Assembly (NCBI RefSeq): GCF_003544815.1
Contig: NZ_CP032100.1
Location: 2,480,001-2,544,000 of the forward strand
Source: Arcobacter suis CECT 7833
GTDB lineage: Bacteria > Campylobacterota > Campylobacteria > Campylobacterales > Arcobacteraceae
Length of the DNA: 64,000 nucleotides
Direction: 5' to 3'
Part shown: positions 1-64,000 of the stretch, piece by piece
Numbering within the stretch: the first letter of the stretch is position 1
How the letters are laid out: each line of letters starts with the position of its first letter
Translations under genes and position numbers: made by a program
The notes under the pieces: generated by a model
Databases searched by the model: none
Seen by the model: only the letters and a program-made list of their open reading frames with translations
Told to the model about the DNA's origin: nothing

Positions 1-1432
1 CTTCACTTTCAAGTTTTTTTACAAGTGATGCTTCTGTATAACGAGCAGGTGGTTTTGTAAAATTTTGTTCTGATTCTAAGTTTTCTAACTCTAAAATTGT
101 TCCAACTTCTACATTTGGTAAGATTTTTTCAGTACTATCAAGTGCAGCTTCTGGATTATCACTACCTTCTGTATATGCTTTCATAAATCCAGCAAAAATA
201 ATTCTTTGACCTTTTACTTGAAATTCAAACTCTTTATTTTTTCCTGCTTCAATTTTGTATGTTGTATTTGCAATTTTTGCAACTGCCATTTGAGTAGCTA
301 ATGTTCTTTTCCAAATTAAACTATAAAGTTTATATTGAATATTTTCAACATAAGATTTAATCATACTTGGTCTTAAAGCTAAATTTACAGGTCTTATTGC
401 TTCATGGGCTTCTTGTGCACCTTTTGCTTTTGATTTGTAAACTCTTGGTTTTGGAAGAGAATATTCTTTTCCATATTCTTCTTCAATTACTGCTTTTGCA
501 GCACTTGTAGCAACTGTTGAAAGGTTTAATGAGTCAGTTCTCATATAAGTAATCAAACCACCCGTATGACCTGGGATATTTCCTACATTTCCTTCATAAA
601 GTTGTTGAGCTACAATCATTGTTTGTTTTACTGAAAGTCCAAGTTTTCTACTTGCTTCTTGTTGCAGTGTTGAAGTTGTAAATGGAGCAGCTGGATTTCT
701 AGTGCTATCTTTTTCTTCAATATCTATAAGTTTGTAAATACCTTGGTTTAATGAAGCTTCAATTTTTAAAGCTTGTTCTTCATTTGAAACTTTTGATGTT
801 TTTCCGTCTATTTTTGCAAGTTCTGATTTTAATTCAGGATTCATAAAATCAGCTTTTACTCTCCAATACTCTTCTGGAATAAAAGCTCTTATTTCATTTT
901 CTCTGTCAACTATGATTCGAACAGCCACAGATTGAACTCGACCTGCGCTTAAACCATATCTTACTTTTTTCCACAAAAGTGGTGAAAGTTCATATCCAAC
1001 GGCTCTATCTAAAATACGTCTTGCTTGTTGAGCATCAACTAAATGTTGATCCACATCTCTTGGATGAGCAAGTGCTTCTAAAATTGCATCTTTTGTAATT
1101 TCATGAAATACAATTCTTTTTATAGGATTTTTTTCGATTTTTAGTGCAGGAATTAAGTGCCAAGCAATTGCTTCCCCTTCCCTATCCTCATCGGCCGCTA
1201 GGTAAATGGTTGTATCTTTATTTATATGTTTTCTTAAATCACTTATTACTTTTTTCTTATCTGTTGATACTAAATATTTTGGTTTAAAGTTATCATTTGG
1301 ATCAAACCCTAATTGAGATTTTGGTAAGTCTCTTACATGACCCATTGAGGCCATTACTGTATAATCACTACCTAAAAATTTCGATATTGTTTTCGCTTTT
1401 GCTGGGGACTCCACTATTACTAAATTCTTCAC
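1..1432 (-). CDS. topA: DNA topoisomerase I (partial, C-terminus outside window)
   Basis: Type IA topoisomerase that relaxes negative supercoils by cutting one strand through a tyrosyl-phosphate link. The visible 477 residues start with the Toprim domain (VIVESPAKAKTI; later AADEDREGEAIAWHL with the acidic metal ligands) and run through the core with the catalytic tyrosine in GGLITYMRTDSLNLS, encoded near 525-560. The reading frame leaves the window before the zinc-finger end. The start is GTG at 1430-1432; no ATG gives the conserved N-terminus. It lies 54 bases downstream of murB on the same strand and may be read from the same transcript. Confidence 0.97.
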   Translation of the reverse strand, partial: MKNLVIVESPAKAKTISKFLGSDYTVMASMGHVRDLPKSQLGFDPNDNFKPKYLVSTDKKKVISDLRKHINKDTTIYLAADEDREGEAIAWHLIPALKIEKNPIKRIVFHEITKDAILEALAHPRDVDQHLVDAQQARRILDRAVGYELSPLLWKKVRYGLSAGRVQSVAVRIIVDRENEIRAFIPEEYWRVKADFMNPELKSELAKIDGKTSKVSNEEQALKIEASLNQGIYKLIDIEEKDSTRNPAAPFTTSTLQQEASRKLGLSVKQTMIVAQQLYEGNVGNIPGHTGGLITYMRTDSLNLSTVATSAAKAVIEEEYGKEYSLPKPRVYKSKAKGAQEAHEAIRPVNLALRPSMIKSYVENIQYKLYSLIWKRTLATQMAVAKIANTTYKIEAGKNKEFEFQVKGQRIIFAGFMKAYTEGSDNPEAALDSTEKILPNVEVGTILELENLESEQNFTKPPARYTEASLVKKLESE

Positions 1433-1486
1433 TAAAAAACCTTACATTATTTTTAAAGCCTGCATTCTAACATAAATAAATTAATT

Positions 1487-2272
1487 TTACTTGTAAATAA
1501 TAATCTCTTCTTCTATATCTATACTAAACTCTTCTTTTATTTTTTTCTTTGCTTCTGCTATCAGATATATCGCATCTTCAAAAGTTCCATCACCATAATT
1601 TACTAAAAAATTTGCATGTTGTTCTGAAAAACTCATATCACCTTGTTTTATACCTTTAAAACCAATTGCTTCAATTAATCTTCCTGCAAAATCGCCTTTT
1701 GGATTTTTAAAACAAGACCCAGCACTTGGAACATGAGGTTGATTATCTCTCATTTTATTGAACTCTTTTAGCATCTCTTTAGAAAATCCATATTCAATAT
1801 TAAAAACAACTTCATAAACTATTGTTTCTATTTTTGTTTCTCTATATGAGAAAGTTACATCTTCTTTTTTTATATATCCATCTTTTGTTTTTATACTATT
1901 TATATAATTAAACATTTCCCAAGATTTAAGTCCCGCATTCATTTTTACTAAACCACCCAAATTTCCAGGTAATTTTGCTAAAAACTCTAAGTTCGCGATA
2001 TTATTATTTCTTGTGTATGTAAGAAGTTTACCTGAAGTTGTAGCACATCCAACATAAAGTAAATTTCCCTCTTGTTTTATATAATCAAAGGCTTCACCTA
2101 AAACTGCAAACTTTTTATTTGTATTTGGTGAAATTAATAAATTATTTGCTCGACCAATGATTTCATATTCACTATAATTGCCTATTTCATTTATTTCTAA
2201 AACTTCTAAAACAGGTCCTATTTTTATTGAAGAATATTTTTTAAAATCTATTGTTTTTATATTATTTAACAT
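1487..2272 (-). CDS. murB: UDP-N-acetylenolpyruvoylglucosamine reductase MurB
   Basis: NADPH- and FAD-dependent cytoplasmic enzyme that reduces UDP-GlcNAc-enolpyruvate to UDP-MurNAc in peptidoglycan synthesis. The FAD-binding part is visible (LEFLAKLPGNLGGLVKMNAG), followed by the C-terminal substrate domain with the catalytic serine in PSAGSCFKNP and the SEQHANFLVNYG block. At 261 residues it is the short form usual in Campylobacterota rather than the roughly 340-residue E. coli form. It starts only 3 bases after the stop of the mqnD-like gene, so the two are very probably co-transcribed. Confidence 0.95.
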   Translation of the reverse strand: MLNNIKTIDFKKYSSIKIGPVLEVLEINEIGNYSEYEIIGRANNLLISPNTNKKFAVLGEAFDYIKQEGNLLYVGCATTSGKLLTYTRNNNIANLEFLAKLPGNLGGLVKMNAGLKSWEMFNYINSIKTKDGYIKKEDVTFSYRETKIETIVYEVVFNIEYGFSKEMLKEFNKMRDNQPHVPSAGSCFKNPKGDFAGRLIEAIGFKGIKQGDMSFSEQHANFLVNYGDGTFEDAIYLIAEAKKKIKEEFSIDIEEEIIIYK

Positions 2273-2275
2273 AAA

Positions 2276-3139
2276 TTATTTTGCTCTTAACTCTTCATAT
2301 TCAGATGGAATTAAAAAATCTTGCGATTTTACAAGATTTTCATAAAAACCATTTTTGTATCCTAATTCATATAACTTATCTAAAGCTTTATACTGAATAT
2401 CACTCATTTTTACTGAATCATCATTTGCATATAAATCTAAATATTTATCTAAAGTTTCAGCATTTACTCTTATTAGTCCTTTTTCAAGAAGCATTTTTGA
2501 TAGAACTTTTCTATTTTTATTTGCAACATCAACAGCTTTTATTAAAGTATTTTCATAATCTATTGCATCATGAAGTGGAATTGAACGACGTAAACACATT
2601 CCACCAAGGGGAAGTGGTAAATCTGCGCCACTTAATTCAACCCAAATATCCCACATTTCCCTTTCAACTTCTAACTCTTGATTATATGTCAGAATTGATT
2701 CATGGATTAAAACACCTGCATCAACTGTTCCATTTAAAACAGCCTCTTCAATTTCTAAAAAATTCAAATAAGTAATTCTTGCATCTGGATAAGCGATTTT
2801 AAATAATAAAGCATTTGTTGTGAACTCTCCACTAAGAGCTACTTTAAAGTTTTTCTTTAAAACTGTCCCTTTTTTCTTTATCAGTTTTGGACCATATCCT
2901 TGGCCAAAAGAAACAGCTGTTTTTAATAGTGCATAATCATCTTTAACAAATGGGTATAAAGCAAAAGAGATTGCACAAATGTCATATTGACCTTTTAAAG
3001 TTGCTTGATTTAAACTCTCTATATCATCGGCTATATTTTCAAATTTAGCATCTTTAGCAGTTACCCAACCAAACTTAATGGCGTAATACATAAAAATATC
3101 ATCAGCATCTGGTGAATGAGCAACACTTATAGTTTTCAA
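2276..3139 (-). CDS. mqnD: MqnD-like menaquinone biosynthesis protein (futalosine pathway)
   Basis: The 287-residue protein has the fold signature of the MqnA/MqnD group, which resembles periplasmic solute-binding proteins but lacks a signal peptide. The N-terminus VAHSPDADDIFMYYAIKFGW matches the conserved MqnD entry strand, and the later GVLIHESILTY and LGGMCLRRSIP blocks fit 1,4-dihydroxy-6-naphthoate synthase, which cleaves cyclic de-hypoxanthine futalosine. Campylobacterota make menaquinone by this route. Its place between the nuo operon, whose product reduces menaquinone, and murB is consistent. MqnA-type or an unassigned relative remains possible. Confidence 0.75.
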   Translation of the reverse strand: MKTISVAHSPDADDIFMYYAIKFGWVTAKDAKFENIADDIESLNQATLKGQYDICAISFALYPFVKDDYALLKTAVSFGQGYGPKLIKKKGTVLKKNFKVALSGEFTTNALLFKIAYPDARITYLNFLEIEEAVLNGTVDAGVLIHESILTYNQELEVEREMWDIWVELSGADLPLPLGGMCLRRSIPLHDAIDYENTLIKAVDVANKNRKVLSKMLLEKGLIRVNAETLDKYLDLYANDDSVKMSDIQYKALDKLYELGYKNGFYENLVKSQDFLIPSEYEELRAK

Positions 3140-3199
3140 TTTTTTTCCTTCATTTTTTCTTGGTGGATTGTAACAAGTTATGGTTTATTTTATGGTTAT

Positions 3200-3254
3200 A
3201 TTGAATTTCAATTCAATAGGAATTCTAATCATTTTTAATTAATGATTAGAATTC
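3200..3254. repeat. Two adjacent inverted repeats after nuoN
   Basis: Between nuoN and the mqnD-like gene there are two perfect hairpins: arms 3200-3207 and 3210-3217 (8 bp, 2-base loop) and arms 3220-3233 and 3241-3254 (14 bp, 7-base loop). Read on the minus strand they follow the nuo operon stop immediately. Neither is followed by a clear T-run, so they may end or protect the nuo transcript rather than act as a textbook terminator. Confidence 0.5.
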
Positions 3255-3261
3255 TTATAAA

Positions 3262-4764
3262 TTAAAACCCTGAGTTTGATACAAGAGTAGAAATTATATT
3301 TAAAAGTGGGTCTATTAATAAAACAGAAATTATTATTAAAAAAACTGCAAATCCAACTATAGATTTTGTTGGTGTTGTAGCATTTTGCATAAAATTAGGA
3401 TTTGCTCCTTTTTCTACATCCCTTAAAAACATATATGAAATTGGTCTTAAATAATAATAAGCTGCAATTACAGAATTTAATACAATAATAATAGCTAAAG
3501 CAATATGCCCAGCATTAACAGCACTTGATATTAAATACATTTTCCCCCAAAATAAAGCAAAAGGAGGAAGCCCTGTTAGAGCAAATAAAAACATGGCTAA
3601 AATAGTTGCAGTAAATGGTGAGATTTGTGCAAGTCCTGAAAACTTATTAAAAGTATAAGGTGATTCATAATCTTTAAACTCTTTTCCTCTATTAAGCCAT
3701 AAGATACCAAAAGCACCAAAATTTGTAATTGTAAATAAAATCCAATATAAAAATAGTGCATTTGTTGATTGTTGTGTTCCAATTACAATTGCAGCCATTG
3801 CCATACCTGCATTTGATATAGATGAATATGCAAGCATTCTTTTAATATCTTTTTGCTGTAGTGCAATTAAGTTTGGTATAGTCATAGTTAAAATTACTGT
3901 AACATATAGTATTGTTTGAATTATAATATCATTAGCATGGATAAATATCTCAAAAAATCTTAAAGCAACTACAAATCCAGCCATTTTAGGAATAACCGAT
4001 ATAAATCCAGCCATCGCAGAAGTTGATCCTTGATAAACATCTGGAACCCAAACATGATATGGAAATAAAGATAATTTAAATCCAATTGCCGCAAACATAA
4101 ATACAAAACCAACTAATACTAAAACATAATTAGAGTAGTTTTCCCTTGATAAAAATCCATCTTGCGACAAAATTTGAGCCATTTGACCTAATTCTACAGT
4201 TCCTGTAATTGCGTAAAAAATCATTGAACCAAATACAAAAAATGCAGCTGCTAATGCACCCATTGTAAAATATTTAATAGCAGCTTCAATTGATACCATT
4301 CTATTATGCATTGCTATCATGGTATATAATGCAAGTGATGATGTTTCAAGTCCTACAAATATTAAAATTAAAGAGTCAGAACTAACCATAAATTGAAATC
4401 CTGCCACAGTAAATAAATAAAGTGCAAAATATTCAGCATATCTAAATTCTTGAAGTCTTAATTTTGATAGGCTTAATAAAATAAATAATATAGAACCTCC
4501 AATAATAATACATTGAGATAAAATTGAAATTCCATCAAGTAACATCAAATCAAATAAGCCTCTTGGCTCTCCATTAAATGCTAAAAGAGTAAATAAGTCA
4601 AAAATCAGAAATAAAACAACTAAAATTACATAAAGCGATTTATGTTTATTTTTGTTAAATATATCTGTTAATAAAATTCCTAAAGCTCCAATAATTGCTA
4701 TTGATACTGGTGCAATTGTTCCTAAATTTAAACTATCTAAACTTATGTTTATAGGCTCAAGCAT
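3262..4764 (-). CDS. nuoN: NADH-quinone oxidoreductase subunit N
   Basis: Antiporter-like membrane subunit of complex I, 500 residues with about 14 hydrophobic helices. The family core is clear: GLETSSLALYTMIA with the conserved glutamate, KYFTMGALAAA, KLSLFPYHVWVPDVYQG and KDIKRMLAYSSISNAG with the half-channel lysine. It probably contributes one of the proton pathways. The ATG at 4762-4764 shares bases with the stop of nuoM (TAATG), so translation is coupled. It is the last gene of the nuo operon. Confidence 0.97.
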   Translation of the reverse strand: MLEPINISLDSLNLGTIAPVSIAIIGALGILLTDIFNKNKHKSLYVILVVLFLIFDLFTLLAFNGEPRGLFDLMLLDGISILSQCIIIGGSILFILLSLSKLRLQEFRYAEYFALYLFTVAGFQFMVSSDSLILIFVGLETSSLALYTMIAMHNRMVSIEAAIKYFTMGALAAAFFVFGSMIFYAITGTVELGQMAQILSQDGFLSRENYSNYVLVLVGFVFMFAAIGFKLSLFPYHVWVPDVYQGSTSAMAGFISVIPKMAGFVVALRFFEIFIHANDIIIQTILYVTVILTMTIPNLIALQQKDIKRMLAYSSISNAGMAMAAIVIGTQQSTNALFLYWILFTITNFGAFGILWLNRGKEFKDYESPYTFNKFSGLAQISPFTATILAMFLFALTGLPPFALFWGKMYLISSAVNAGHIALAIIIVLNSVIAAYYYLRPISYMFLRDVEKGANPNFMQNATTPTKSIVGFAVFLIIISVLLIDPLLNIISTLVSNSGF

Positions 4765-6290
4765 TATTTAACCTCCCCAATAGAGTTTAAAGCTCTTAAT
4801 TTTTCTTTTGTATCTTCATTAACTGCTTTTATTTCCATTACTTTAGTAAGTTGAGTTACAGTTGTATTTAAAGGGTCTAATAATACTTTTGGATAAATTC
4901 CAAGAGCTATGATTAAAACTACTAATGATCCAAGAGCTACTACTTCTCTTCCAAAAATATCTTTCATACTTTTATTTTCTAGTTTTACTAATTTTCCAAA
5001 AAAAGTTCTTTTATACATGGCCAACATATAAACTGCACTTAAAACAATAGTTAATGCACCAAGGAATGTTAAAAATGGTGAGTATTTAAAGAATCCTAAT
5101 AATGATAAAAATTCACCAATAAATCCAATAGTTAAAGGTAATCCAATAGAAGCCATTAAAACAATTCCATAAACAAGGGCAAACACTGGCATATTATTAG
5201 CTAAACCACCAAACTCTTTTATCATTTTGGTTTTTCTTCTATCATATAACACTCCAACACACATAAAAAGTGCTCCTGAAACAATACCATGACCAATCAT
5301 TAAATAAACAGCACCAGAAATTCCCTCAACATTTAAAGCAAATACTCCAAGAGTGATAACTCCCATATGTGAAATTGATGAATATGCAACCATTTGTTTC
5401 ATATCTTCTTGGGCATAAGCAATCATTGCGGTATAAATAATCGCAATTAATCCTAAGGTTGCCATGAATCCCACAAAATAAACACTAGCATCGGGAAATA
5501 AAGGAAGTGAAAATCTAATAAATCCATAAGTTTCCATTTTTAATAAAACAGCTGCAAGAATAATAGAACCAATTGTTGGCGCTTGACCATGTGCTAAAGG
5601 CAACCATGTATGAAATGGAAACATTGGAACTTTTACAGCAAAAGCAATAAAGAATGCTATAAATAACCAAAGCTGTAAATCAAATGGAAGAATTATACTA
5701 TTCCAATCTAGGAAACTAAAACTCCAAACACCTGTTGCTTGATTAAAAATATATCCAAAATATAAAATTCCAATAAGCATTATTAAAGAACCTGTAAAGG
5801 TGTATAAAAAGTATTTAATTGCCGCATAAAATCTTTTTTCTGCTCCCCAAAATCCAACAACATAAAACATTGGAATAAGAGTAAATTCCCAAAATACATA
5901 AAATAAAATTAAATCTAAAGAAACAAAAACTCCAACCATTGTCATTTCTAAAAATAACATTGTGATAATCAAGTTCTTTACACCTTTTTTTTCTGTTAAA
6001 CCTATAACTGCAATCATTGTCATAAAAGTAATCATTACTATTAAAAATAAACTTACTCCATCAACTCCAACTAAATAATTAATTCCATAAGTACTTATAA
6101 GAGGAAGACTTTGAACAAACTGCATACCAGCAATACTTGGGTCAAAATAGTACCAAAGAAGTAATGATAAAACAAATTCAACTACAGTAACAACAACTCC
6201 AAATTGTCTCATAGAATCTTTATCTATTAAAAACCCAACAATCGCTGCTGCTGCAGGGAAAAATATCAACATTGATAAAATATGTTCCAT
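4764..6290 (-). CDS. nuoM: NADH-quinone oxidoreductase subunit M
   Basis: Second antiporter-like subunit of the complex I membrane arm, 508 residues. Family marks include FYVFWEFTLIPMFYVVGFWG with the conserved glutamate, KYFLYTFTGSLIML, VKVPMFPFHTWLPLAHGQAP and QEDMKQMVAYSSISHMG. It lies between nuoL and nuoN on the same strand, with 12 bases to nuoL and a stop/start overlap with nuoN. Length and motifs are normal for the family. Confidence 0.97.
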   Translation of the reverse strand: MEHILSMLIFFPAAAAIVGFLIDKDSMRQFGVVVTVVEFVLSLLLWYYFDPSIAGMQFVQSLPLISTYGINYLVGVDGVSLFLIVMITFMTMIAVIGLTEKKGVKNLIITMLFLEMTMVGVFVSLDLILFYVFWEFTLIPMFYVVGFWGAEKRFYAAIKYFLYTFTGSLIMLIGILYFGYIFNQATGVWSFSFLDWNSIILPFDLQLWLFIAFFIAFAVKVPMFPFHTWLPLAHGQAPTIGSIILAAVLLKMETYGFIRFSLPLFPDASVYFVGFMATLGLIAIIYTAMIAYAQEDMKQMVAYSSISHMGVITLGVFALNVEGISGAVYLMIGHGIVSGALFMCVGVLYDRRKTKMIKEFGGLANNMPVFALVYGIVLMASIGLPLTIGFIGEFLSLLGFFKYSPFLTFLGALTIVLSAVYMLAMYKRTFFGKLVKLENKSMKDIFGREVVALGSLVVLIIALGIYPKVLLDPLNTTVTQLTKVMEIKAVNEDTKEKLRALNSIGEVK

Positions 6291-6302
6291 TTACATAACC
6301 CC

Positions 6303-8162
6303 TTAAAGTACTGATAAAACTAAAGCAAAAATTAATCCGAAGATTAATCCAACTGCCATAAGTCTTAAAGATGATGATAAATTTCCAGATTGAATTGGTC
6401 TTGCTTTTACACCTAATTTATTAAAATAGTGAGCTAAACTATCAACTGTTGCATCAATTAATTTTATTTCAATTGTTTTCCACATCCAAACAGAAACTGC
6501 ATAATATGGTTTTGAAATAAATTTTTCATAAATTTTTGGAATAAAATATTGGTTAATTAACAATTTATAAATTGCTTTATCTTCCCAAGATTTACTAAAT
6601 CCACCTTTTTTGTATTTAAATACTGCAACTAAAATTCCGCCAATTGCAACAGCACTTGTTACAAGAATTAATATCCATGCTGTTGAATGATTAAGATTAG
6701 AAGCTTCCCATGTTGGTAGAGTTTTTGTTACAAACTCAACAAATGAGTGTTCAAACCAACCAGCAATAACAGCTAATACGGCAAGTGGAATCATTGCTGC
6801 GATTACAAAATTTTTAGCTTCATGTGGATGAAACTCTTCATTTGAATAATTTTGTGGTCCAAAGAAAATTTTCATTACAAGTCTAAATGAATAAAATGCT
6901 GTTAACCCAGCTGTTAGCCATAATATTGCCCATAAAACAACTGCATCAGCATTAAATGCGGCTTCTAAAATTTTATCTTTTGAAAAGAATCCAGCTAATG
7001 GGAAAATTCCAGCTAGTGCTAAAGATGCAATAGTCATAATAATTGAAGTTGCTTTCATTTTATTATGTAATGCTCCCATTTTTCTAATATCTAATTCATC
7101 ATCCATTGCATGCATAACATTTCCAGCACCTAAAAATAAAACTGATTTAAAAAATGCGTGAGCAGCTAAGTGAAAAAGTGCGACCCAATAAGCTCCAAGA
7201 CCAGCGGCAACAAACATATATCCAAGTTGTGACAATGTTGAATAAGCAATAATTCTTTTCATATCATTGTTTACTAATGCCATAGAAGCTGCAAAAATTG
7301 CTACAAATGCTCCAAGAGCAGCTATTGCATATCCAACTTCTGGAACTAATGTATAAAGTTCATTTACTCGTACAACTAAATAAACTCCTGCTGTTACCAT
7401 CGTTGCAGCATGAATTAATGCAGAAACTGGTGTTGGTCCTTCCATCGCATCAGCAAGCCAAGTATGAAGTGGGAATTGTGCTGATTTTCCCATTGCACCT
7501 AAAAATAATAAAGCAGCTATCCAAACTAAAGTGCTATTTTCTAAAGTAGAAATTTGAGCAAATACAATTTCATATTGTAAACTTCCAATATGCCAATAAA
7601 GTAAGAACATTCCAAGAAGTAAACCTAAATCTCCAACTCTATTCATAATAAATGCTTCATTTGCTGCCCAAGTTGCAGACTCTTTGTGATACCAAAAACC
7701 AATTAGCAACCAAGAACAAACTCCAACACCTTCCCATCCTATAAATAAAACAGCAAAATTATCAGCCATTACAAGAACTAACATTGAAAACACAAACGCA
7801 GATAAATATGAAAAATATCTGTTAAATCCCTTATCGTGTTCCATATAACCAATTGAATGAATATGTACCATTGTTGAAACAACTGTTACAACACTCATCA
7901 TTACAACACTAACTTCATCAACAATAAAACCAAAAGGAATATCTAAATTTCCAACTACAATCCAATCAAATAGATTTACATGTAATATTAAATCTGACGT
8001 GTAAACAAAATATAATAAATATAAAGATGCATACATAGAAACAGCTAACATAAAAGATGTAAATACCCCAGTAAATAAAGTCTTTTTTTGCATTGAAAAT
8101 AAAGCAGCAACTAAAGAACCTACTAGTGGGGCAAAAAGTGCAATATATATATATTTTTCCAT
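6303..8162 (-). CDS. nuoL: NADH-quinone oxidoreductase subunit L
   Basis: Distal antiporter-like subunit of complex I, 619 residues. The core shows NFAVLFIGWEGVGVCSWLLIGFW, GKSAQFPLHTWLADAMEGPTPVSALIHAATMVTAGVYLV and NDMKRIIAYSTLSQLG, all typical of NuoL. The C-terminal part from about residue 480 contains the long lateral helix that spans NuoM and NuoN, followed by a final membrane helix. It lies 2 bases after nuoK and starts with ATG. Length matches the family. Confidence 0.97.
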   Translation of the reverse strand: MEKYIYIALFAPLVGSLVAALFSMQKKTLFTGVFTSFMLAVSMYASLYLLYFVYTSDLILHVNLFDWIVVGNLDIPFGFIVDEVSVVMMSVVTVVSTMVHIHSIGYMEHDKGFNRYFSYLSAFVFSMLVLVMADNFAVLFIGWEGVGVCSWLLIGFWYHKESATWAANEAFIMNRVGDLGLLLGMFLLYWHIGSLQYEIVFAQISTLENSTLVWIAALLFLGAMGKSAQFPLHTWLADAMEGPTPVSALIHAATMVTAGVYLVVRVNELYTLVPEVGYAIAALGAFVAIFAASMALVNNDMKRIIAYSTLSQLGYMFVAAGLGAYWVALFHLAAHAFFKSVLFLGAGNVMHAMDDELDIRKMGALHNKMKATSIIMTIASLALAGIFPLAGFFSKDKILEAAFNADAVVLWAILWLTAGLTAFYSFRLVMKIFFGPQNYSNEEFHPHEAKNFVIAAMIPLAVLAVIAGWFEHSFVEFVTKTLPTWEASNLNHSTAWILILVTSAVAIGGILVAVFKYKKGGFSKSWEDKAIYKLLINQYFIPKIYEKFISKPYYAVSVWMWKTIEIKLIDATVDSLAHYFNKLGVKARPIQSGNLSSSLRLMAVGLIFGLIFALVLSVL

Positions 8163-8164
8163 AC

Positions 8165-8464
8165 TTACCCTTTCATCCTAGCTATATCATCCAAATTAAT
8201 AGAACCTGTTCTTTTGTACCATAAAATAAGTAATCCAAGCCCAATTGCAACTTCACTTGCGGCAACAGCAATAATAAAAAATGCAAACATTTGTCCAGTT
8301 AGATCTCCATGAAATTTTGAGATAGCTGCAAATCCAATATTTACAGCATTTAACATGATTTCTGTTGAAAAAAACAACATTAATACATTCTTTCTTCTAA
8401 TCGCACCTATTAAACCAATACAAAACAGGATTGTTGAAAGTATTAAATAAGCATTAAGAGTCAT
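8165..8464 (-). CDS. nuoK: NADH-quinone oxidoreductase subunit K
   Basis: Small three-helix membrane subunit of complex I, 99 residues. Helix 2 carries the conserved glutamate in FFSTEIMLNAVNIGF and helix 3 the second one in AVAASEVAIGLGLLIL; both take part in the charged axis of the membrane arm. Its ATG at 8462-8464 overlaps the end of nuoJ, so the two are translationally coupled. Confidence 0.97.
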   Translation of the reverse strand: MTLNAYLILSTILFCIGLIGAIRRKNVLMLFFSTEIMLNAVNIGFAAISKFHGDLTGQMFAFFIIAVAASEVAIGLGLLILWYKRTGSINLDDIARMKG

Positions 8465-9042
8465 TTAACATCCTTTGAAGATGCTTCATCAAGTCTAATT
8501 TTTTCATCTATTTCTTCTTCTTTCATTTCTGAATATGATTCATTCATTTTTTTCCCTGCAAGTACAATTCCACCAACCATTGCAACAAGAAGCATAATAG
8601 CAGCTAGTTCAAATGCAATTAAATATTTTGTAAAGAGTATAAGTCCAACATCAGCAGAGTTTCCGTATTCAGGATGAATTGGATATTCAGCTTCAATATT
8701 TTGTCCAATAATTGGAGCAATTAAAACTATAACTACAATTAAAGCAATCATTCCAGAAAGTAAAAATACTAATCTTGGGTTTTTTATTTTCTCTTTTACT
8801 TCTGATAATGAGTCAAAAAACATCATTCCAAAAGCATATAAAGCCATAACTGCACCTGTGTAAACCACAATTTGAACGGCTCCAAGGAAATCAGCATTTA
8901 ATAAAAAGAAAAATGCTGAGATAAAAATCATTCCAGCAGCAAGTGAACTTAATGCATATAAAGCATTATTTGTTAAAACTGTAATACTAAACATACTAAT
9001 AGTTAATACTGAAAATATTATAAAAGCTATAACTTCAAACAT
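8461..9042 (-). CDS. nuoJ: NADH-quinone oxidoreductase subunit J
   Basis: Membrane subunit of complex I, 193 residues with five hydrophobic helices. The conserved helix 3 is visible as DFLGAVQIVVYTGAVMALYAFGMMFF, the segment that changes between alpha and pi helix in solved structures. The last 25 residues form a charged cytoplasmic tail (MKEEEIDEKIRLDEASSKD). It overlaps nuoK by 4 bases and follows nuoI by 11 bases. Confidence 0.95.
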   Translation of the reverse strand: MFEVIAFIIFSVLTISMFSITVLTNNALYALSSLAAGMIFISAFFFLLNADFLGAVQIVVYTGAVMALYAFGMMFFDSLSEVKEKIKNPRLVFLLSGMIALIVVIVLIAPIIGQNIEAEYPIHPEYGNSADVGLILFTKYLIAFELAAIMLLVAMVGGIVLAGKKMNESYSEMKEEEIDEKIRLDEASSKDVK

Positions 9043-9053
9043 CTAGACTCCTC

Positions 9054-9674
9054 TTAGTATGATAATGGTGTTTTTTTAATTTTTTTGTCTGCATCTGGTG
9101 ACACCGAACCATATCCATCAAATTCAAGTTGTACACCTAACCCATTTGCTGATGTTAAAATATCTTCTTTTAGTGAAAAATGTGCTCTTTGTTCACTTGA
9201 ATTTTCATATCTTCCACCATGAACGATTGCAAGTTCAGGACAAACTTCTGCACAATATCCACAGAAAATACATCTTCCCATATTTATCGTATATTGCATC
9301 ACTTCTTTTCTTGAATTTTCATCAATTCTTGTTTCCATTCTAATACAATTTGATATACAAATCTTTTCACAAAGTCCACAACCAATACATCTCTCTTCTC
9401 CTGACTCTAAAAGTCTTAGAAGTTTATGTACTGCTCTATATCTTGGACCAATAGGAAGTTTTTCTTTTGGGTATTGAACTGTTGCCATTTCACCTTTGAA
9501 TAAAGCTCTATACATTATTCCAAAAGTGATTTTCATACCAACAAAAAGTTCCCCTTTTATTGACCTAGCTAAAACTTGTTTGAACATATCCCAAGAAGTT
9601 TTAGGGTAATCATCTTCTTGAACTGTTACATATCCATCTGATACATTTCTATTTTTAAAATCTTTTAGTTCCAT
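9054..9674 (-). CDS. nuoI: NADH-quinone oxidoreductase subunit I (two [4Fe-4S] clusters)
   Basis: Ferredoxin-like peripheral subunit carrying clusters N6a and N6b. Both motifs are intact: CIGCGLCEKICISNCI and CIFCGYCAEVCPELAI. The start is ATG at 9672-9674 (MELKDFKNRN), preceded by an AGGAG ribosome binding site; the open frame continues 28 codons upstream into nuoH, but that extension is not family sequence. The protein is then 206 residues, close to the Campylobacter length. The C-terminal 50 residues after the second cluster are typical of this phylum. Confidence 0.95.
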   Translation of the reverse strand: MELKDFKNRNVSDGYVTVQEDDYPKTSWDMFKQVLARSIKGELFVGMKITFGIMYRALFKGEMATVQYPKEKLPIGPRYRAVHKLLRLLESGEERCIGCGLCEKICISNCIRMETRIDENSRKEVMQYTINMGRCIFCGYCAEVCPELAIVHGGRYENSSEQRAHFSLKEDILTSANGLGVQLEFDGYGSVSPDADKKIKKTPLSY

Positions 9675-9682
9675 CTTAACTC

Positions 9683-10675
9683 CTAAAACATCATCACAAA
9701 ACCAGTAACTAAAATATTTAGTACTGCAAGTGGCATTAATATTTTCCAACATAACCACATCAATTGATCAGGTCTAATATGAGGCCAAGAAGCTCTTGTC
9801 CATAAGAAAACAAAAATCAAACACATAACTTTTAATACAATAGCAAATCCACCTGGGATAAACCATAAATCGTTAAATCCACCTAAGAAGATAAGTGTAA
9901 TTAAAAATGAAATTGTAAAAAGGTTCGCATACTCTCCAATAAAAAACATCCCCCATCTCATACCTGAATACTCCGTTGCATAACCAGCAACTAATTCAGC
10001 TTCATGCTCAAGTAAGTCAAATGGAGTTCTATTTGTTTCAGCAAATCCAGCAATTGTGAATAAAATAAATGCTAATGGTTGAGACCAAATAATCCAATCA
10101 CTAACGCCTCCTGATTGATAGTTATTAATATCAATTAAAGATAAACTTCCTACCATCATAAGTGGTGCTAAAAGTGAAAGTCCTGATACAACTTCATAAG
10201 ATAAAAGTTGGATTGCAGTTCTTGCACCTCCTAGTAATGCCCATTTATTAGCACTACTCATACCACCAAGTAACGGTCCATAAAGTCCAACTGCTCCAAC
10301 TGACATTACAAATAAAACACCCACATTAATATCAGAAATAATTGGTCTTACTGTATATCCAAACATTTCAAATTCAGGTAAAAAAGGAACGGCACTCATT
10401 GCTATAAATGCAGTTGCAGCTGTAATTAGAGGCGCAACCATAAAAATTGGTTTACATGCATTTGCAGGAATAAAATCTTCTTTTGTAAATAGTTTAATTC
10501 CATCTGCTGCAATTTGAAGTAATCCATAAGGACCAACATTTGTTGGCCCCAATCTTCTTTGCATAAATGCTAAAACTTTTCTTTCAATATAAGTTGTAAA
10601 TCCAGCAAGCGCTGAAAAAACTGCAAGAACAACTACTACTTTTATTATTGTTTCAATTATAATACTTGTTTCCAT
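9683..10675 (-). CDS. nuoH: NADH-quinone oxidoreductase subunit H
   Basis: Membrane subunit at the joint between the two arms, forming part of the quinone chamber; 330 residues, eight helices. Family blocks: ERKVLAFMQRRLGPTNVGPYGLLQ, KLFTKEDFIP, and GFAETNRTPFDLLEHEAELVAGYATEYSGM with the conserved acidic loop facing the quinone site. It lies 1 base from nuoG and 8 bases before the true nuoI start. Confidence 0.97.
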   Translation of the reverse strand: METSIIIETIIKVVVVLAVFSALAGFTTYIERKVLAFMQRRLGPTNVGPYGLLQIAADGIKLFTKEDFIPANACKPIFMVAPLITAATAFIAMSAVPFLPEFEMFGYTVRPIISDINVGVLFVMSVGAVGLYGPLLGGMSSANKWALLGGARTAIQLLSYEVVSGLSLLAPLMMVGSLSLIDINNYQSGGVSDWIIWSQPLAFILFTIAGFAETNRTPFDLLEHEAELVAGYATEYSGMRWGMFFIGEYANLFTISFLITLIFLGGFNDLWFIPGGFAIVLKVMCLIFVFLWTRASWPHIRPDQLMWLCWKILMPLAVLNILVTGFVMMF

Positions 10676-10676
10676 T

Positions 10677-13151
10677 TTATGCCTTTACCACTTTTGCTTT
10701 ATTAAATCTATAAGTATTAAATAAAACATTTGATGCACTGTTTTTCATAAAAGTTGATACATAAGGAATATTTCCTTCAATTTGAATATCAACAAAAGCA
10801 TTTAATACTAACTCTTGATTATTAGCATTTACTTTAACTTTATCACCCTCAGATAATTCAAGTTTTTCAAAAGTTAATTTTGAGAAGAAAATTCCATCTT
10901 GAAAATTCTCTTTAAATTCATGTGAAATTGATGTAAACTCATTAAATTGATTAATTGGATTTGCTTTATAAATCAAAATTTCATCTTCTTCTAAAGTGAT
11001 TTTTTCAACATTATTTTGTTTTATTGTATCTTGAGTCGTCATTTCACTAGAAGTTAATTCATAACCTCTATATTCAACTTGGTCATTTCCAAATCTATTT
11101 GGCAAATCATCAAATGCAACTGATTTATAACCTTTTTCACTTGGAAGTTTTGCTGTATATTCTATTGTATATTCAACATCTTCATTTAAAAGTTCATTTG
11201 CAATTTCATTTAATGTGTAACCATTAAATCCTATTGCTGCATTTGTAGGAATTACTTTTTTATCAATATTTGTAAAAGTTCCCTCTTGTTGATTAAGTGC
11301 TGGAATATCTAAATCTCCATCACCTAAAGCTGATAATTCAAAATCTGCTTTTACATTATAACCCACACTATATCCAGAAACTTCACCAGACAATGTACAG
11401 ATTTGAGAAACACCTAAAGTGTTTGTTTGTGATGGAATAATTACAACATCAAAAGCTGTACACTTATCAATCAAACCGCAAAGTTTTGCTAAATTTTCAG
11501 CATTTGGATGAGTTATTAAATCTTCTCCAATAATTAAAGAAAATGTATCTTTTTTAACTAACATCTCATCAATTAAATCAATAAATTTTTCATCTTTTCC
11601 AAAATCAGCCAATAAAGAAATGTATTCATAAGAAACTTCTTTAGAAACATTTTTTGAAATGATTTTTTTAACTTCTTTTTCTTCGCCAGTTGCTTCATCA
11701 ACAACTATTTCTACAATATTTTCTTTTACAACTTCAATTAAAGTTTTTGTTTTTGTTTCTTTTAAAGAATCAATATATGCTTGAATATCAGTAGGTAAAT
11801 CTTTCCCAAATTTATATAATATAAAATATAAAATTGATTCTTCAACCATCGCATCATGATAGATAAACTCTGTTGTTTTTCCTTTTTTCCCGATTTTTTC
11901 CATAATTGGATCTGCTAGAGGATGAAAATATAAACCCGAACCTTTATTTATAGAAACTGAGTTATTAAAGGCATATCTAGCATTTGGTAAATCAGATTTT
12001 AAATAAGAACCCACAGAAATTACAAAGTTTGCATTATGAACATCTGATAATTTTGAAGAATAAAGTGATTTTCCAGATATTTTAGAATAATTCTTTAAAA
12101 ATTCTTGGTATCTTCTGGCATCTTCATTTACAAGATTAGCTCCCATTTTTTGAGCAATTTTTTGTAAAATAAATGCTTCTTCATTTGTAATATACGAGTT
12201 GAATTTAATATTTTTAGCTTTTTTGAAAGCTTCTAGTGCTTTTGAAAAAGCAATTTTATCTTTTGATTGAACTTTATTTTCAAAATCATAAGCAAATCTT
12301 CCTGCTCCATTTACAGTTGAATAATGAGGTTCACTATTTACTCTATAAATCTTTTTAGTTGCATGATTGTCTATTGATTCATGTTTAATTTCATAATACA
12401 TAAATGCACAATCAGATGAGTGAGGATTTGCTGCTGGTATTTTTTTAAGTTCCCAAGCATTTGAAGTATATTGGAAATCATGTGATACTAAAGCTCCAAC
12501 GGGACAGGCAGATATACACTCTCCACAATTTGTACAGGCATCTGCATCATATCCAATAAGTGATTTATTAAGTTTATTCCACATAGCATAAGCATCTTTT
12601 GGCATCTCATCTTTAAATACTTTTTCAATATTATCAGAATCTCTTTTTACAGTGCTAAGAGCATTTGAACCCACCATATCTTCACATACAGTTACACATC
12701 TTTCACAAACGATACATAAAGCTGGGTCATAATTCATAACTCCCCAATGTTGAACGGGTCTATGAATATCTTTGATAGTATAGTTTTGAGAATCAACTTT
12801 CATATACAAAGAGTAATTTTGCAGTTCACACTCTCCACTTTGATCACAAACACCACATTGTAAAGGATGATTTACATCGTAAACTTCCATCATCGCACGT
12901 CGTTCTTTTGATATATTTTCTGTAATAGTTGAAATATTCATATCAGCTTTTACTTTTGTATTACAGCCATAAACTTGTTTTCCATCTGCTTCTACTAAAC
13001 ATAATCTACAGGCAAGTGTTGGGGAACATCTTGTTAAGTAACATATAGCTGGTACAAATACATCATTTGCTCTTGCCACATTTAAAATAGATTCACCATC
13101 TTTGGCTTGAACTTCTTTACCATCAATTGTTAGTGTAATCATATCGCTCAT
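10677..13151 (-). CDS. nuoG: NADH-quinone oxidoreductase subunit G
   Basis: Large iron-sulfur subunit of the peripheral arm, 824 residues. The N-terminal [2Fe-2S] ligands are C37, C48, C51 and C63. The His-ligated [4Fe-4S] set is H95, C99, C102, C108. Two ferredoxin-type motifs follow, C146-C149-C152-C156 and C206-C209-C212-C216. Residues about 300-824 correspond to the degenerate molybdopterin-oxidoreductase half; no molybdenum ligand is evident. Residues 370-450, 535-575 and 757-824 align with the 268-residue protein encoded immediately upstream. The ATG overlaps the stop of that gene. Confidence 0.95.
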   Translation of the reverse strand: MSDMITLTIDGKEVQAKDGESILNVARANDVFVPAICYLTRCSPTLACRLCLVEADGKQVYGCNTKVKADMNISTITENISKERRAMMEVYDVNHPLQCGVCDQSGECELQNYSLYMKVDSQNYTIKDIHRPVQHWGVMNYDPALCIVCERCVTVCEDMVGSNALSTVKRDSDNIEKVFKDEMPKDAYAMWNKLNKSLIGYDADACTNCGECISACPVGALVSHDFQYTSNAWELKKIPAANPHSSDCAFMYYEIKHESIDNHATKKIYRVNSEPHYSTVNGAGRFAYDFENKVQSKDKIAFSKALEAFKKAKNIKFNSYITNEEAFILQKIAQKMGANLVNEDARRYQEFLKNYSKISGKSLYSSKLSDVHNANFVISVGSYLKSDLPNARYAFNNSVSINKGSGLYFHPLADPIMEKIGKKGKTTEFIYHDAMVEESILYFILYKFGKDLPTDIQAYIDSLKETKTKTLIEVVKENIVEIVVDEATGEEKEVKKIISKNVSKEVSYEYISLLADFGKDEKFIDLIDEMLVKKDTFSLIIGEDLITHPNAENLAKLCGLIDKCTAFDVVIIPSQTNTLGVSQICTLSGEVSGYSVGYNVKADFELSALGDGDLDIPALNQQEGTFTNIDKKVIPTNAAIGFNGYTLNEIANELLNEDVEYTIEYTAKLPSEKGYKSVAFDDLPNRFGNDQVEYRGYELTSSEMTTQDTIKQNNVEKITLEEDEILIYKANPINQFNEFTSISHEFKENFQDGIFFSKLTFEKLELSEGDKVKVNANNQELVLNAFVDIQIEGNIPYVSTFMKNSASNVLFNTYRFNKAKVVKA

Positions 13152-13957
13152 TATGCTTCAACCTTTTCAATTTTTACTTGTTTATAAATATATCCATTAA
13201 AAATATCTTCATCGATTTTTGTTTTTAATATAGCAATAGTTCCATGTAAATTTTCATCGATTTTTAATACTCTTTTGATTTTTTCATTTTTTGATATTAC
13301 AAAAATTTCATTACCATTTGATACTTTTGCTATATTTGCAAAAGTTTGGCTTGCTATTAACTCATCATTTTTTTCATCTATTAATTTATAAACTAAAGTT
13401 CCATTAAATGATTTTAATTCTTCTAACTCTTCTAAATCAAAATCTATGCAAGAATCGATTTTTTGTTCTAATTGTTCATTTAAAACAACTAGATTTAAAT
13501 CTGAATATTTTTTTATTAAAGCAATTAATTGAATGATATTTTCTACTCTTTCGTGATTTATTAAGTCGTTTCCAATAATTAATGTTTTAACTTTTGCTTC
13601 TTGTGAGTTTTCAAAAGCCTCATCAAACTCTTCTTCCCCTGCACTACTTTCAGCACTTATATAACCTAAATCTAAATCATCTAGATAGTTTTTAGTTTTT
13701 TCATCACAATTTGAAGCAAAAGTATTTAATAATAATGCACAAATTCCTTCTTCACTTCCAACTTCATATTTAATAAGTTGAGAATAAAAAGATTTTAAAT
13801 TTGCATTATCAACTGGATGCATATAAATAAATTTTGCATCGTTATTTTTTACAGCTTTTAAAATAGAATTTTTAATTTTTTCATCTTCAATAAAAGTTGC
13901 AAAAGAGATAATAAAATCGCTATTTGAAATTTGTTCTGTTTTATTCATCGTCATCAT
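13151..13957 (-). CDS. NuoF-slot subunit; paralogue of the NuoG C-terminal half
   Basis: This 268-residue protein occupies the nuoF position but has no FMN or NADH glycine-rich motif and no cluster-binding cysteines. It instead resembles the C-terminal half of the neighbouring NuoG. Residues 43-52 (FIYMHPVDNA) match NuoG 406-415 (GLYFHPLADP); 69-80 (EEGICALLLNTF) match 437-448; 126-140 (LIIGNDLINHERVEN) match 539-553 (LIIGEDLITHPNAEN); and 204-268 match 759-824, both ending in a FN-Y-K-K-A pattern. About 190 NuoG residues are missing from the middle. I infer a structural subunit. Campylobacter has a protein of unknown role in this place. It overlaps its neighbours at both ends. Confidence 0.85.
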   Translation of the reverse strand: MMTMNKTEQISNSDFIISFATFIEDEKIKNSILKAVKNNDAKFIYMHPVDNANLKSFYSQLIKYEVGSEEGICALLLNTFASNCDEKTKNYLDDLDLGYISAESSAGEEEFDEAFENSQEAKVKTLIIGNDLINHERVENIIQLIALIKKYSDLNLVVLNEQLEQKIDSCIDFDLEELEELKSFNGTLVYKLIDEKNDELIASQTFANIAKVSNGNEIFVISKNEKIKRVLKIDENLHGTIAILKTKIDEDIFNGYIYKQVKIEKVEA

Positions 13958-14243
13958 CTATTTCACTTTTTTTAGTTTCAATAATTTTTTCTTCTGCTTC
14001 TATTTTTGGTTCAGGTTTTACTTTTTTTATTACTAATGTCCAATCAACTTCATTAAATTTAATTGAGTTCATTAAAGTATAACCCGCTTCATAAATCACA
14101 TCTGCACTTTTTTGGATATTGCTAAAATCTCCAATTTCAAACATAATAATTGCTGTTTCTTCAGGAGCAATTTGTTTATCAAGTAGTTCTAACATTCTTG
14201 TATAGAAGTCGTTTTTCAAATGTCTTAAATCAAATCTTTTCAT
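13941..14243 (-). CDS. NuoE-slot small subunit without cluster ligands
   Basis: A 100-residue protein in the nuoE position. Canonical NuoE is about 160 residues and binds a [2Fe-2S] cluster through four cysteines; this protein contains no cysteine at all, so it cannot carry that cluster. The first 75 residues are a compact alpha/beta segment (ETAIIMFEIGDFSNIQ; DWTLVIKKV), the rest a charged tail ending in five acidic residues. Campylobacter has a comparable protein here. It probably helps form the docking surface for a non-NADH donor such as flavodoxin. It overlaps the next gene by 17 bases. Confidence 0.8.
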   Translation of the reverse strand: MKRFDLRHLKNDFYTRMLELLDKQIAPEETAIIMFEIGDFSNIQKSADVIYEAGYTLMNSIKFNEVDWTLVIKKVKPEPKIEAEEKIIETKKSEIDDDDE

Positions 14244-14251
14244 AACTTCTC

Positions 14252-15478
14252 CTATCTATCTATTTCGCCAAAAACGATGTTTAAATTACCAATAATAGTA
14301 ACAACATCGGCTAACTGGCATCCAACTAATAACTCTTCTAAAATCGCTGTATGTTGGAAACTTGGAGTTCTAAGTTTCATTCTATAAGCATAAGGGCTTC
14401 CATCACTTACAACAAAATATCCCAACTCACCTTTTGGTGATTCAGTTGCCACATAAACTTCTCCAACAGGTGGTCTCATACCTTGAGTTACTAAAACAAA
14501 ATGTTGCATTAAAGAGTAGTTTTGAGTCATTATTTGCTCTTTAGCAGCTGAGATATAATTTGGAGCATGAGCCATAAGTTGAGTATCTGACTCTTCATAC
14601 ATAGGAACTAACTGTTTTAAAATTTTTGAAGATTCTCTCATTTCAGCAATACAGATTTTATATCTTCCATAAGAGTCATTAGTATGTGAAATAGGAATAT
14701 CAAAATCAAGTTCAGGATAGATTCCATACGCCATCTCTTTTCTTAAATCCCATTTGATTCCAGAACCTCTTAAAATAATTCCTGAACAGCCCCAATCTTT
14801 TGCCATTTCTTGTGTAATAACTCCAACATTTTCAAGTCTCATTTTCCAGATTCTATTTTCTGTCAATAATCCCTCATAAGTTTTAAGTTCTGTTTCTAAT
14901 ACATCTAAAAATGATAAACAATCTGCTGTCCAATTAGCTGGTAAATCCAAAGGAACTCCACCAATTCTAACAGCACTGTGTGTAAGTCTTGCGCCACAAT
15001 AGTCTTCAATTAAGTCCATTGCATATTCTCTTTCTCTAAAACAGTAAAGGAACATAGACATTGCTCCTACATCAAGAGCGTGAGTTGCAAGCCAAAAAAG
15101 ATGTGAAGTAATTCTATTTAGTTCTAAAAGCATAGTTCTAATAATTTCAGCTCGTCTTGGAGCAACAATGCCTAAAAGTTGCTCAATTGCTAAGGCATAA
15201 CCGTAGTTATTTGAAGTTGCAGCGATATAATCCATTCTATCTGTTGTTGGTAAGAATTCATTATAAATCATATTCTCAGCCATTTTTTCCATACCTCTAT
15301 GAAGGTATCCAATCATTGGTCTTGATTTTACAACTTCTTCACCTTGAAGTTCTAAAATAAGTCTTAATTGACCATGAGCCGATGGATGTTGAGGACCAAA
15401 ATTTACCATCATAGTATTATCTTCACGCTCGAAGTGAATATTTTCAAAAAAAGGTTTTAGTCTATTTGGTTGTTGCAT
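14252..15478 (-). CDS. nuoD: NADH-quinone oxidoreductase subunit D
   Basis: The 49-kDa-type subunit of complex I, 408 residues, related to the large subunit of NiFe hydrogenases and forming the quinone pocket with NuoB. Visible marks: [25 protein letters not shown], with the histidine of the quinone site in PQHPSAHG, then [26 protein letters not shown] and the C-terminal [17 protein letters not shown]. NuoD is a separate protein, not fused to NuoC. It lies 4 bases after nuoC. Confidence 0.97.
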
Positions 15479-15482
15479 ATTC

Positions 15483-16286
15483 TTACCTTCTTCTTTTTAA
15501 AACAACTGATTCTTCAGGTTTTAATTTTTTCATGATTTTTGAAGTATTCTCTTCTTGATAAGAAATATTAGTTTCTGGTTCAAACTCAGAAATATCTGTA
15601 TCAAATGGAACTTCATGTCCAAGTCTTGCAAATCTAGTTGTATCGTATCTGTCAATTGCAGCGGAATCTCGTTGTTCTGGTCCAATAATACTTCTTGCTT
15701 CTTTTCCAAAAATTTTATCAACTTCATACCAAGAAGCTGTTTCATCACCTTGAAGTGGGTACGTTTTTTTCAATGGATGGTCATACCAATCATCTGGCAT
15801 AATAAGTCTTTTTAAATTAAAATGATTAACAACTTTTACCCCTAACATATCATACATTTCTCGCTCAGACCAGTTTGCTGATTTAAAAATTGAAGTTACA
15901 GAATCTATTGATTCATCTTTTTGAACAAAACATTTAACTCTTAATCTTTTATGTTTTGAAATTGATAACATCTCATAAAAAACTTCATAACCATCTTTTA
16001 AAGCTAAATAATCAATTGCCGAAAGCTCTATTAACATATCATATTCAAGTTCATTTTTTAAATATTTCATAGTTTCAACAATGACATTTTTATTGATATT
16101 TAGAACTAAGTGAGTATGTTCAATATAAGCTTCTTTGATTTCTATTATTTTAGAAATATTTTCAAAATCACTTAAAAATATTTCATCTGAATTTATTTCA
16201 AATCTAGGAACCGATGGAGATACAAAAAATCTATCAGAAAAATATGCTTGTTTTTGAACATTATCTTTTGGCGTATATTTTCTCAT
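15483..16286 (-). CDS. nuoC: NADH-quinone oxidoreductase subunit C
   Basis: The 30-kDa-type subunit, 267 residues. The family signature is [44 protein letters not shown]. The N-terminal 40 residues and the C-terminal 60 residues, which are rich in charge ([20 protein letters not shown]), are longer than in many bacteria, a feature shared with other Campylobacterota. The start codon overlaps the last base of nuoB. Confidence 0.95.
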
Positions 16287-16795
16287 TATACTAACCTCTT
16301 CTTTTTAGTAGCTCTAAAAATTGATTCTTTTCGGATTTTTTGTTGAAGTGTCATAAGGGCATATTGTAAAGTTTCAGGTCTTGGTGCACATCCTGGAAGA
16401 TAAATATCAACAGGAATTATTCTATCAGCCCCTTGAACTGTTGCGTAAGTATTAAACATTCCGCCTGTATTTGCACATGATCCCATAGAAATTACCCATT
16501 TAGGATCTGGCATTTGGTCATATAATCTTCTCATAAATTCAGCATGTTTTTTTGTAAGAGTTCCAGCAATTATTAAAACATCTGATTGTCTTGGACTTGC
16601 CCTAAAAATTGTACCAAACCTATCAAAATCGTATCGAGATGCGCCGGTTGCCATCATCTCGATAGCACAACAGGCTAATCCATAAGTCATAGGCCACAAA
16701 GAGTTAGAACGACCAAAATTAACCAACTTATCAATAGTTGTTAATTTAACAGCAGCCCCATTATCTTGTAAATAATTTATTTTATGCTGTGCCAT
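16286..16795 (-). CDS. nuoB: NADH-quinone oxidoreductase subunit B (cluster N2)
   Basis: Carries the last iron-sulfur cluster, N2, which passes electrons to menaquinone. The four ligands are visible in [14 protein letters not shown] (the tandem cysteines), [11 protein letters not shown] and LPGCAPRPE. The length of 169 residues is normal. It overlaps the end of nuoA by 19 bases. Confidence 0.97.
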
Positions 16796-17166
16796 TCAAG
16801 CGCTCCTTTTTTCCATGCGTATAAAAATCCGATTGCTAATAAAGTAATAAATAAAATCATCTCCACAAAACCAAACCAACCTAAAATTTTGAAGTTAATT
16901 GCCCATGGAAACATAAATATAATTTCAACATCAAATAAAATAAATAATAATGCTGTTAAATAAAACTGAGTAGAGATACTATTAGGTTGTTTAGTAACTT
17001 CAGGTCCACACTCATACAGAGTTGTTTTTAGTTTTTCAGTATCTAGTCTTGCTATTTTTCTACTAATATATCTTGAAAGCCATACTGTTGCACCAAATGC
17101 ACCAAATGTTACAACAAACATTACAAATGCACCAAAATAGGGATGTGCAAATTCCATATGCGTCAT
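16777..17166 (-). CDS. nuoA: NADH-quinone oxidoreductase subunit A
   Basis: Three-helix membrane subunit, 129 residues, and the first gene of the operon. The conserved loop reads [41 protein letters not shown] with its cysteine and acidic residues. The start ATG at 17166 has an AAGGAT ribosome binding site; a second ATG three codons on is also possible. Confidence 0.95.
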
Positions 17167-17213
17167 TTAATTTATCCTTTTAAAAGCTAAAAAGTTTATT
17201 TCAATCTACAAAT

Positions 17214-17219
17214 ATAATA
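17214..17219 (-). promoter_or_regulatory. Candidate -10 box for the nuo operon
   Basis: On the minus strand TATTAT lies about 48 bases upstream of the nuoA start in an A/T-rich stretch. Campylobacterota vegetative promoters rely on the -10 box with periodic A/T upstream and often lack a -35 box, so this is the likeliest site in 17167-17363. Other A/T hexamers nearby could serve as well. Confidence 0.35.
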
Positions 17220-17294
17220 TCTAATTTGTGATAAATAGCCAATTATTAATAATGTAAGCAATAATATTGTAACCTAATAAAATTCAGCTTATTA

Positions 17295-17318
17295 TTTAAT
17301 CTTTATCTAAGGATTAAA
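17295..17318 (-). terminator. Weak inverted repeat between the AAA gene and nuoA
   Basis: Arms 17295-17301 and 17312-17318 are a perfect 7-bp inverted repeat around a 10-base loop. It lies between the AAA ATPase stop and the proposed nuo promoter, where a terminator for the upstream minus-strand operon would be expected. The stem is all A/T except one pair and no strong T-run follows. Confidence 0.3.
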
Positions 17319-17363
17319 AGCAAACTGGTACAAAAAGAAACATTAATAAAAAGTTAACCATTT

Positions 17364-19097
17364 CTAAAAAAATCCAACTTTTGTTTCACTATCAAATTGA
17401 CCTTTTTGCTCTTTTGTAATTTGCTCTTTAAAATTCTCAACTTTGAATAATGGTTCATCACTAACAGCAATTTTGTATGCTGTATTTTTAATTACTAACT
17501 CAATTTGTCCACCAGTTAATTCATATTTTGCTAATTCTTCAATATCAAAATTTGTTTCAAGTGGTAAATTTGTTGGTAATAGTTTTTTCCAAAGTTCGAT
17601 TCTTTGGGCTTTATTTGGTTTTACAAACTCAATTTTGTAATTAAACCTTCTTGAAAATGCTTTATCTAAATTTTCAAGTAAATTTGTAGTTGCAATTAGG
17701 ATTCCGTCGAACCGTTCTATCTGCTCTAAAAATATATTTTGCATTTGATTATGCATTTTATCACTACTACTTACACCACCTGAAGATCTTGCACTTAAAA
17801 ATTGATCTGCTTCATTTAAAAGCAAAACTGGTTCTGATTTTGTTTGAGTTCTTAGTTCATAATATTTATCAAAAATGCTTCTAACATTTTTTTCACTCTC
17901 ACCAATGTACATTGATAAAATTTTTGAACAGTCAAAACTTAAAACATCTTTTTTAAGTGATTTTGCCAAAGCAAGTGCTGTTAAAGTTTTCCCAGTTCCA
18001 GCAACCCCATAAAAAATTATTTTTGCTTCAATTCCTCTTTTTTTATCTTTTATTCCCCATTGTTTTAAACGATTTATTACATTTTTATCAACTTGTTTTA
18101 AAAGTGCATCTAATGTCTCTTTTGTTTTTTCATTTAAAATAACATCATCTAAAGATTTTGTAGTTGAAATTAATTCAAACATATCTTGTTCTTTTATAAC
18201 CGTATCAAGCTTGATTTTTCCAACATTTGTACTTTTTTTAGTTGGATGTGAAATTTTATATAAAACCTCATCAGGAATATAAAAATTTCTATTAATCCCA
18301 CCAAAGGGAGTTAAAACTTCATCATAATCAATCAAAGCTTTTGAAACTAACGTTGAACTCTCTTCAAGTAAACTTCTATATTTGATTTTTTCATAATCAT
18401 CACTTGAAATTAATTCAATCAAAGAATTCATATCCCTTAAACTACCATCTCCACCTGAATATTCCTCTTTTAAAAGGGCTAAAAATAGAGTTTGTTCTTG
18501 TTCATTTAAATCATTGTCTTTGAAAAAATCTTCAAGCATAATAGAATTAGATGTAACTTTGATTCTTTCTTTAATTCTATTTTCCAATAAAATAAGTTTT
18601 GATTTTAATCTATTTGAACTAGGACTATTTACATCAAAGTTTTTTCTAACTACATTTAATTGTTGAGCTAAATCTATTCTAAAAAATTGGTCTTGTAAGT
18701 ATTCTAAGTGGTCAGAATAGTTTTTAATTTCAGGAAGTACAAAATCATTACTTCCATTTTCTAACATTTTTAAATAAGCACTTGATAATGAAACACTTGA
18801 ATTTATAAGTTCAAGTTTTGAAACTTCACTTAATTTTACTTGATCAAAAGATACTTGAACTAACCAACCAAATTCTAAAAGAGATTTAATTAAGTCAAGT
18901 TTTTCTAAATGTTTATAAGTTTTTAAATCATAAAACTCTCCTAAAACATCAATAACACCTAAAGTATCTCTGCCATTCACATACTCTTTTGACATATATT
19001 GTAAGATTTTTGCCTCTTCAGCTGAACATTTTAATTGTCCAAAAAAGTTTGTTTTTTCAACATTTTGTGCTTTTATAAAATTAATTACTTCTTTCAT
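17364..19097 (-). CDS. AAA family ATPase of unknown role
   Basis: A 577-residue soluble protein. Residues 1-320 have no recognised domain and are rich in leucine and charge. The AAA module follows: Walker A GVAGTGKT near residue 365, Walker B PVLLLNEADQFL near 425, sensor 1 IATTNL near 465, an SRRF arginine-finger candidate, and a small helical lid (LTGGQIELVIKNTAY). The Walker B motif has asparagine where aspartate is usual, while the catalytic glutamate is kept. The SpoVK-like module suggests a remodelling or unfolding role. A small membrane-anchored protein is encoded 15 bases upstream in the same direction. Confidence 0.8.
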   Translation of the reverse strand: MKEVINFIKAQNVEKTNFFGQLKCSAEEAKILQYMSKEYVNGRDTLGVIDVLGEFYDLKTYKHLEKLDLIKSLLEFGWLVQVSFDQVKLSEVSKLELINSSVSLSSAYLKMLENGSNDFVLPEIKNYSDHLEYLQDQFFRIDLAQQLNVVRKNFDVNSPSSNRLKSKLILLENRIKERIKVTSNSIMLEDFFKDNDLNEQEQTLFLALLKEEYSGGDGSLRDMNSLIELISSDDYEKIKYRSLLEESSTLVSKALIDYDEVLTPFGGINRNFYIPDEVLYKISHPTKKSTNVGKIKLDTVIKEQDMFELISTTKSLDDVILNEKTKETLDALLKQVDKNVINRLKQWGIKDKKRGIEAKIIFYGVAGTGKTLTALALAKSLKKDVLSFDCSKILSMYIGESEKNVRSIFDKYYELRTQTKSEPVLLLNEADQFLSARSSGGVSSSDKMHNQMQNIFLEQIERFDGILIATTNLLENLDKAFSRRFNYKIEFVKPNKAQRIELWKKLLPTNLPLETNFDIEELAKYELTGGQIELVIKNTAYKIAVSDEPLFKVENFKEQITKEQKGQFDSETKVGFF

Positions 19098-19112
19098 TCT
19101 TCTTTGATTATC

Positions 19113-19466
19113 CTACTTATTTATTTTTTCTTTTAATTTTTCATAAAGTTTATCTAAATCTTCTTTTTCTTTAAAAGCTATTTTATGAGTGTTATTGATT
19201 ATTAGATTAAGTTGATTTATTTCTAAATTATTTATATCTTTATATTTAAAAATAGTTGAATTTTCATCAAAATTTACAATAAAACTATTTTTTATTTCAA
19301 TAAAATAATCACCACAAAAAGCTTTATATGAACCCTTTGAATATGCATATTCTTGACAGTTATTTTTTTGTAAATAATCTTCAATATGAGCCAAATTTGT
19401 GTGGTTATAAACATTTAACGAAATCACTGCAAATGCAATAAATAAAAATAGTGCTATAAAAATCAT
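19113..19466 (-). CDS. Small membrane-anchored protein of unknown function
   Basis: A 117-residue protein that I do not recognise. Residues 2-18 form one hydrophobic segment (FIALFLFIAFAVISLNV) with no lipobox or clear cleavage site, so it is probably an N-terminal anchor with the rest outside the cytoplasm. Two cysteines (C37, C51) could pair. The end is a charged helix (DLDKLYEKLKEKINK). It lies directly upstream of the AAA ATPase gene and is probably co-transcribed with it. Confidence 0.7.
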   Translation of the reverse strand: MIFIALFLFIAFAVISLNVYNHTNLAHIEDYLQKNNCQEYAYSKGSYKAFCGDYFIEIKNSFIVNFDENSTIFKYKDINNLEINQLNLIINNTHKIAFKEKEDLDKLYEKLKEKINK

Positions 19467-19530
19467 TTAATCTCCCATTAAGAACAATATGATACAGCAA
19501 TCTGTCTTAACTACTTATGAATAAAAAACT

Positions 19531-19539
19531 TGCTAGAAT
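19531..19539 (+). promoter_or_regulatory. Extended -10 promoter for the Sel1 lipoprotein pair
   Basis: The sequence TGC-TAGAAT gives an extended -10 element 37 bases before the first lipoprotein start, leaving a short leader that ends in an AAAGGA ribosome binding site. It is the clearest promoter-like match in the divergent interval 19467-19575. Confidence 0.45.
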
Positions 19540-19575
19540 TAAGCAAATTTAAAAGTAACTAAAAAAAGGAATAAT

Positions 19576-20193
19576 ATGCTTAAGACAATTTCTTCTTCAT
19601 TTGCCTTAACAACTCTTTGCCTACTTGCATTAATTGGCTGTTCTAATCATAACGAATTTTTAAAAGCTTCATCAAATGAACTTGCAATTGCCGATGATTG
19701 TCGAAATACAAATAAACATTTAGAAATGGATTGTTATGATTTAATTTCTTATAAAAATTCTTTTGCACAACTAAGATTGGCTTTAAATGCTCAATTAAAG
19801 GGGAATTTTGAGGAAGCAATTCAAAGATTAAATGTTTCAAAACAAAAAGGTAATTTTTATGCAAATGCACCTTTATCTGATATTTATAGAAATGGATTTG
19901 GTGTTACAATTAACCATGACTTAGCTATTAAACTTTTAGAAGAAACAAAAGAAATTGATCCAATAGCTTCATACAAATTGTATTTTTATTACTTAGATAA
20001 AAATAAAATAGAAGATGCCTTTGAACTTCTAAATTATGCAGCAACAAATGATGTTAAAGCTGCACAATTAGAACTATCAAAACTATATTTAAATGGTGAA
20101 TTTATCGAAAGAGATACAGATAAATCAAGCTATTGGGCAGAACAATATCAAGATAAAACTGAAAGTTTTACAAATAAAATTTATGGACTATAA
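19576..20193 (+). CDS. Sel1/TPR-type lipoprotein, first of a tandem pair
   Basis: A 205-residue predicted lipoprotein. The signal peptide ends in LALIGC, with C22 as lipid anchor. The mature part consists of Sel1-like helical repeats: FAQLRLALNAQLKGNFEEAI, YANAPLSDIYRNGFGV, AQLELSKLYLNG. Two further cysteines (DDC... and MDCY, 10 residues between them) may form a disulfide. Its stop codon abuts the start of a clear paralogue. Such repeats bind proteins; a periplasmic scaffold role is inferred. Confidence 0.8.
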   Translation: MLKTISSSFALTTLCLLALIGCSNHNEFLKASSNELAIADDCRNTNKHLEMDCYDLISYKNSFAQLRLALNAQLKGNFEEAIQRLNVSKQKGNFYANAPLSDIYRNGFGVTINHDLAIKLLEETKEIDPIASYKLYFYYLDKNKIEDAFELLNYAATNDVKAAQLELSKLYLNGEFIERDTDKSSYWAEQYQDKTESFTNKIYGL

Positions 20194-20847
20194 ATGTTAA
20201 AAAAAATCGCTCTACCAATCTTATCAATCTTTTTATTTACAGCTTGTTCTTTGAAAATGCCAGAGTTTTCAATGCCATCATTTTTGTCATTTTCAGATGA
20301 TAAAGATGCTATTGCTTTAGAAAAAGCAAATGTTTGTCAAAAAATAGAAGAACAAGATAATAAACTATTTTGTTATAGAAAAATTCTAAATGAAAACTCT
20401 TATGCCCAACTTAGAATGGGAACATATAGTGTTGAAAAAAAAGATTATAAAAAAGCAGTTGAATATTTAAATCAATCAATTAATAATGAAAATGCCTATG
20501 CTAACTTAGCTTTAGCCTTTTTATATTATAAAGGAGATGGAGTTGAAAAAGATATAGATAAAGCTTTTAAACTTCTAAATGATTCAAGTGATGTTGACCC
20601 AAATGCTGCTTATCAATTATCAAGATTTTATTTACAAGGTATAAATACAAAAGTTGATGTGGATAAAGGAATAGATTTATTAGAATTTGCAGCTTCTAAA
20701 AACATGTTAACTGCTCAAAAAATGCTTGTTAATATATATAAAGATGGCTTATTTTCACAAGATAAAGATACTAAAAAAGTTAAATATTGGGAAGACATAA
20801 TCAAAAAAGATATAAAAGACACAAATTTTGAGATTTATAAACTCTAA
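20194..20847 (+). CDS. Sel1/TPR-type lipoprotein, second of a tandem pair
   Basis: A 217-residue predicted lipoprotein with lipobox FTAC. It is paralogous to the preceding gene: NSYAQLRMGTYS corresponds to NSFAQLRLALNA, DVDPNAAYQLSRFYL to EIDPIASYKLYFYYL, and both end in IY-L. The cysteine pair is also kept (NVC... and LFCY). Sel1 repeats are seen at AYANLALAFLYYKGDGVEKD and AQKMLVNIYKDG. It begins at the base after the upstream stop, so both are surely one operon. Confidence 0.8.
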   Translation: MLKKIALPILSIFLFTACSLKMPEFSMPSFLSFSDDKDAIALEKANVCQKIEEQDNKLFCYRKILNENSYAQLRMGTYSVEKKDYKKAVEYLNQSINNENAYANLALAFLYYKGDGVEKDIDKAFKLLNDSSDVDPNAAYQLSRFYLQGINTKVDVDKGIDLLEFAASKNMLTAQKMLVNIYKDGLFSQDKDTKKVKYWEDIIKKDIKDTNFEIYKL

Positions 20848-20893
20848 AGTATAAGCATAATTACTTTTTTTCTAGATAATAAAATAAACTCTT

Positions 20894-20922
20894 AGAGGAA
20901 ATCTAAAATGAGAAAAAAATGA
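20894..20922 (+). promoter_or_regulatory. Strong ribosome binding site and 4-codon leader before sulP
   Basis: AGAGGA at 20894-20899 is spaced for the ATG at 20908, not for the sulP ATG at 20919. From 20908 the frame reads ATG-AGA-AAA-AAA-TGA, and its stop overlaps the sulP start (ATGA at 20919-20922). The run of seven A at 20913-20919 lies inside the leader; eight A would fuse the leader in frame with sulP. Confidence 0.6.
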
Positions 20923-22550
20923 AAAACAATATTTTATCTGGTTTAACAGTTGGAATAATAGCTCTTCCATTATCTATGGCATTAGCAATTGCTACAGGAG
21001 TTCCTCCTCAACTTGGGCTTTATACAGCTATTATTGCAGGAACATTTGCCGCTATTTTTGGAAGTAGTAAAGTAAATATTTCAGGTCCAACGGCTGCTTT
21101 TATAGTTATTCTTATTCCTATTGTTCATGAATTTGGAGTTTCTGGATTACTTATTTGTGGTTTATTATCTGGTTTTATTTTGGTAATTGCTGGATTTTTA
21201 AAATTGGGAACTTTAATAGAAATAGTTCCATATCCTGTAACTGTTGGATTTACTTCAGGAATTGCCGTTGTAATTGCCACTTATCAAATCAAAGATTTTT
21301 TTGGATTAACCATTGAAAATTTTGAAGGTCACTACTTAGATAAAATATTTCTAATTTTTAATAGTTTTCATACTTTCAGACCAGCGGAATTAGCAGTTGG
21401 AGTTGTAACTTTATTTATTCTTATTTTTTGGCAAAAAACAAAAAGCAAAATTCCATCAGCACTTATTGCTCTTGGATTTGTAACAGTTGTTGTTTATATT
21501 GCAAATATCTATTTCCCCCAACTAAATATTTCAACAATATATTCAACCTTTGATTATAAAATTGGAAACTTAGAAGGACAAGGAATTCCCCCTATTCCTT
21601 TACAATTTGAATTACCTTGGAGTTATTTAAATATTGACCAAATAAATTTAGCTTTATTTTATAAACTTCTTCCACATAGTATTGCAATAGCAATTTTAGG
21701 AGCTTTAGAGTCACTTTTATGTGCTGTCATTGCAGATGGAATGACAGGAGGGAAAACCGATCCAAATAAAGAATTAATTGGACAAGGAATTACAAATATT
21801 ATAGTTCCATTTTTTGGAGGAATTCCTGCAACTGCTGCAATCGCTCGAACAGTAGTAAATATAAAATCAGGTGCAACTTCAAAAATATCTTCGATTATTC
21901 ATTCTTTATTTATTTTAGTTTCAATTTCATTTTTAGCAACTTATTTATCATTTTTACCAATGGCATCATTATCAGCACTTTTATTAATGGTTGCTTGGAA
22001 TATGTCTGAAATTAAACATTTTATTAATATCGTAAAAGTAGCCCCAGGAAATGATATTTTAGTTCTTTTAACCTGTTTTATTTTAACTGTTTTAATAGAT
22101 ATGCAAGTGGCTGTTGCTATTGGAATGGGACTTGCGTCAATTTTATTTATCAAAAAAACTATAGATTTAAATTCTATTGAATTATTAAACAATAAAAATA
22201 ATACTGTTCATCCAGATATTCCAGATAATATTTCTATTTACGATATCAACGGTCCTATGTTTTTTGGAGCTGCACAAAGTGCACTAAAAACTCTTTTAAA
22301 TGTAAACGAAAATACAAATATTGTAATTTTAAATATGAAAAATGTTCCAATGATTGATATGACAGGAATAATAACCCTTGAATCTATTGTTGAGAATTTT
22401 GAAAGTAAAAATAAAAAATTGGTTTTTTGTGGATTAAGTGAAAGAATTCTAAAAAAATTAGAAAAAGCACACTTTCATTTTGATGGTATGACTTTAAAAA
22501 CTTTTGATAATTTACACGATTCTATAAATTATTCAAAATCTATAATATAA
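20919..22550 (+). CDS. SulP family anion permease with STAS domain
   Basis: A 543-residue inner-membrane transporter of the SulP/SLC26 family (sulfate, bicarbonate or other anions by proton or sodium coupling). The membrane domain spans about residues 1-410 and includes LPLSMALAIATGVPPQLGLYTAII, VNISGPTAAFIVIL and GGIPATAAIARTVVNIKSGA. A cytoplasmic STAS domain covers about 440-540 (IVILNMKNVPMIDMTGIITLESI). The substrate cannot be told from sequence. It is preceded by a 4-codon leader that holds the good ribosome binding site. Confidence 0.9.
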   Translation: MKNNILSGLTVGIIALPLSMALAIATGVPPQLGLYTAIIAGTFAAIFGSSKVNISGPTAAFIVILIPIVHEFGVSGLLICGLLSGFILVIAGFLKLGTLIEIVPYPVTVGFTSGIAVVIATYQIKDFFGLTIENFEGHYLDKIFLIFNSFHTFRPAELAVGVVTLFILIFWQKTKSKIPSALIALGFVTVVVYIANIYFPQLNISTIYSTFDYKIGNLEGQGIPPIPLQFELPWSYLNIDQINLALFYKLLPHSIAIAILGALESLLCAVIADGMTGGKTDPNKELIGQGITNIIVPFFGGIPATAAIARTVVNIKSGATSKISSIIHSLFILVSISFLATYLSFLPMASLSALLLMVAWNMSEIKHFINIVKVAPGNDILVLLTCFILTVLIDMQVAVAIGMGLASILFIKKTIDLNSIELLNNKNNTVHPDIPDNISIYDINGPMFFGAAQSALKTLLNVNENTNIVILNMKNVPMIDMTGIITLESIVENFESKNKKLVFCGLSERILKKLEKAHFHFDGMTLKTFDNLHDSINYSKSII

Positions 22551-22574
22551 AAGTAAAATTTTACTTTTATATTA
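22543..22574. terminator. 32-base perfect palindrome between convergent genes
   Basis: Two 16-base arms without loop pair perfectly across the ends of sulP (stop 22548-22550) and the small minus-strand gene (stop 22567-22569), so both stop codons lie within it. T-rich sequence occurs in both directions inside the arms. I read it as a bidirectional terminator. Confidence 0.7.
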
Positions 22575-22797
22575 CAGCGTCAACTTCAAAGTCAAAATAA
22601 TCTTCAATATTACTTGAAAAGAAATCCTTATAATCCTTTGAAAAAATCTCATAATTCAAAGGAATTATCTCATTTGCCAAACTCACTTTTTTATAATCTA
22701 AATCCAAAAGATGAGGAAATTTTTTTGTTAACTCTTTAACTGTGATTGAAGTATCAAAGTCATCAGGATTAAATGGAACTTTTGTTTTGTTTTTCAC
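22567..22797 (-). CDS. Small hypothetical protein (76 residues)
   Basis: I do not recognise this protein. It is soluble and acidic, with an N-terminal NPDDFDTSITVKELTKKFP, which resembles a short helix-turn segment, and an acidic end (SSNIEDYFDFEVD). No signal peptide or cysteine is present. It is isolated: convergent with sulP and separated from tetR, on the same strand, by about 95 bases of A/T-rich sequence without further genes. Confidence 0.6.
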   Translation of the reverse strand: MKNKTKVPFNPDDFDTSITVKELTKKFPHLLDLDYKKVSLANEIIPLNYEIFSKDYKDFFSSNIEDYFDFEVDAVI

Positions 22798-22892
22798 GGA
22801 ATTACCTTAAAGAGTTTTTTATACTCTATACATTAATCATTCCCTTAAAAATTATTTCTCTACATAAAGTAATAATAAGAATTAAATTCTTT

Positions 22893-23432
22893 CTATAATA
22901 AAAAAGTTTTTAAATCCTCAAAAACCTCTTTTTGTTCTTTATCAGATAAGTTTATATATTTTAAAGTCATTAAAGTGAACATTGCTTCTGAAAATAAAAA
23001 AGCTAATCTTAATTTTTTACCTTCTTCCGTATTTGTATCAATAGATTTTAAAGAGCTACAGTACCAATCTTGTAAATTTTCTAAAACAAACTTTTCTTGT
23101 AAAAGAGTAGTAATTACTTTAGATATTTTATCAAATTCTTCAGTATTATTGTAATTTGATATATACTCAATATGTGCTTTTAACTGAGAATATTTTGAAC
23201 TATCATCTTTTGATAAAATTTTTATTTGCTTATTATAATCTTCTTCATTCTTTTCTAAAACAGCCTTTATCATATCTTCTTTATTCCCAAAAATATACTG
23301 AACCCCACCTATTGAAATATTTGCTTTTGCGGCAACTTTTCTAATACTTAAACCAGAAAGTCCATCACTCAAAAGAATATCTTCAATAATGTTTATCAAA
23401 TGATTTTTATCTATTTTATTTTTTGTATTCAA
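22893..23432 (-). CDS. TetR family transcriptional regulator of the RND pump
   Basis: A 179-residue TetR-type repressor. The N-terminal helix-turn-helix is GLSIRKVAAKANISIGGVQYIFGNKEDMIKAVL, with the usual tyrosine and phenylalanine of the recognition helix; the rest is a variable ligand-binding helical domain. The start is TTG at 23430-23432, with AGGAG seven bases upstream; no ATG fits. It is divergent from an RND efflux operon, the arrangement of CmeR and AcrR, so it probably represses that operon and perhaps itself. Confidence 0.9.
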   Translation of the reverse strand: MNTKNKIDKNHLINIIEDILLSDGLSGLSIRKVAAKANISIGGVQYIFGNKEDMIKAVLEKNEEDYNKQIKILSKDDSSKYSQLKAHIEYISNYNNTEEFDKISKVITTLLQEKFVLENLQDWYCSSLKSIDTNTEEGKKLRLAFLFSEAMFTLMTLKYINLSDKEQKEVFEDLKTFLL

Positions 23433-23506
23433 TTTATAACTCCTATGTAATTTGCATAATATTTAATTAAAATTTAATATTACTTTAAATACTATTCTAG
23501 ACATTC

Positions 23507-23524
23507 AATACATACGTATGTATT
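23507..23524. promoter_or_regulatory. 18-bp perfect palindrome, likely TetR operator
   Basis: AATACATACGTATGTATT is a perfect palindrome in the 106-base divergent interval. It ends 14 bases before the efflux operon start, directly ahead of its AAAGG ribosome binding site. Bound there, a TetR dimer would block transcription of the operon. The tetR start lies 75 bases away on the other side. Confidence 0.7.
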
Positions 23525-23538
23525 ATAAAGGTTAAATA

Positions 23539-24693
23539 ATGTATTTTTACTTAAAAAAGATATTTTTATTGTTATTTACTATTTTATTGCTTGGATGCAA
23601 TGATGAAGGAAATAGTAATTTATTGATTGAAACACAAGAAATTGAAGTTGGATATATAACACTAAAAAAAGAAGAAGTTCCATTGCAACAAGAGTTATCA
23701 GGAAGGATAAAAGCTATTTATAAATCAGAGGTTAGACCTCAAATTGATGGAATCATAAAAGAACAACTTTTCAAAGAGGGAAGTTTTGTAAGAAAAAGTG
23801 ATATTTTATATGTAATTGATTCAGATTCATATCAAGCTATTTATGAAGAAGCTTTAGCAACATTAAAAAGTTCAGAAGCAAACTTAATTACACTAAAACT
23901 AAAAAATGAAAGATATGAAGAATCTGTAAAGTTTGATGTCATATCAAAACAAGATGCTGATGATGCCAAAGCTGCTTATTTACAAGCAATTGCTTTAGTT
24001 GAACAAAATAAAGCTCTAGTAAAAAGTGCTAAAATCAATTTAGATAGAACAAAAATAAAAGCACAAGTTCCGGGATTCATTGGAATATCAAATTATACTG
24101 TTGGAGCATTAGTCTCTCAAAATCAAACAAATGCATTAACTACAATAAGAGATACAACTAAAGTTTATGTAGATTTAAGTCAGTCTAATAATCAATTATT
24201 TAAATTAAAAAAATTAAATAAAGATAGTATGAAAGAAAATGATATAGATGTAAATATTATTTTACCTGATGATACTGTATATAAACATACTGGAAAACTT
24301 AAACTTCAAGAAATATCAGTTGATGAAGATACTGGATATGTAACTTTAAGAGCAGAATTTCCAAATCCAGATGGAGAATTATTAGATAATATGTTCGTAA
24401 ATACGATAATTGAAAGTGGTAATTCTAATGCTTTTTTAGTTCCTCAACAAGCGGTTACTTTAGATGCAAAATCAAATTATATTGTTACAACTATTCAAAA
24501 AGACAATACCATTCAAACAAAAATAATAACAGTAATAAGAGCAATAGACAATAATTGGCTGGTAACAGACGGGATTTTAGAAACAGATAAAATTATAATT
24601 GAAGGTTTAAGTAAAATCAATGAAAAAAGTATTGTTATTCCAAAAGATGTTAACAATTTATATGAAAACAACTTAAAAGAAGAAATGAAATGA
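23539..24693 (+). CDS. RND efflux periplasmic adaptor (membrane fusion protein)
   Basis: A 384-residue lipoprotein adaptor of the AcrA/MexA/CmeA type. The lipobox is LLLGC with C20 as anchor. Next come the barrel-sandwich half (EVRPQIDGIIKEQLFKEGSF), a coiled-coil hairpin at about 100-170 (ALATLKSSEANLITLKLKNERY), the second lipoyl half (AQVPGFIGISNYTVGALVSQ) and the beta-barrel part. It links the inner-membrane pump to the outer-membrane channel. It overlaps the pump gene by 4 bases (ATGA). Confidence 0.93.
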   Translation: MYFYLKKIFLLLFTILLLGCNDEGNSNLLIETQEIEVGYITLKKEEVPLQQELSGRIKAIYKSEVRPQIDGIIKEQLFKEGSFVRKSDILYVIDSDSYQAIYEEALATLKSSEANLITLKLKNERYEESVKFDVISKQDADDAKAAYLQAIALVEQNKALVKSAKINLDRTKIKAQVPGFIGISNYTVGALVSQNQTNALTTIRDTTKVYVDLSQSNNQLFKLKKLNKDSMKENDIDVNIILPDDTVYKHTGKLKLQEISVDEDTGYVTLRAEFPNPDGELLDNMFVNTIIESGNSNAFLVPQQAVTLDAKSNYIVTTIQKDNTIQTKIITVIRAIDNNWLVTDGILETDKIIIEGLSKINEKSIVIPKDVNNLYENNLKEEMK

Positions 24694-27600
24694 TAGCTCG
24701 TTTTTTTATTAATCACCCTATTTTTGCTTGGGTTATATCATTGATTATAATGCTATTAGGAATACTTTCTATAAAAAATTTAGCAGTAGAACAATATCCT
24801 GATATTGCTCCTCCAACTATTGAAATAAGAGCTACTTACTCAGGAGCAACAGCTAAGGCTATTGAAAATAGTATTACTCAAATTATAGAACAAGAGTTAA
24901 GAGGATTAGATGGTTTATTATATTTTTCTTCAACAAGTGGTTCAAGTACTTCAACTATAAATGTTGTATTTGAAAAAGGCATTGATCCTGATATTGCTCA
25001 AGTTCAAGTAAATAATAAAGTACAACAAATTTTACCAAGGCTTCCAGAAGATGTTAGAAAAGAGGGAGTTAGTGTTGTAAAAGCTCAAACTGATTATCTA
25101 ATGATACTTTCTATTCATGATGAACTAGGAAAATCTAGCGAAAATGATATTTCAGATTACATGATTAGTAATTTAAAAGATGGACTTGCAAGAGTAGATG
25201 GTGTTGGAGGAGTTGAACTTTTTGGTGCAGAATATGCGATGAGAATTTGGCTAGATCCTAAAAAATTAAAATCATATAATTTAATGCCATCTGATATAAA
25301 TAAAGAAGTTACAATACAAAACACCCAAGCATCTGGAGGAAGTATTGGAGCAAGACCATACTTAAATAATCAAGAGTTAAATGCAGATGTTGTATCAAGA
25401 ACAAAATTAGAAAATGTAAGAGAGTTCGAAAATATTGTTATAAAAAGTAATAATGCTGGATCTAATGTATTTTTATCTGATGTTGCAAAGGTAGAGATTG
25501 GAAGTCAAGATTATTCATTTATATCAAAAGTAAATGGCTATCAAGCAAGTGGTATAGGTATAAAGTTATCAGCGGGTACAAATGCTATACAAACAGCTAA
25601 AAAAGTCAAAGAGTACATATCTACATTTGAAAATTCTTTACCAAGTGGCTACAAAATTTCATACCCGTATGATACAACTGTTTTTATTGAAGAATCTATA
25701 AAAGAAGTAGTAAAAACACTTTTTGAGGCAATATTTTTAGTAGTTATTGTAATGTTTGTTTTTTTAAATAGTTGGAGAGCAACTATAATTCCTGCTATTG
25801 CTGTGCCTGTTGTATTGCTTGGAACATTTGCTATTTTAAACTTTTTAGGATTTTCTATAAACTCTTTGACAATGTTTGCTATGGTATTATCCATTGGTTT
25901 ATTAGTTGATGATGCTATTGTTGTTGTCGAAAATGTTGAAAGAACTATGAAAGAAAAGAATCTTTGTGCAAAAGAAGCAACTATTGTCGCTATGAGTGAA
26001 ATAACAAGTGCTTTAATTGGTATTGCTACTGTTCTTTCTGTTGTATTTTTGCCAATGATATTTTTTAGTGGTTCAACTGGAATTATATATAAACAATTCG
26101 CTGTTACAATTATATCTTCAATGTTATTATCAGTTATCGTAGCAATCACTTTATCTCCTGCAATTTGTGCAACATTTTTAAAACCTCACAATTCTAGTCA
26201 AAAACAAAGTGGTCCTATTGTATGGTTCAATAATAAGTTTGATAGTTTGACAAGAAAATATAAAATGAGTATTTTTAATTTTATAAATAAACCTCTAAAA
26301 TGGATAACTGCCTATGTTGTAATAATAGCTGTAACAATTTTATTTTTTCTAAAGTTACCAACAGGATTTGTACCATCAGAAGATCAAGGTAATTTGATGA
26401 TTCAATTTACTCTTCCAGTTGGAGCTAGTACAACTCGTTCTGAAAATGTTGAAAAAATAATAAGAGATTATTTTTTAAAAGAAGAGAAAAATAATGTTAA
26501 TTCTATTTTTACTATTGTTGGATTTACATTCACTGGAAATGGACAAAATGGTGGTTTAGGTTTCATTGAGTTAAAAAATTGGGAAGAAAGAGCTGGCAAA
26601 GAAAACAAAGCAGATGAAATCGCCCAAAGAGCAATGATAGTTTTTTCTGATAGCAGTTCAAAATATTTTATCAGGGATGCTGAAGTTTATGTGATGAATC
26701 CGTCTTCTATTCCAGGTCTTGGAAATTCAGATGGTTTTGAGTTTCAATTACAAGCTGGGGCAAAAATGTCAAGAGAAGAACTGCTTAAAGCAAAAGATTC
26801 TTTGTTAGAAACATTAAACTCAAATGAAATAATAGTTGGAGCTAGAGTAGAAGGAACAGAAGAAACACCTCAAATAAAACTTAATTATGATAAAAAGAAG
26901 ATATATTCCTTAGGTTTATCTTATGAAGATATTGATAATACATTAAGTTCTGCTTGGGCAGGAACTTACGTAAATGATTTTATTGATAGATCAAGAGTAA
27001 AAAGAGTTTATATCCAAGCTGATGCACAATATAGAGCAAAACCAGAAGATTTGTATTTATGGAATGTTAGAAATAAAGAAAATAAAATGGTCTCTTTTGA
27101 GGAGTTTACTAAGATATCTTGGGAACCAGCTGAAAAATCACTGACAAGATACAATGGGTTAGCTTCATATTTATTTCAAGGGCAAGCGGGTTATGGGATA
27201 AGTTCTGGAACTGCAATGGAAGAAATGGAAAAATTAGCTAAAACTAACAATCAAGATACTAATTACTCTTGGAGTGGATTATCTTATCAAGAAAAATTAT
27301 CAGGAGGACAAGCAATTTATTTATATAGCTTATCTTTGATAGTGATATTTTTGTGTTTAGCCGCGTTATATGAAAGTTGGACTATTCCAATATCTGTACT
27401 ATTAGCTGTTCCATTAGGAATTATTGGTGCAGTTTTATCTGTTTATTTTAGGGAATTAAACAATGATGTATATTTTCAAGTCGCACTTTTAACCACAGTT
27501 GGTCTTGTATCTAAAAATGCAATTTTAATTGTAGAATTTATTGAAAATGCTCATAAAAATGGAAAGCCATTAGTTAAATCAGCAATCCAAGGAGCAAGTT

Positions 27601-27857
27601 TAAGATTTAGACCAATAATTATGACTTCATTGGCTTTTATTGCTGGAGTTATTCCTTTAGCAATTTCAACGGGAGCTGGAGCAAATAGTAGAATTTCAAT
27701 AGGTACTGGAATTATTGGAGGAACTTTAACAGCAACTGTTTTAGCAATATTTTATGTGCCACTTTTATTTATTTTGATTAAAAAAATATTTACACCCCAA
27801 AGCGAACAAGCGAAGCTTGTAAGAGAAAAAGAGCAAAAAGGTATAAAAAATGTTTAA
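24690..27857 (+). CDS. RND multidrug efflux transporter (HAE1 family)
   Basis: A 1055-residue proton-driven pump of the AcrB/CmeB type. The start MIARFFINHPIFAWVISLIIMLLG is the first membrane helix. The proton-relay aspartates lie in VLSIGLLVDDAIVVVENVERTM, and the partner lysine region is GLVSKNAILIVEFIENA. The periplasmic porter and docking domains occupy the two large loops (FVPSEDQGNLMIQFTLP opens the second). Motifs and length are of the hydrophobe/amphiphile exporter branch, not the metal branch. The substrate range cannot be predicted. Confidence 0.95.
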   Translation: MIARFFINHPIFAWVISLIIMLLGILSIKNLAVEQYPDIAPPTIEIRATYSGATAKAIENSITQIIEQELRGLDGLLYFSSTSGSSTSTINVVFEKGIDPDIAQVQVNNKVQQILPRLPEDVRKEGVSVVKAQTDYLMILSIHDELGKSSENDISDYMISNLKDGLARVDGVGGVELFGAEYAMRIWLDPKKLKSYNLMPSDINKEVTIQNTQASGGSIGARPYLNNQELNADVVSRTKLENVREFENIVIKSNNAGSNVFLSDVAKVEIGSQDYSFISKVNGYQASGIGIKLSAGTNAIQTAKKVKEYISTFENSLPSGYKISYPYDTTVFIEESIKEVVKTLFEAIFLVVIVMFVFLNSWRATIIPAIAVPVVLLGTFAILNFLGFSINSLTMFAMVLSIGLLVDDAIVVVENVERTMKEKNLCAKEATIVAMSEITSALIGIATVLSVVFLPMIFFSGSTGIIYKQFAVTIISSMLLSVIVAITLSPAICATFLKPHNSSQKQSGPIVWFNNKFDSLTRKYKMSIFNFINKPLKWITAYVVIIAVTILFFLKLPTGFVPSEDQGNLMIQFTLPVGASTTRSENVEKIIRDYFLKEEKNNVNSIFTIVGFTFTGNGQNGGLGFIELKNWEERAGKENKADEIAQRAMIVFSDSSSKYFIRDAEVYVMNPSSIPGLGNSDGFEFQLQAGAKMSREELLKAKDSLLETLNSNEIIVGARVEGTEETPQIKLNYDKKKIYSLGLSYEDIDNTLSSAWAGTYVNDFIDRSRVKRVYIQADAQYRAKPEDLYLWNVRNKENKMVSFEEFTKISWEPAEKSLTRYNGLASYLFQGQAGYGISSGTAMEEMEKLAKTNNQDTNYSWSGLSYQEKLSGGQAIYLYSLSLIVIFLCLAALYESWTIPISVLLAVPLGIIGAVLSVYFRELNNDVYFQVALLTTVGLVSKNAILIVEFIENAHKNGKPLVKSAIQGASLRFRPIIMTSLAFIAGVIPLAISTGAGANSRISIGTGIIGGTLTATVLAIFYVPLLFILIKKIFTPQSEQAKLVREKEQKGIKNV

Positions 27858-29238
27858 ATTTTTATTTATATTAATAAATATTTTTATCTTTTCAGGTTGC
27901 AGTTTAAAGCCAGAAATTGAATATAATGATTCAATAATACCAACCGAACTAAAAAATAGTTTAGACAAAAATAGTAATTTAGAATATATACAACCAAGTT
28001 GGGAAAATTTTGTAAAAAATGATAAGTTAAAAGAGTTGATTAAAATAGCACTTGAAAATAATAGAGACTTAAAAATAGCAATTTTAAATATAGAATCAGC
28101 AAGAGCCACGTATAGAATAGAAAAAGCAAAATATTTTCCATCAATTGATGCAAAAGCAAGTAATACAAACTCTAAAGATATAGTTAATGGTAATAATACA
28201 GAAATTACTCGTTCATATTCAACAAAATTTGGAGCTTCTTATGAACTTGATTTATTTGGAAAAACAAGAAGTTTAAATGACTCTGCATTACAGAACTATT
28301 TAGCTACAAAATATGCAGCAACTTCAACAAAGATTAGTCTAATATCAGAAGTTATTAATATTTGGAATACTCTTTGTGCAAATACTGAACATTTAAAAAT
28401 ATTAGAAGATAGTATTAATAATCTAAAATTATCATATGAATTAACACAAAAGAAATTTGATATGGGAATTATTTTAATTGATGATGTTCTTAGTGCAAAA
28501 ACGAGTTTAAAAGAAGCAGAAGTTAATTTATTAAACTATAAAACAGTTGTTGAAAAAAATAAAAATATCTTAGAGTTATTAGTATCAACAACTATTCCTG
28601 AAGATTTATTACCAACTAATTTTAAAGATACTGAAAATAATTTAATGTTAATACAAGCTGGTATTTCATCAAAAGTGTTATTTTCACGTCCTGATATTAT
28701 ACAAGCAGAATATAATTTAAAAGCAAAAAATGCAAATATAGGAGCAGCACGAGCTGCATTTTTCCCTTCAATTACTTTAACAACTGATTATGGTTTAGCT
28801 AGTAACTCTTTGAGTTCATTATTTAATGGAAATTCACAAACTGTGTGGTCTTTTATTCCAAGTATAAATTTACCTATTTTTAAAGGTGGAGAAAATATAG
28901 CAAATTTAGATTATGCAAATGCACAACAAAAAATAGCTCTTGCTCAATATGAGAAAACCATACAAACAGCATTTAAAGATGTATCAGATGCTTTAGCTGA
29001 AAGAGCAAATATAAGTGAACAATTAAATGCACAAGAGGATTTAGTAAATACAGCAAAAAAAAGTTATGAAGTATCATTAAACTCTTACAAATATGGGATA
29101 GGAAATTATTTAAATGTATTAATTTCTCAAAAAAAGTTTTTTGATTCACAAAGGGTTTTAGTAGATACAAAACTAAGTGAATTAATAAATAGGGTAAGTT
29201 TATATACTTCTTTAGGAGGTAAAGAGAAAATAGATTAA
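27850..29238 (+). CDS. RND efflux outer-membrane lipoprotein (TolC/NodT family)
   Basis: A 462-residue outer-membrane factor like OprM and CmeC. The lipobox is IFSGC near residue 17. The two repeated halves of the TolC fold follow: TYRIEKAKYFPSIDAKASNTN with GASYELDLFGKTRSLND, and NIGAARAAFFPSITLTTDYGLASNSLSSLF with IPSINLPIFKGGENIANLDYA. It forms the exit duct of the tripartite pump and overlaps the transporter gene by 8 bases. Confidence 0.95.
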   Translation: MFKFLFILINIFIFSGCSLKPEIEYNDSIIPTELKNSLDKNSNLEYIQPSWENFVKNDKLKELIKIALENNRDLKIAILNIESARATYRIEKAKYFPSIDAKASNTNSKDIVNGNNTEITRSYSTKFGASYELDLFGKTRSLNDSALQNYLATKYAATSTKISLISEVINIWNTLCANTEHLKILEDSINNLKLSYELTQKKFDMGIILIDDVLSAKTSLKEAEVNLLNYKTVVEKNKNILELLVSTTIPEDLLPTNFKDTENNLMLIQAGISSKVLFSRPDIIQAEYNLKAKNANIGAARAAFFPSITLTTDYGLASNSLSSLFNGNSQTVWSFIPSINLPIFKGGENIANLDYANAQQKIALAQYEKTIQTAFKDVSDALAERANISEQLNAQEDLVNTAKKSYEVSLNSYKYGIGNYLNVLISQKKFFDSQRVLVDTKLSELINRVSLYTSLGGKEKID

Positions 29239-29249
29239 ATCTATTTTCT
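29225..29249. terminator. Inverted repeat between the efflux operon and nfo
   Basis: Twelve-base arms around a single central base pair across 29225-29249, containing the stop of the outer-membrane factor gene and lying 4 bases before the stop of nfo. T-rich runs occur in both reading directions (TATTTTCTT on plus). Probably a shared bidirectional terminator. Confidence 0.6.
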
Positions 29250-29252
29250 TCA

Positions 29253-30095
29253 CTATTTAACAAAACTGTATAAAGTCTCTATTTCTTGCGCCCAAATCTC
29301 TTCATTTATAGTTTCTAAAACAAGTGGAATATCATCCATTCTTTCATCATTCATAATAAATCTAAAAGCATCCCAACCAATTTTCCCAACACCTAAAGAG
29401 TCATGTCTATCAACTTTACTACCTAAGTCTGGTTTTGAGTCATTAATATGCATTCCCATTAGATAATTTCTACCAACAATTTCATCAAACTCTTTCCAAG
29501 TTTTATCATAATCTTCTCTTGTTCTTATGTCATAACCAGCTGTAAACATATGACATGTATCAATACAAACACCAACCCTACTTTTATCTTCAATTTTATC
29601 AATTATGTAAGCTAAATGTTCAAATTTATATCCAAGGTTACTTCCTTGACCTGCTGTATTTTCAATTACAAGTTTTACATCTTTTGTAATATCAATTGCT
29701 CTATTCATAGACTCAGCTATATTATTTAAACACTCTTCTTCGCTTATTTTCCGCAAATGTGACCCTGGGTGAAAATTTAATCTATCAAGTTTTAAAATCT
29801 CACATCTTTGAATTTCATGAACAAAACCATCAAATGATTTAGCTCGTGCATCAGTTTCAGGATGACCTAAATTTATTAAATAACTATCGTGTGGCAAAAT
29901 ATGTTTTGTTTGAATTTTTGATTTTTCAAGTTCTTTAAACCATCTATCTATATCTTTTGTTTCTAAAGGTTTTGCAGTCCATTGTCTTTGATTTTTTGTA
30001 AAAAGTGCAAAAGCTTTTGCTCCAATTGCCATAGCATTTATTGGTGCATTAAAAACTCCACCGCTAGCACTTACATGTGCTCCAACATATTTCAT
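29253..30095 (-). CDS. nfo: Endonuclease IV (AP endonuclease)
   Basis: Zinc-dependent TIM-barrel enzyme that cuts the backbone 5' of abasic sites in base-excision repair; 280 residues, standard length. Metal-binding motifs are in order: [73 protein letters not shown] and LVLETINE. It is convergent with the efflux operon and has no partner in its own direction. Confidence 0.96.
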
Positions 30096-30265
30096 ATTTA
30101 TTCCTATTTATCTTAATATTTGTATTCTACAAAAATAGTACTTTAGAATATATCTAGACCAACATTAGTTATAGTTAATTTATTAAGTGTCATTTATATA
30201 CACATAAGAATTAAAATATAAAATATTTTAGAAAATTTAATCTATTCTTTAAAGCTTAGTATAGA

Positions 30266-30303
30266 ATATGCAAATAAATTTAAATATATGCAATATGCAA
30301 ATA
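30266..30303. repeat. Three close copies of ATATGCAA(A)TA
   Basis: Copies begin at 30266, 30286 and 30293 (two identical 11-mers and one lacking an A). They lie about 50-90 bases before the NDH-2-like start, inside the 258-base interval 30096-30353 that otherwise shows only A/T-rich sequence. They could be regulator sites or chance repeats. Confidence 0.35.
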
Positions 30304-30353
30304 TAATTAATAAAATAATAAATATTTTGATTAGTAAAAAAGGATTAAGCCTT

Positions 30354-31559
30354 ATGATGAAGAAAGTTGTAATAATTGGTGGGGGATATGCAGGAATATA
30401 TGCATTAAGGGAGTTGGTGAAGAACAAAAACATAAAAATTACATTGATAGACAAACATACCTATCATAATCTTCAACCTGAAGTTTATGATTTAATTGCA
30501 AATAAATCTAACTTTGCAGATGTAACTATTGATTTAACTACTTTATGTATGGGATTTAATCATAATTATTTAGAATTTAAAAATTTAAAAGTTAGAAAAA
30601 TTGATCAAGCTGCAAAAAAGATTTACACAGAAGAACAAGAAATAGTAGAATTTGACTACTTAATAATGGCAGCTGGAACAAGAACATTTTTCCCACCAAG
30701 TATTCCAGGTCTTAATAATGCAGATGATATTAAAAAACTTCACAGAGCAATTACATTTAAACAAAGCTTTGAACAACAATTATTTGAAAAAATCAAAAAT
30801 GAATCTAAACAGTGTGCTGATACAAGAATTGTTGTAGTTGGAGCTGGTTTATCAGGAGTTGAAATTGCCGCTGAAATGGCTTATTATTCAAATAAATTTT
30901 TTGAAAGAGGAAATTTTTCTTGTGATAATCTAAAAATTTCTCTTATTAGTAGTTCTGTTGCAATTCTTCCAGGACTTTCAAGACAACTTGTAAACATCTC
31001 TCAAGAAAGACTAAAATCACTTGGTATTAATATTATTACTAATACGAAACTTGTAAAAGTTGAAGATGGCTTTTGTTATTTTTCAAATGGAACAAAAATA
31101 AATCACTCTTTTGTAATCTTTACAGGTGGGGTTGAAGCTTCTACTATAACATCTGAATTAGATGATGTTGAAAAAAATGGAAGAGGTCAAATTGTAGTTA
31201 ATGAATATCTACAAACTGACAAATATGAAAATATTTTTGCAATTGGAGATATCGCAGAAATCAGAAACAGAAATGGCGAAATAATGCCTCCTAATGTTAC
31301 AATTGCAAGAATTAGTGGAACAGATGCTGGTAAAAATGTTTTAAATATGATTGCAGGAAAATCAATGGTTAAATCTAATCCAAAATTAGATGGAATTTTA
31401 ATTGCTCTTGGTGGGAAATACGCAGCTGGAGATATTTTTGGTTTATTAACTGTAAAAGGAAGAATTGCATATGAAATTAAAAAATATGTATTTAGTTCAT
31501 ACAGAAAACCTTTACTAAAATTAATTAAAATAGGTTATAACAAACTAAAAAGATTGTAG
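30354..31559 (+). CDS. NDH-2-like FAD/NAD(P)-dependent oxidoreductase
   Basis: A 401-residue flavoprotein with two Rossmann folds: VVIIGGGYAGIYALREL for FAD at the N-terminus and IVVVGAGLSGVEIAAEMAYY for NAD(P)H near residue 160. IFAIGDIAEI is the second FAD contact. The C-terminal LTVKGRIAYEIKKYVFSSYRKPLLK is amphipathic, as in membrane-attached type II NADH dehydrogenases. The ATG at 30354 follows AAGGA; an upstream in-frame extension is not family sequence. No cysteine pair typical of sulfide:quinone reductase is obvious, so NADH:menaquinone oxidoreductase is the preferred reading. Confidence 0.7.
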   Translation: MMKKVVIIGGGYAGIYALRELVKNKNIKITLIDKHTYHNLQPEVYDLIANKSNFADVTIDLTTLCMGFNHNYLEFKNLKVRKIDQAAKKIYTEEQEIVEFDYLIMAAGTRTFFPPSIPGLNNADDIKKLHRAITFKQSFEQQLFEKIKNESKQCADTRIVVVGAGLSGVEIAAEMAYYSNKFFERGNFSCDNLKISLISSSVAILPGLSRQLVNISQERLKSLGINIITNTKLVKVEDGFCYFSNGTKINHSFVIFTGGVEASTITSELDDVEKNGRGQIVVNEYLQTDKYENIFAIGDIAEIRNRNGEIMPPNVTIARISGTDAGKNVLNMIAGKSMVKSNPKLDGILIALGGKYAAGDIFGLLTVKGRIAYEIKKYVFSSYRKPLLKLIKIGYNKLKRL

Positions 31560-31603
31560 AAAAACCTTAACTCTTTCTATATTGTTTATTCATTTTTTTA
31601 GAT

Positions 31604-31631
31604 CTTTAATTATATTATTTTGTAATTAAAG
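31604..31631 (+). terminator. Hairpin after the NDH-2-like gene
   Basis: Arms 31604-31612 and 31623-31631 pair perfectly (9 bp) around a 10-base loop, 45 bases after the stop. The stem is nearly all A/T and the following bases are only moderately T-rich, so termination is plausible but not certain. Confidence 0.4.
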
Positions 31632-31673
31632 GTTTAAAATATTACTTTAAAGCTAATATTATATATAATCCTT

Positions 31674-31679
31674 CAATCT
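31674..31679 (+). promoter_or_regulatory. Candidate -10 box for the EAL gene
   Basis: A perfect TATAAT lies 29 bases before the GTG start and 35 bases before the ATG at 31709, downstream of the hairpin that may end the previous gene. Confidence 0.4.
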
Positions 31680-31702
31680 ATTTGATTATTTTTATAAAAT
31701 GA

Positions 31703-33661
31703 GTGCTTATGAAGAAAACAACCTACAATAAACTTATATTAAAAATAATCCTCATAACTCTTACTTTTTCACTTACTATTGCCTTTGTTTACACCCATTA
31801 TATGAAAAAAGAAGCTATTGAAAAATTATCAAAAGTTGATGCTAAAAAAACTACTGAACTTATATTTCAATCTTTATATTCAGCAATGGAGAGAGGTTGG
31901 ACAAGAGATGATTTAGAAAATATCATAGCAAGACTAAATTCTGTTGACAAAAATATGGCTGTTAATGTTTATAGAGGAGAAGAAGTTGCAAAACAATTTG
32001 GTGATATTCTAAAAGATTCAAATACTAGAAAAACTGATCTTTTTGTGCAATCAGCTTTTAAAAACAATGATGTTTTAAATGTTATTGATGATTCCATGAT
32101 AGAATATTATTATCCAATAATTGCAAAACAAGAGTGTTTAAAATGCCATACACAAGCCCAAGTAGGAAATGTTTTAGGTGTAATAAATATTATGTATCCA
32201 ATAGATGATTTGAAAATTTCTCTTTCATCAATTATTAATTTTTTTATTTTATTTATAATTTTATTTTCTATTGTAATTTTTATAGCTTTATTTGTAGAAT
32301 TTGAGAGACATTTAGTAAAACCCATTAAAAATTTTATTACAAACATAAATTATATTTCAAATCACAAAGATATTACAAAAAGAGTTGGAACAAACAATAA
32401 AATAACAGAAATAGATTCAATGCAAAGTGTTTTTAACAATATGTTAGATTCCCTTGAATATCAATTTTATCATGATGAACTAACAACTCTTCCAAATAGA
32501 AAAAAACTTATTGAAACCCTATCTTTTGAAGATGATTCTATTTTAATGATTATAAATATTGATAAATTTCAACATATAAATGATTTATATGGAGATAAAA
32601 TTGGAAATGATATTATCAAAAATACTGCAAATATCATAAAAGAAAATGTTTCAAAAGATGCCATATTGTTTAAACTTCATGCGGATGAATATGCTTTATA
32701 TTTACCAACAGCAGGAGTTTATGAAGAAATTAAAACATTAGCTTTACATCTTGCTAATTGCATTGAAAATCATACTTTTACTATCAATGAAAATGAAATT
32801 TACGTAAATGCAACAATTGGAGTAGCTTATGGAACTTCAAATCTACTAAATAATGCAGATATGGCTTTAAAATTAGCGAAGAAAAAAAGAAAAAAATACC
32901 TAATTTATGAAACTTCTATGAATATAGAACATGAATATGAACAAAATTTAAAATGGGCTAAAAGAATAAAAGATGCCATAGAAAACAATAGAATAGAACC
33001 TTTATTTCAACCAATTGTTGATACGAAAACTTCAAAGATTGTTAAATATGAAGCACTAATGAGAATGATTGATGAAAAAGGAGAATACCTTTCTCCAATA
33101 CATTTTTTAGAGTTAGCTAAAAAAAATAAACTTTATCCTAAACTTACAAAAATTATTATCGAAAAAACTTTTGAGATTTTTAAAAATATTGATGCGCAAG
33201 TATCAATAAATTTATCAGTTTATGATGTTTTAAATGAAGATGTTTATTCTACAATTATTGAAAAATTAAATGAATACAAATTAGGAGATAAAATAGTTTT
33301 TGAACTTATAGAATCAGATGGAATTGAAAATTATAAAGAAGTAATTGAATTTATAAATGAAGTAAAAAAAACAGGTGCAAAAATTTCAATTGATGATTTT
33401 GGAACTGGTTACTCAAATTTTGAATATATTATGAAATTAAAAGTTGACTACATAAAAATTGATGCTTCAATGATAAAAGATATAGATAAAAATATAAATT
33501 CTCAAATGGTTACAGAAACTATTATAGATTTTGCTAAAAAAATGAATATACAAACTATTGCAGAGTTTGTTCACTCACAAAGTGTTTTTGATGTAGTTAG
33601 AGAAATGGGTATTGATTTTGCGCAAGGTTATTATTTTGGAAAACCTCAAAAATTAAATTAA
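31703..33661 (+). CDS. Periplasmic haem-sensor GGDEF/EAL c-di-GMP phosphodiesterase
   Basis: A 652-residue signalling protein (650 if the ATG at 31709 is used). One helix at about 10-32 and another at about 168-195 bracket a periplasmic domain of the Tll0287/DUF3365 type with a c-type haem motif, ECLKCHTQAQ. A HAMP-like linker follows, then a GGDEF domain with a ruined active site (HADEY instead of GGDEF), then an EAL domain with its catalytic set intact: EALMR, INLSVYD, FELIESD, DDFGTGYSNF, DYIKIDAS, AEFVHS and QGYYFGKP. I infer a phosphodiesterase that lowers c-di-GMP in response to redox state or a gas. Confidence 0.85.
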   Translation: MLMKKTTYNKLILKIILITLTFSLTIAFVYTHYMKKEAIEKLSKVDAKKTTELIFQSLYSAMERGWTRDDLENIIARLNSVDKNMAVNVYRGEEVAKQFGDILKDSNTRKTDLFVQSAFKNNDVLNVIDDSMIEYYYPIIAKQECLKCHTQAQVGNVLGVINIMYPIDDLKISLSSIINFFILFIILFSIVIFIALFVEFERHLVKPIKNFITNINYISNHKDITKRVGTNNKITEIDSMQSVFNNMLDSLEYQFYHDELTTLPNRKKLIETLSFEDDSILMIINIDKFQHINDLYGDKIGNDIIKNTANIIKENVSKDAILFKLHADEYALYLPTAGVYEEIKTLALHLANCIENHTFTINENEIYVNATIGVAYGTSNLLNNADMALKLAKKKRKKYLIYETSMNIEHEYEQNLKWAKRIKDAIENNRIEPLFQPIVDTKTSKIVKYEALMRMIDEKGEYLSPIHFLELAKKNKLYPKLTKIIIEKTFEIFKNIDAQVSINLSVYDVLNEDVYSTIIEKLNEYKLGDKIVFELIESDGIENYKEVIEFINEVKKTGAKISIDDFGTGYSNFEYIMKLKVDYIKIDASMIKDIDKNINSQMVTETIIDFAKKMNIQTIAEFVHSQSVFDVVREMGIDFAQGYYFGKPQKLN

Positions 33662-33677
33662 AAAAACAAGGAGAAAA

Positions 33678-35027
33678 ATGCATAAAAATCGTTTTACTAG
33701 AGTTGGGTTTATTTTAGCAGCTGCAGGAAGTGCCGTTGGACTTGGAAATATTTGGAAATTTCCATATATTACAGGGGATAATGGAGGTGGAGTTTTTGTA
33801 TTAGTTTATCTTGCAACTGTTTTTTTAATTGGTATGTCAATCTTTATTGGAGAAGTTTTATTAGGTAGCCAAGTTCACAAAGATGGTGTATCAACCTTTG
33901 AAATACTTGCTCCAAAAAATAAAAAATATTGGAAGTATTCTGGATTTACATTTTTAACTGGTTTTTTAATTTTAACTTTTTATTCTGTTGTTATTGGTTG
34001 GATTTTTAACTATATTGTTCTTTCGTTAACTGCATTACCAACTAGTTTTAAAGATTCAGAAAATCTATTTTCAGGTTTTTTAAAAAATGATATTTATACT
34101 CAACTTATTTATTACACATTAACTTTTATACTTATTGCATTAACTATCGCAAATGGTGTAAAAAAAGGTATAGAAAGACTAAACAATATATTAATGCCCG
34201 CACTTATATTAATTTTAATTGCTTTACTTATTTATGCTATTCAACTTGATGGATTTATGAAAGCTGTTGATTTTATGTTTTATCCAAATTTTGAGAAATT
34301 CAAATCAGGTTCAATAATTGTAGCAGTTGGTCATGCCTTTTTTACATTATCAATTGGTATGGTTACTATTTTAACTTATGCTGCTTCATTAGATAAAAAT
34401 GTAAATATTGTAAAAGCATCTATTTGGGTTGTTGTAATGGATACTTTAATTGCTATTGTTGCTGGTTTAATTATCTTTTCTATTACATTTACAGCAGGTC
34501 AAGAACCAAGTAAAGGTGCTGGATTAGTATTTATTACTCTTCCTGCAATTTTTTATGAAATGGGAACTATTGGTATATTTTTATCATTTTTATTTTTTGT
34601 TGCCCTTGCTTTTGCAGCAATTACATCTGCTGTTTCAGTTTTAGAACCAACTGTTATGTACTTAATTGAAAGAAAAAATATTGGAAGGGAAAAAGCTACT
34701 TATGGAACAGCATTTTTTGCTTATCTTATTGGAATAGTAGTTTTATTATCAAATACAACTGCCTTTTCAGAAAGTTTAACAATAGGAAGTAAAAATCTTT
34801 TTGATTGGTTTGATTTTATAAGTGCTGCTATATTATTACCTCTAGGTGGAATGGTAATGTCTATTTTTATTGGATTTGTTCTTGATAAAGAAGTTTCAAG
34901 AAATGCAATTGTTCCTTATATTGGAGAAGCTTATTATAAAGTTTGGCTATTTATAATCAGATTCATTGCACCAATTTCAATATTTTTTATCATGTTAAAT
35001 GAGTTAGGACTTATAAATATAGAATAA
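33678..35027 (+). CDS. NSS family sodium-dependent transporter
   Basis: A 449-residue inner-membrane carrier of the neurotransmitter:sodium symporter family (LeuT/MhsT/TnaT). Helix 1 has the unwound substrate and sodium site, GFILAAAGSAVGLGNIWKFPYITGDNGGGVFVLVYL. Eleven helices are visible, the number usual for bacterial members lacking helix 12. The substrate is probably an amino acid; I cannot choose among them. It starts 16 bases after the EAL gene with an AAGGAG ribosome binding site, so the two may be one operon. Confidence 0.9.
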   Translation: MHKNRFTRVGFILAAAGSAVGLGNIWKFPYITGDNGGGVFVLVYLATVFLIGMSIFIGEVLLGSQVHKDGVSTFEILAPKNKKYWKYSGFTFLTGFLILTFYSVVIGWIFNYIVLSLTALPTSFKDSENLFSGFLKNDIYTQLIYYTLTFILIALTIANGVKKGIERLNNILMPALILILIALLIYAIQLDGFMKAVDFMFYPNFEKFKSGSIIVAVGHAFFTLSIGMVTILTYAASLDKNVNIVKASIWVVVMDTLIAIVAGLIIFSITFTAGQEPSKGAGLVFITLPAIFYEMGTIGIFLSFLFFVALAFAAITSAVSVLEPTVMYLIERKNIGREKATYGTAFFAYLIGIVVLLSNTTAFSESLTIGSKNLFDWFDFISAAILLPLGGMVMSIFIGFVLDKEVSRNAIVPYIGEAYYKVWLFIIRFIAPISIFFIMLNELGLINIE

Positions 35028-35052
35028 GAGACTAGGTATCTAGTCTCTTATT
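35023..35052. terminator. Bidirectional terminator hairpin, 13-bp stem
   Basis: Arms 35023-35035 and 35040-35052 pair perfectly around the tetraloop GTAT. The transporter stop and the stop of the opposing lipoprotein gene both lie inside the stem, and T-rich sequence follows on plus (ATTATTTTAATT). Confidence 0.75.
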
Positions 35053-35429
35053 ATTTTAATTAAAATATCATTTGCTTTATCTCTATGAATAACCTCTTTT
35101 TGATTTCGCTCAAATAACTCTTTTAAGAAATTATTTGGATATGTTGATGATAAATTCTCTTTGTTAAAAGTTGCTAAATCTTGACATTTAAAAGTAGTTC
35201 TACAAACCTTGTCTTCATATATTTTCATATCCAAAACAGCCGTTCCAGCAGAAAAGATTTGAACTTGCGTGTAATCTTTGTACTTATAAATAAACCCTTT
35301 ATCGTAAAATTTCATTTGTGGTGTTTTGATTAAAATGGTTGCACTATTTGAGCTAATTTGTGGTTCATTTGTACTAAAACATCCAGTAAAAATGAATATC
35401 GTGAAAACTATAAGTAATAAATTTTTTAT
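35040..35429 (-). CDS. Small lipoprotein with probable AUA start codon
   Basis: The first ATG in frame (35313-35315) would give 91 residues without a signal. Upstream the frame stays open and encodes a full lipoprotein signal, KNLLLIVFTIFIFTGC, followed by FSTNEPQ. An in-frame stop lies just upstream, and between it and the signal there is no ATG, GTG or TTG. AAGGA at 35436-35440 is spaced six bases from ATA at 35427-35429, so AUA initiation (129 residues) is the best fit. The mature protein has two more cysteines (KVCRTTFKC). Function unknown. A mutated start, or a sequence error, is the alternative. Confidence 0.7.
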   Translation of the reverse strand: MKNLLLIVFTIFIFTGCFSTNEPQISSNSATILIKTPQMKFYDKGFIYKYKDYTQVQIFSAGTAVLDMKIYEDKVCRTTFKCQDLATFNKENLSSTYPNNFLKELFERNQKEVIHRDKANDILIKIIRD

Positions 35430-35435
35430 GGCTAA

Positions 35436-35440
35436 TCCTT
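35436..35440 (-). promoter_or_regulatory. Ribosome binding site deciding the AUA start
   Basis: AAGGA on the minus strand, six bases upstream of ATA at 35427-35429, and the only good Shine-Dalgarno match ahead of the encoded lipoprotein signal peptide. Confidence 0.6.
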
Positions 35441-35458
35441 TGTTTTAAAAACTTTTAC

Positions 35459-35464
35459 TATAAT
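35459..35464 (+). promoter_or_regulatory. Candidate -10 box for queH-lpxB
   Basis: TATAAT lies 31 bases before the queH TTG start, leaving a leader of about 25 bases that includes AAAGG. It shares bases with the opposing lipoprotein promoter. Confidence 0.4.
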
Positions 35465-35472
35465 TATATCAA
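35463..35472 (-). promoter_or_regulatory. Candidate -10 box for the AUA-start lipoprotein
   Basis: On the minus strand TTGATATAAT gives a TGN-extended -10 (TATAAT at 35463-35468), about 35 bases upstream of the AUA codon. The promoter, ribosome binding site and signal peptide are thus all in place. Confidence 0.45.
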
Positions 35473-35495
35473 ATTATATAATTAAAGGCTTTTTA

Positions 35496-36569
35496 TTGTT
35501 AGTTCATATTTGTTGTGCAGTTGATAGTCACTATTTTTTAGAAAGAATTAAAGAAGAATTTCCAAGTGAAGAATTAGTAGGTTATTTTTATGACCCAAAT
35601 ATTCATCCTTATAGTGAATATAGACTTAGATATTTAGATGTAGAGTATTCATGCCAAAAATTAGGCATAAAATTAATTGAAGGTGCTTATAACCTAGAAG
35701 AGTGGTTAAAAAAAGTAAAAGGGATGGAACATTTACCTGAAAAAGGTGATAGATGTACAGTTTGTTATGATGATAGACTTGATACTACTGTCCAAAAAGC
35801 TATTGAGTTAGGGCATAATAAATTTACAACAACCCTTTTAATTTCACCAAAAAAATCCCAAGAAAAACTTGAAAAGATTGGAAATAATCTTTCATCACTT
35901 ACAGGGTTAGAGTTTATTTATAGGGATTATAAAGCAGGAAATGGTGCTGAAATTCAAGGGCAAAAAGTAAAAGAAAATTCACTTTATAGACAAAATTATT
36001 GTGGTTGTTTATTTGGACTTAGTGCGCAAAGGGAAGCTCAAAAAAAGATTATGGATGAGATGTTTAATCCACTTTCAAATCAAATATTACCAGAGTCAAT
36101 AGAAGAAAGACTTGAACTTTATAAAAAAAGAAATGAGCTTGAAAGTAGTGGTGCAGAGTATAAAATCATAAAACAAAGATTTTTGAATTATAGACTTCTA
36201 TCTGCGCGCGTAAAAGTTGCTAAAAACATAGTTCCATCATATATTTTTTGTTATTCAACAATAAATAGGAATAACACAAATGGGCGAATTGAATATGAAA
36301 AAGATGGAATAAATTATTTAAATCGAGATGAAGTTAAAATCATAGATATTAATACTTTTAATTCATTTGCAAACAGTTCATACACAAGTGTAAAAGAGCT
36401 TATGTACAATCCTCAAACTTTTGAAAAAGAGTTAGAAACAAGAAATAAAATACTAAAAAATCCTTATGATTTAAGTGCTTTAATAGTTCTTGATGAAATC
36501 AAAAATGAAAAATATGAGATAGAAATAAACTCAGAAACTTACGAAGATATAAAAGAAGAGTTAGTATGA
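35496..36569 (+). CDS. queH: Epoxyqueuosine reductase QueH
   Basis: Reduces epoxyqueuosine to queuosine in tRNA, the last step of queuosine synthesis; QueH (DUF208) replaces the cobalamin enzyme QueG. The cysteine sets for the iron-sulfur cluster and catalysis are present: HICCAVDSHY at the N-terminus, DRCTVCYDDRL, and NYCGCLFGLS. At 357 residues it carries a C-terminal extension of about 150 residues after the QueH core, which I do not recognise. The start is TTG at 35496-35498; no other start precedes the cysteine pair. It overlaps lpxB by 4 bases. Confidence 0.88.
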   Translation: MLVHICCAVDSHYFLERIKEEFPSEELVGYFYDPNIHPYSEYRLRYLDVEYSCQKLGIKLIEGAYNLEEWLKKVKGMEHLPEKGDRCTVCYDDRLDTTVQKAIELGHNKFTTTLLISPKKSQEKLEKIGNNLSSLTGLEFIYRDYKAGNGAEIQGQKVKENSLYRQNYCGCLFGLSAQREAQKKIMDEMFNPLSNQILPESIEERLELYKKRNELESSGAEYKIIKQRFLNYRLLSARVKVAKNIVPSYIFCYSTINRNNTNGRIEYEKDGINYLNRDEVKIIDINTFNSFANSSYTSVKELMYNPQTFEKELETRNKILKNPYDLSALIVLDEIKNEKYEIEINSETYEDIKEELV

Positions 36570-37609
36570 AATTACTAGTTTGTGCCATGGAAGCATCATC
36601 AAATATTCATTTAAAAGAGTTAAAAAAATATTTATCGCATGATGTAAAACTTGTTGGAGTTTTTGATAAAGAACTTGGAAATCCTTTGTATGATTTAACA
36701 GCATTAGCAATTATGGGAATTGTTGATGCCTTAAAAAAATTGAGATTTTTTTTCAAATTAAGGGATGAATTAGTAGAACTTGCACGTGATTGTGACAAAG
36801 TTTTATTGATGGATAGTTCAGGATTTAATCTGCCACTTGCAAAAAAACTAAGAGAAACTTATCCAAACAAAGAGATTATTTATTATATTTTGCCACAAGC
36901 TTGGGCTTGGAAAAAAGGCAGAGTTAAAAAACTTGAAGCTTATTGTTCAAAACTTTGCTCAATCATTCCATTTGAAAGTGAAATTTACAATGATAAAAAT
37001 AAAATCACTTATGTTGGACATCCCCTTTTAGATGAAATACAAGTTTTCAAAGAAGAGTTAGTAAATACAAATAAAATTGCTTTTATGCCAGGAAGTAGAA
37101 AAACTGAAATTACAAATCTTATGCCAATTTTTAGAGAATTAATCAAGAAAATTCCAAATAAAGAGTATATTTTGATAATTCCAGCAAAATTTGATGATGA
37201 TTATATAAAAAAAATCTATGGAGATATTTCAAATTTCACTATTTCAAAAAACACCCATAAAACTCTACAAGAAGCAGAATATGCTTTTATTTGTTCAGGA
37301 ACAGCAACCCTTGAAGCAGCGCTTATTGGAACTCCATTTACCCTTTCATATATTGCAAAGAAATTTGATTTTTTCATAGGAAAAATGTTTGTAAAACTAA
37401 ATTACGTAGGTCTTGCAAATATCTTTTTTGAAAAAATGGGAAAACAACCACTTCATAGTGAATTTTTACAAGATGATGTTACAGTTGAAAATCTATTTTA
37501 TGATTATAAAAATATGAATAAAAAATTATTTTTTGATAATTCTAAAGTATTAAGAGAGTATCTAAGAAATGGAAGTTCGCAAAATGTTGCAAAGATAATT
37601 CAAAACTAA
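36566..37609 (+). CDS. lpxB: Lipid-A-disaccharide synthase
   Basis: GT-B glycosyltransferase of the inner membrane that joins UDP-2,3-diacylglucosamine and lipid X. Visible blocks: VLLMDSSGFNLPLAKKLRE, IYYILPQAWAWKKGRVKKLEAYCSKLCSIIPFE, YVGHPLLDEI, FMPGSRKTEI and FICSGTATLEAALIGTPFTLSY. At 347 residues it is slightly shorter than the E. coli enzyme, as in other Campylobacterota. Translation is coupled to queH. Confidence 0.95.
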   Translation: MKLLVCAMEASSNIHLKELKKYLSHDVKLVGVFDKELGNPLYDLTALAIMGIVDALKKLRFFFKLRDELVELARDCDKVLLMDSSGFNLPLAKKLRETYPNKEIIYYILPQAWAWKKGRVKKLEAYCSKLCSIIPFESEIYNDKNKITYVGHPLLDEIQVFKEELVNTNKIAFMPGSRKTEITNLMPIFRELIKKIPNKEYILIIPAKFDDDYIKKIYGDISNFTISKNTHKTLQEAEYAFICSGTATLEAALIGTPFTLSYIAKKFDFFIGKMFVKLNYVGLANIFFEKMGKQPLHSEFLQDDVTVENLFYDYKNMNKKLFFDNSKVLREYLRNGSSQNVAKIIQN

Positions 37610-37621
37610 TTATTTTTTGGA

Positions 37622-37627
37622 TATAAT
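37622..37627 (+). promoter_or_regulatory. Candidate -10 box for fabZ-lpxA-clpX-mreBC
   Basis: TATAAT in the 51-base gap between lpxB and fabZ, preceded by a T-run. It would give a leader of about 28 bases with AGGA before the fabZ ATG. Confidence 0.45.
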
Positions 37628-37660
37628 ATTTGCCATTCAATAAAAAAATCAGGATATTAT

Positions 37661-38104
37661 ATGTTAGATATTATGCAAATTCAAGAAATTCTTCCTCATA
37701 GATACCCAATGTTACTTGTAGATAGAATTACTGATATGGAACTTAAACAATCTATTAAAGGTTTCAAAAACGTTTCTATTTCAGAACCAGCTTTTCAAGG
37801 ACATTTCCCAGGTCATCCAATTTATCCAGGTGTATTAATTTTAGAAGGTATGGCTCAATGTGGTGGTGTTTTAGCTCTTAAAAGCTCTGATTTAACAGAT
37901 GAAGAGATGAAAAACAAAGTAATCTATTTTATGAGTATTGACAAAGCAAAATTTAGAATTCCAGTACGTCCAGGTGATAGGTTAGATTATGAATTAGAAG
38001 TTGTTAGAATGAAAAGTTCTTTAATGACACTAATAGGAAAAGCCTATGTTGATGGAAAATTAGCAGCAGAAGCTGAATTAAAAGCTATGATAGTTGACAA
38101 ATAA
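37661..38104 (+). CDS. fabZ: 3-hydroxyacyl-[acyl-carrier-protein] dehydratase FabZ
   Basis: Hot-dog-fold dehydratase of fatty-acid elongation, 147 residues. The catalytic histidine is in [12 protein letters not shown] and [20 protein letters not shown], with the catalytic glutamate in the latter. Placing fabZ beside lpxA couples use of 3-hydroxyacyl-ACP between phospholipids and lipid A. The order fabZ-lpxA-clpX-mreB-mreC is known from Campylobacter. Confidence 0.96.
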
Positions 38105-38119
38105 CAAATAGGCAAATAA

Positions 38120-38902
38120 ATGAATAATATTCACAAAACAGCAATAATTGAAGAAGGTGCAATTTTAGGTGATAATATCACTATTGGAGCTTTTACAATT
38201 ATTGGTAAAAATGTAAAAATTGGTGATGGAACAATTGTAGATTCTCACACTTTGATTGATGGAAAAACTACTATTGGTAAAAATAATCATATCTTTTCTC
38301 ATGCATCAATTGGAACAATTCCTCAAGATTTAAAATTCAACGGTGAAGATGTTGAATTAATTATTGGAGACAATAATAAAATAAGAGAGTATACTCTTTT
38401 CAACCCAGGAACAATTGGTGGGGGCTCTATTACAAAAATTGGTAGCAATAATCTATTTATGGGTTATGTTCATGTTGCCCATGATTGTATCATTGGAGAT
38501 AATTGTATTTTTGCAAATGGTGCAACACTTGCAGGTCACGTTGAATGTGATGATTTTGTTGTAGTTGGTGGATTAACTCCAATTCATCAATTTTGTAAAA
38601 TTGGAACTCAAGTAATGATAGGTGGAGCATCAGCAGTTGCTCAAGATATTCCTCCATTTTGTTTAGCAGAGGGGAATAAAGCAGTTCTAAGAGGATTAAA
38701 TCTAACTGGATTAAGAAGAAGATTTGATAATAGAGAAGATATTGACGCAATAAAACATGCTTACAAAGAACTTTTTGAATTAGGAAAACCTCTTCAAGAA
38801 GTAGCACGAGAATTATTTGAAACAGATGAAAATAAACATGTAAAAGAATTAGCAAGTTTTGTATTAAATACAAAACGAGGTATTCCTTTTAACAGAAAGT
38901 AA
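38120..38902 (+). CDS. lpxA: UDP-N-acetylglucosamine acyltransferase LpxA
   Basis: First enzyme of lipid A synthesis, transferring a 3-hydroxyacyl chain to UDP-GlcNAc. The left-handed beta-helix is evident from hexapeptide repeats over residues 1-190 ([20 protein letters not shown] and onward), with the catalytic histidine in [14 protein letters not shown]. The helical C-terminal domain contains [17 protein letters not shown]. Length 260 is standard. It lies 15 bases after fabZ. Confidence 0.96.
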
Positions 38903-38913
38903 ATAGGTATAAA

Positions 38914-40134
38914 ATGAGTAAGATTATATGTGATTTTTGTGGTGCAACAGACACAAAAGATAATCCTGTAATTGCGGGAGATAACGCTTGTATTTGTAAA
39001 GCTTGTGTAACAGCTGCAAATGAAATAATGAATGGAAATCTTCCAGTAGAAGATTTAAATAATAAAATTACTCCAGCGGAAACAAAAGAGATTAAAATTA
39101 AAACTCCTGCTGAACTTAAAAAAATATTAGATGAATATGTAATAGGACAAGATAGAGCTAAAAAAGTTCTTTCAGTTGCTGTTTATAATCACTATAAAAG
39201 AATTTTTAGACATAATGAAATTGATGATGATACAGAACTAAATAAATCTAATGTACTTTTAATAGGACCAACAGGTTCAGGGAAAACTCTACTTGCCCAA
39301 ACTATTTCTAAATATCTTGATGTTCCTTTAGCAATAGCTGATGCAACAAGTTTAACAGAAGCTGGTTATGTTGGTGATGATGTTGAAAATGTAGTAACTA
39401 GACTTGTTCAAGCCGCAGATGGTGATATTAAAAAAGCTGAACGAGGAATAATATTTATTGATGAAGTTGATAAAGTTGCTCGTATGAGTGAAAACAGATC
39501 AATTACGAGAGATGTTTCAGGAGAGGGTGTTCAACAAGCTTTATTAAAAATTGTTGAGGGTGCTGTTGTAAATGTTCCACCAAAAGGTGGAAGAAAACAT
39601 CCTGGTCAAGATGCACTTCAAGTTGATACTACAAATATTTTATTCATTTGTGGTGGAGCTTTTGATGGGTTAGAAGATATTATCAAGAAAAAGCATGGTG
39701 GAAATATACTAGGTTTCAATCAAGATAAAAAAGGTAAAAATGACCACGATAAAGTTTTATCAAAAGTTGAAGCGGATGATTTAGTAAAATATGGTTTAAT
39801 TCCTGAATTAATAGGAAGACTTCATATGGTTGCAACTTTAAATGAAATTACAGAAGACGATATGGTTCATATTTTAACTGAACCAAAAAATGCGCTAATC
39901 AAACAATATATCAAACTATTTCAAATGGATGATGTTAAACTTGAATTTGAAAAAGATGCGTTAAAAGAATTAGCAAAACTTGCAATTATTAGAAAAACTG
40001 GGGCAAGAGGATTACGTTCAATCTTAGAAGATATTATGTTAGATATAATGTTTGATCTACCAAAATATAAAAATAAAACAATAACTATTTCAAAAGATGT
40101 TGTTCTTAAAATAAAAGAACCAAAAGTAGCATAG
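38914..40134 (+). CDS. clpX: ATP-dependent Clp protease unfoldase ClpX
   Basis: AAA+ hexamer that unfolds tagged proteins and feeds them to ClpP. The N-terminal zinc domain is complete (CDFCGAT and CICKACV). The ATPase has Walker [16 protein letters not shown], Walker [14 protein letters not shown], and the pore-loop GYVGDD. The ClpP-docking IGF-type loop is represented by ILGFNQD. Sensor 2 lies in [16 protein letters not shown]. It is 406 residues long and 11 bases after lpxA. Confidence 0.97.
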
Positions 40135-40147
40135 AAAGGATAAAAAA

Positions 40148-41179
40148 GTGTTTTTAGATAAATTAATAGGTCTTTTTTCAAGTGATATGGCAATTGACTT
40201 GGGAACAGCAAATACGATTGTTTCAGTAAGAGGTAAAGGTATAATTATAAATGAACCATCAGTTGTTGCGGTTCAAAGTGATAAACATGGAAAAGATAGA
40301 ATTTTAGCAGTTGGTCAAGAAGCTAAACAAATGATTGGAAAAACTCCTTTAAATATTCAAGCTGTTCGTCCTATGCAAGATGGTGTAATTGCCGATTTTG
40401 AGATGACTGAAAGAATGATTAGATATTTTATTGAAAAAGCACACTCTAGAAAATCATTTATTCGTCCAAGAATTATTATTTGTATTCCTTATGGAATTAC
40501 TCAAGTTGAAAAAAAAGCAGTTGAAGAATCAGCTATGAGCGCAGGAGCAAGAGAAGTATTCCTAGTAGAAGAACCAATGGCAGCTGCAATTGGTGCTGGA
40601 ATTCCAGTATCTGATCCAGCTGGATATATTGTTGTAGATATTGGTGGAGGAACAACTGAAATTGGTGTTACATCACTTGGAGGTTTAGTACTTTGTAAAT
40701 CTATAAAAGTTGCTGGTGATAAATTTGATAAATCTATTATTGAACACGTAAGACAAAATTACAACTTATTTATTGGTGAAAGAACTGCTGAAAACATCAA
40801 AATAGAAATTGGAACGGCAATTAAACTTGATACTGAATTAAAAATGAAAGTAAAAGGAAGAGATAATTCTGGATTACTTTCAACTATTGAATTAGGAAGT
40901 GAAGGTGTAAGAATTGCAATAAAAGAACCATTAAAAGAGATTGTTTCATCAATTAAAAGTGTTCTTGAAAATATGCCTCCAGATTTAGCAAGTGATATTG
41001 TTGATAATGGAGTAATCATCACAGGTGGTGGAGCATTAATAAGAGGATTAGATGTATATCTAAGTGATATTATTAGACTTCCAGTTAAAATTGCAAATGA
41101 GCCTTTATTATCAGTTGCATATGGAACAAGTCAAGTTCTTGACGAACCAGAGTTACTTAAACTAATTACTAATGCGTAA
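40148..41179 (+). CDS. mreB: Rod-shape-determining protein MreB
   Basis: Actin-like filament protein directing lateral wall synthesis. Phosphate-binding loops are clear: MAIDLGTANTIVSVRGKGII, GYIVVDIGGGTTEIGV and GVIITGGGALIRGLD. The start is GTG at 40148-40150, seven bases after AAAGGA; it gives the family N-terminus with the short membrane-targeting FLDKLIGLFSSD. 343 residues. It overlaps mreC by 8 bases. Confidence 0.97.
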   Translation: MFLDKLIGLFSSDMAIDLGTANTIVSVRGKGIIINEPSVVAVQSDKHGKDRILAVGQEAKQMIGKTPLNIQAVRPMQDGVIADFEMTERMIRYFIEKAHSRKSFIRPRIIICIPYGITQVEKKAVEESAMSAGAREVFLVEEPMAAAIGAGIPVSDPAGYIVVDIGGGTTEIGVTSLGGLVLCKSIKVAGDKFDKSIIEHVRQNYNLFIGERTAENIKIEIGTAIKLDTELKMKVKGRDNSGLLSTIELGSEGVRIAIKEPLKEIVSSIKSVLENMPPDLASDIVDNGVIITGGGALIRGLDVYLSDIIRLPVKIANEPLLSVAYGTSQVLDEPELLKLITNA

Positions 41180-42014
41180 ATTCATTTTTGCATTACTTTT
41201 TATAATTGCAGGTTTATCTTATCTTTTTGAGATAGATGAACTGCTAATTAAAAAATTCACTTTTCTAAATGACTTTAAGAATTTATATATTAGTAAAGTT
41301 ATTAATTTTTCTACATCTTTTGAGAAGCATTTTAATCAAGCGGAAACAATTGAGAAGTTAAAAGTTGAAAATACAGAATTAAAAGAATACAAAATATTGT
41401 ACACAAACGTACAAAATCAACTACATACTTTAAAAGAATTTTTAGTAAATATTGATGTTCCAGAAAACAAATCTAAAATTGAAATTGTAAAAGTTCTTTC
41501 TTACATAAATTATAATGATTTTACAAAAGTTTGGTTAGATAAAGAAATAGAAAATGACACAATTTTAGGTCTTATTACAGATAACTATTCAGCTGGAATT
41601 GTTGTAAATAAAAATGGTCACGCAGTTGGATTATTAAATGGAAATAAAGAGTGCTCTTATGCTGTTTTTGTTGGCGAAGAAAAAGCTCCTGGAATTATTA
41701 CTTCATCTAAAAATCAAGATGAATTAGAAATAAAATTTATACCTGTTTGGGCTGAAATAAAAAAAGGTGATGAAGTTATAACATCAGGTATGGATAATAT
41801 CTTTTTTGAAGGTTTAAAAGTTGGAAGAGTTATTCAAGTTACAGACCTAGCAGACATGAAAATTGCAACCGTAAAACCTTATGTAAATGTTCTAAAGAAA
41901 AAGTATTTTTACACTTATAAAAGCACTGGTGAGTTTACAAACTATAATGTAGTAAAAAAAGAAACTCCTAAAAATGAAGTGCCAGTAGAAAATAAAAAAT
42001 CTTCTAATAACTAG
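41172..42014 (+). CDS. mreC: Rod-shape-determining protein MreC
   Basis: Bitopic inner-membrane partner of MreB, 280 residues. One N-terminal helix (FIFALLFIIAGLSYLF), a coiled coil at about 55-90 (EKLKVENTELKEYKILYTNVQNQL), then the two beta-barrels of the periplasmic domain, including ITDNYSAGIVVNKNGHAVGLL. The tail beyond about 255 is lysine- and asparagine-rich and low in complexity. The 3' end overlaps the opposing ribE by 11 bases. No mreD or pbp2 follows here. Confidence 0.93.
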   Translation: MRKFIFALLFIIAGLSYLFEIDELLIKKFTFLNDFKNLYISKVINFSTSFEKHFNQAETIEKLKVENTELKEYKILYTNVQNQLHTLKEFLVNIDVPENKSKIEIVKVLSYINYNDFTKVWLDKEIENDTILGLITDNYSAGIVVNKNGHAVGLLNGNKECSYAVFVGEEKAPGIITSSKNQDELEIKFIPVWAEIKKGDEVITSGMDNIFFEGLKVGRVIQVTDLADMKIATVKPYVNVLKKKYFYTYKSTGEFTNYNVVKKETPKNEVPVENKKSSNN

Positions 42015-42615
42015 CCATAACCTTATCAACATCATCCCAAGATAAAGTTTTTTCACTTCTTTTGAACATATTGTAAATATATCTAGCAAACATATCCGTT
42101 TCAAGATTTACTTTTGTTCCCACTTTGTATCTTTTAAATAAAGTATTTTGTATTGTATGAGGAATAATCGTAAGTCTAAAAGAATCTTTTAAAACTTCAT
42201 TTACAGTTAATGAAACTCCATCAATAGTAACACTTCCTTTTGGAATTATAAATTTTAAATATTCATTTGGTAATGAGATAAAAAAATCCGTTGAATTTCC
42301 ATTTGATTTAATAGATTTAACTGTTCCTAAACAATCAACATGCCCTTGAACAATATGCCCTTCAAATCTATCACCCATCATCATCGCAGGTTCCATATGA
42401 ACTTCATCTTTATAGTTTTCCATTGCAAGGATTTTTTGAGATTCTGGTGATAGTTCAACACTAAATGTACCACTTGTTACTTTTACAACTGTTAAACAAG
42501 CTCCATTAATAGCAATTGAATCCCCTATTTTTGGCTGATATTTAGCTTTTAGTGTCAAATAATTGTTTTGAAAACTAACAACCTTTGCCATCTCTCTTAT
42601 AAGTCCTGTAAACAC
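42004..42615 (-). CDS. ribE: Riboflavin synthase, alpha subunit
   Basis: Converts two molecules of 6,7-dimethyl-8-ribityllumazine to riboflavin and a pyrimidine. Two lumazine-binding domains repeat the same blocks: MFTGLIREMAKV with GDSIAINGACLTVVKV, and GHIVQGHVDCLGTV with GSVTIDGVSLTVNEV. 203 residues, normal length. It stands alone, convergent with mreC and divergent from mnmG; no FMN riboswitch consensus is visible upstream. Confidence 0.95.
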   Translation of the reverse strand: MFTGLIREMAKVVSFQNNYLTLKAKYQPKIGDSIAINGACLTVVKVTSGTFSVELSPESQKILAMENYKDEVHMEPAMMMGDRFEGHIVQGHVDCLGTVKSIKSNGNSTDFFISLPNEYLKFIIPKGSVTIDGVSLTVNEVLKDSFRLTIIPHTIQNTLFKRYKVGTKVNLETDMFARYIYNMFKRSEKTLSWDDVDKVMASY

Positions 42616-42642
42616 TTAAAAAACCTTTTGATAAATTTTAGG

Positions 42643-42648
42643 TATAAT
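42643..42648 (+). promoter_or_regulatory. Candidate -10 box for mnmG
   Basis: TATAAT in the ribE/mnmG divergent interval. Initiation about seven bases later would give a leader of roughly 115 bases containing the long hairpin at 42690-42733. Confidence 0.45.
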
Positions 42649-42689
42649 ATCTAAAAATTGTTAAGAAGCTAATTTTAACTACTTTTCGT

Positions 42690-42733
42690 AAATTTCTTAG
42701 ATAAGTGGAAGAAAACATTTATCTAAGAAATTT
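42690..42733. ncRNA. Long hairpin in the ribE/mnmG intergenic region
   Basis: Arms 42690-42704 and 42719-42733 pair perfectly over 15 bp; three further inner pairs (one G-T) extend the stem to 18 around loop 42708-42715. It lies in a divergent interval, downstream of a TATAAT, so it is not a normal terminator between genes. It could be a 5' leader structure of mnmG or a small RNA end. I recognise no known RNA family. Confidence 0.45.
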
Positions 42734-42772
42734 CCCAAATATAAAATCACAAAAAAACATATAAGGAATAAT

Positions 42773-44644
42773 ATGGATTATGACGTAATCGTTGTTGGTG
42801 GTGGTCATGCAGGAATTGAAGCATCACTAGCAAGTGCAAGAATGGGTAAAAAAACTCTTTTAATAACTATGTTAGTAGAACAAATTGGAGCAGCTAGTTG
42901 TAATCCAGCTGTTGGTGGACTTGCTAAAGGGCATTTAGTTCGAGAACTTGATGCGATTGGTGGAGAAATGGGACTTTGTACAGATACTGCAGGTATTCAA
43001 TTTAGAATACTAAATGCTAGTAAAGGTGCAGCAGTTCAAGGAAGTCGAGCGCAAATTGATATGGATAAATATAGAGAGTATATGAGAAAAGTTTGTCATA
43101 ATACTCCTAATTTAGAAGTTTATCAAGATGAAGTATCTTCACTTTTAGTAAATGATAAAAACGAAGTTTATGGAGTTAAAACAAAATTAACTGAACAATT
43201 CACTTCTAAAAAAGTTATCATAACAACTGGTACTTTTATGAGAGGACTTATTCACATTGGTGAAAATAGATATGATGCAGGAAGAGCTTGGGAATTACCA
43301 TCAAGTACTTTATCAATTCAATTAAAAGAGTTAGGATTAAATGTTGGAAGACTAAAAACAGGAACTCCATCAAGAATTGATGCAAACTCTATTGATTTTT
43401 CAGTTATGGATATGCACGGTGGTGATGTAAATCCATCTCCATTTTCATTTAGAACTGATAAATCAAAATTTGCTCCAACACAATTTCCATGTTATATCAC
43501 ATACACAAATCTAAATACACATGAAAAAATCTCTTCAAACTTTTATCGAGCGCCACTTTTTACAGGGCAAATTGAGGGATTAGGACCAAGATATTGTCCA
43601 AGTATTGAAGATAAAGTAAATAGATTTTCAGAACGTGATAGACACCAACTATTTTTAGAACCTCAAACTGCTATGTGTACAGAGTATTATATAAATGGTC
43701 TTAGTACTTCTTTACCAATTGATGTTCAAAAAGATATGATTCACTCAATAAAAGGTCTTGAAAATGCAAAGATTGTTAGATATGGATATGCAATTGAGTA
43801 TGATTATATTGATCCAACTGAGTTAAAACATACCCTTGAAACTAAGAAAATCAAAAATCTTTATAATGCTGGGCAAATAAATGCAACAACAGGTTATGAA
43901 GAAGCAGCAGCGCAAGGATTAATGGCGGGAATTAATGCAGCACTTGCAATTGATGGAAAAGAACCATTCATTCTTAGACGTGATGAAGCATATATTGGAG
44001 TTTTAATTGATGATTTAGTTACAAAAGGAACTAATGAACCATATAGAATGTTTACATCACGTGCTGAATATAGACTTCTTTTAAGAGAAGAAAATGCTGA
44101 TTTAAGACTAAGTCAATATGGTCATAATCTTGGATTAATAGATGATATTACAATGGCAAAAGTTGAAAACAAAAGAAAAGTTTTAAATGATGCAATTGAA
44201 TTTATGGCAAATGAATGGCTAACTTCTAAAAAAGAGACTTTAGAACTTCTTGAGTCAATTGATGAAGAAAAAATCAATGATAAAGTTTTACTTGTAGATT
44301 TAATAGGAAGAAGCACTATTGATGCTCCTAAATTTGATAAATTAGTTCCAAGTTTAGCGCATATTGATGAGTATTTAAAAGAACAAATCATTATTGAAGC
44401 AAAATATTATAGATATATTCAAAAACAACAAAAACAAATTGAAAAAATGAAAAAGATGTTGAAAACAACTATCCCTGAAAACTTCTCTTTCAAAGGATTA
44501 GCTGGATTATCGAATGAAGTTATTGAGAAGCTAGAAAAGCACAAACCGCCAACACTTTTTAATGCAAGTTTAATTTCTGGAATTACACCTGCAGCTTTGG
44601 ATATTATTCATTTAAATATAAATATTAAGCAAAAAGAAGCTTAA
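42773..44644 (+). CDS. mnmG: tRNA uridine-5-carboxymethylaminomethyl modification enzyme MnmG
   Basis: FAD protein that, with MnmE, modifies U34 of certain tRNAs. The FAD site is [23 protein letters not shown]. Conserved blocks [22 protein letters not shown]-like, [12 protein letters not shown], and the [19 protein letters not shown] region with the second cysteine motif [11 protein letters not shown] are all present. The helical C-terminal domain binds MnmE and tRNA. 623 residues, standard length. Confidence 0.97.
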
Positions 44645-44645
44645 T

Positions 44646-45482
44646 ATGCAAGTTTATTTATATGCTAAAAGTGGCCATACAATCGGACTTGAAGCTACAA
44701 AAAGATGTGCTGTAGTTGCAAATGCATTAAAAGAATTTGAGCCAATTTTGTGTACAAGTGATTTTAGAGCAGGAGCATTTGCTAAAGATAATTTAGGTGT
44801 TAAAAAATATGTAAATATTGATGTTGCAAGAAATCTTCATAATATGATGAATAGAGGTGATATTTTAGTTTATGATACACCAGAAGTAAATGAAAATATG
44901 AAAGAAGAGATGAAAGAATTTTCTTCTTTACTTTATGAAATTGGTGAAGAATTAAATGGGATCATTGTTGATGAATCTATTTATACAAAAATCTCGAATC
45001 CAACACTTGAAAAAACTATTTTTTTTGGAGATGATGATTATAATAACCTTTTTTTAGATGTGGCAAAAGAATCTGAGAAGTTTGACATTAATCTGCTAAT
45101 GGGACACTATTTCTTTTTAGGAAATGAAAAAATACTTGTTAATCATTTTTCAAATGTAATTGATGAAGAAGAGTATGTTCAAACTATTCAAAACTCAAAA
45201 TATCTTCTAACAGCTTCACTTCAAACTGCACTTGAATCACTTAGCTGTGGTAATAAACCTGTATTATTTAAAAGAGTTGATAAAAGTTATGATGAAATAT
45301 TAATTTCAGAATTAAATCTTCCAGTTGTAGAATTTACAAATTTAAAAGAATTAATTAATCAATTTGAAAGTGTAATAAAAAACTATCCAACTATTAACAA
45401 TTTTAAAATTGCAAACTTAGATAAAATAGTTTTAGAAATAAAAGAAAAAATAGATTTATACAAAAAATTAACACAAATATAA
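44646..45482 (+). CDS. Orphan protein with GT-B-like C-terminal half
   Basis: A 278-residue soluble protein starting one base after the mnmG stop. I do not recognise a named family. The first half has an alternating strand/helix pattern starting with VYLYAKSGHTIGLEATKRC, reminiscent of the PseG/MurG nucleotide-sugar fold. The second half has SKYLLTASLQTALESLSCGNKPVLFKRV, which resembles the donor-site loop of GT-B glycosyltransferases and epimerases. Enzymatic function is a guess; translational coupling to mnmG is likely from the spacing. Confidence 0.6.
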   Translation: MQVYLYAKSGHTIGLEATKRCAVVANALKEFEPILCTSDFRAGAFAKDNLGVKKYVNIDVARNLHNMMNRGDILVYDTPEVNENMKEEMKEFSSLLYEIGEELNGIIVDESIYTKISNPTLEKTIFFGDDDYNNLFLDVAKESEKFDINLLMGHYFFLGNEKILVNHFSNVIDEEEYVQTIQNSKYLLTASLQTALESLSCGNKPVLFKRVDKSYDEILISELNLPVVEFTNLKELINQFESVIKNYPTINNFKIANLDKIVLEIKEKIDLYKKLTQI

Positions 45483-45511
45483 CTATCACAAATATCTTTA
45501 TATAACTAAAT

Positions 45512-45538
45512 CTTATAATTTATTATGCAAATTATAAG
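45512..45538 (+). terminator. Hairpin after the mnmG-orphan pair
   Basis: Arms 45512-45521 and 45529-45538 pair perfectly over 10 bp around a 7-base loop, 30 bases beyond the stop of the orphan gene and 43 bases before ccoG. The stem is A/T-rich with one C-G pair. Confidence 0.45.
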
Positions 45539-45580
45539 GTTGCTTTATATAAAATTGTAAAAAATTATAAAGGTTTTATA

Positions 45581-46966
45581 ATGAACGAGAAAAATGAGTT
45601 TTTAGAAAAAACTCCTTACAGATACAGAAGATATATTGGTTATATGATAGCTAGTATTGTTGCGTTAAGTTTGCCCTTTATTAGAATTGATGGGAATCAT
45701 GTTTTCTTACTCTCTTTTGATAAAAAACAGTTGCATTTACTTGGGACAGCATTTGATATGCAAGAACTTTATTTAATGCCATTTTTATTAATGCTCCTAT
45801 TTTTAGGGATTTTTGCAGCAACTTCGCTAGGTGGAAGAGCTTGGTGTGGTTGGGCATGTCCACAAACTATTTTTAGGGTAATTTATAGAGATTTAATTGA
45901 ATCTACACTTTTAGGTTTAAGAAGAATTAAAAATAAACAAAAAGAACCTGATTTATCAAAAGCTGAAAATAAAACAAAAAAAGTTATAGGGCTTATAATT
46001 TGGTCATGTTTAGCTCTTGTTGCTGCAGCTGACTTTATGTGGTTTTTTGTTCCGCCTGAAGATTTCTTTGAATATTTACAAAATCCAGCAGAACATCTAT
46101 TTTTAATTGGTTTTGTTTTAGCAATTGCCGCATTTTTAGTTTATGATGTTGTATTTTTAAAAGAAGATTTTTGTGTTTATATCTGCCCTTATTCAAGAGT
46201 TCAATCTGTTTTATACGATAATGATACATATCAAGCCATTTACTCTACAAATAGAGGTGGAACAATTTATAATGAGCATAAAGAAAAAATCATTTTTAAA
46301 GCAAAAGATTTACCTGAAAGTACAAATGAATGTACAACATGTGAATCATGTGTAACAGTTTGTCCAACACATATTGATATTAGAAAAGGTTTACAACTTG
46401 AATGTATAAACTGTTTAGAATGTGTTGATGCCTGTACAAGTGTTATGGGGAAATTAGGAAAACCATCTCTTGTTCAATGGTCTAGTACAAATGCAATAAA
46501 AAATAATATTCCTACACAAATGGTTAGAAAATCAACTGTTATGTATTTTGTAGCTTTAGTTGTTGTAATTGGGCTTTTATTTGTAATGGGTGGAGAAAAA
46601 GAGCATATGCTTTTAAATATTAATAAAACTACTCAACTTTACAAAGTTAAAGAAAACAATGTTGTAAGTAATAGTTTAGTTCTTCTATTCCAAAATACGG
46701 AATCACAACCGATGACTTATGATTTAGAAATTGTAGATAATCCAGATATTAAAATAACTAGATTTGAACCATTTACTTTAAGTCCAGGAAAACTTGCAAA
46801 AAAAGTAGTTATTTTAGAAACTGATAAAATCTTAGTAAATGATAATACTAAAGATACACCTATAACAGTTACTCTTAAAGCCTTTGCAAAAGAAGATCCA
46901 ACAAAAGTTGTAGTACTCAGAAAAGCCGTATTTATCTACCCTAGACTAGATAAATTAAAACAATAA
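45581..46966 (+). CDS. ccoG: Cytochrome c oxidase accessory protein CcoG
   Basis: Membrane copper-reducing cluster protein needed for cbb3 oxidase assembly (FixG/RdxA). About five helices carry the metal motifs, including GGRAWCGWACPQTIFR and FCVYICPYSRVQ. A cytoplasmic ferredoxin domain follows, CTTCESCVTVCPTHIDIRKGLQLECINCLECVDAC, for two [4Fe-4S] clusters, then another helix and a C-terminal immunoglobulin-like domain from about 340. 461 residues. The ccoNOQP genes are not in the window. Confidence 0.93.
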   Translation: MNEKNEFLEKTPYRYRRYIGYMIASIVALSLPFIRIDGNHVFLLSFDKKQLHLLGTAFDMQELYLMPFLLMLLFLGIFAATSLGGRAWCGWACPQTIFRVIYRDLIESTLLGLRRIKNKQKEPDLSKAENKTKKVIGLIIWSCLALVAAADFMWFFVPPEDFFEYLQNPAEHLFLIGFVLAIAAFLVYDVVFLKEDFCVYICPYSRVQSVLYDNDTYQAIYSTNRGGTIYNEHKEKIIFKAKDLPESTNECTTCESCVTVCPTHIDIRKGLQLECINCLECVDACTSVMGKLGKPSLVQWSSTNAIKNNIPTQMVRKSTVMYFVALVVVIGLLFVMGGEKEHMLLNINKTTQLYKVKENNVVSNSLVLLFQNTESQPMTYDLEIVDNPDIKITRFEPFTLSPGKLAKKVVILETDKILVNDNTKDTPITVTLKAFAKEDPTKVVVLRKAVFIYPRLDKLKQ

Positions 46967-46969
46967 AAC

Positions 46970-46995
46970 CTAGATAAGAGAAATCTCTTATCTAG
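46970..46995. terminator. Hairpin with 12-bp stem after ccoG
   Basis: Arms 46970-46981 and 46984-46995 pair perfectly around two bases, starting 3 bases after the ccoG stop. The stem contains several G-C pairs, strong for this A/T-rich genome, though no long T-run follows. Confidence 0.6.
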
Positions 46996-47028
46996 CCTAA
47001 CTTAACTTACTTATCAACAAAACTTAGA

Positions 47029-47041
47029 TACAATCGCGATT
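47029..47041 (+). promoter_or_regulatory. Candidate pyrG promoter with palindrome
   Basis: TACAAT at 47029-47034 is a plausible -10 box. It overlaps the palindrome AATCGCGATT (47032-47041), unusually G/C-rich for an intergenic site here, in the expected transcription-start zone of pyrG. Confidence 0.4.
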
Positions 47042-47075
47042 ATATATTTATTAACTATTTCATGGAGTATTTTTA

Positions 47076-48692
47076 ATGACAAAATTCATTTTTGTAACAG
47101 GTGGAGTTCTTAGTTCACTAGGAAAAGGTATAACTTCTGCTTCTATTGCAACAATATTAAAACAATCAGGCTTTAAAGTGAGTATGCTTAAAATCGACCC
47201 TTACTTAAATGTAGACCCAGGAACAATGAGTCCTTTAGAACATGGGGAAGTTTTTGTTACAGCAGATGGTGCTGAAACAGACTTAGATTTAGGAAACTAC
47301 GAAAGATTTATTGATAAAACTTTAACTAAAAAAAATAGTTTTACAACAGGACAAGTTTACCAAAGTGTAATTAAAAGAGAAAGAGAAGGTGGATATTTAG
47401 GTAAAACTATTCAAGTTATTCCACATGTTGTTGATGAAATAAAAGAAAGAATTTACGCAGCAGCAGATGATAATGAATTTTTAATAATAGAACTTGGTGG
47501 AACAGTAGGAGATATTGAAGGCTTACCTTTTATGGAGGCTATCAGATCTATTAGACATGAACTTCCAAAAACTAATACAATGAATATTCACTTAAGTTTA
47601 GTGCCTTATATCAAAGCAGCGGGTGAACTTAAAACTAAACCAACTCAACATTCAGTTCAAGAGTTAAGAAGAATTGGTATTACTCCTCATATGTTAGTTT
47701 GTAGAACGGAAAGAGAATTACCAAAAAATTTAAAAGATAAATTAGCATTAGCTTGTGATATTGATAGAAATGCAGTTATTGAAGCTGGTGATGCACAATC
47801 TATTTATCAAGTTCCATTACAATTTATTAAAGAAGGAATTTTAACTCCTTTATCTGAACATTTTAATATAAAAATCAAACCAAATATGGAAAAATGGGAT
47901 ACTTTAGTTAAAAATATTTTAATTCCTCAAAGTGAAGTAACAATCGCTTTTGTTGGAAAATATTTAGATTTAAAAGAATCTTATAAATCACTAATTGAAG
48001 CACTTATTCACGCAGGTGCTCATTTAAGTACTAAAGTAAATATTCATTGGTGTGATAGTGAAAGAATTGAAGATGTTGGAGCTTATGATATTATTGGAAA
48101 TTCTGATGCTATCTTAGTTGCTGGTGGATTTGGACACAGAGGTGTTGAAGGAAAACTAGCAGCTATTAAATATGCAAGAGAGAATAAAATTCCATATCTT
48201 GGAATTTGTCTTGGAATGCAATTAGCAATTCTTGAATTTGCAAAAAATGTATTAGGAATTGAAGATGCAAACTCAATTGAATTTGATCCAGATACAAAAA
48301 ATCCTTTAATTTATTTAATTGATGAATTTATTGACCAAAGTGGAAATAAACAATTAAGAACTCATGAATCGCCAATGGGTGGAACAATGAGATTAGGTGA
48401 ATATCCATTTGAGCCATTAAAAGGTACTCATTTACAAAAAGCATATGGAAATGAAGATGTTTATTATGAAAGACACAGACACAGATATGAAGCTAATCCT
48501 AAATATAAAGAAGTATTAGAAAATGCGGGAATGATTATTTCAGGTCAATCAAATGGATTAATTGAAGCGGTGGAAATAAAAGATCATCCTTGGTTTGTTG
48601 GAGTTCAATTCCATCCAGAATTTACATCACATTTAGAGACACCAAATCCTATTATTTTAGAGTTTGTAAAACAAGCAACTAAAAGAAAATAA
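47076..48692 (+). CDS. pyrG: CTP synthase
   Basis: Makes CTP from UTP, ATP and glutamine. The synthetase domain opens with [26 protein letters not shown] (P-loop type) and holds the [38 protein letters not shown] block. The glutaminase domain from about residue 290 has the nucleophile in [13 protein letters not shown] and the histidine/glutamate pair in GVQFHPEF. 538 residues. The stop overlaps the recJ start (TAATG). Confidence 0.97.
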
Positions 48693-50257
48693 TGTCGAAA
48701 ATCACAAAAAGTAGACTTTTTGAACTACTATCTGCAAGACACTTGAATAATCCTTATTCAAAGCTTGCAGACCTTCCCTCTCCTGAAAAATTCAAAGATA
48801 TAGATATTGCTTGTAAAAGAATCAAAAAAGCTATTTTAGAAAAAGAAACCATTACTATTGTTGGTGATTACGATGTTGATGGAGTTATTTCAACTACAAT
48901 TATGCTTGATTTTTTTAATACAATTGGAGTTAAAGTAAATCATATTATTCCAAATAGGTTTGAACATGGATATGGTTTATCTACTAAAATTGTTGATTTA
49001 ATTAATGAAGGTTTAGTAATCACTGTTGATAATGGAATTTCTGCATATGATGCTTCTGTTAAATTAAAAGAAAAAAATATTGATTTAATAATCACTGATC
49101 ATCATACAGTTGGAGCTAAAATTCCAATTGCACTTGCAATAGTAAATCCTAAGCAGCATGATTGTAACTTTGAATTCAAAGATATTTGTGGCGCTCAAGT
49201 TGCTTGGTATTTATGTGCAGCCATTAAAAAAGAGATGAATTTAGATGTAAATATGTCAAACTTCCTTGATTTACTTTGTGTTGCTATAATTGCTGATATT
49301 ATGCCTATGACCGCGCTCAATTACACCATTGTAAAACAAGGTCTTAAAAAAATAAAAACCTCATCAAGGGAAGCTTTCAAGAAACTAAATGAAATTATGT
49401 CAAAAGAGATTTTTGTATCTGATGATGTGGGATTTTTTATTGCTCCAAAACTAAATAGTGCAGGAAGAATGGATGATGCTAGTGTTGCCTTATCATTTTT
49501 ACTTTCAAAGAGCTCAAATGCTGCAAATGAATCATTATCACTTTTAGACGAATTAAACAATTATAGAAAAACTCTACAAGAAGAGATTTCAAAAAAAGCA
49601 GAAGCAAAAACTGATAAAAAAGATAATGCAGTTATTGTTTGGGGTGAGAATTGGCATGAGGGAGTAATTGGAATAGTTGCTTCAAAGTTATCGAATTCCC
49701 ACAAAAAACCAGCTTTTATATTTTCAATTCATAATGGAATTGCAAAAGGAAGTGCAAGGGCAAATGCAAATATAAATTTATATGACATTATTACTAAAGC
49801 AGCTCATTTATTACTAGGATATGGCGGGCATAAAAATGCGGCAGGATTATCTTTAAAAGCAGAAAACTTAGAAGAGTTTAAAAGTATTATAAATAAAGAA
49901 TTAGAAAACTCAAAAGAAGATTTGCATATAGAACCTATTACTTTAGGTGAACTTGATGTATCAAGTGTTGATTTAGAATTTTTATCAATTATAGAAAATT
50001 TTGAACCTTATGGTTTAGAAAATCATAGACCAATTTTTAAAATTTCAAATACAACTTTAGTAAAATATGATTTAATTGGTCGTGATAAAAATCATTTAAA
50101 ATTAACTTTAAATAGTGATGGAGTTATATTTGAAGCTTTAAAATTTAATGACTCAAATATAAATATAGCTTCAAATTTAGATTTAATTGTAAGTGTGAGT
50201 AAAAATGAGTTTAGAGGAGAAATAACTCCTCAGTTTTTAATTCAAGATATTTTATAA
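48692..50257 (+). CDS. recJ: Single-stranded-DNA-specific exonuclease RecJ
   Basis: 5'-3' exonuclease of recombination and repair, DHH superfamily. Motifs: TIVGDYDVDGVISTTIML, VITVDNGI, LIITDHHTVG and, in the DHHA1 domain, GYGGHKNAAGLSL. At 521 residues it is shorter than E. coli RecJ (577), typical of Campylobacterota. It is translationally coupled to pyrG and its last bases overlap the opposing FlgO-like gene by 6. Confidence 0.94.
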   Translation: MSKITKSRLFELLSARHLNNPYSKLADLPSPEKFKDIDIACKRIKKAILEKETITIVGDYDVDGVISTTIMLDFFNTIGVKVNHIIPNRFEHGYGLSTKIVDLINEGLVITVDNGISAYDASVKLKEKNIDLIITDHHTVGAKIPIALAIVNPKQHDCNFEFKDICGAQVAWYLCAAIKKEMNLDVNMSNFLDLLCVAIIADIMPMTALNYTIVKQGLKKIKTSSREAFKKLNEIMSKEIFVSDDVGFFIAPKLNSAGRMDDASVALSFLLSKSSNAANESLSLLDELNNYRKTLQEEISKKAEAKTDKKDNAVIVWGENWHEGVIGIVASKLSNSHKKPAFIFSIHNGIAKGSARANANINLYDIITKAAHLLLGYGGHKNAAGLSLKAENLEEFKSIINKELENSKEDLHIEPITLGELDVSSVDLEFLSIIENFEPYGLENHRPIFKISNTTLVKYDLIGRDKNHLKLTLNSDGVIFEALKFNDSNINIASNLDLIVSVSKNEFRGEITPQFLIQDIL

Positions 50258-50866
50258 AACAACATGTGGACGATAACTTGGAGTTGGTTTTTTATTCTCT
50301 TGTTGTTTTTCACTTTGTAATCGCTCACCTTCTAAATCTAAAATTTCATCATCAATTTCAGTTCTTTCATAAGACGAAGATAAAATATTTCCATTTCTAA
50401 TATCAATTAATTTAATAAACACATTTAAACTTTTACTAGTTAATGAATACGTCCCAACAACAGCATACTTCTCTTTTGTAATTTTATTTGATGCAATATT
50501 ATCTTTATTTCGTGTTAACAAATTAAAACCATTTGCCCCAAACTCAAACTCTTTGCCAAGTTCTATCTCTCTTACAATAATATTTTGAGATACTAAACTA
50601 TCTTTTAACATACTAGAAAGTAAAAATCCTAATTGAGATTTATTTTTTAATTTATCTAAATTAACAAAATCAGATACTAAAACAACTTCTTGTGGTGAAA
50701 TATTTCTTTTAATTTTACTTGCAGATTCATCAACAAGTTTTGAGACTAAAGAGTGAAAATTATTTGATCCATTTATAGGATTTTTGTATGCGCAAGAAGT
50801 TAAAGAAAGGGCTAAGAAAATTGAAAATATTACAAATTTCAATTTTCCTAAAAATTCAAATATCAT
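50252..50866 (-). CDS. FlgO-family lipoprotein, second of a tandem pair
   Basis: A 204-residue predicted lipoprotein with lipobox SLTSC near residue 25. The mature part has the FlgO pattern: a helix (VSKLVDESASKIKR), a strand block (VVLVSDFVNLDKLKNKSQLGFLLSSMLKDSL) and YAVVGTYSLTSKSLNVFIKLIDIRNGNILSS. FlgO-like proteins are outer-membrane proteins connected with flagella in Vibrio and Campylobacter. The C-terminal 30 residues are polar and low in complexity. The ATG overlaps the stop of its paralogue. Confidence 0.75.
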   Translation of the reverse strand: MIFEFLGKLKFVIFSIFLALSLTSCAYKNPINGSNNFHSLVSKLVDESASKIKRNISPQEVVLVSDFVNLDKLKNKSQLGFLLSSMLKDSLVSQNIIVREIELGKEFEFGANGFNLLTRNKDNIASNKITKEKYAVVGTYSLTSKSLNVFIKLIDIRNGNILSSSYERTEIDDEILDLEGERLQSEKQQENKKPTPSYRPHVVL

Positions 50867-51519
50867 TTTGATGATCGTTCTTTTACTATATTTATAGTTC
50901 TAGCAGGTGCACAATCTTTAAAAATTATACAATCATTTGTAATACCATGCTCGTATGTTGCTCTCGCACTTGTAATAATTTTACCTGTAATATTATCAAT
51001 TACTCTAGCATTTAACATGATTTTACCTGATAATCTTGAGTAAGTTCCTACTACAACATAAGTGTTAGGTATTTTATTTTTTAACTCATGGGGTTTTCTT
51101 GAGATAAAATATTCACCTTCATCGTTTACAGAAACAGCCATTTGACCTCTAAATTCAGTAATATCGAAACCTCTATTTGAAAGTTCATTTATCAAACTTT
51201 CACTCACAACTCTTCCAAATTCAGTAGTTTTTTTGAACTCATCTAATCTAACAAAAGAAGTAATTAATATCGGTTTATTCGTATCCATCTTTTTATTTTG
51301 TAGCATTTGAGCAGCTAAAGATGCTATTGTTGATTCTAATGTATTTTGAGTAGTTACATTTTTTTGCATATCAGCAGCAACTTCTAAATGTTGTTTAGTA
51401 GTTTGTACTTTATCATATTCTTTTGCAATAGGATCACTACTTCTACTTACTGTACATCCTGTTACAAAAAATAAAAATGTACCTGCTAATATACTTGTCT
51501 TAAGAATACTTTTGAACAT
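50863..51519 (-). CDS. FlgO-family lipoprotein, first of a tandem pair
   Basis: A 218-residue predicted lipoprotein with lipobox FVTGC near residue 22. It shares with the downstream gene the blocks ILITSFVRLDEFKKTTEFGRVVSESLINEL and TYVVVGTYSRLSGKIMLNARVIDNITGKIITSA. After the anchor comes a helical stretch rich in Gln and Lys (DKVQTTKQHLEVAADMQKN). Related lipoproteins occur in Campylobacter. No other flagellar gene is nearby, so a flagellar role is by family only. Confidence 0.75.
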   Translation of the reverse strand: MFKSILKTSILAGTFLFFVTGCTVSRSSDPIAKEYDKVQTTKQHLEVAADMQKNVTTQNTLESTIASLAAQMLQNKKMDTNKPILITSFVRLDEFKKTTEFGRVVSESLINELSNRGFDITEFRGQMAVSVNDEGEYFISRKPHELKNKIPNTYVVVGTYSRLSGKIMLNARVIDNITGKIITSARATYEHGITNDCIIFKDCAPARTINIVKERSSK

Positions 51520-51681
51520 TAAAAACCCCTTTTCATAATTATTTAAATTCTATTTAAAGTTTGCTTAGATATTCTTGAATGATTGTTTACTACTTTAAAA
51601 TAATGATTATATCCTAGATTATGCAAGTTTAGAATTTAAATTTTAATAATATGTAATCAATTAAATTTATAAGGAAAATAT

Positions 51682-52233
51682 ATGCCAAACATTTTAATAA
51701 CTATATCAAATGGATTTGAAGAGATAGAAGCTATTTCAATAATTGATATTTGCAGACGTGCAAATATAAAAGTAACTATTGCAGGAGTTGAAGGATTAGA
51801 AATTAGTGGAGCACATGGTATAAAAATAATTTCAGATGAAAAAATAGAAAATATTTCTAGTGATGATTTTGATATGATAGTTTTACCAGGTGGATTACCA
51901 AATGCTTTTACTTTGGCAGAAAATAAAAAAGTTCAATCATTATTAAAAGAGTTTAAAAACAAAAATAAAAAGATTGGTGCTATTTGTGCTGCTCCTTATG
52001 CTTTACATAAAGCAGATGTATTAAATGAAAATTATACTTGTTACCCTAGTTTTGAAAAAAAGATTAAAGAAAATGGTTATCATGCAGATGATAATGTTGT
52101 TATTGATAGTAATGTAATTACTTCAAGAGGACCTGCAACTGCAATGATTTTTGCACTTGAAATAGTAAATCTACTTTGTGATAAAGAAATTTACAATGGT
52201 GTAAAAGATGGTTTATTAGCAAAAGATTATTAA
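51682..52233 (+). CDS. DJ-1/PfpI family protein (YajL-like)
   Basis: A 183-residue protein of the DJ-1/ThiJ/YajL group. The reactive cysteine lies at the nucleophile elbow in KIGAICAAPYALHKADVL, and the conserved glutamate in the N-terminal NGFEEIEAISIIDICRRA. Members act in oxidative-stress protection or glyoxal repair; the exact activity is debated. GPATAMIFALEIV near the end is the conserved closing helix. It has its own AAGGAA ribosome binding site and stands at the head of a plus-strand run. Confidence 0.85.
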   Translation: MPNILITISNGFEEIEAISIIDICRRANIKVTIAGVEGLEISGAHGIKIISDEKIENISSDDFDMIVLPGGLPNAFTLAENKKVQSLLKEFKNKNKKIGAICAAPYALHKADVLNENYTCYPSFEKKIKENGYHADDNVVIDSNVITSRGPATAMIFALEIVNLLCDKEIYNGVKDGLLAKDY

Positions 52234-52276
52234 TTTTTGTCGATAAATTGTAACCAAAAAAATTTAAAATGCTTGG

Positions 52277-53041
52277 ATGAAATACAAAAGCATTTTTATA
52301 TCAGATATTCATTTGGGAACTCGTTTTTCAAAGGCAAAAGTTCTTCTAAATTTTTTGAAACACAATAATTGTGAAGAGTTATTTTTAGTGGGAGACATCG
52401 TCGATGGTTGGGCAATAAAAAGAAAATTAATCTGGCCTCAATCACACTCTGACGTAATTCAAAGAATATTAAAAAAAGCAAAAAAAGGTACAAAAGTAAC
52501 TTTTATTACTGGTAACCATGATGAGTTTTTAAGACCCTTTGTACCTTTACTTTTAGGAAATTCTTTAAATATTACAAATGATTTAGAATATATGGGAATA
52601 AATGGGAAAAAATATTATGTAACCCACGGTGATTTTTTTGACTCAATTACAATGACTAAAAAATGGTTAGCTGTTTTAGGTGACTATGGATATGACTTAC
52701 TTTTACATCTAAATGCAATACTAAATTTTATTCGAAAAACTATAGGTATTAAAAAATATTGGTCCCTTTCAAAATACATAAAAGATAGTGTAAAATCTTC
52801 TGTTTCATTCATCAATGACTTTGAAACAGTTTTATCAAATCATGCAAAAAACAAAGGATATGATGGTATTATTTGTGGACATATTCACAAAGCTGAAATT
52901 AGAGATATAAATAAAATAGAATATTTAAATTGTGGAGATTGGGTTGAATCTTGTACGGCAATTGTTGAAACTTTTGATGGAGAATTTATGATAATTAATT
53001 GGTTAGAAAAAGATACAACAAATGAAAATTCCAACAAATAA
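52277..53041 (+). CDS. LpxH-like metallophosphoesterase
   Basis: A 254-residue calcineurin-type phosphoesterase with the metal motifs in order: DIHLGTRFS, VGDIVDGW, TGNHDEFLRP, THGDFFD and CGHIHKAEI. This arrangement is that of the UDP-2,3-diacylglucosamine hydrolase family (LpxH and LpxH2-like). Some relatives do not act in lipid A synthesis and some Campylobacterota use LpxJ for this step, so the lipid A role is uncertain. Helical residues 130-180 probably form a membrane-contacting cap. It overlaps the patatin gene by 20 bases. Confidence 0.8.
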   Translation: MKYKSIFISDIHLGTRFSKAKVLLNFLKHNNCEELFLVGDIVDGWAIKRKLIWPQSHSDVIQRILKKAKKGTKVTFITGNHDEFLRPFVPLLLGNSLNITNDLEYMGINGKKYYVTHGDFFDSITMTKKWLAVLGDYGYDLLLHLNAILNFIRKTIGIKKYWSLSKYIKDSVKSSVSFINDFETVLSNHAKNKGYDGIICGHIHKAEIRDINKIEYLNCGDWVESCTAIVETFDGEFMIINWLEKDTTNENSNK

Positions 53042-53789
53042 CCTAGCTTTAGTTCTTGGTGGTGGAGCTGCTCGTGGTGCTTTTCATTTGGGTGTGTTAG
53101 ATTTTTGTGAACAACATAATATTGAAATCCAAGCTTATAGTGGCTCATCTATTGGAGCAATTATAAGTGCTTCCCATGCAAGTGGAATAAAAGCAAAAGA
53201 ACAACTAAAAATCTTTGGCTCAAAAGAGTTAAGACAAGCCCTGAAATTTAACTATTTCAGAAATGGTTTACTAAGAATTGATGCCTCAAATAAAATCATA
53301 AAAGAACTTCTTCCAATAGAAAAACTTGAAGATATTCCAAAACCTGTTTGGATAAATGCTTATGATTTAAAAAAGAAAAAATTACACTATTTTAATAGTG
53401 GGAATACAATTACTTTATGTATAGCATCAAGTGCTTTAGTTCCTATTTTTAAACCAGTTAGTTATGAAGGAATGTATCTTATTGATGGTGGATTATTTGA
53501 TAATATTCCAATTAAACCTCTTCAAGACAAAAATTATGATATTTATGCAATAGATTTATTTGCAAAAGAGCATAAAACAATAGTTAAAAAATCAAATCCT
53601 CTAAAAGAGATAAAAAAATCCCTTTTTAAACAACTCCACGAAAACCATAAATACTCAATGGAAAATACAAACTACTATTTAGGAAGTCAGCATATAAGAA
53701 ACTTCTCATTATTTACTTTTCAAGAACTTGAAGAGTGTTTTAAATTAGGTATTAAAGAAGCTCAAAATCATTTTTTAGATACACTATAA
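53022..53789 (+). CDS. Patatin-like phospholipase
   Basis: A 255-residue serine lipase of the patatin group. The oxyanion loop is ALVLGGGAARGAFHLGVL, the nucleophile serine lies in YSGSSIGAIISA (GxSxG), and the catalytic aspartate in YLIDGGLFDNIP. There is no signal peptide. Such proteins hydrolyse acyl chains of phospholipids. The start overlaps the end of the LpxH-like gene, so both are probably translated together, which hints at a shared lipid role. Confidence 0.88.
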   Translation: MKIPTNNLALVLGGGAARGAFHLGVLDFCEQHNIEIQAYSGSSIGAIISASHASGIKAKEQLKIFGSKELRQALKFNYFRNGLLRIDASNKIIKELLPIEKLEDIPKPVWINAYDLKKKKLHYFNSGNTITLCIASSALVPIFKPVSYEGMYLIDGGLFDNIPIKPLQDKNYDIYAIDLFAKEHKTIVKKSNPLKEIKKSLFKQLHENHKYSMENTNYYLGSQHIRNFSLFTFQELEECFKLGIKEAQNHFLDTL

Positions 53790-53813
53790 ATAAAAACTAA
53801 AAAGATTTATATT

Positions 53814-56800
53814 ATGTCTGATACACCAAAATTTACCCATCTACATTTACATACAGAGTATTCACTACTTGATGGTGCAAACAAAATAAAACCCCTTGCT
53901 AAAAAAGTAAAAAAAATGGGAATGACAAGCGTTGCTATGACTGACCATGGAAATATGTTTGGAGCAATTGACTTTTATAATGCAATGAGAGCTGAGGGAA
54001 TTAAACCAATTATTGGGATGGAAGCCTATATTCACAATAGTGAAGATATTGGCGATAAAACAAATAGACAAAGATTTCACCTTTGTTTATATGCAAAAAA
54101 TGATATTGGTTACAAAAATCTAATGTTTTTAAGTTCTCAAGCTTATATGCATGGTTTTTATTATTATCCTCGAATTAATAAACAACTTCTAAAAGATAAT
54201 GCAGAAGGTTTAGTTTGCAGTGCTGCTTGTTTACAAGGTGAAGTAAACTGGCATCTAAATACTCAAAGTGAAAGAAATGTAAAAAATGGTGCAAAAGGTT
54301 ATGAAGAAGCAAAAAAAATAGCTTTAGAATATAAAGAAATTTTTGGAGATGATTTTTATTTAGAAATTATGAGACATGGAATTAGTGACCAACATTTTGT
54401 TGATGACCAAATTTTACGAATCTCAAAAGAGACAGGAATAAAAGTAGTTGCTACAAATGACACTCACTATTTAGAGCAAAAAGATGCCGATGCTCACGAA
54501 GCTTTCATGTGTATTGCCATGAATAAACTTTATGATGATCCAAAAAGATTAAGACATAGTGTTCATGAATTTTATTTAAAATCACCAGAACAAATCGCAA
54601 AATTATATGCTGATATTCCTGAAGCGTTAGAAGCCACTCAAGAGATAGCTGATAAATGCAATTTGGAAATAAAACTAGGAAACCCAACTCCTCCAAATTT
54701 TAAATTTACAAGACAAAAATCAGAAATTTCAAATTTAGTTTTACCAGAACCAGATGTTGAATATTCCCTTGAAAATGACAAAATTTTATTTATTCATGAG
54801 TGCAGAATTGGTCTTGAAGATAGATTAAAAATTGTTCCACCAGAACATCATCAAGAGTATCGAGATAGACTTGAAGTAGAAATTGAAATCATAAATAATA
54901 TGCGGTTTCCAGGATATATGCTTATCGTTTGGGATTTCGTAATTGTTGCAAAACAAATGGGAATTCCAGTAGGTCCAGGACGGGGTTCGGCGGCTGGAAG
55001 TTTAGTTGCTTTTTCTTTAAAAATCACAGATATTGACCCTATTCCTTATGGTCTGCTTTTTGAGAGATTCCTAAATCCAGAAAGGGTTTCAATGCCCGAT
55101 ATTGATATGGACTTTTGTCAAGCAAGACGGGGTGAAATTATTGATTATGTTGTTCAACAATATGGTCGAGCGAACGTTGCACAAATTATCACCTTTGGTA
55201 AACTCTTAGCAAAAGGGGTAATTAGAGATGTTGCAAGGGTTCTTGATATGCCTTATGCAAGAGCTGATGCGATGGCAAAACTTATTCCCGATGAATTAGG
55301 AATAAATCTAACAAGTTCTTATGAAAAAGAGCCAAAGATAAAAGAACTTTGTGATGCAGATCCACAAGCAGCAAGAGTTTGGGAATATGCTTTAGCGTTA
55401 GAGGGATTAAATAGAAATGCTGGAACTCACGCAGCGGGAGTTGTTATTTCAAATGAGCCTTTATGGAAAAAAACTCCGCTTTTCAAACCTTCAGGACTAG
55501 ATACTCTTGCTACTCAATATAATGGAAAGTATGTTGAGGATGTGGATTTAATCAAATTCGACTTTTTGGGTTTAAAAACCCTAACAGTTATTGAAGAAGC
55601 AAATAAACTAATTGAGCAAAGACATGGAAAAAGAGTAGATTTTATCACAGCAGATGTGAATGACAAAGGTGTTTATGATCTGATTCAAACTGGAAATACA
55701 ATGGGACTATTTCAAATCGAGTCCGATGGTATGCAAGATTTATGTAAAAGACTTAAACCTTCAAATTTTGAGGATATTATCGCCGTTCTTGCCCTTTATA
55801 GACCAGGTCCAATGGAATCAGGAATGCTTGATGACTTTATTGATAGAAAACATGGTCGTGCTGAAATAAACTACTTTTATGATGAATTTGATGCACCTTT
55901 AAGACCAATTCTAGAAACTACCTATGGAGTTATTGTTTACCAAGAGCAAGTTATGCAAATCGTTCAAACTATTGGAGGTTTTTCACTTGGAGGCGCTGAC
56001 TTAGTTAGACGGGCAATGGGTAAAAAAATCAAAGAAGAGATGGATAGACTAAAAGGTGAATTTGCAGATGGTGGAGTTAAAAAAGGTTATCAAAAACCTC
56101 ACTGTGAAGAGTTATTCGACCTAATCGTAAAGTTTGCTGGATATGGATTTAACAAATCTCACTCGGCAGCTTATGCACTAGTTACTTTTTATACTTCATA
56201 TCTAAAAAAATATTATCCATCAGAATTTATGGCAGCACTTTTAACTCTTGAAAAAGATAATACAGACAAAGTTGTTAAATATGTGGATGAAGTAAAAAGA
56301 TTGGGACTTGACCTATTCCCACCTGATATTAATAAATCTGATTTAGTATTTTCAGCAAAAAAAATAGAAGATAAAGAAGTTGTAATGTTTGGAATGGGTG
56401 CCATAAAAGGTGCAGGTGATGTTGCAATTAACTCTATTTTAAAAGCTAGAAATGAAGGTGGATTATTTACAGATTTACCAGATTTTATCTCAAGAATTGA
56501 TGGAAGTAAAGTAAATAAAAGGGTAATTGAATCTTTAACAAAAGCTGGAGCTTTTGATGGTTTTGGATATTCAAGACAAGCTTTACTTAATCAAATAGAA
56601 AAAATAGTTGAAACAGTTGGAAAAGCTGCCGTTGCAAAAAAAATGGCAACAGGTTCACTTTTTGGAGATAGTGATGAACTTACAAAAATAGATATTGAAC
56701 TTGAACATCTTCCCGAATTTGAAGCAAAAGAGATTCTTGAACTTGAAAAAGCCTCTTTAGGATTTTATGTATCTGGGCATCCGCTTGATGAATATAGGGA

Positions 56801-57359
56801 ACAACTTGATAAGATTAATTATACTTTATCATCTCAAATTGATGAACTTGAAGATGGAAGCCAAGCTTTATTTGTAGGAAAAATTGAAAATATCACTGAA
56901 AGAATTTCAAAAAAAGGTAATAAATTTGGAATTGCAACTATCATGGATTTTCACGGAACTATCGAACTTATGCTTTTTGAAGATAGATTAAAAGAATTAA
57001 AAGATGATTATGATTTAAATGAACCAATAGCTTTTAAAGTAAGAATTTCAAAGGATGAAAACTTCACAAGAATGAATATTCTAAAAATTGAAAGCATCAA
57101 AGAAGCAAAAAACGAAAAAATTAAAACAAAACAAAAAGAAGTTGTTGAACCACCACTAACAATAGCAATACCTTTTTCGAATGACGAAAATTTGATGTAC
57201 AAATTATTTGATATTGTGGCAAATAATCAAGGAAAAAGAGAATTAAAAATTTTGATTAAATCAAAACTTGCTGATTTAGAACTAGAAACTGGATTTAAAG
57301 TAACTTCTCAAGTGGAAAATTTAATACAACAACTAGAGGGAGTATATATAGTAGCATGA
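53814..57359 (+). CDS. dnaE: DNA polymerase III subunit alpha
   Basis: Replicative polymerase catalytic subunit, 1181 residues. An N-terminal PHP domain (THLHLHTEYSLLDGA and AMTDHGNMFGAIDF) is followed by the palm with VGPGRGSAAGSLVAF and the catalytic aspartates in PDIDMDFC. The fingers and beta-binding region follow, then an OB fold (ALFVGKIENITERISKKGNKFGIATIMDF) near 1010-1060. DnaE1 type. The stop overlaps surE by 4 bases (ATGA). Confidence 0.97.
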   Translation: MSDTPKFTHLHLHTEYSLLDGANKIKPLAKKVKKMGMTSVAMTDHGNMFGAIDFYNAMRAEGIKPIIGMEAYIHNSEDIGDKTNRQRFHLCLYAKNDIGYKNLMFLSSQAYMHGFYYYPRINKQLLKDNAEGLVCSAACLQGEVNWHLNTQSERNVKNGAKGYEEAKKIALEYKEIFGDDFYLEIMRHGISDQHFVDDQILRISKETGIKVVATNDTHYLEQKDADAHEAFMCIAMNKLYDDPKRLRHSVHEFYLKSPEQIAKLYADIPEALEATQEIADKCNLEIKLGNPTPPNFKFTRQKSEISNLVLPEPDVEYSLENDKILFIHECRIGLEDRLKIVPPEHHQEYRDRLEVEIEIINNMRFPGYMLIVWDFVIVAKQMGIPVGPGRGSAAGSLVAFSLKITDIDPIPYGLLFERFLNPERVSMPDIDMDFCQARRGEIIDYVVQQYGRANVAQIITFGKLLAKGVIRDVARVLDMPYARADAMAKLIPDELGINLTSSYEKEPKIKELCDADPQAARVWEYALALEGLNRNAGTHAAGVVISNEPLWKKTPLFKPSGLDTLATQYNGKYVEDVDLIKFDFLGLKTLTVIEEANKLIEQRHGKRVDFITADVNDKGVYDLIQTGNTMGLFQIESDGMQDLCKRLKPSNFEDIIAVLALYRPGPMESGMLDDFIDRKHGRAEINYFYDEFDAPLRPILETTYGVIVYQEQVMQIVQTIGGFSLGGADLVRRAMGKKIKEEMDRLKGEFADGGVKKGYQKPHCEELFDLIVKFAGYGFNKSHSAAYALVTFYTSYLKKYYPSEFMAALLTLEKDNTDKVVKYVDEVKRLGLDLFPPDINKSDLVFSAKKIEDKEVVMFGMGAIKGAGDVAINSILKARNEGGLFTDLPDFISRIDGSKVNKRVIESLTKAGAFDGFGYSRQALLNQIEKIVETVGKAAVAKKMATGSLFGDSDELTKIDIELEHLPEFEAKEILELEKASLGFYVSGHPLDEYREQLDKINYTLSSQIDELEDGSQALFVGKIENITERISKKGNKFGIATIMDFHGTIELMLFEDRLKELKDDYDLNEPIAFKVRISKDENFTRMNILKIESIKEAKNEKIKTKQKEVVEPPLTIAIPFSNDENLMYKLFDIVANNQGKRELKILIKSKLADLELETGFKVTSQVENLIQQLEGVYIVA

Positions 57360-58144
57360 AACATATCCTACTAACAAATGATGATGGTTTTGATGCAGTT
57401 GGATTAAAAGCCTTAATTGAGGCCTTAAAACCAATTGCTAAAATAACAGTTGTTGCACCAGCACGTAACAAATCTGCTTGTGGTCACTCATTAACTTTGG
57501 ATAAACCATTAAGAATGGTTTGGGTTGATGATGATTTTTATAAAGTTGATGATGGAAGTCCAACGGATTGTGTATTTATTTCAATAAGTGATTTATTCAA
57601 AGAAGGAAATATTCCTGATTTAGTAATTAGTGGAATAAATATTGGTGCAAATATGGGTGAAGATATTACATATAGCGGAACTGCCTCAGCTGCAATGGAG
57701 GCTGTAATTCATGGAATTCCTGCAATTGCAATCTCTCAAGTATGTAATGATAGATGTCAAGATATACAAAATAATTGGGATTTTGAACTGGCAAAGAGTG
57801 TAATTGAGGAACTTGCTAGCAAAATATTAGATAAAAATTTCCCATTAGATGAAAGAAAGTTTTTAAATGTTAATATTCCACCTATAAAAGCCAAAGACTG
57901 TAATGGTATAAAAGTTACAAAAGCAGGATTTAGAGAGTATGGAAATGATACTCATAGGCATCTAAATCCAAGAGGTGAAGAGTATTATTGGATTGGATTG
58001 CATCCATTACTTTGGAAACCATCAGAAAATAAAGATTGTGACTTTGAAGCAATAAAAGCTAATTATGTATCAATTACACCGATTATGCTTGATATGACTT
58101 CTTATAATGATATAAAATCAGTTGAAAACTGGTTAACTAAATAA
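57356..58144 (+). CDS. surE: 5'/3'-nucleotidase SurE
   Basis: Metal-dependent nucleotide phosphatase, 262 residues. The metal site is LLTNDDGFDAVGLKAL, with the second motif GINIGANMGEDITYSGTASAAMEA and the VVAPARNKSACGHSLTL loop. Translationally coupled to dnaE; length normal. Confidence 0.96.
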   Translation: MKHILLTNDDGFDAVGLKALIEALKPIAKITVVAPARNKSACGHSLTLDKPLRMVWVDDDFYKVDDGSPTDCVFISISDLFKEGNIPDLVISGINIGANMGEDITYSGTASAAMEAVIHGIPAIAISQVCNDRCQDIQNNWDFELAKSVIEELASKILDKNFPLDERKFLNVNIPPIKAKDCNGIKVTKAGFREYGNDTHRHLNPRGEEYYWIGLHPLLWKPSENKDCDFEAIKANYVSITPIMLDMTSYNDIKSVENWLTK

Positions 58145-58154
58145 AAGGAAACAG

Positions 58155-58418
58155 ATGAATTTTACAAACTCTTTACTAAAACATATTGACAAGTTAGTTG
58201 GTACGTTAAGATCAGATGAACAATTACAAGAGATATTAAAAAGAAAATTTACAAAAAAAGAGTATAAAATTTTTGTAGCTTTTGAAGAAGGAAAATCTAT
58301 TGAAGAGATTAAAACTCTTGTAAAAGATGATGAAGAAACAATTGAAAAACACTATAAAGTTGCTTGTAAAAAATTAAATCAAGAAAAATTTAAACAAGAA
58401 TTAGTATCTTACGAATAA
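58155..58418 (+). CDS. Small protein with sigma-region-4-like helices
   Basis: An 87-residue basic protein with no named family that I can give. Residues 30-78 (KFTKKEYKIFVAFEEGKSIEEIKTLV onward to HYKVACKKLN) have the spacing of a region-4 or LuxR-type helix-turn-helix. It follows surE by 10 bases with an AAGGAA ribosome binding site. A DNA-binding role is only suggested. Confidence 0.65.
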   Translation: MNFTNSLLKHIDKLVGTLRSDEQLQEILKRKFTKKEYKIFVAFEEGKSIEEIKTLVKDDEETIEKHYKVACKKLNQEKFKQELVSYE

Positions 58419-58428
58419 GATACTAATT
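58399..58428. terminator. Bidirectional terminator hairpin, 13-bp stem
   Basis: Arms 58399-58411 and 58416-58428 pair perfectly around CGAA. The stop of the small plus-strand gene starts the right arm, and the stop of the opposing YbeD-like gene lies 2 bases beyond it. Confidence 0.7.
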
Positions 58429-58430
58429 AA

Positions 58431-58694
58431 TTATAAAACCATTTTAATATTAGAATGGTCACCTAACATTTTATAAATCTCTGTTCTATCATCGTCATTA
58501 TGAACCAAAAGTTCAAGAGTATAACTTTTATATTTACCTTTACTACTAACTTTTGACTCTTTAACTTTATGTTCTCTACTTGAAACAACTTCTTTTACAG
58601 TTACATGTATATCAATATGTTCTAAAACAACTAGTTTATATTCCCAAGAACATGGATAATTTAGAACTAATTTTTCTTTGCTTAAATCAATCAT
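58431..58694 (-). CDS. YbeD/DUF493 family protein
   Basis: An 87-residue protein of the YbeD-like group, to which Helicobacter HP0495 belongs. The [13 protein letters not shown] start and the central [28 protein letters not shown] match that ferredoxin-like small fold. Biochemical role unknown. The start overlaps the end of moaC by 8 bases, a pairing also found in Campylobacter. Confidence 0.8.
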
Positions 58695-59175
58695 TATTTA
58701 AATCCTCTCTAATAAAATCACCACTTTTACCACCTGATTTTTTCTCTAATTGCACATTAGAAATAACCATAGATTTATCAATTGCTTTTACCATATCATA
58801 AATAGTCAATAATCCAATAGAAACACCTGTTAAGGCTTCCATTTCAACACCAGTTTGTCCATTTAGTTTAGCTGTAACAATTAGTTTAAAGCCTGGTAAT
58901 TCAGCTTTTTCTTCAACATCACAATTTATTCCACTCAATAACAAAGGATGACACATAGGAATTAAATCACTTGTTTTCTTCACACCCATAATTGCGGCAA
59001 CTACAGCTGTTTGTAAAACTGGACCTTTTTTTGTATTATTTGAAATAATCGCTTCAAATGCATCTTGTGACATAGAAATTTCACCACTTGCAATTGCAAC
59101 TCTTCTAGTTTCATATTTATCAGAAACATCAACCATTTTAGGTCTGTTATTATCATCTAAGTGTGTTAAATTCAA
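58687..59175 (-). CDS. moaC: Cyclic pyranopterin monophosphate synthase MoaC
   Basis: Second enzyme of molybdenum cofactor synthesis. The family runs through [35 protein letters not shown] and [22 protein letters not shown], with the catalytic lysine/aspartate in the last. 162 residues, standard length. It is the first gene of a two-gene operon with the YbeD-like gene and diverges from rpsU. Confidence 0.96.
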
Positions 59176-59250
59176 AATATTCCTTTGTATTAAAAGTCAA
59201 TTATATTCTAATATTTGTTAAAGTTAAATAAGGATTAAGTAAACTTTAAA

Positions 59251-59256
59251 TATAAT
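59251..59256 (+). promoter_or_regulatory. Candidate -10 box for rpsU
   Basis: TATAAT 39 bases before the proposed rpsU start, inside the moaC/rpsU divergent interval. Confidence 0.45.
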
Positions 59257-59294
59257 GCAAACCTAAAATTTTAAAAAGAAAGTGGGTGATTTTA

Positions 59295-59507
59295 GTGCCA
59301 GGCATAAAAGTTAAAGATAGCGAATCTTTCGACGAAGCTTATAGAAGATTTAAAAAACAATGTGATAGAAATCTTATTGTTACAGAAACTAGAGCTAGAA
59401 GATATTTTGAACCAATGACAGAAATTAGAAAAAAACAAAAAATATCTGCTAGAAAGAAAATGTTAAAAAGATTATATATGTTAAGAAGATACGAATCAAG
59501 ATTATAA
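59295..59507 (+). CDS. rpsU: 30S ribosomal protein S21
   Basis: Small basic ribosomal protein, 70 residues. The sequence from [20 protein letters not shown] to the end [15 protein letters not shown] is highly conserved in Campylobacterota. The start is GTG at 59295-59297, which gives the usual PGIKV N-terminus; another GTG at 59286 would add only Met-Ile-Leu and fits less well. GGGTGA upstream can serve as ribosome binding site. It is transcribed alone. Confidence 0.95.
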
Positions 59508-59522
59508 TATTTTGATTTGTAA

Positions 59523-59552
59523 AAGCAAAACTCTATTTATAGGGTTTTGTTT
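59523..59552 (+). terminator. rpsU terminator hairpin
   Basis: Arms 59523-59536 and 59539-59552 pair with two G-T wobbles over 14 positions, starting 15 bases after the rpsU stop; the 3' arm runs into GTTTTGTTTCTT. It is the best rho-independent-like terminator in the window. Confidence 0.7.
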
Positions 59553-59589
59553 CTTACATAAGCTAAAAAACAAAATTCAAATTGAAGAT

Positions 59590-59955
59590 TTACTTCAACT
59601 CAAACTGAGAAATATACTCTTTTCCCCTATAAATTATTTTAAAATCCCATTTACCATTTTCTCTACCATCAATATATCGGTAATCATATGCAGAACTATC
59701 ACCTGCTGGAATCAACATTTCTCTTGTTCTTGAAATTTCACCAGTTGGACTAACCCAATGAATTATAATTTGTTGCTCATTTTCATCTCTAATTATTTCA
59801 AATTTACATATAATTGAATTTTCATCTTCTAAAATTAAACAATCCACATTAGGATTGTAAGGAATATTTCCACTTACTTCTTGTTTATTTAATAAATTAT
59901 CTTCTGCAAATAGTACATTAATAAGTAATAAAAAAGAAACTATATACTTAGTCAT
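59590..59955 (-). CDS. Small secreted protein of unknown function
   Basis: A 121-residue protein with a signal peptide (KYIVSFLLLINVLFAED, cleavage after FA). The mature part is beta-rich (QIIIHWVSPTGEISRTREMLIP; WDFKIIYRGKEYISQFEL) with two cysteines, VDCLI and IICKF, 11 residues apart, which may pair. I do not recognise the family. The 166 bases upstream to bpt (59956-60121) hold only A/T-rich sequence. It faces rpsU. Confidence 0.7.
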   Translation of the reverse strand: MTKYIVSFLLLINVLFAEDNLLNKQEVSGNIPYNPNVDCLILEDENSIICKFEIIRDENEQQIIIHWVSPTGEISRTREMLIPAGDSSAYDYRYIDGRENGKWDFKIIYRGKEYISQFELK

Positions 59956-60121
59956 TTTTCTCTCTTTCTTTTATATTTATATATTTAATAAAATGTTGTC
60001 ATTAATACTATTGTTAATGTTGAGCCATTAAAAAAATTGCTCTTTAGTAAATTTTACTAAGTAATAGCTAATAAACTACGAGATTATAACACAAAATATT
60101 CTACTTACTATAAACTCTATA

Positions 60122-60859
60122 TTATAATTTATTATTTTCCCAAATTGATGTTTCATTAAGAGTTGGTCTATTCTTTAATATCTCAAAAGGAGAATACGCC
60201 TCTTTATATCCCATAGAAAAATGATCTTTTATCCAATATCCTAAATATATATATGGAATATTTAACTCTTTTGCAATTTTGATTTGTGCAAGAATAGAAA
60301 ATTTACCTATTGATAAATCACCATAAGAGTGATCATAATAACAATAAATTGCTGAAATTGAATTTGGCAAAATATCAACCAAAGCAACACCTATTAATTT
60401 ATCATCTTTAATATACAAAAACTCTTTTGCATACTCTTCTTTTGCTTCCACATAAGACTTCATATAATCATCTGGTTCAATTGGAGTATAGGGCCAATCT
60501 TTTTTATCATTCATGAATCTGTGATATTTATCATAAAGATTTAGATGTTCCATTGTAAGAGATGGTGGTCTTATATAAAGTTTTGTATCTTTATTTTTTG
60601 CTATTACTCTTTTTTCTGATTTTGAGAATTTATAATTCTTTACATCAATTCTCATCGAAACACATTTATTACAAGATTTACATTCTGGTACAAAATGCAT
60701 TCTACCAAATCTTCTCCAACCTCGCTCTAACATATCTTGATAACTTGAAGTTGAACAAGAATAAATATATCTATATCTAATATCAGATATTTTATCTTCA
60801 AAATAAGAACAGTTTCTATTCTCTTCTAAAAATTCAATATCTGGATTCTGTATTTGCAT
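60122..60859 (-). CDS. bpt: Aspartate/glutamate leucyltransferase Bpt
   Basis: Adds leucine from leucyl-tRNA to proteins with N-terminal Asp or Glu, marking them for ClpS/ClpAP. The N-terminal cluster CKSCNKCVSMRIDV and the GNAT-like C-terminal YIYLGYWIKDHFSMGYKEAYSPFEIL are typical. The start is ATG at 60857-60859, just after the trpA stop; 14 codons of open frame upstream belong to trpA. 245 residues. Confidence 0.92.
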   Translation of the reverse strand: MQIQNPDIEFLEENRNCSYFEDKISDIRYRYIYSCSTSSYQDMLERGWRRFGRMHFVPECKSCNKCVSMRIDVKNYKFSKSEKRVIAKNKDTKLYIRPPSLTMEHLNLYDKYHRFMNDKKDWPYTPIEPDDYMKSYVEAKEEYAKEFLYIKDDKLIGVALVDILPNSISAIYCYYDHSYGDLSIGKFSILAQIKIAKELNIPYIYLGYWIKDHFSMGYKEAYSPFEILKNRPTLNETSIWENNKL

Positions 60860-60861
60860 AA

Positions 60862-61614
60862 TTATTCGTTTATTTTTTCTTTTATTTCTTTTGCAACGCA
60901 AGAGATTTTTTTAATTTTTTCATCATTTGATAAACTATCATCAATTATATGTTTTACAAATGCACTTCCAACAATTACTCCATCAACACCCATAACTTTT
61001 TCTTTACAACTGTTTTCATCAACACCAAAACCAATATATAAAGGTGTGTTAGAATATTTTCTTATATTTTCAATAATTTTTGATAAATCTTCTTTTTGTC
61101 CACTTCCAGTAATTCCAGCATAAGCAACCATATAAATAAACTTTTGTGACTCTGTAACAATTTGTTTAATTCTCTCTTCACTATCAGTTGGTGCAACAAA
61201 AGAAACATTTACTTTATTATATTTTTTAAATAAATCTTCAAAATTTTGAGCCATTTCATAAGGTAAATCAGGAATTATTGTTCCTTTTATCCCAAACTCT
61301 TGCGCTTTTTGTAAGAATTTTTCCATTCCATAATGATAAAATGGATTTAAATATCCCATCCATAAAGTATCTATATCTTTAGCTATTTTTGAAGAAACTT
61401 CAAATAAATCTTTTAACTTAAATCCATTATTTAAAGCTATTAGATTTGCTTTTTCAATAACAGGACCATCAGCGACTGGATCTGAAAATGGAATTCCAAG
61501 TTCAAGTGTATCAACTCCAGCTTCTTTCATACTATATGCTAAATCTATTGTAAAATTATTATTTGGAAAAGATGAAGTGATATATCCAACTAGCTTTTTA
61601 TCATTTTGTTTCAT
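60862..61614 (-). CDS. trpA: Tryptophan synthase alpha chain
   Basis: Cleaves indole-3-glycerol phosphate to indole. TIM-barrel blocks: LVGYITSSFPNN, LELGIPFSDPVADGPVIEKAN with the catalytic glutamate and aspartate, GTIIPDLPYEMA, and YAGITGSGQKEDL with IGFGVDE. The start is ATG at 61612-61614, nine bases after AGGA; the open frame upstream is not conserved. No trpB is adjacent. Confidence 0.95.
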   Translation of the reverse strand: MKQNDKKLVGYITSSFPNNNFTIDLAYSMKEAGVDTLELGIPFSDPVADGPVIEKANLIALNNGFKLKDLFEVSSKIAKDIDTLWMGYLNPFYHYGMEKFLQKAQEFGIKGTIIPDLPYEMAQNFEDLFKKYNKVNVSFVAPTDSEERIKQIVTESQKFIYMVAYAGITGSGQKEDLSKIIENIRKYSNTPLYIGFGVDENSCKEKVMGVDGVIVGSAFVKHIIDDSLSNDEKIKKISCVAKEIKEKINE

Positions 61615-61701
61615 TAAAAAAAATCCTATTTTATATTTGCTTTCTATTTTAACAAAATTCATCTTTATTTATAAAACAAATCCTTAGAATAACTTATATT
61701 T

Positions 61702-61710
61702 TGATATAAT
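61702..61710 (+). promoter_or_regulatory. Extended -10 promoter for panB
   Basis: TGA-TATAAT, a perfect extended -10, lies 38 bases before the panB ATG in the trpA/panB divergent interval; AAGG precedes the start. Confidence 0.55.
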
Positions 61711-61747
61711 CAAGACTAAATACAAATAAATTTATTAAGGTTTTTAA

Positions 61748-62557
61748 ATGAGTATTATAAAAAATGATTTTGAAAAGATGAACATCACAAAAATTAGAAA
61801 TTCAAAAAATAATAAAAAACTTACAGTAATTACAGCATATGATGCACTTTTTGCAAAACTTTTTGAAGAAATAGCTGATATGATACTTGTAGGAGATAGT
61901 TTAAATATGAGTTTTGCAGGTCGGGAAGACACTCTTTCTGCAACTTTAAACCAAATGATTTATCACACAAATGCTGTTTGTACAGGCGCTCCAAAAGCCT
62001 TTGTAATTACAGATATGCCTTTTGGAACTTATATTAATAAAGATGAAGCTTTAAAAAATTGCATAGAAGTATATAGACAGACAAAAGCTGCTGCGGTTAA
62101 AATTGAAGGTGGAGCTGATAAAGCTGACATTATTAAACATCTAACTACAAATTCAATAGCTGTTATGGGACATATTGGACTAATGCCACAATATGTAAGA
62201 AGTGAAGGTGGATATAAAGTTAGAGGAAAAACTCACCAAGACGAAAAACAATTAATTGATGATGCAATTGCCGTTGAAAAAGCTGGAGCTTTTGCTATTG
62301 TTGTTGAAGGTGTAATGAGCAATGTTGCAAAAAAAATCACTGAAGCGGTAAATATTCCAATAATTGGAATTGGAGCTGGAAATGTAACTGATGGTCAAGT
62401 TTTGGTTTGGTCTGATATGTTAGGATTTTTTGAAGAGTTCAAACCAAAATTTGTAAGACACTATTTAAATGGAGCAGATCTTGTAAAAGAAGCTGTAAAT
62501 CAATATAGAAATGATGTTCAAGATAGTTCATTTCCATCAGCAGAAGAAGAGTATTAA
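61748..62557 (+). CDS. panB: 3-methyl-2-oxobutanoate hydroxymethyltransferase PanB
   Basis: First committed step of pantothenate synthesis. Family blocks: VITAYDALFAKLFEEIADMILVGDSLNMSFAG with the metal aspartate, AVKIEGGADKA, GHIGLMPQYV and GIGAGNVTDGQVLVWSDMLG. 269 residues, standard. Separated from ruvB by 27 bases. Confidence 0.96.
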   Translation: MSIIKNDFEKMNITKIRNSKNNKKLTVITAYDALFAKLFEEIADMILVGDSLNMSFAGREDTLSATLNQMIYHTNAVCTGAPKAFVITDMPFGTYINKDEALKNCIEVYRQTKAAAVKIEGGADKADIIKHLTTNSIAVMGHIGLMPQYVRSEGGYKVRGKTHQDEKQLIDDAIAVEKAGAFAIVVEGVMSNVAKKITEAVNIPIIGIGAGNVTDGQVLVWSDMLGFFEEFKPKFVRHYLNGADLVKEAVNQYRNDVQDSSFPSAEEEY

Positions 62558-62584
62558 CATGAAAATTTTAAGCGGAGCTTTAGT

Positions 62585-63622
62585 GTGGAGAGATTAGTAG
62601 AAGTTGAGTCAGTATCTTTTGAAGAAGAAAATAGTGAAGTAAGTCTGCGTCCTTCAAACTGGGATGATTATATAGGTCAAGAAAAAATCAAAAAAAATTT
62701 AAAAGTATTTATAGAAGCAAGTAAAAAAAGAAAAGAAGCCTTAGACCACATACTTTTTTATGGACCTCCAGGACTTGGGAAAACTACACTTTCTTATCTT
62801 ATTTCAAATGAAATGAACACAAATATCAAAGTAACAGCTGGACCAATGATTGAAAAAAGCGGTGATTTAGCTGCAATTTTAACAAACCTTGAAGAGGGAG
62901 ATATTTTATTTATTGATGAAATTCACCGACTTTCACCTACAGTTGAAGAGATTTTATATCCTGCAATGGAAGATTATAGATTAGATATTATAATTGGTTC
63001 AGGGCCTGCTGCTCAAACTGTAAAAATTGATTTACCAAGATTTACATTAATTGGAGCAACAACAAGAGCTGGAATGTTATCAAATCCTTTAAGAGAAAGA
63101 TTTGGAATGCATTTTAGAATGCAATTTTATAATCAAGATGAATTATCAAAAATTATTCAAAAAGCAGCATTTAAATTAACTAAATCTTGTGAAAATGATG
63201 CAGCCTTTGAAATATCAAGAAGAAGTAGAGGAACTCCAAGGGTGGCTTTAAGACTTTTAAAAAGAGTAAGAGATTTTGCAGAAGTTGAAAATGAAAATAC
63301 AATTCATCTTTCAAGATGTAAATATGCTCTAGATGAGTTAGGAGTAAATGAGAGTGGTTTTGATGAAATGGATATAAATCTTCTTGAATTATTAGTTTCA
63401 AATAGAGGAAAACCAATGGGACTTTCTACAATGGCAGCAGCTTTAAGTGAAGATGAGGGAACAATTGAAGATGCAATTGAACCATATTTACTAGCAAACG
63501 GTTATATAGAGAGAACAGCAAGGGGAAGAATAGCATCTTTGAAGACTTATGAAATGTTTAGACTTTCATATCCAGAAAGTCCAAAACTTGATGATGATTT
63601 AAACCAAGGAAAACTATTTTGA
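62585..63622 (+). CDS. ruvB: Holliday junction branch migration helicase RuvB
   Basis: AAA+ motor of the RuvABC resolvasome. Walker [16 protein letters not shown], Walker [33 protein letters not shown], sensor 1 [21 protein letters not shown] with the arginine finger, and a winged-helix C-terminus ([18 protein letters not shown]). The start is GTG at 62585-62587 with GGAG upstream, giving the family N-terminus MERLVEVES. 345 residues. Confidence 0.97.
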
Positions 63623-64000
63623 AAGCAGCTTATTTTTTAATTGCAATTGCAATTGTTATGATTTTTTTTATGGTAGAACTTTTTAATCCATTTTTAAAAG
63701 CAATTTGTGTATCACTTTTATTAGCTGTTGCAACAAGTTCTTTAACTTTATACTTAGAAAATAGATTGAAAAGCCGTTTTTTTGCTACATCAATTATGAC
63801 AATAGCATTAACATCCCTATTCTTTATACCAATTTTATATTGTATATTCTCTTTTGCTGATTTTTTCAATAAAGTTGACCAAGTTTCTTTAATTAAAAAT
63901 CTGGATGACATGAAAATATTTGTTCAAAAATCATTAGAAGATTTAAGATTTTTGAATGATTTATTAAATCAAATCATATCAAAATTTGATGTTGGTAAAA
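63619..64000 (+). CDS. AI-2E family permease (partial, runs off window)
   Basis: The TTG at 63619-63621 overlaps the ruvB stop and has AAGGA eight bases upstream. The 127 visible residues begin with two hydrophobic helices ([44 protein letters not shown]), then another at about 55-75 ([23 protein letters not shown]), and a helical periplasmic loop. This is the N-terminal pattern of the AI-2E/PerM permease family, and a gene of this family follows ruvB in Campylobacter. Substrate unknown. Confidence 0.8.

Follow-up and report, generated by a model that had tools for sequence, protein, structure and literature searches.

A compact complex I subunit of Campylobacterota is a homologue of the NuoG C-terminal half and probably descends from a second, tandem NuoG

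Gene content of the nuo operon

The window—the whole 64,000-nucleotide stretch of Arcobacter suis CECT 7833 DNA analysed here—carries one complete Campylobacterota-type nuo operon on its minus strand. The interval between nuoD and nuoH holds three genes, encoding NuoX (100 aa), a 268-aa protein at 13151-13957 that we term NuoY, and NuoG (824 aa). The reading frames of the latter two lie exactly where an earlier note on this DNA had placed them, and nuoX shares 17 bases with the beginning of nuoY. The features considered in this study are listed below; NuoG1 and NuoG2 denote the first and second NuoG of a fuller version of the operon.

13941..14243, minus strand: NuoX, a PF16514 protein and relative of HP1264 that takes the place of NuoE
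13151..13957, minus strand: NuoY, 268 aa, in the NuoF position; probably a reduced NuoG1 (BLASTP, profiles, tree, AlphaFold2 model)
13619..13771, minus strand: NuoY residues 63-113, carrying KYEVGSEEG..ALLL..LDLGYISAESSAGEEE, a signature that NuoG1 and NuoY conserve and NuoG2 has lost
13430..13475, minus strand: approximate site in NuoY at which NuoG1 residues ~527-649 (numbering of the NuoG1 at locus L034) are absent
10677..13151, minus strand: NuoG2, the NuoG of the window operon, 824 aa; N1b, N5 and two ferredoxin-type 4Fe-4S motifs retained, N7 cysteines gone, a divergent domain with an inserted hairpin
11619..11762, minus strand: NuoG2 residues 464-511, a long beta hairpin (KENIVEIVVDEATGEEKEVKKI) in place of the NuoY/NuoG1 signature

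The PF16514 score of the window NuoX (126.7 bits, against a gathering cut-off of 25) places it in the NADH-UOR_E family, and it matches the solved structure of HP1264 (2lxr) at 2.6e-24. With NuoX and a compact second protein at the nuoEF positions, the gene order is that of an epsilon nuoXY complex I, and the pairs Cj1575c/Cj1574c and HP1264/HP1265 share both operon position and neighbours with the window genes. That nuoXY stand in for nuoEF is already known (PMC6682613), and according to reviews the two substitute genes probably couple to flavodoxin or ferredoxin (PMC6682613, PMC4178425). HP1264 binds FMN (PMC6269979), and PMC4178425, citing Weerakoon and Olson 2008, credits Cj1574c, probably together with Cj1575c, with mediating the passage of electrons from reduced FldA into the complex. 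In the texts searched the second gene figures as a replacement without stated ancestry, and it has even been named NuoF (PMC3561388); neither descent from a second NuoG nor the fuller operon presented below is described there. The open-licence literature searched yielded no description of NuoY as a reduced NuoG or of two NuoGs in such operons; one may exist elsewhere.

NuoY as a partial homologue of NuoG

Homology links NuoY to the C-terminal half of NuoG. BLASTP against the window NuoG (E = 4e-07) aligned NuoY residues 5-162 with residues 366-575 and paired LIIGNDLINHERVEN, FIYMHPVDNA and EEGICALLLNTF with the NuoG stretches named in the earlier note, so the collinear motif pairs reported there are real. 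The NCBIfam model of epsilon NuoG (NF006305) recognized NuoY over three stretches with 85.6 bits (E = 2.3e-24), below its curated, full-length equivalog cut-off of 591 bits—which makes NuoY a homologue, yet not a NuoG. A profile-profile comparison, proposed in the same note and run here with hhalign between the NuoY family and the NuoG family of Y-carrying operons, extended over the full length (E = 1.5e-23, 22% identity) and left an internal block of NuoG unmatched. As a control, profiles of NuoG1 and NuoG2 gave NuoY 202 and 66 bits, respectively, with 2000 shuffled sequences reaching at most 9.3 bits; the two profiles matched no window ORF besides NuoY and NuoG. In single-sequence searches, the last ~65 residues of NuoY scored 47 bits against NuoG1 and, taken alone, 0.6 bits against the NuoG of locus L032, near-identical to that of the window. 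The match once reported for this segment therefore holds for NuoG1 and is weak for the NuoG type of the window's own operon.

No significant Pfam domain was detected in NuoY, be it an NADH/FMN or a molybdopterin domain, and the NuoF models Complex1_51K and TIGR01959, which cover the NADH/FMN and N3 domains, did not match it, in keeping with the earlier remark that NADH and FMN motifs are absent. There is no conserved cysteine in the NuoY family, and the N1b, N5, N4 and N7 ligands expected of a NuoG are lacking, as is the entire region.

Sequence searches of the PDB with NuoY alone or with its profile returned nothing significant. An AlphaFold2 model built with 59 NuoG1 relatives as input (pLDDT 86, pTM 0.84) was superposed with VIA-align (Foldseek was also run) on formate dehydrogenase H (1aa6; Z 21.0, rmsd 3.1, 251 residues) and on E. 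coli NuoG (7nz1_G; Z 16.1, rmsd 3.9, 246 residues). With 246-252 of the 268 residues matched, the NuoY chain has part of the NuoG C-terminal (molybdopterin-oxidoreductase) fold, and the superposition suggested in the earlier note thus yielded a related fold. The description of NuoY as a compact paralogue of the molybdopterin-like half of NuoG stands as regards paralogy; its extent has to be narrowed to part of that half, about two structural domains. Set against canonical NuoG/Nqo3, NuoY shares the fold of two C-terminal domains (Z 16.1) but has neither the N1b/N4/N5/N7 ligands nor the N-terminal domains and is about 500 residues shorter. Across 21 diverse NuoYs, E65, D96, G98, E103, E108-110, G186 and F206 are invariant.

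A fuller operon with two NuoG genes

NuoX was searched for in 298 Campylobacterota genomes, with the operon taken from about 50 of them; it is present in 242 of the 298 and in none of 14 control genomes. Two gene orders were seen among the operons read. In the first, X-Y-G2, which is that of the window, NuoX is followed by a NuoY of 231-339 aa and a single NuoG of ~825 aa. In the second, X-F-G1-G2, which is that of most other Campylobacterota families, NuoX is followed usually by a ~670-aa protein and then by a NuoG of ~750 aa (NuoG1). A scan of named genomes, most of them Sulfurovum and relatives, showed that NuoG1 immediately precedes a second NuoG of ~825 aa (NuoG2); this order was confirmed by locus extension wherever the contig reached that far. 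The window's own family includes members with the second order (G134 and G044, with G218 read up to NuoG1). The loci L081-L160 and L161-L182 show full-length NuoG genes paired in tandem within a single complex I operon, both copies equipped with an Fe-S set. Campylobacterota nuo genes also occur on contigs assigned to MAGs of Chloroflexota and Acidimicrobiia (L094, L144), which are probably misbinned.

The window NuoG is the counterpart of NuoG2, and NuoY is a relative of NuoG1. In single-sequence searches, the window NuoY scored mostly 85-167 bits against NuoG1 sequences and about 28 bits against the NuoG2 of the nearest relative's operon, and in hhalign the NuoY family matched NuoG1 with E = 1.4e-65 and 36% identity.

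From its length, the ~670-aa protein had been guessed to be a full NuoG intermediate. It is instead a chimera that combines the N3 iron-sulfur domain of NuoF (PF10589) with Fer4_20 and with a FAD/NAD(P) domain resembling GltD, and it lacks NuoF's NADH/FMN domain; the role of intermediate falls to the gene that follows, NuoG1. The N-terminal part of the chimera has a strong match in 79 of the 298 genomes, and the protein fills the NuoF slot in most environmental Campylobacterota (e.g., L052:540-2585 and L081:4216-6225; 928 aa in L046). Its composition suggests a Stn-like input module for NADPH or ferredoxin on complex I. StnC unites a GltD/NfnB-like NADPH domain and a NuoG-like one in a single protein (PMC10482914); the F-type operons have the parts of StnC/Nfn-ABC spread over the chimera and NuoG1. 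In Campylobacterota, the partner of the GltD domain is the N3 domain of NuoF rather than NuoG, the fusion lies within a complex I operon, and the window's operon has lost it. A further comparison is offered by the second complex I of Nitrospina gracilis, NUO-2, with altered NuoF and NuoG and a proposed ferredoxin coupling (PMC3578206): in contrast to the window's operon, its NuoF2 retains the N3 and NADH-binding domains, and no reduced NuoG paralogue is described.

Division of conserved sites between the two copies

The 72 C-half columns conserved in NuoG1 comprise 37 that NuoY covers and 35 that it does not; the NuoG2 of Y-carrying operons retains 18 of the former and all 35 of the latter (p = 1.8e-7), with a single column lost from both proteins. 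The NuoG2 of F-type operons follows the same pattern (20 of 37 and 35 of 35), which makes the division between the copies older than the reduction. Among the losses of NuoG2 is the signature YEVGSEEGxxALL..LDxGYxSAESxxGEEE, replaced by the long beta hairpin. This hairpin was considered as a partner of NuoY and rejected, since it decays both in the Y-less genome G080 and in some Y-carriers and is kept in Y-less Sulfurovum.

NuoG1 and NuoG2 carry the NuoG cluster ligands (N1b, N5, N4, N7), the window NuoG without those of N7; the N7 cysteines are present in all NuoG1 and in 29% of Y-operon NuoGs. For the model of the window NuoG2 (pLDDT 81), structural matches reach Z 26 with formate dehydrogenases and Z 21-23 with NuoG structures. 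Its residues 146-216 contain two full ferredoxin-type 4Fe-4S motifs (CIVCERC and CTNCGEC), as in [FeFe] hydrogenases; canonical NuoG has one such motif fewer.

Measured against the NuoG1 of L034, NuoYs of all lineages keep about residues 364-526 and 650-769 and miss 1-363 and 527-649. In formate dehydrogenase, domains I and II are discontinuous and enclose domain III, which forms an unbroken segment, while domain IV comes last. Using the domain names of formate dehydrogenase H, NuoY would correspond to domains III and IV, and dropping I and II would take exactly these two cuts—a geometry that would explain why similar endpoints recur.

One reduction or several

A tree of 48 full-length NuoG2 sequences follows the families, and the Y order is scattered over it, requiring 7 changes, at least 5 of them forced by well-supported branches. 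A second tree, combining NuoY and the corresponding segment of NuoG1 (54 rows, 254 columns), has long branches. In it, the window NuoY and its family relatives cluster with NuoG1 of the same family (support 97/97), and the NuoY at L183 in genome G208, from the Sulfurovum family, clusters with NuoG1 of its own genus (100/99). When all NuoYs are constrained to one clade, the log-likelihood drops by 87 units (p-AU 0.00026); after removal of family f2, in which NuoYs shrink and diverge fast, and of three other rows, the single clade has p = 0.02, and f1, f3 and f10 together have p = 0.048. A single NuoY clade is hence rejected overall and weakly in the reduced set. Parallel reduction of NuoG1 to NuoY in several lineages is favoured by these trees as the best reading, although the matter is not closed.

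Deletion ends this similar might instead stem from a single origin followed by recombination: NuoY would have been made once and spread by transfer, with gene conversion by resident NuoG1 mimicking polyphyly. We regard this as unlikely, while granting it some weight. The same two stretches are missing from all NuoYs, the one-clade rejection weakens without the f2 rows, and one transfer is clear—G208 has two Y-type operons, the one at L183 native to its genus and the one at L184 with an f10-type NuoY that was likely acquired horizontally. However, the NuoG2 of Y-carrying operons follows the families, so whole-operon transfer is not general; the NuoYs of f1 and f4 adjoin, with good support, the NuoG1 of their own family or genus; and gene conversion requires NuoG1 and NuoY in one cell, a combination seen at none of the loci examined.

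Proposed origin and function of NuoY

We consider it probable that NuoY is a reduced descendant of NuoG1 that arose after loss of the chimera and serves as a non-redox scaffold or docking subunit. In the fuller operon, X-chimera-G1-G2, the chimera and the cluster-bearing NuoG1 probably pass electrons to NuoG2 and the quinone arm. The lineage of the window, and apparently others separately, would then have lost the chimera, after which NuoG1 would have shed its Fe-S domains and one internal block. The absence of a conserved cysteine and of any recognised flavin or NAD(P) motif leads us to take NuoY as a scaffold on NuoG2; a structural or docking role is most likely, rather than that of a redox carrier. 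NuoY may thus cap NuoG2 and, with NuoX, form a docking surface for reduced flavodoxin or ferredoxin, with electrons entering directly at NuoX or at the NuoG2 clusters, and it was probably kept since the corresponding conserved elements were by then missing from NuoG2. Such a docking role would fit the function reported for Cj1574c (PMC4178425) and FMN binding by HP1264 (PMC6269979); from their position and their NuoX, Cj1574c and HP1265 presumably belong to the NuoY family.

On balance, we lean slightly towards a broader proposal: a tandem NuoG would have been converted repeatedly and independently into a compact, cluster-free subunit by the same two cuts, each time after loss of a NuoF-type input, and the remnant would persist since both copies had divided the structural elements of one NuoG. 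If so, the C-terminal half of a single NuoG is now split across two polypeptides. The complex I of Campylobacter and Helicobacter has long been known to have NuoE and NuoF replaced by two proteins of unclear origin; should their slot subunit be NuoY, the second of these would gain an identity, a fold and an ancestor, electron transport through clusters of its own would be excluded, and NuoX and NuoG2 would be indicated as the site of electron entry. Environmental relatives have a larger module—the NuoF/GltD chimera and two NuoGs—and the natural series from full through half-cut and compact to absent would lend itself to studying the loss of the input arm from a respiratory complex.

It appears rather improbable that NuoY is itself an active electron-transfer subunit, binding a flavin or another cofactor and fed by flavodoxin. 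A mutant study does tie flavodoxin-dependent electron transfer to the slot protein of C. jejuni (PMC4178425), and relatives with the fold of NuoY bind pterin dinucleotides; yet the motif and cysteine survey of NuoY speaks against it, the cluster-holding parts of NuoG1 are the very parts removed, and a docking role accounts equally well for the mutant. That NuoY is a functionless, decaying remnant on its way out, as its loss in G080 and its fast change in f2 might suggest, is very hard to reconcile with reading frames intact throughout, the invariant residues and retention in several families.

We give least credence to the origin proposed in the earlier note, in which NuoF was lost and a tandem duplicate of the C-terminal half of the window NuoG filled its place: NuoY is indeed a NuoG paralogue directly upstream of nuoG and without NuoF motifs, but it lies far nearer to NuoG1 than to the neighbouring NuoG2 (1.4e-65 versus 1.5e-23), is nested inside NuoG1 and shares with it the signature missing from NuoG2. 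Since NuoG1-NuoG2 pairs occur in families that still have the NuoF-derived subunit, the duplication predates the loss rather than following it. Nor was the lost gene a real NuoF, being the chimera with only the N3 domain of NuoF fused to a GltD-like flavoprotein, and NuoY did not move into a vacated place: the slot is where the NuoG1 remnant falls once the preceding gene is gone.

Other operon states and a second complex I

Further operon states were seen. In Sulfurovum sp. AR, the chimera is lost and a 448-aa NuoG1 is kept without its Fe-S half, and in three related Sulfurovum MAGs the operon has neither NuoG1 nor chimera. In G080, nuoX is directly followed by nuoG2 (L186:5031-7699), nuoY is absent and low-complexity sequence replaces the hairpin. 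Within assembly completeness, the rest of these three MAGs and of G080 likewise contains no NuoG1 or NuoY. Some lineages can thus dispense with NuoY, and NuoG2 can work alone, which weighs against the reading preferred here. Three of the four chimera-less Sulfurovum loci were read, and all three have a gene for a thioredoxin-reductase-like flavoprotein between nuoX and the next nuo gene:

L107:6028-7044, opposite strand: flavoprotein gene by nuoX
L134:5904-7055, opposite strand: flavoprotein gene by nuoX
L155:5916-6932, opposite strand: flavoprotein gene by nuoX

Within the window's genus, NuoX is kept in the window's genome and in G291 and is absent from most sampled members (G008, G030, G106, G127, G187, G237, G276 and G297), which probably also lack the epsilon operon. 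S. multivorans has been reported to possess an epsilon complex I besides a standard one (PMC4585668). Canonical NuoE and NuoF survive in the window's genome in a second complex I, where the only PF01512 match lies at 413.9 kb. This second nuo cluster (L194, G000:C1:404500-416500) encodes NuoE, NuoF and a short, 478-aa NuoG, with a citrate synthase-like ORF (428 aa, judged by eye) between nuoF and nuoG.

Follow-up and report, generated by a model that had tools for sequence, protein, structure and literature searches.

A four-codon leader before sulP in Arcobacter suis as the remnant of a deleted upstream gene

The four-codon reading frame that precedes sulP in Arcobacter suis CECT 7833 is identified, by comparison with its relatives, as the end of a deleted gene, here termed P207, and the ATGA overlap through which it touches sulP was inherited from that gene. 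We consider it fairly probable that the surviving tail of P207 still serves as a minimal coupling element for sulP. The DNA analyzed here (the window) is a stretch of 64,000 nucleotides, covering positions 2,480,001–2,544,000 of a genome assembled as one contig of 2,639,269 bases. A first-pass annotation had described the anatomy of the sulP start, namely an AGAGGA motif, an ATG at 20908, the frame Met-Arg-Lys-Lys-stop, an overlap of its TGA with the sulP ATG and a run of seven A, and all of these elements were confirmed in the sequence. The TGA (20920–20922) overlaps the sulP ATG (20919–20921), giving a 4-nt overlap between co-directed ORFs, and one extra A in the tract would fuse the mini-ORF and sulP frames, as had been claimed for A8. 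The features of the region, in window coordinates, are as follows.

19576–20193, + strand: Sel1-repeat lipoprotein-like gene 1, 205 aa, upstream neighbour (ORF; Pfam Sel1)
20194–20847, + strand: Sel1-repeat lipoprotein-like gene 2, 217 aa, adjoining sulP upstream (ORF; Pfam Sel1)
20861–20874, − strand: tetR remnant (final codons), left edge of the scar; TTACTTTTTTTCTA on the + strand
20875–20879, no strand: deletion junction, ~1.28 kb lost; 5 bases that fit neither edge (identity drops left of 20880)
20880–20922, + strand: P207 remnant (final 13 codons and TGA), right edge of the scar
20894–20899, + strand: Shine-Dalgarno-like AGAGGA serving the ATG at 20908 (duplex −5.8 kcal/mol)
20908–20922, + strand: mini-ORF Met-Arg-Lys-Lys-TGA, the terminal 15 nt of P207
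20913–20919, + strand: A7, read as A_AAA_AAA in the frame of the mini-ORF (nine of 12 relatives keep this length)
20919–22550, + strand: sulP, intact gene for a SulP/DauA-like anion transporter of 543 aa that has a STAS domain (Pfam PF00916, PF01740)

In the encoded SulP protein, the Sulfate_transp and STAS domains both score above their Pfam cut-offs. The NCBIfam DauA model NF008660 matches it with 653.5 bits (cut-off 614); the general sulP model TIGR00815 of the same collection scores it below that model's cut-off. A sulP gene was found in all 31 genomes of the genus, the window genome included, and its start is well placed, being aligned or one codon earlier in the 29 congeners read upstream. 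The dN/dS of sulP between the window genome and its three nearest relatives is 0.097–0.105, and among those relatives it is 0.106–0.114. By these codon comparisons, sulP is shown to be still under purifying selection in the window genome.

The origin of the leader can be derived from the DNA upstream of sulP in the relatives. This comparison covered 29 congeners and the window; the genome G018, in which a contig end cuts the sulP match, was excluded, and the distant loci L039–L057 and the paralogue L002 were excluded from further comparison. The named relatives among the congeners are Aliarcobacter, and the nearest are Aliarcobacter MAGs. In 12 of the 29, the reading frame closed by the sulP ATGA is a gene of 205–211 aa, P207, the C-terminal end of which reads, for example, SSMIKRLKNSKYKINSSRKSKMRKK, with the ATGA overlap onto sulP. 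Orthologues of P207, 73–100% identical, adjoin sulP in 12 of the 31 genomes. Three P207-bearing loci were inspected. In each, P207 is preceded by a divergent gene of the TetR family (Pfam TetR_N), and upstream of that come two Sel1-repeat genes, the same pair that precedes sulP in the window. An orthologue of this tetR (76–100% identical) is located beside sulP in 14 genomes, the 12 with P207 plus G002 and G006, and neither a tetR nor a P207 orthologue was found in the other 15 congeners read. In the window genome, the tetR of the relatives' sulP locus gives no match, and P207 has just two paralogues, 39–40% identical and located elsewhere.

In the window, 71 bases separate the Sel1 stop from sulP, and these align with both ends of the missing tetR–P207 DNA. 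At the left edge, the 14 bases at 20861–20874 are identical to the tetR 3' end in seven of the 12 P207-bearing relatives and have one mismatch in two further ones; in G001, G017 and G019 the 12-base seed is absent. At the right edge, 20880–20918 covers 39 positions of the terminal P207 codons; G024 and G023 agree with it at 36 of these and the other ten relatives at 27–35, and the next-best place for this 39-mer within the G024 locus reaches 25/39. Left of 20880, identity to P207 drops to 4–7 of 21 bases (6 of 21 in G024). A TAG at 20893–20895 breaks the P207 frame inside the surviving tail, and arithmetic on the G024 coordinates gives a deletion of about 1,285 bases. It is the persistence of both deletion edges, in tetR and in P207, that marks the leader as a gene-end scar.

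In the displayed, midpoint-rooted tree, the window genome was grouped with G020, G023 and G024 with a support of 1.000 and with ten P207-bearing genomes with a support of 0.995; its order among G020, G023 and G024 had a support of 0.045. Given this placement of the window genome inside the P207-bearing group, the loss of tetR and P207 is the simplest history. The converse scenario, an ancestral tail with a later insertion of P207, was rejected, as none of the 17 P207-less congeners read carries the tail, and the nesting of the window genome counters it as well. Viral contigs gave no exact copy of the terminal 24 bases of the scar. A second, separate P207-less state is represented by G002 and G006 (loci L067 and L066), where both P207 and the tail are absent and sulP lies directly behind the tetR spacer with an AGGA of its own.

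Neither Pfam nor NCBIfam yields a match above cut-off for the product of P207, and relatives of the P207 family are present in 52 of the 104 genomes of the taxonomic family. In the window genome, one paralogue (L087, G000:C1:1958604) is flanked on one side by a response-regulator/PAS/HD gene and on the other, with zero gap, by a CheA-like gene with a CheW domain; the second paralogue is at L088 (G000:C1:1498653). Each of the two CheA-like genes (L087:4599–5681 and L088:4612–5694) lies directly behind a P207 paralogue. Their first 110 residues, the part over which they were compared, are identical, and we regard the two as the outcome of a recent duplication or gene conversion. The context of the paralogues, with response-regulator/PAS/HD and CheA-like genes, suggests that P207 acts as a partner in signalling, possibly with SulP.

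The spacer between tetR and P207 contains a palindrome, ACTTAAT-N5-ATTAAGT. Of the 14 genomes with tetR, 13 have it there in exact form (at L058:7319–7337, for example), and G011 deviates by one base. It also precedes sulP in G002 and G006. A single extra copy occurs in G010 and in G017, and the reversed control occurs 0–2 times per genome, so it is the location of the palindrome alone that is informative. From its place and symmetry, it is likely to be the TetR operator. No exact copy is present in the window genome, and the two matches in the window that allow two mismatches are at chance level. The deletion of ~1.28 kb took nearly all of tetR, this probable operator and P207 except for its last 13 codons. 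As repressor, probable operator and partner gene were lost together, the control of sulP has probably been rewired, and the Sel1 genes are now its immediate upstream neighbours. No terminator-like site was found between the Sel1 genes and sulP. A single weak promoter-like match is oriented towards sulP (+ strand, 20834–20861); on both strands together there are six such matches in 400 bases, where 2.9 are expected. An attenuator or another strong RNA structure was considered and rejected, since the region folds no more strongly than its shuffles (z −0.40) and terminator-like sites are absent. Elsewhere in the window, at 22893–27857, a TetR-type gene (22893–23432, minus strand, TetR_N just above cut-off) is divergent from two genes resembling an RND efflux adaptor and pump, as named by eye, which is an ordinary arrangement.

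We infer the following course of sulP expression in the window genome. Transcription would read through from the Sel1 genes into sulP. Ribosomes would be loaded via AGAGGA and start at 20908, formerly an internal Met of P207, then read four codons, terminate at the TGA and start again on the sulP ATG (20919) that overlaps it. Judging from analogous gene pairs, coupling of sulP to P207 can be presumed in the relatives that carry both. Reinitiation at sulP had already been proposed by the first-pass annotation; it gains plausibility from the descent of the ATGA from a gene–gene overlap present in 12 of the 29 congeners, and it is this descent that the sequences establish, while the functional part of the proposal stays a plausible reading. 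Loading at 20908 with reinitiation at sulP is favoured by the retention of exactly 15 nt of P207, ATG through TGA, by a Shine-Dalgarno (SD) duplex that is stronger than in the relatives, and by the constraint still acting on sulP.

The SD duplex energies were calculated with assumed anti-SD letters. The leader SD reaches −5.8 kcal/mol. For comparison, the 5th percentile over 500 random sites is −4.71, the median for 48 mechanically called window ORFs with an ATG start and a length of 150 aa or more is −3.2, and the SD of sulP itself has −2.7. At the leader place in the 12 P207-bearing relatives, the values range from 0 to −4.2. There, the AGAGGA site corresponds to P207 codons TCN or ACN followed by AGA (11 of 12) or AGG (G010), and the leader ATG is an internal codon of P207 in seven of the 12; G010 has the AGG codon as in the window, yet lacks a start codon at the position of the leader ATG. 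The gain of SD strength is seen in one lineage, and this, like the AGG of G010, tells against reinitiation from the leader. It is possible, though less likely than not, that a coupled gene, orphaned by the deletion, was mended in place, with an internal Met turned into a start, an SD strengthened by substitution and a leader that became self-sufficient, while sulP escaped TetR.

Direct initiation at the sulP ATG (20919), within A-rich surroundings and with the mini-ORF as a functionless leftover, is a live rival to reinitiation, although we regard the leftover explanation as rather unlikely. Eight of the 48 window ORFs and several sulP orthologues have weak or no SD pairing, and the SD of sulP is just −1.0 in the P207-less G005, G008 and G026; with several relatives starting sulP from a weak SD, the gene may not need the leader. 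The weak SD of sulP in the window overlaps the leader, and in the minimum-energy fold (frequency 0.0185) the leader SD, for all its strength, is paired with an upstream T run left by tetR. The centroid structure leaves that SD unpaired. What argues against direct initiation is that the strongest SD sits at the spacing of the leader, 19 nt before the sulP ATG, and that ribosomes loaded at 20908 would be expected to cover the sulP start.

Termination–reinitiation at ATGA overlaps offers a precedent for reinitiation from the leader. Of 14 overlapping pairs tested in Haloferax volcanii and E. coli, 13 showed strict coupling (PMC6728339), and in two E. coli pairs the final 15 nt of the gene upstream were enough for coupling (PMC10666635). 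In the latter work, the 15-nt fusions followed a long reporter and were not themselves a 15-nt ORF, and for one 15-nt pair the stop-codon control was high too. The sulP leader shares with these systems (PMC6728339, PMC10666635) the 4-nt ATGA overlap and a length of 15 nt, which can suffice in E. coli reporters. Unlike such gene pairs, sulP has lost its upstream gene, and the remaining codons have their own start and SD. A short ORF that merely delivers ribosomes to a downstream gene is already described in a review (PMC12548453); the sulP leader resembles it in being minimal, with a −4 overlap and no evident function of its product, but was born by the deletion of a real gene, whereas the reviewed ORF arose by insertion of a mobile element (MIRU). 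Among the matches listed from the open-licence literature, nothing dealt with this case, either as a gene remnant acting as a reinitiation leader or as Arcobacter SulP with TetR.

The A7 tract had been taken in the first-pass annotation for a possible slippage-tuned or phase-variable switch, with a one-base assembly error as the simple alternative, and the relatives support neither. In nine of the 12 P207-bearing species the tract is A7 as well, encoding the Lys-Lys end of P207 and extending into the overlap. The other three, G001, G010 and G017, read AAATAA, AAACAA or ATGAA before ATGA, which are substitutions that keep the length. In the window, with 28.4% G+C, there are 110 A/T runs of at least 7, of which 91 have length 7 and 19 have length 8, and an A7 by itself is nothing unusual here. 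The constant length, with differences by substitution, argues against both phase variation and assembly error; there is no sign that the tract is hypermutable, and A7 needs no assembly error to explain it.

Slippage at A7, by −1 frameshifting or by RNA polymerase, could give some Met-Arg-Lys-Lys-SulP fusion, and some P207–SulP fusion in the P207-bearing relatives. The heptamer A_AAA_AAA stands just before the stop and is present in nine of the 12 relatives, a −1 shift leads into the sulP frame, and folding predicts a weak A+U-rich hairpin at around 20930–20957, 10 nt beyond the tract. We nevertheless find this improbable, as the X_XXY_YYZ pattern is not conserved (the heptamer is broken by substitution in the three relatives named above), Arg-Lys-Lys in an A-rich genome yields the same letters, the fold is like that of shuffles, and SulP can be made without a fusion. 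Homopolymers are generally error-prone, so that the true tract might be A8; this seems scarcely credible when nine of 12 other assemblies have A7, the length that yields both the ATGA overlap and the conserved end of P207. A phase-variable switch, in which changes between A7 and A8 would raise or lower sulP, could draw on a homopolymer at the start and on the fusion of frames by A8. It is nonetheless very improbable: nine of 12 relatives have A7 and the other three no indel (with one genome per species), 110 comparable runs occur in 64 kb, and by its anatomy SulP is readable with A7 and A8 alike. A further point against such a switch is that A. butzleri RM4018 was reported (PMC2147049) to have neither variable poly-G:C tracts nor contingency genes, which concerns G:C and not A tracts. 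Helicobacter-type homopolymer phase variation (PMC2823697) shares with sulP a homopolymer near the start codon, but the A7 here is constant in length across species and was inherited from coding sequence.

Short leader ORFs and start–stop overlaps can thus arise as scars of gene loss and not as designed switches, and A-tract mini-ORFs in A+T-rich genomes should not be taken for phase switches without comparison to relatives. The sulP locus of the window genome may also be viewed as a natural experiment on the minimal sequence that keeps a coupled gene translated once its partner is lost. If the leader was indeed mended in place, it would represent the natural birth of an upstream mini-ORF through gene loss.
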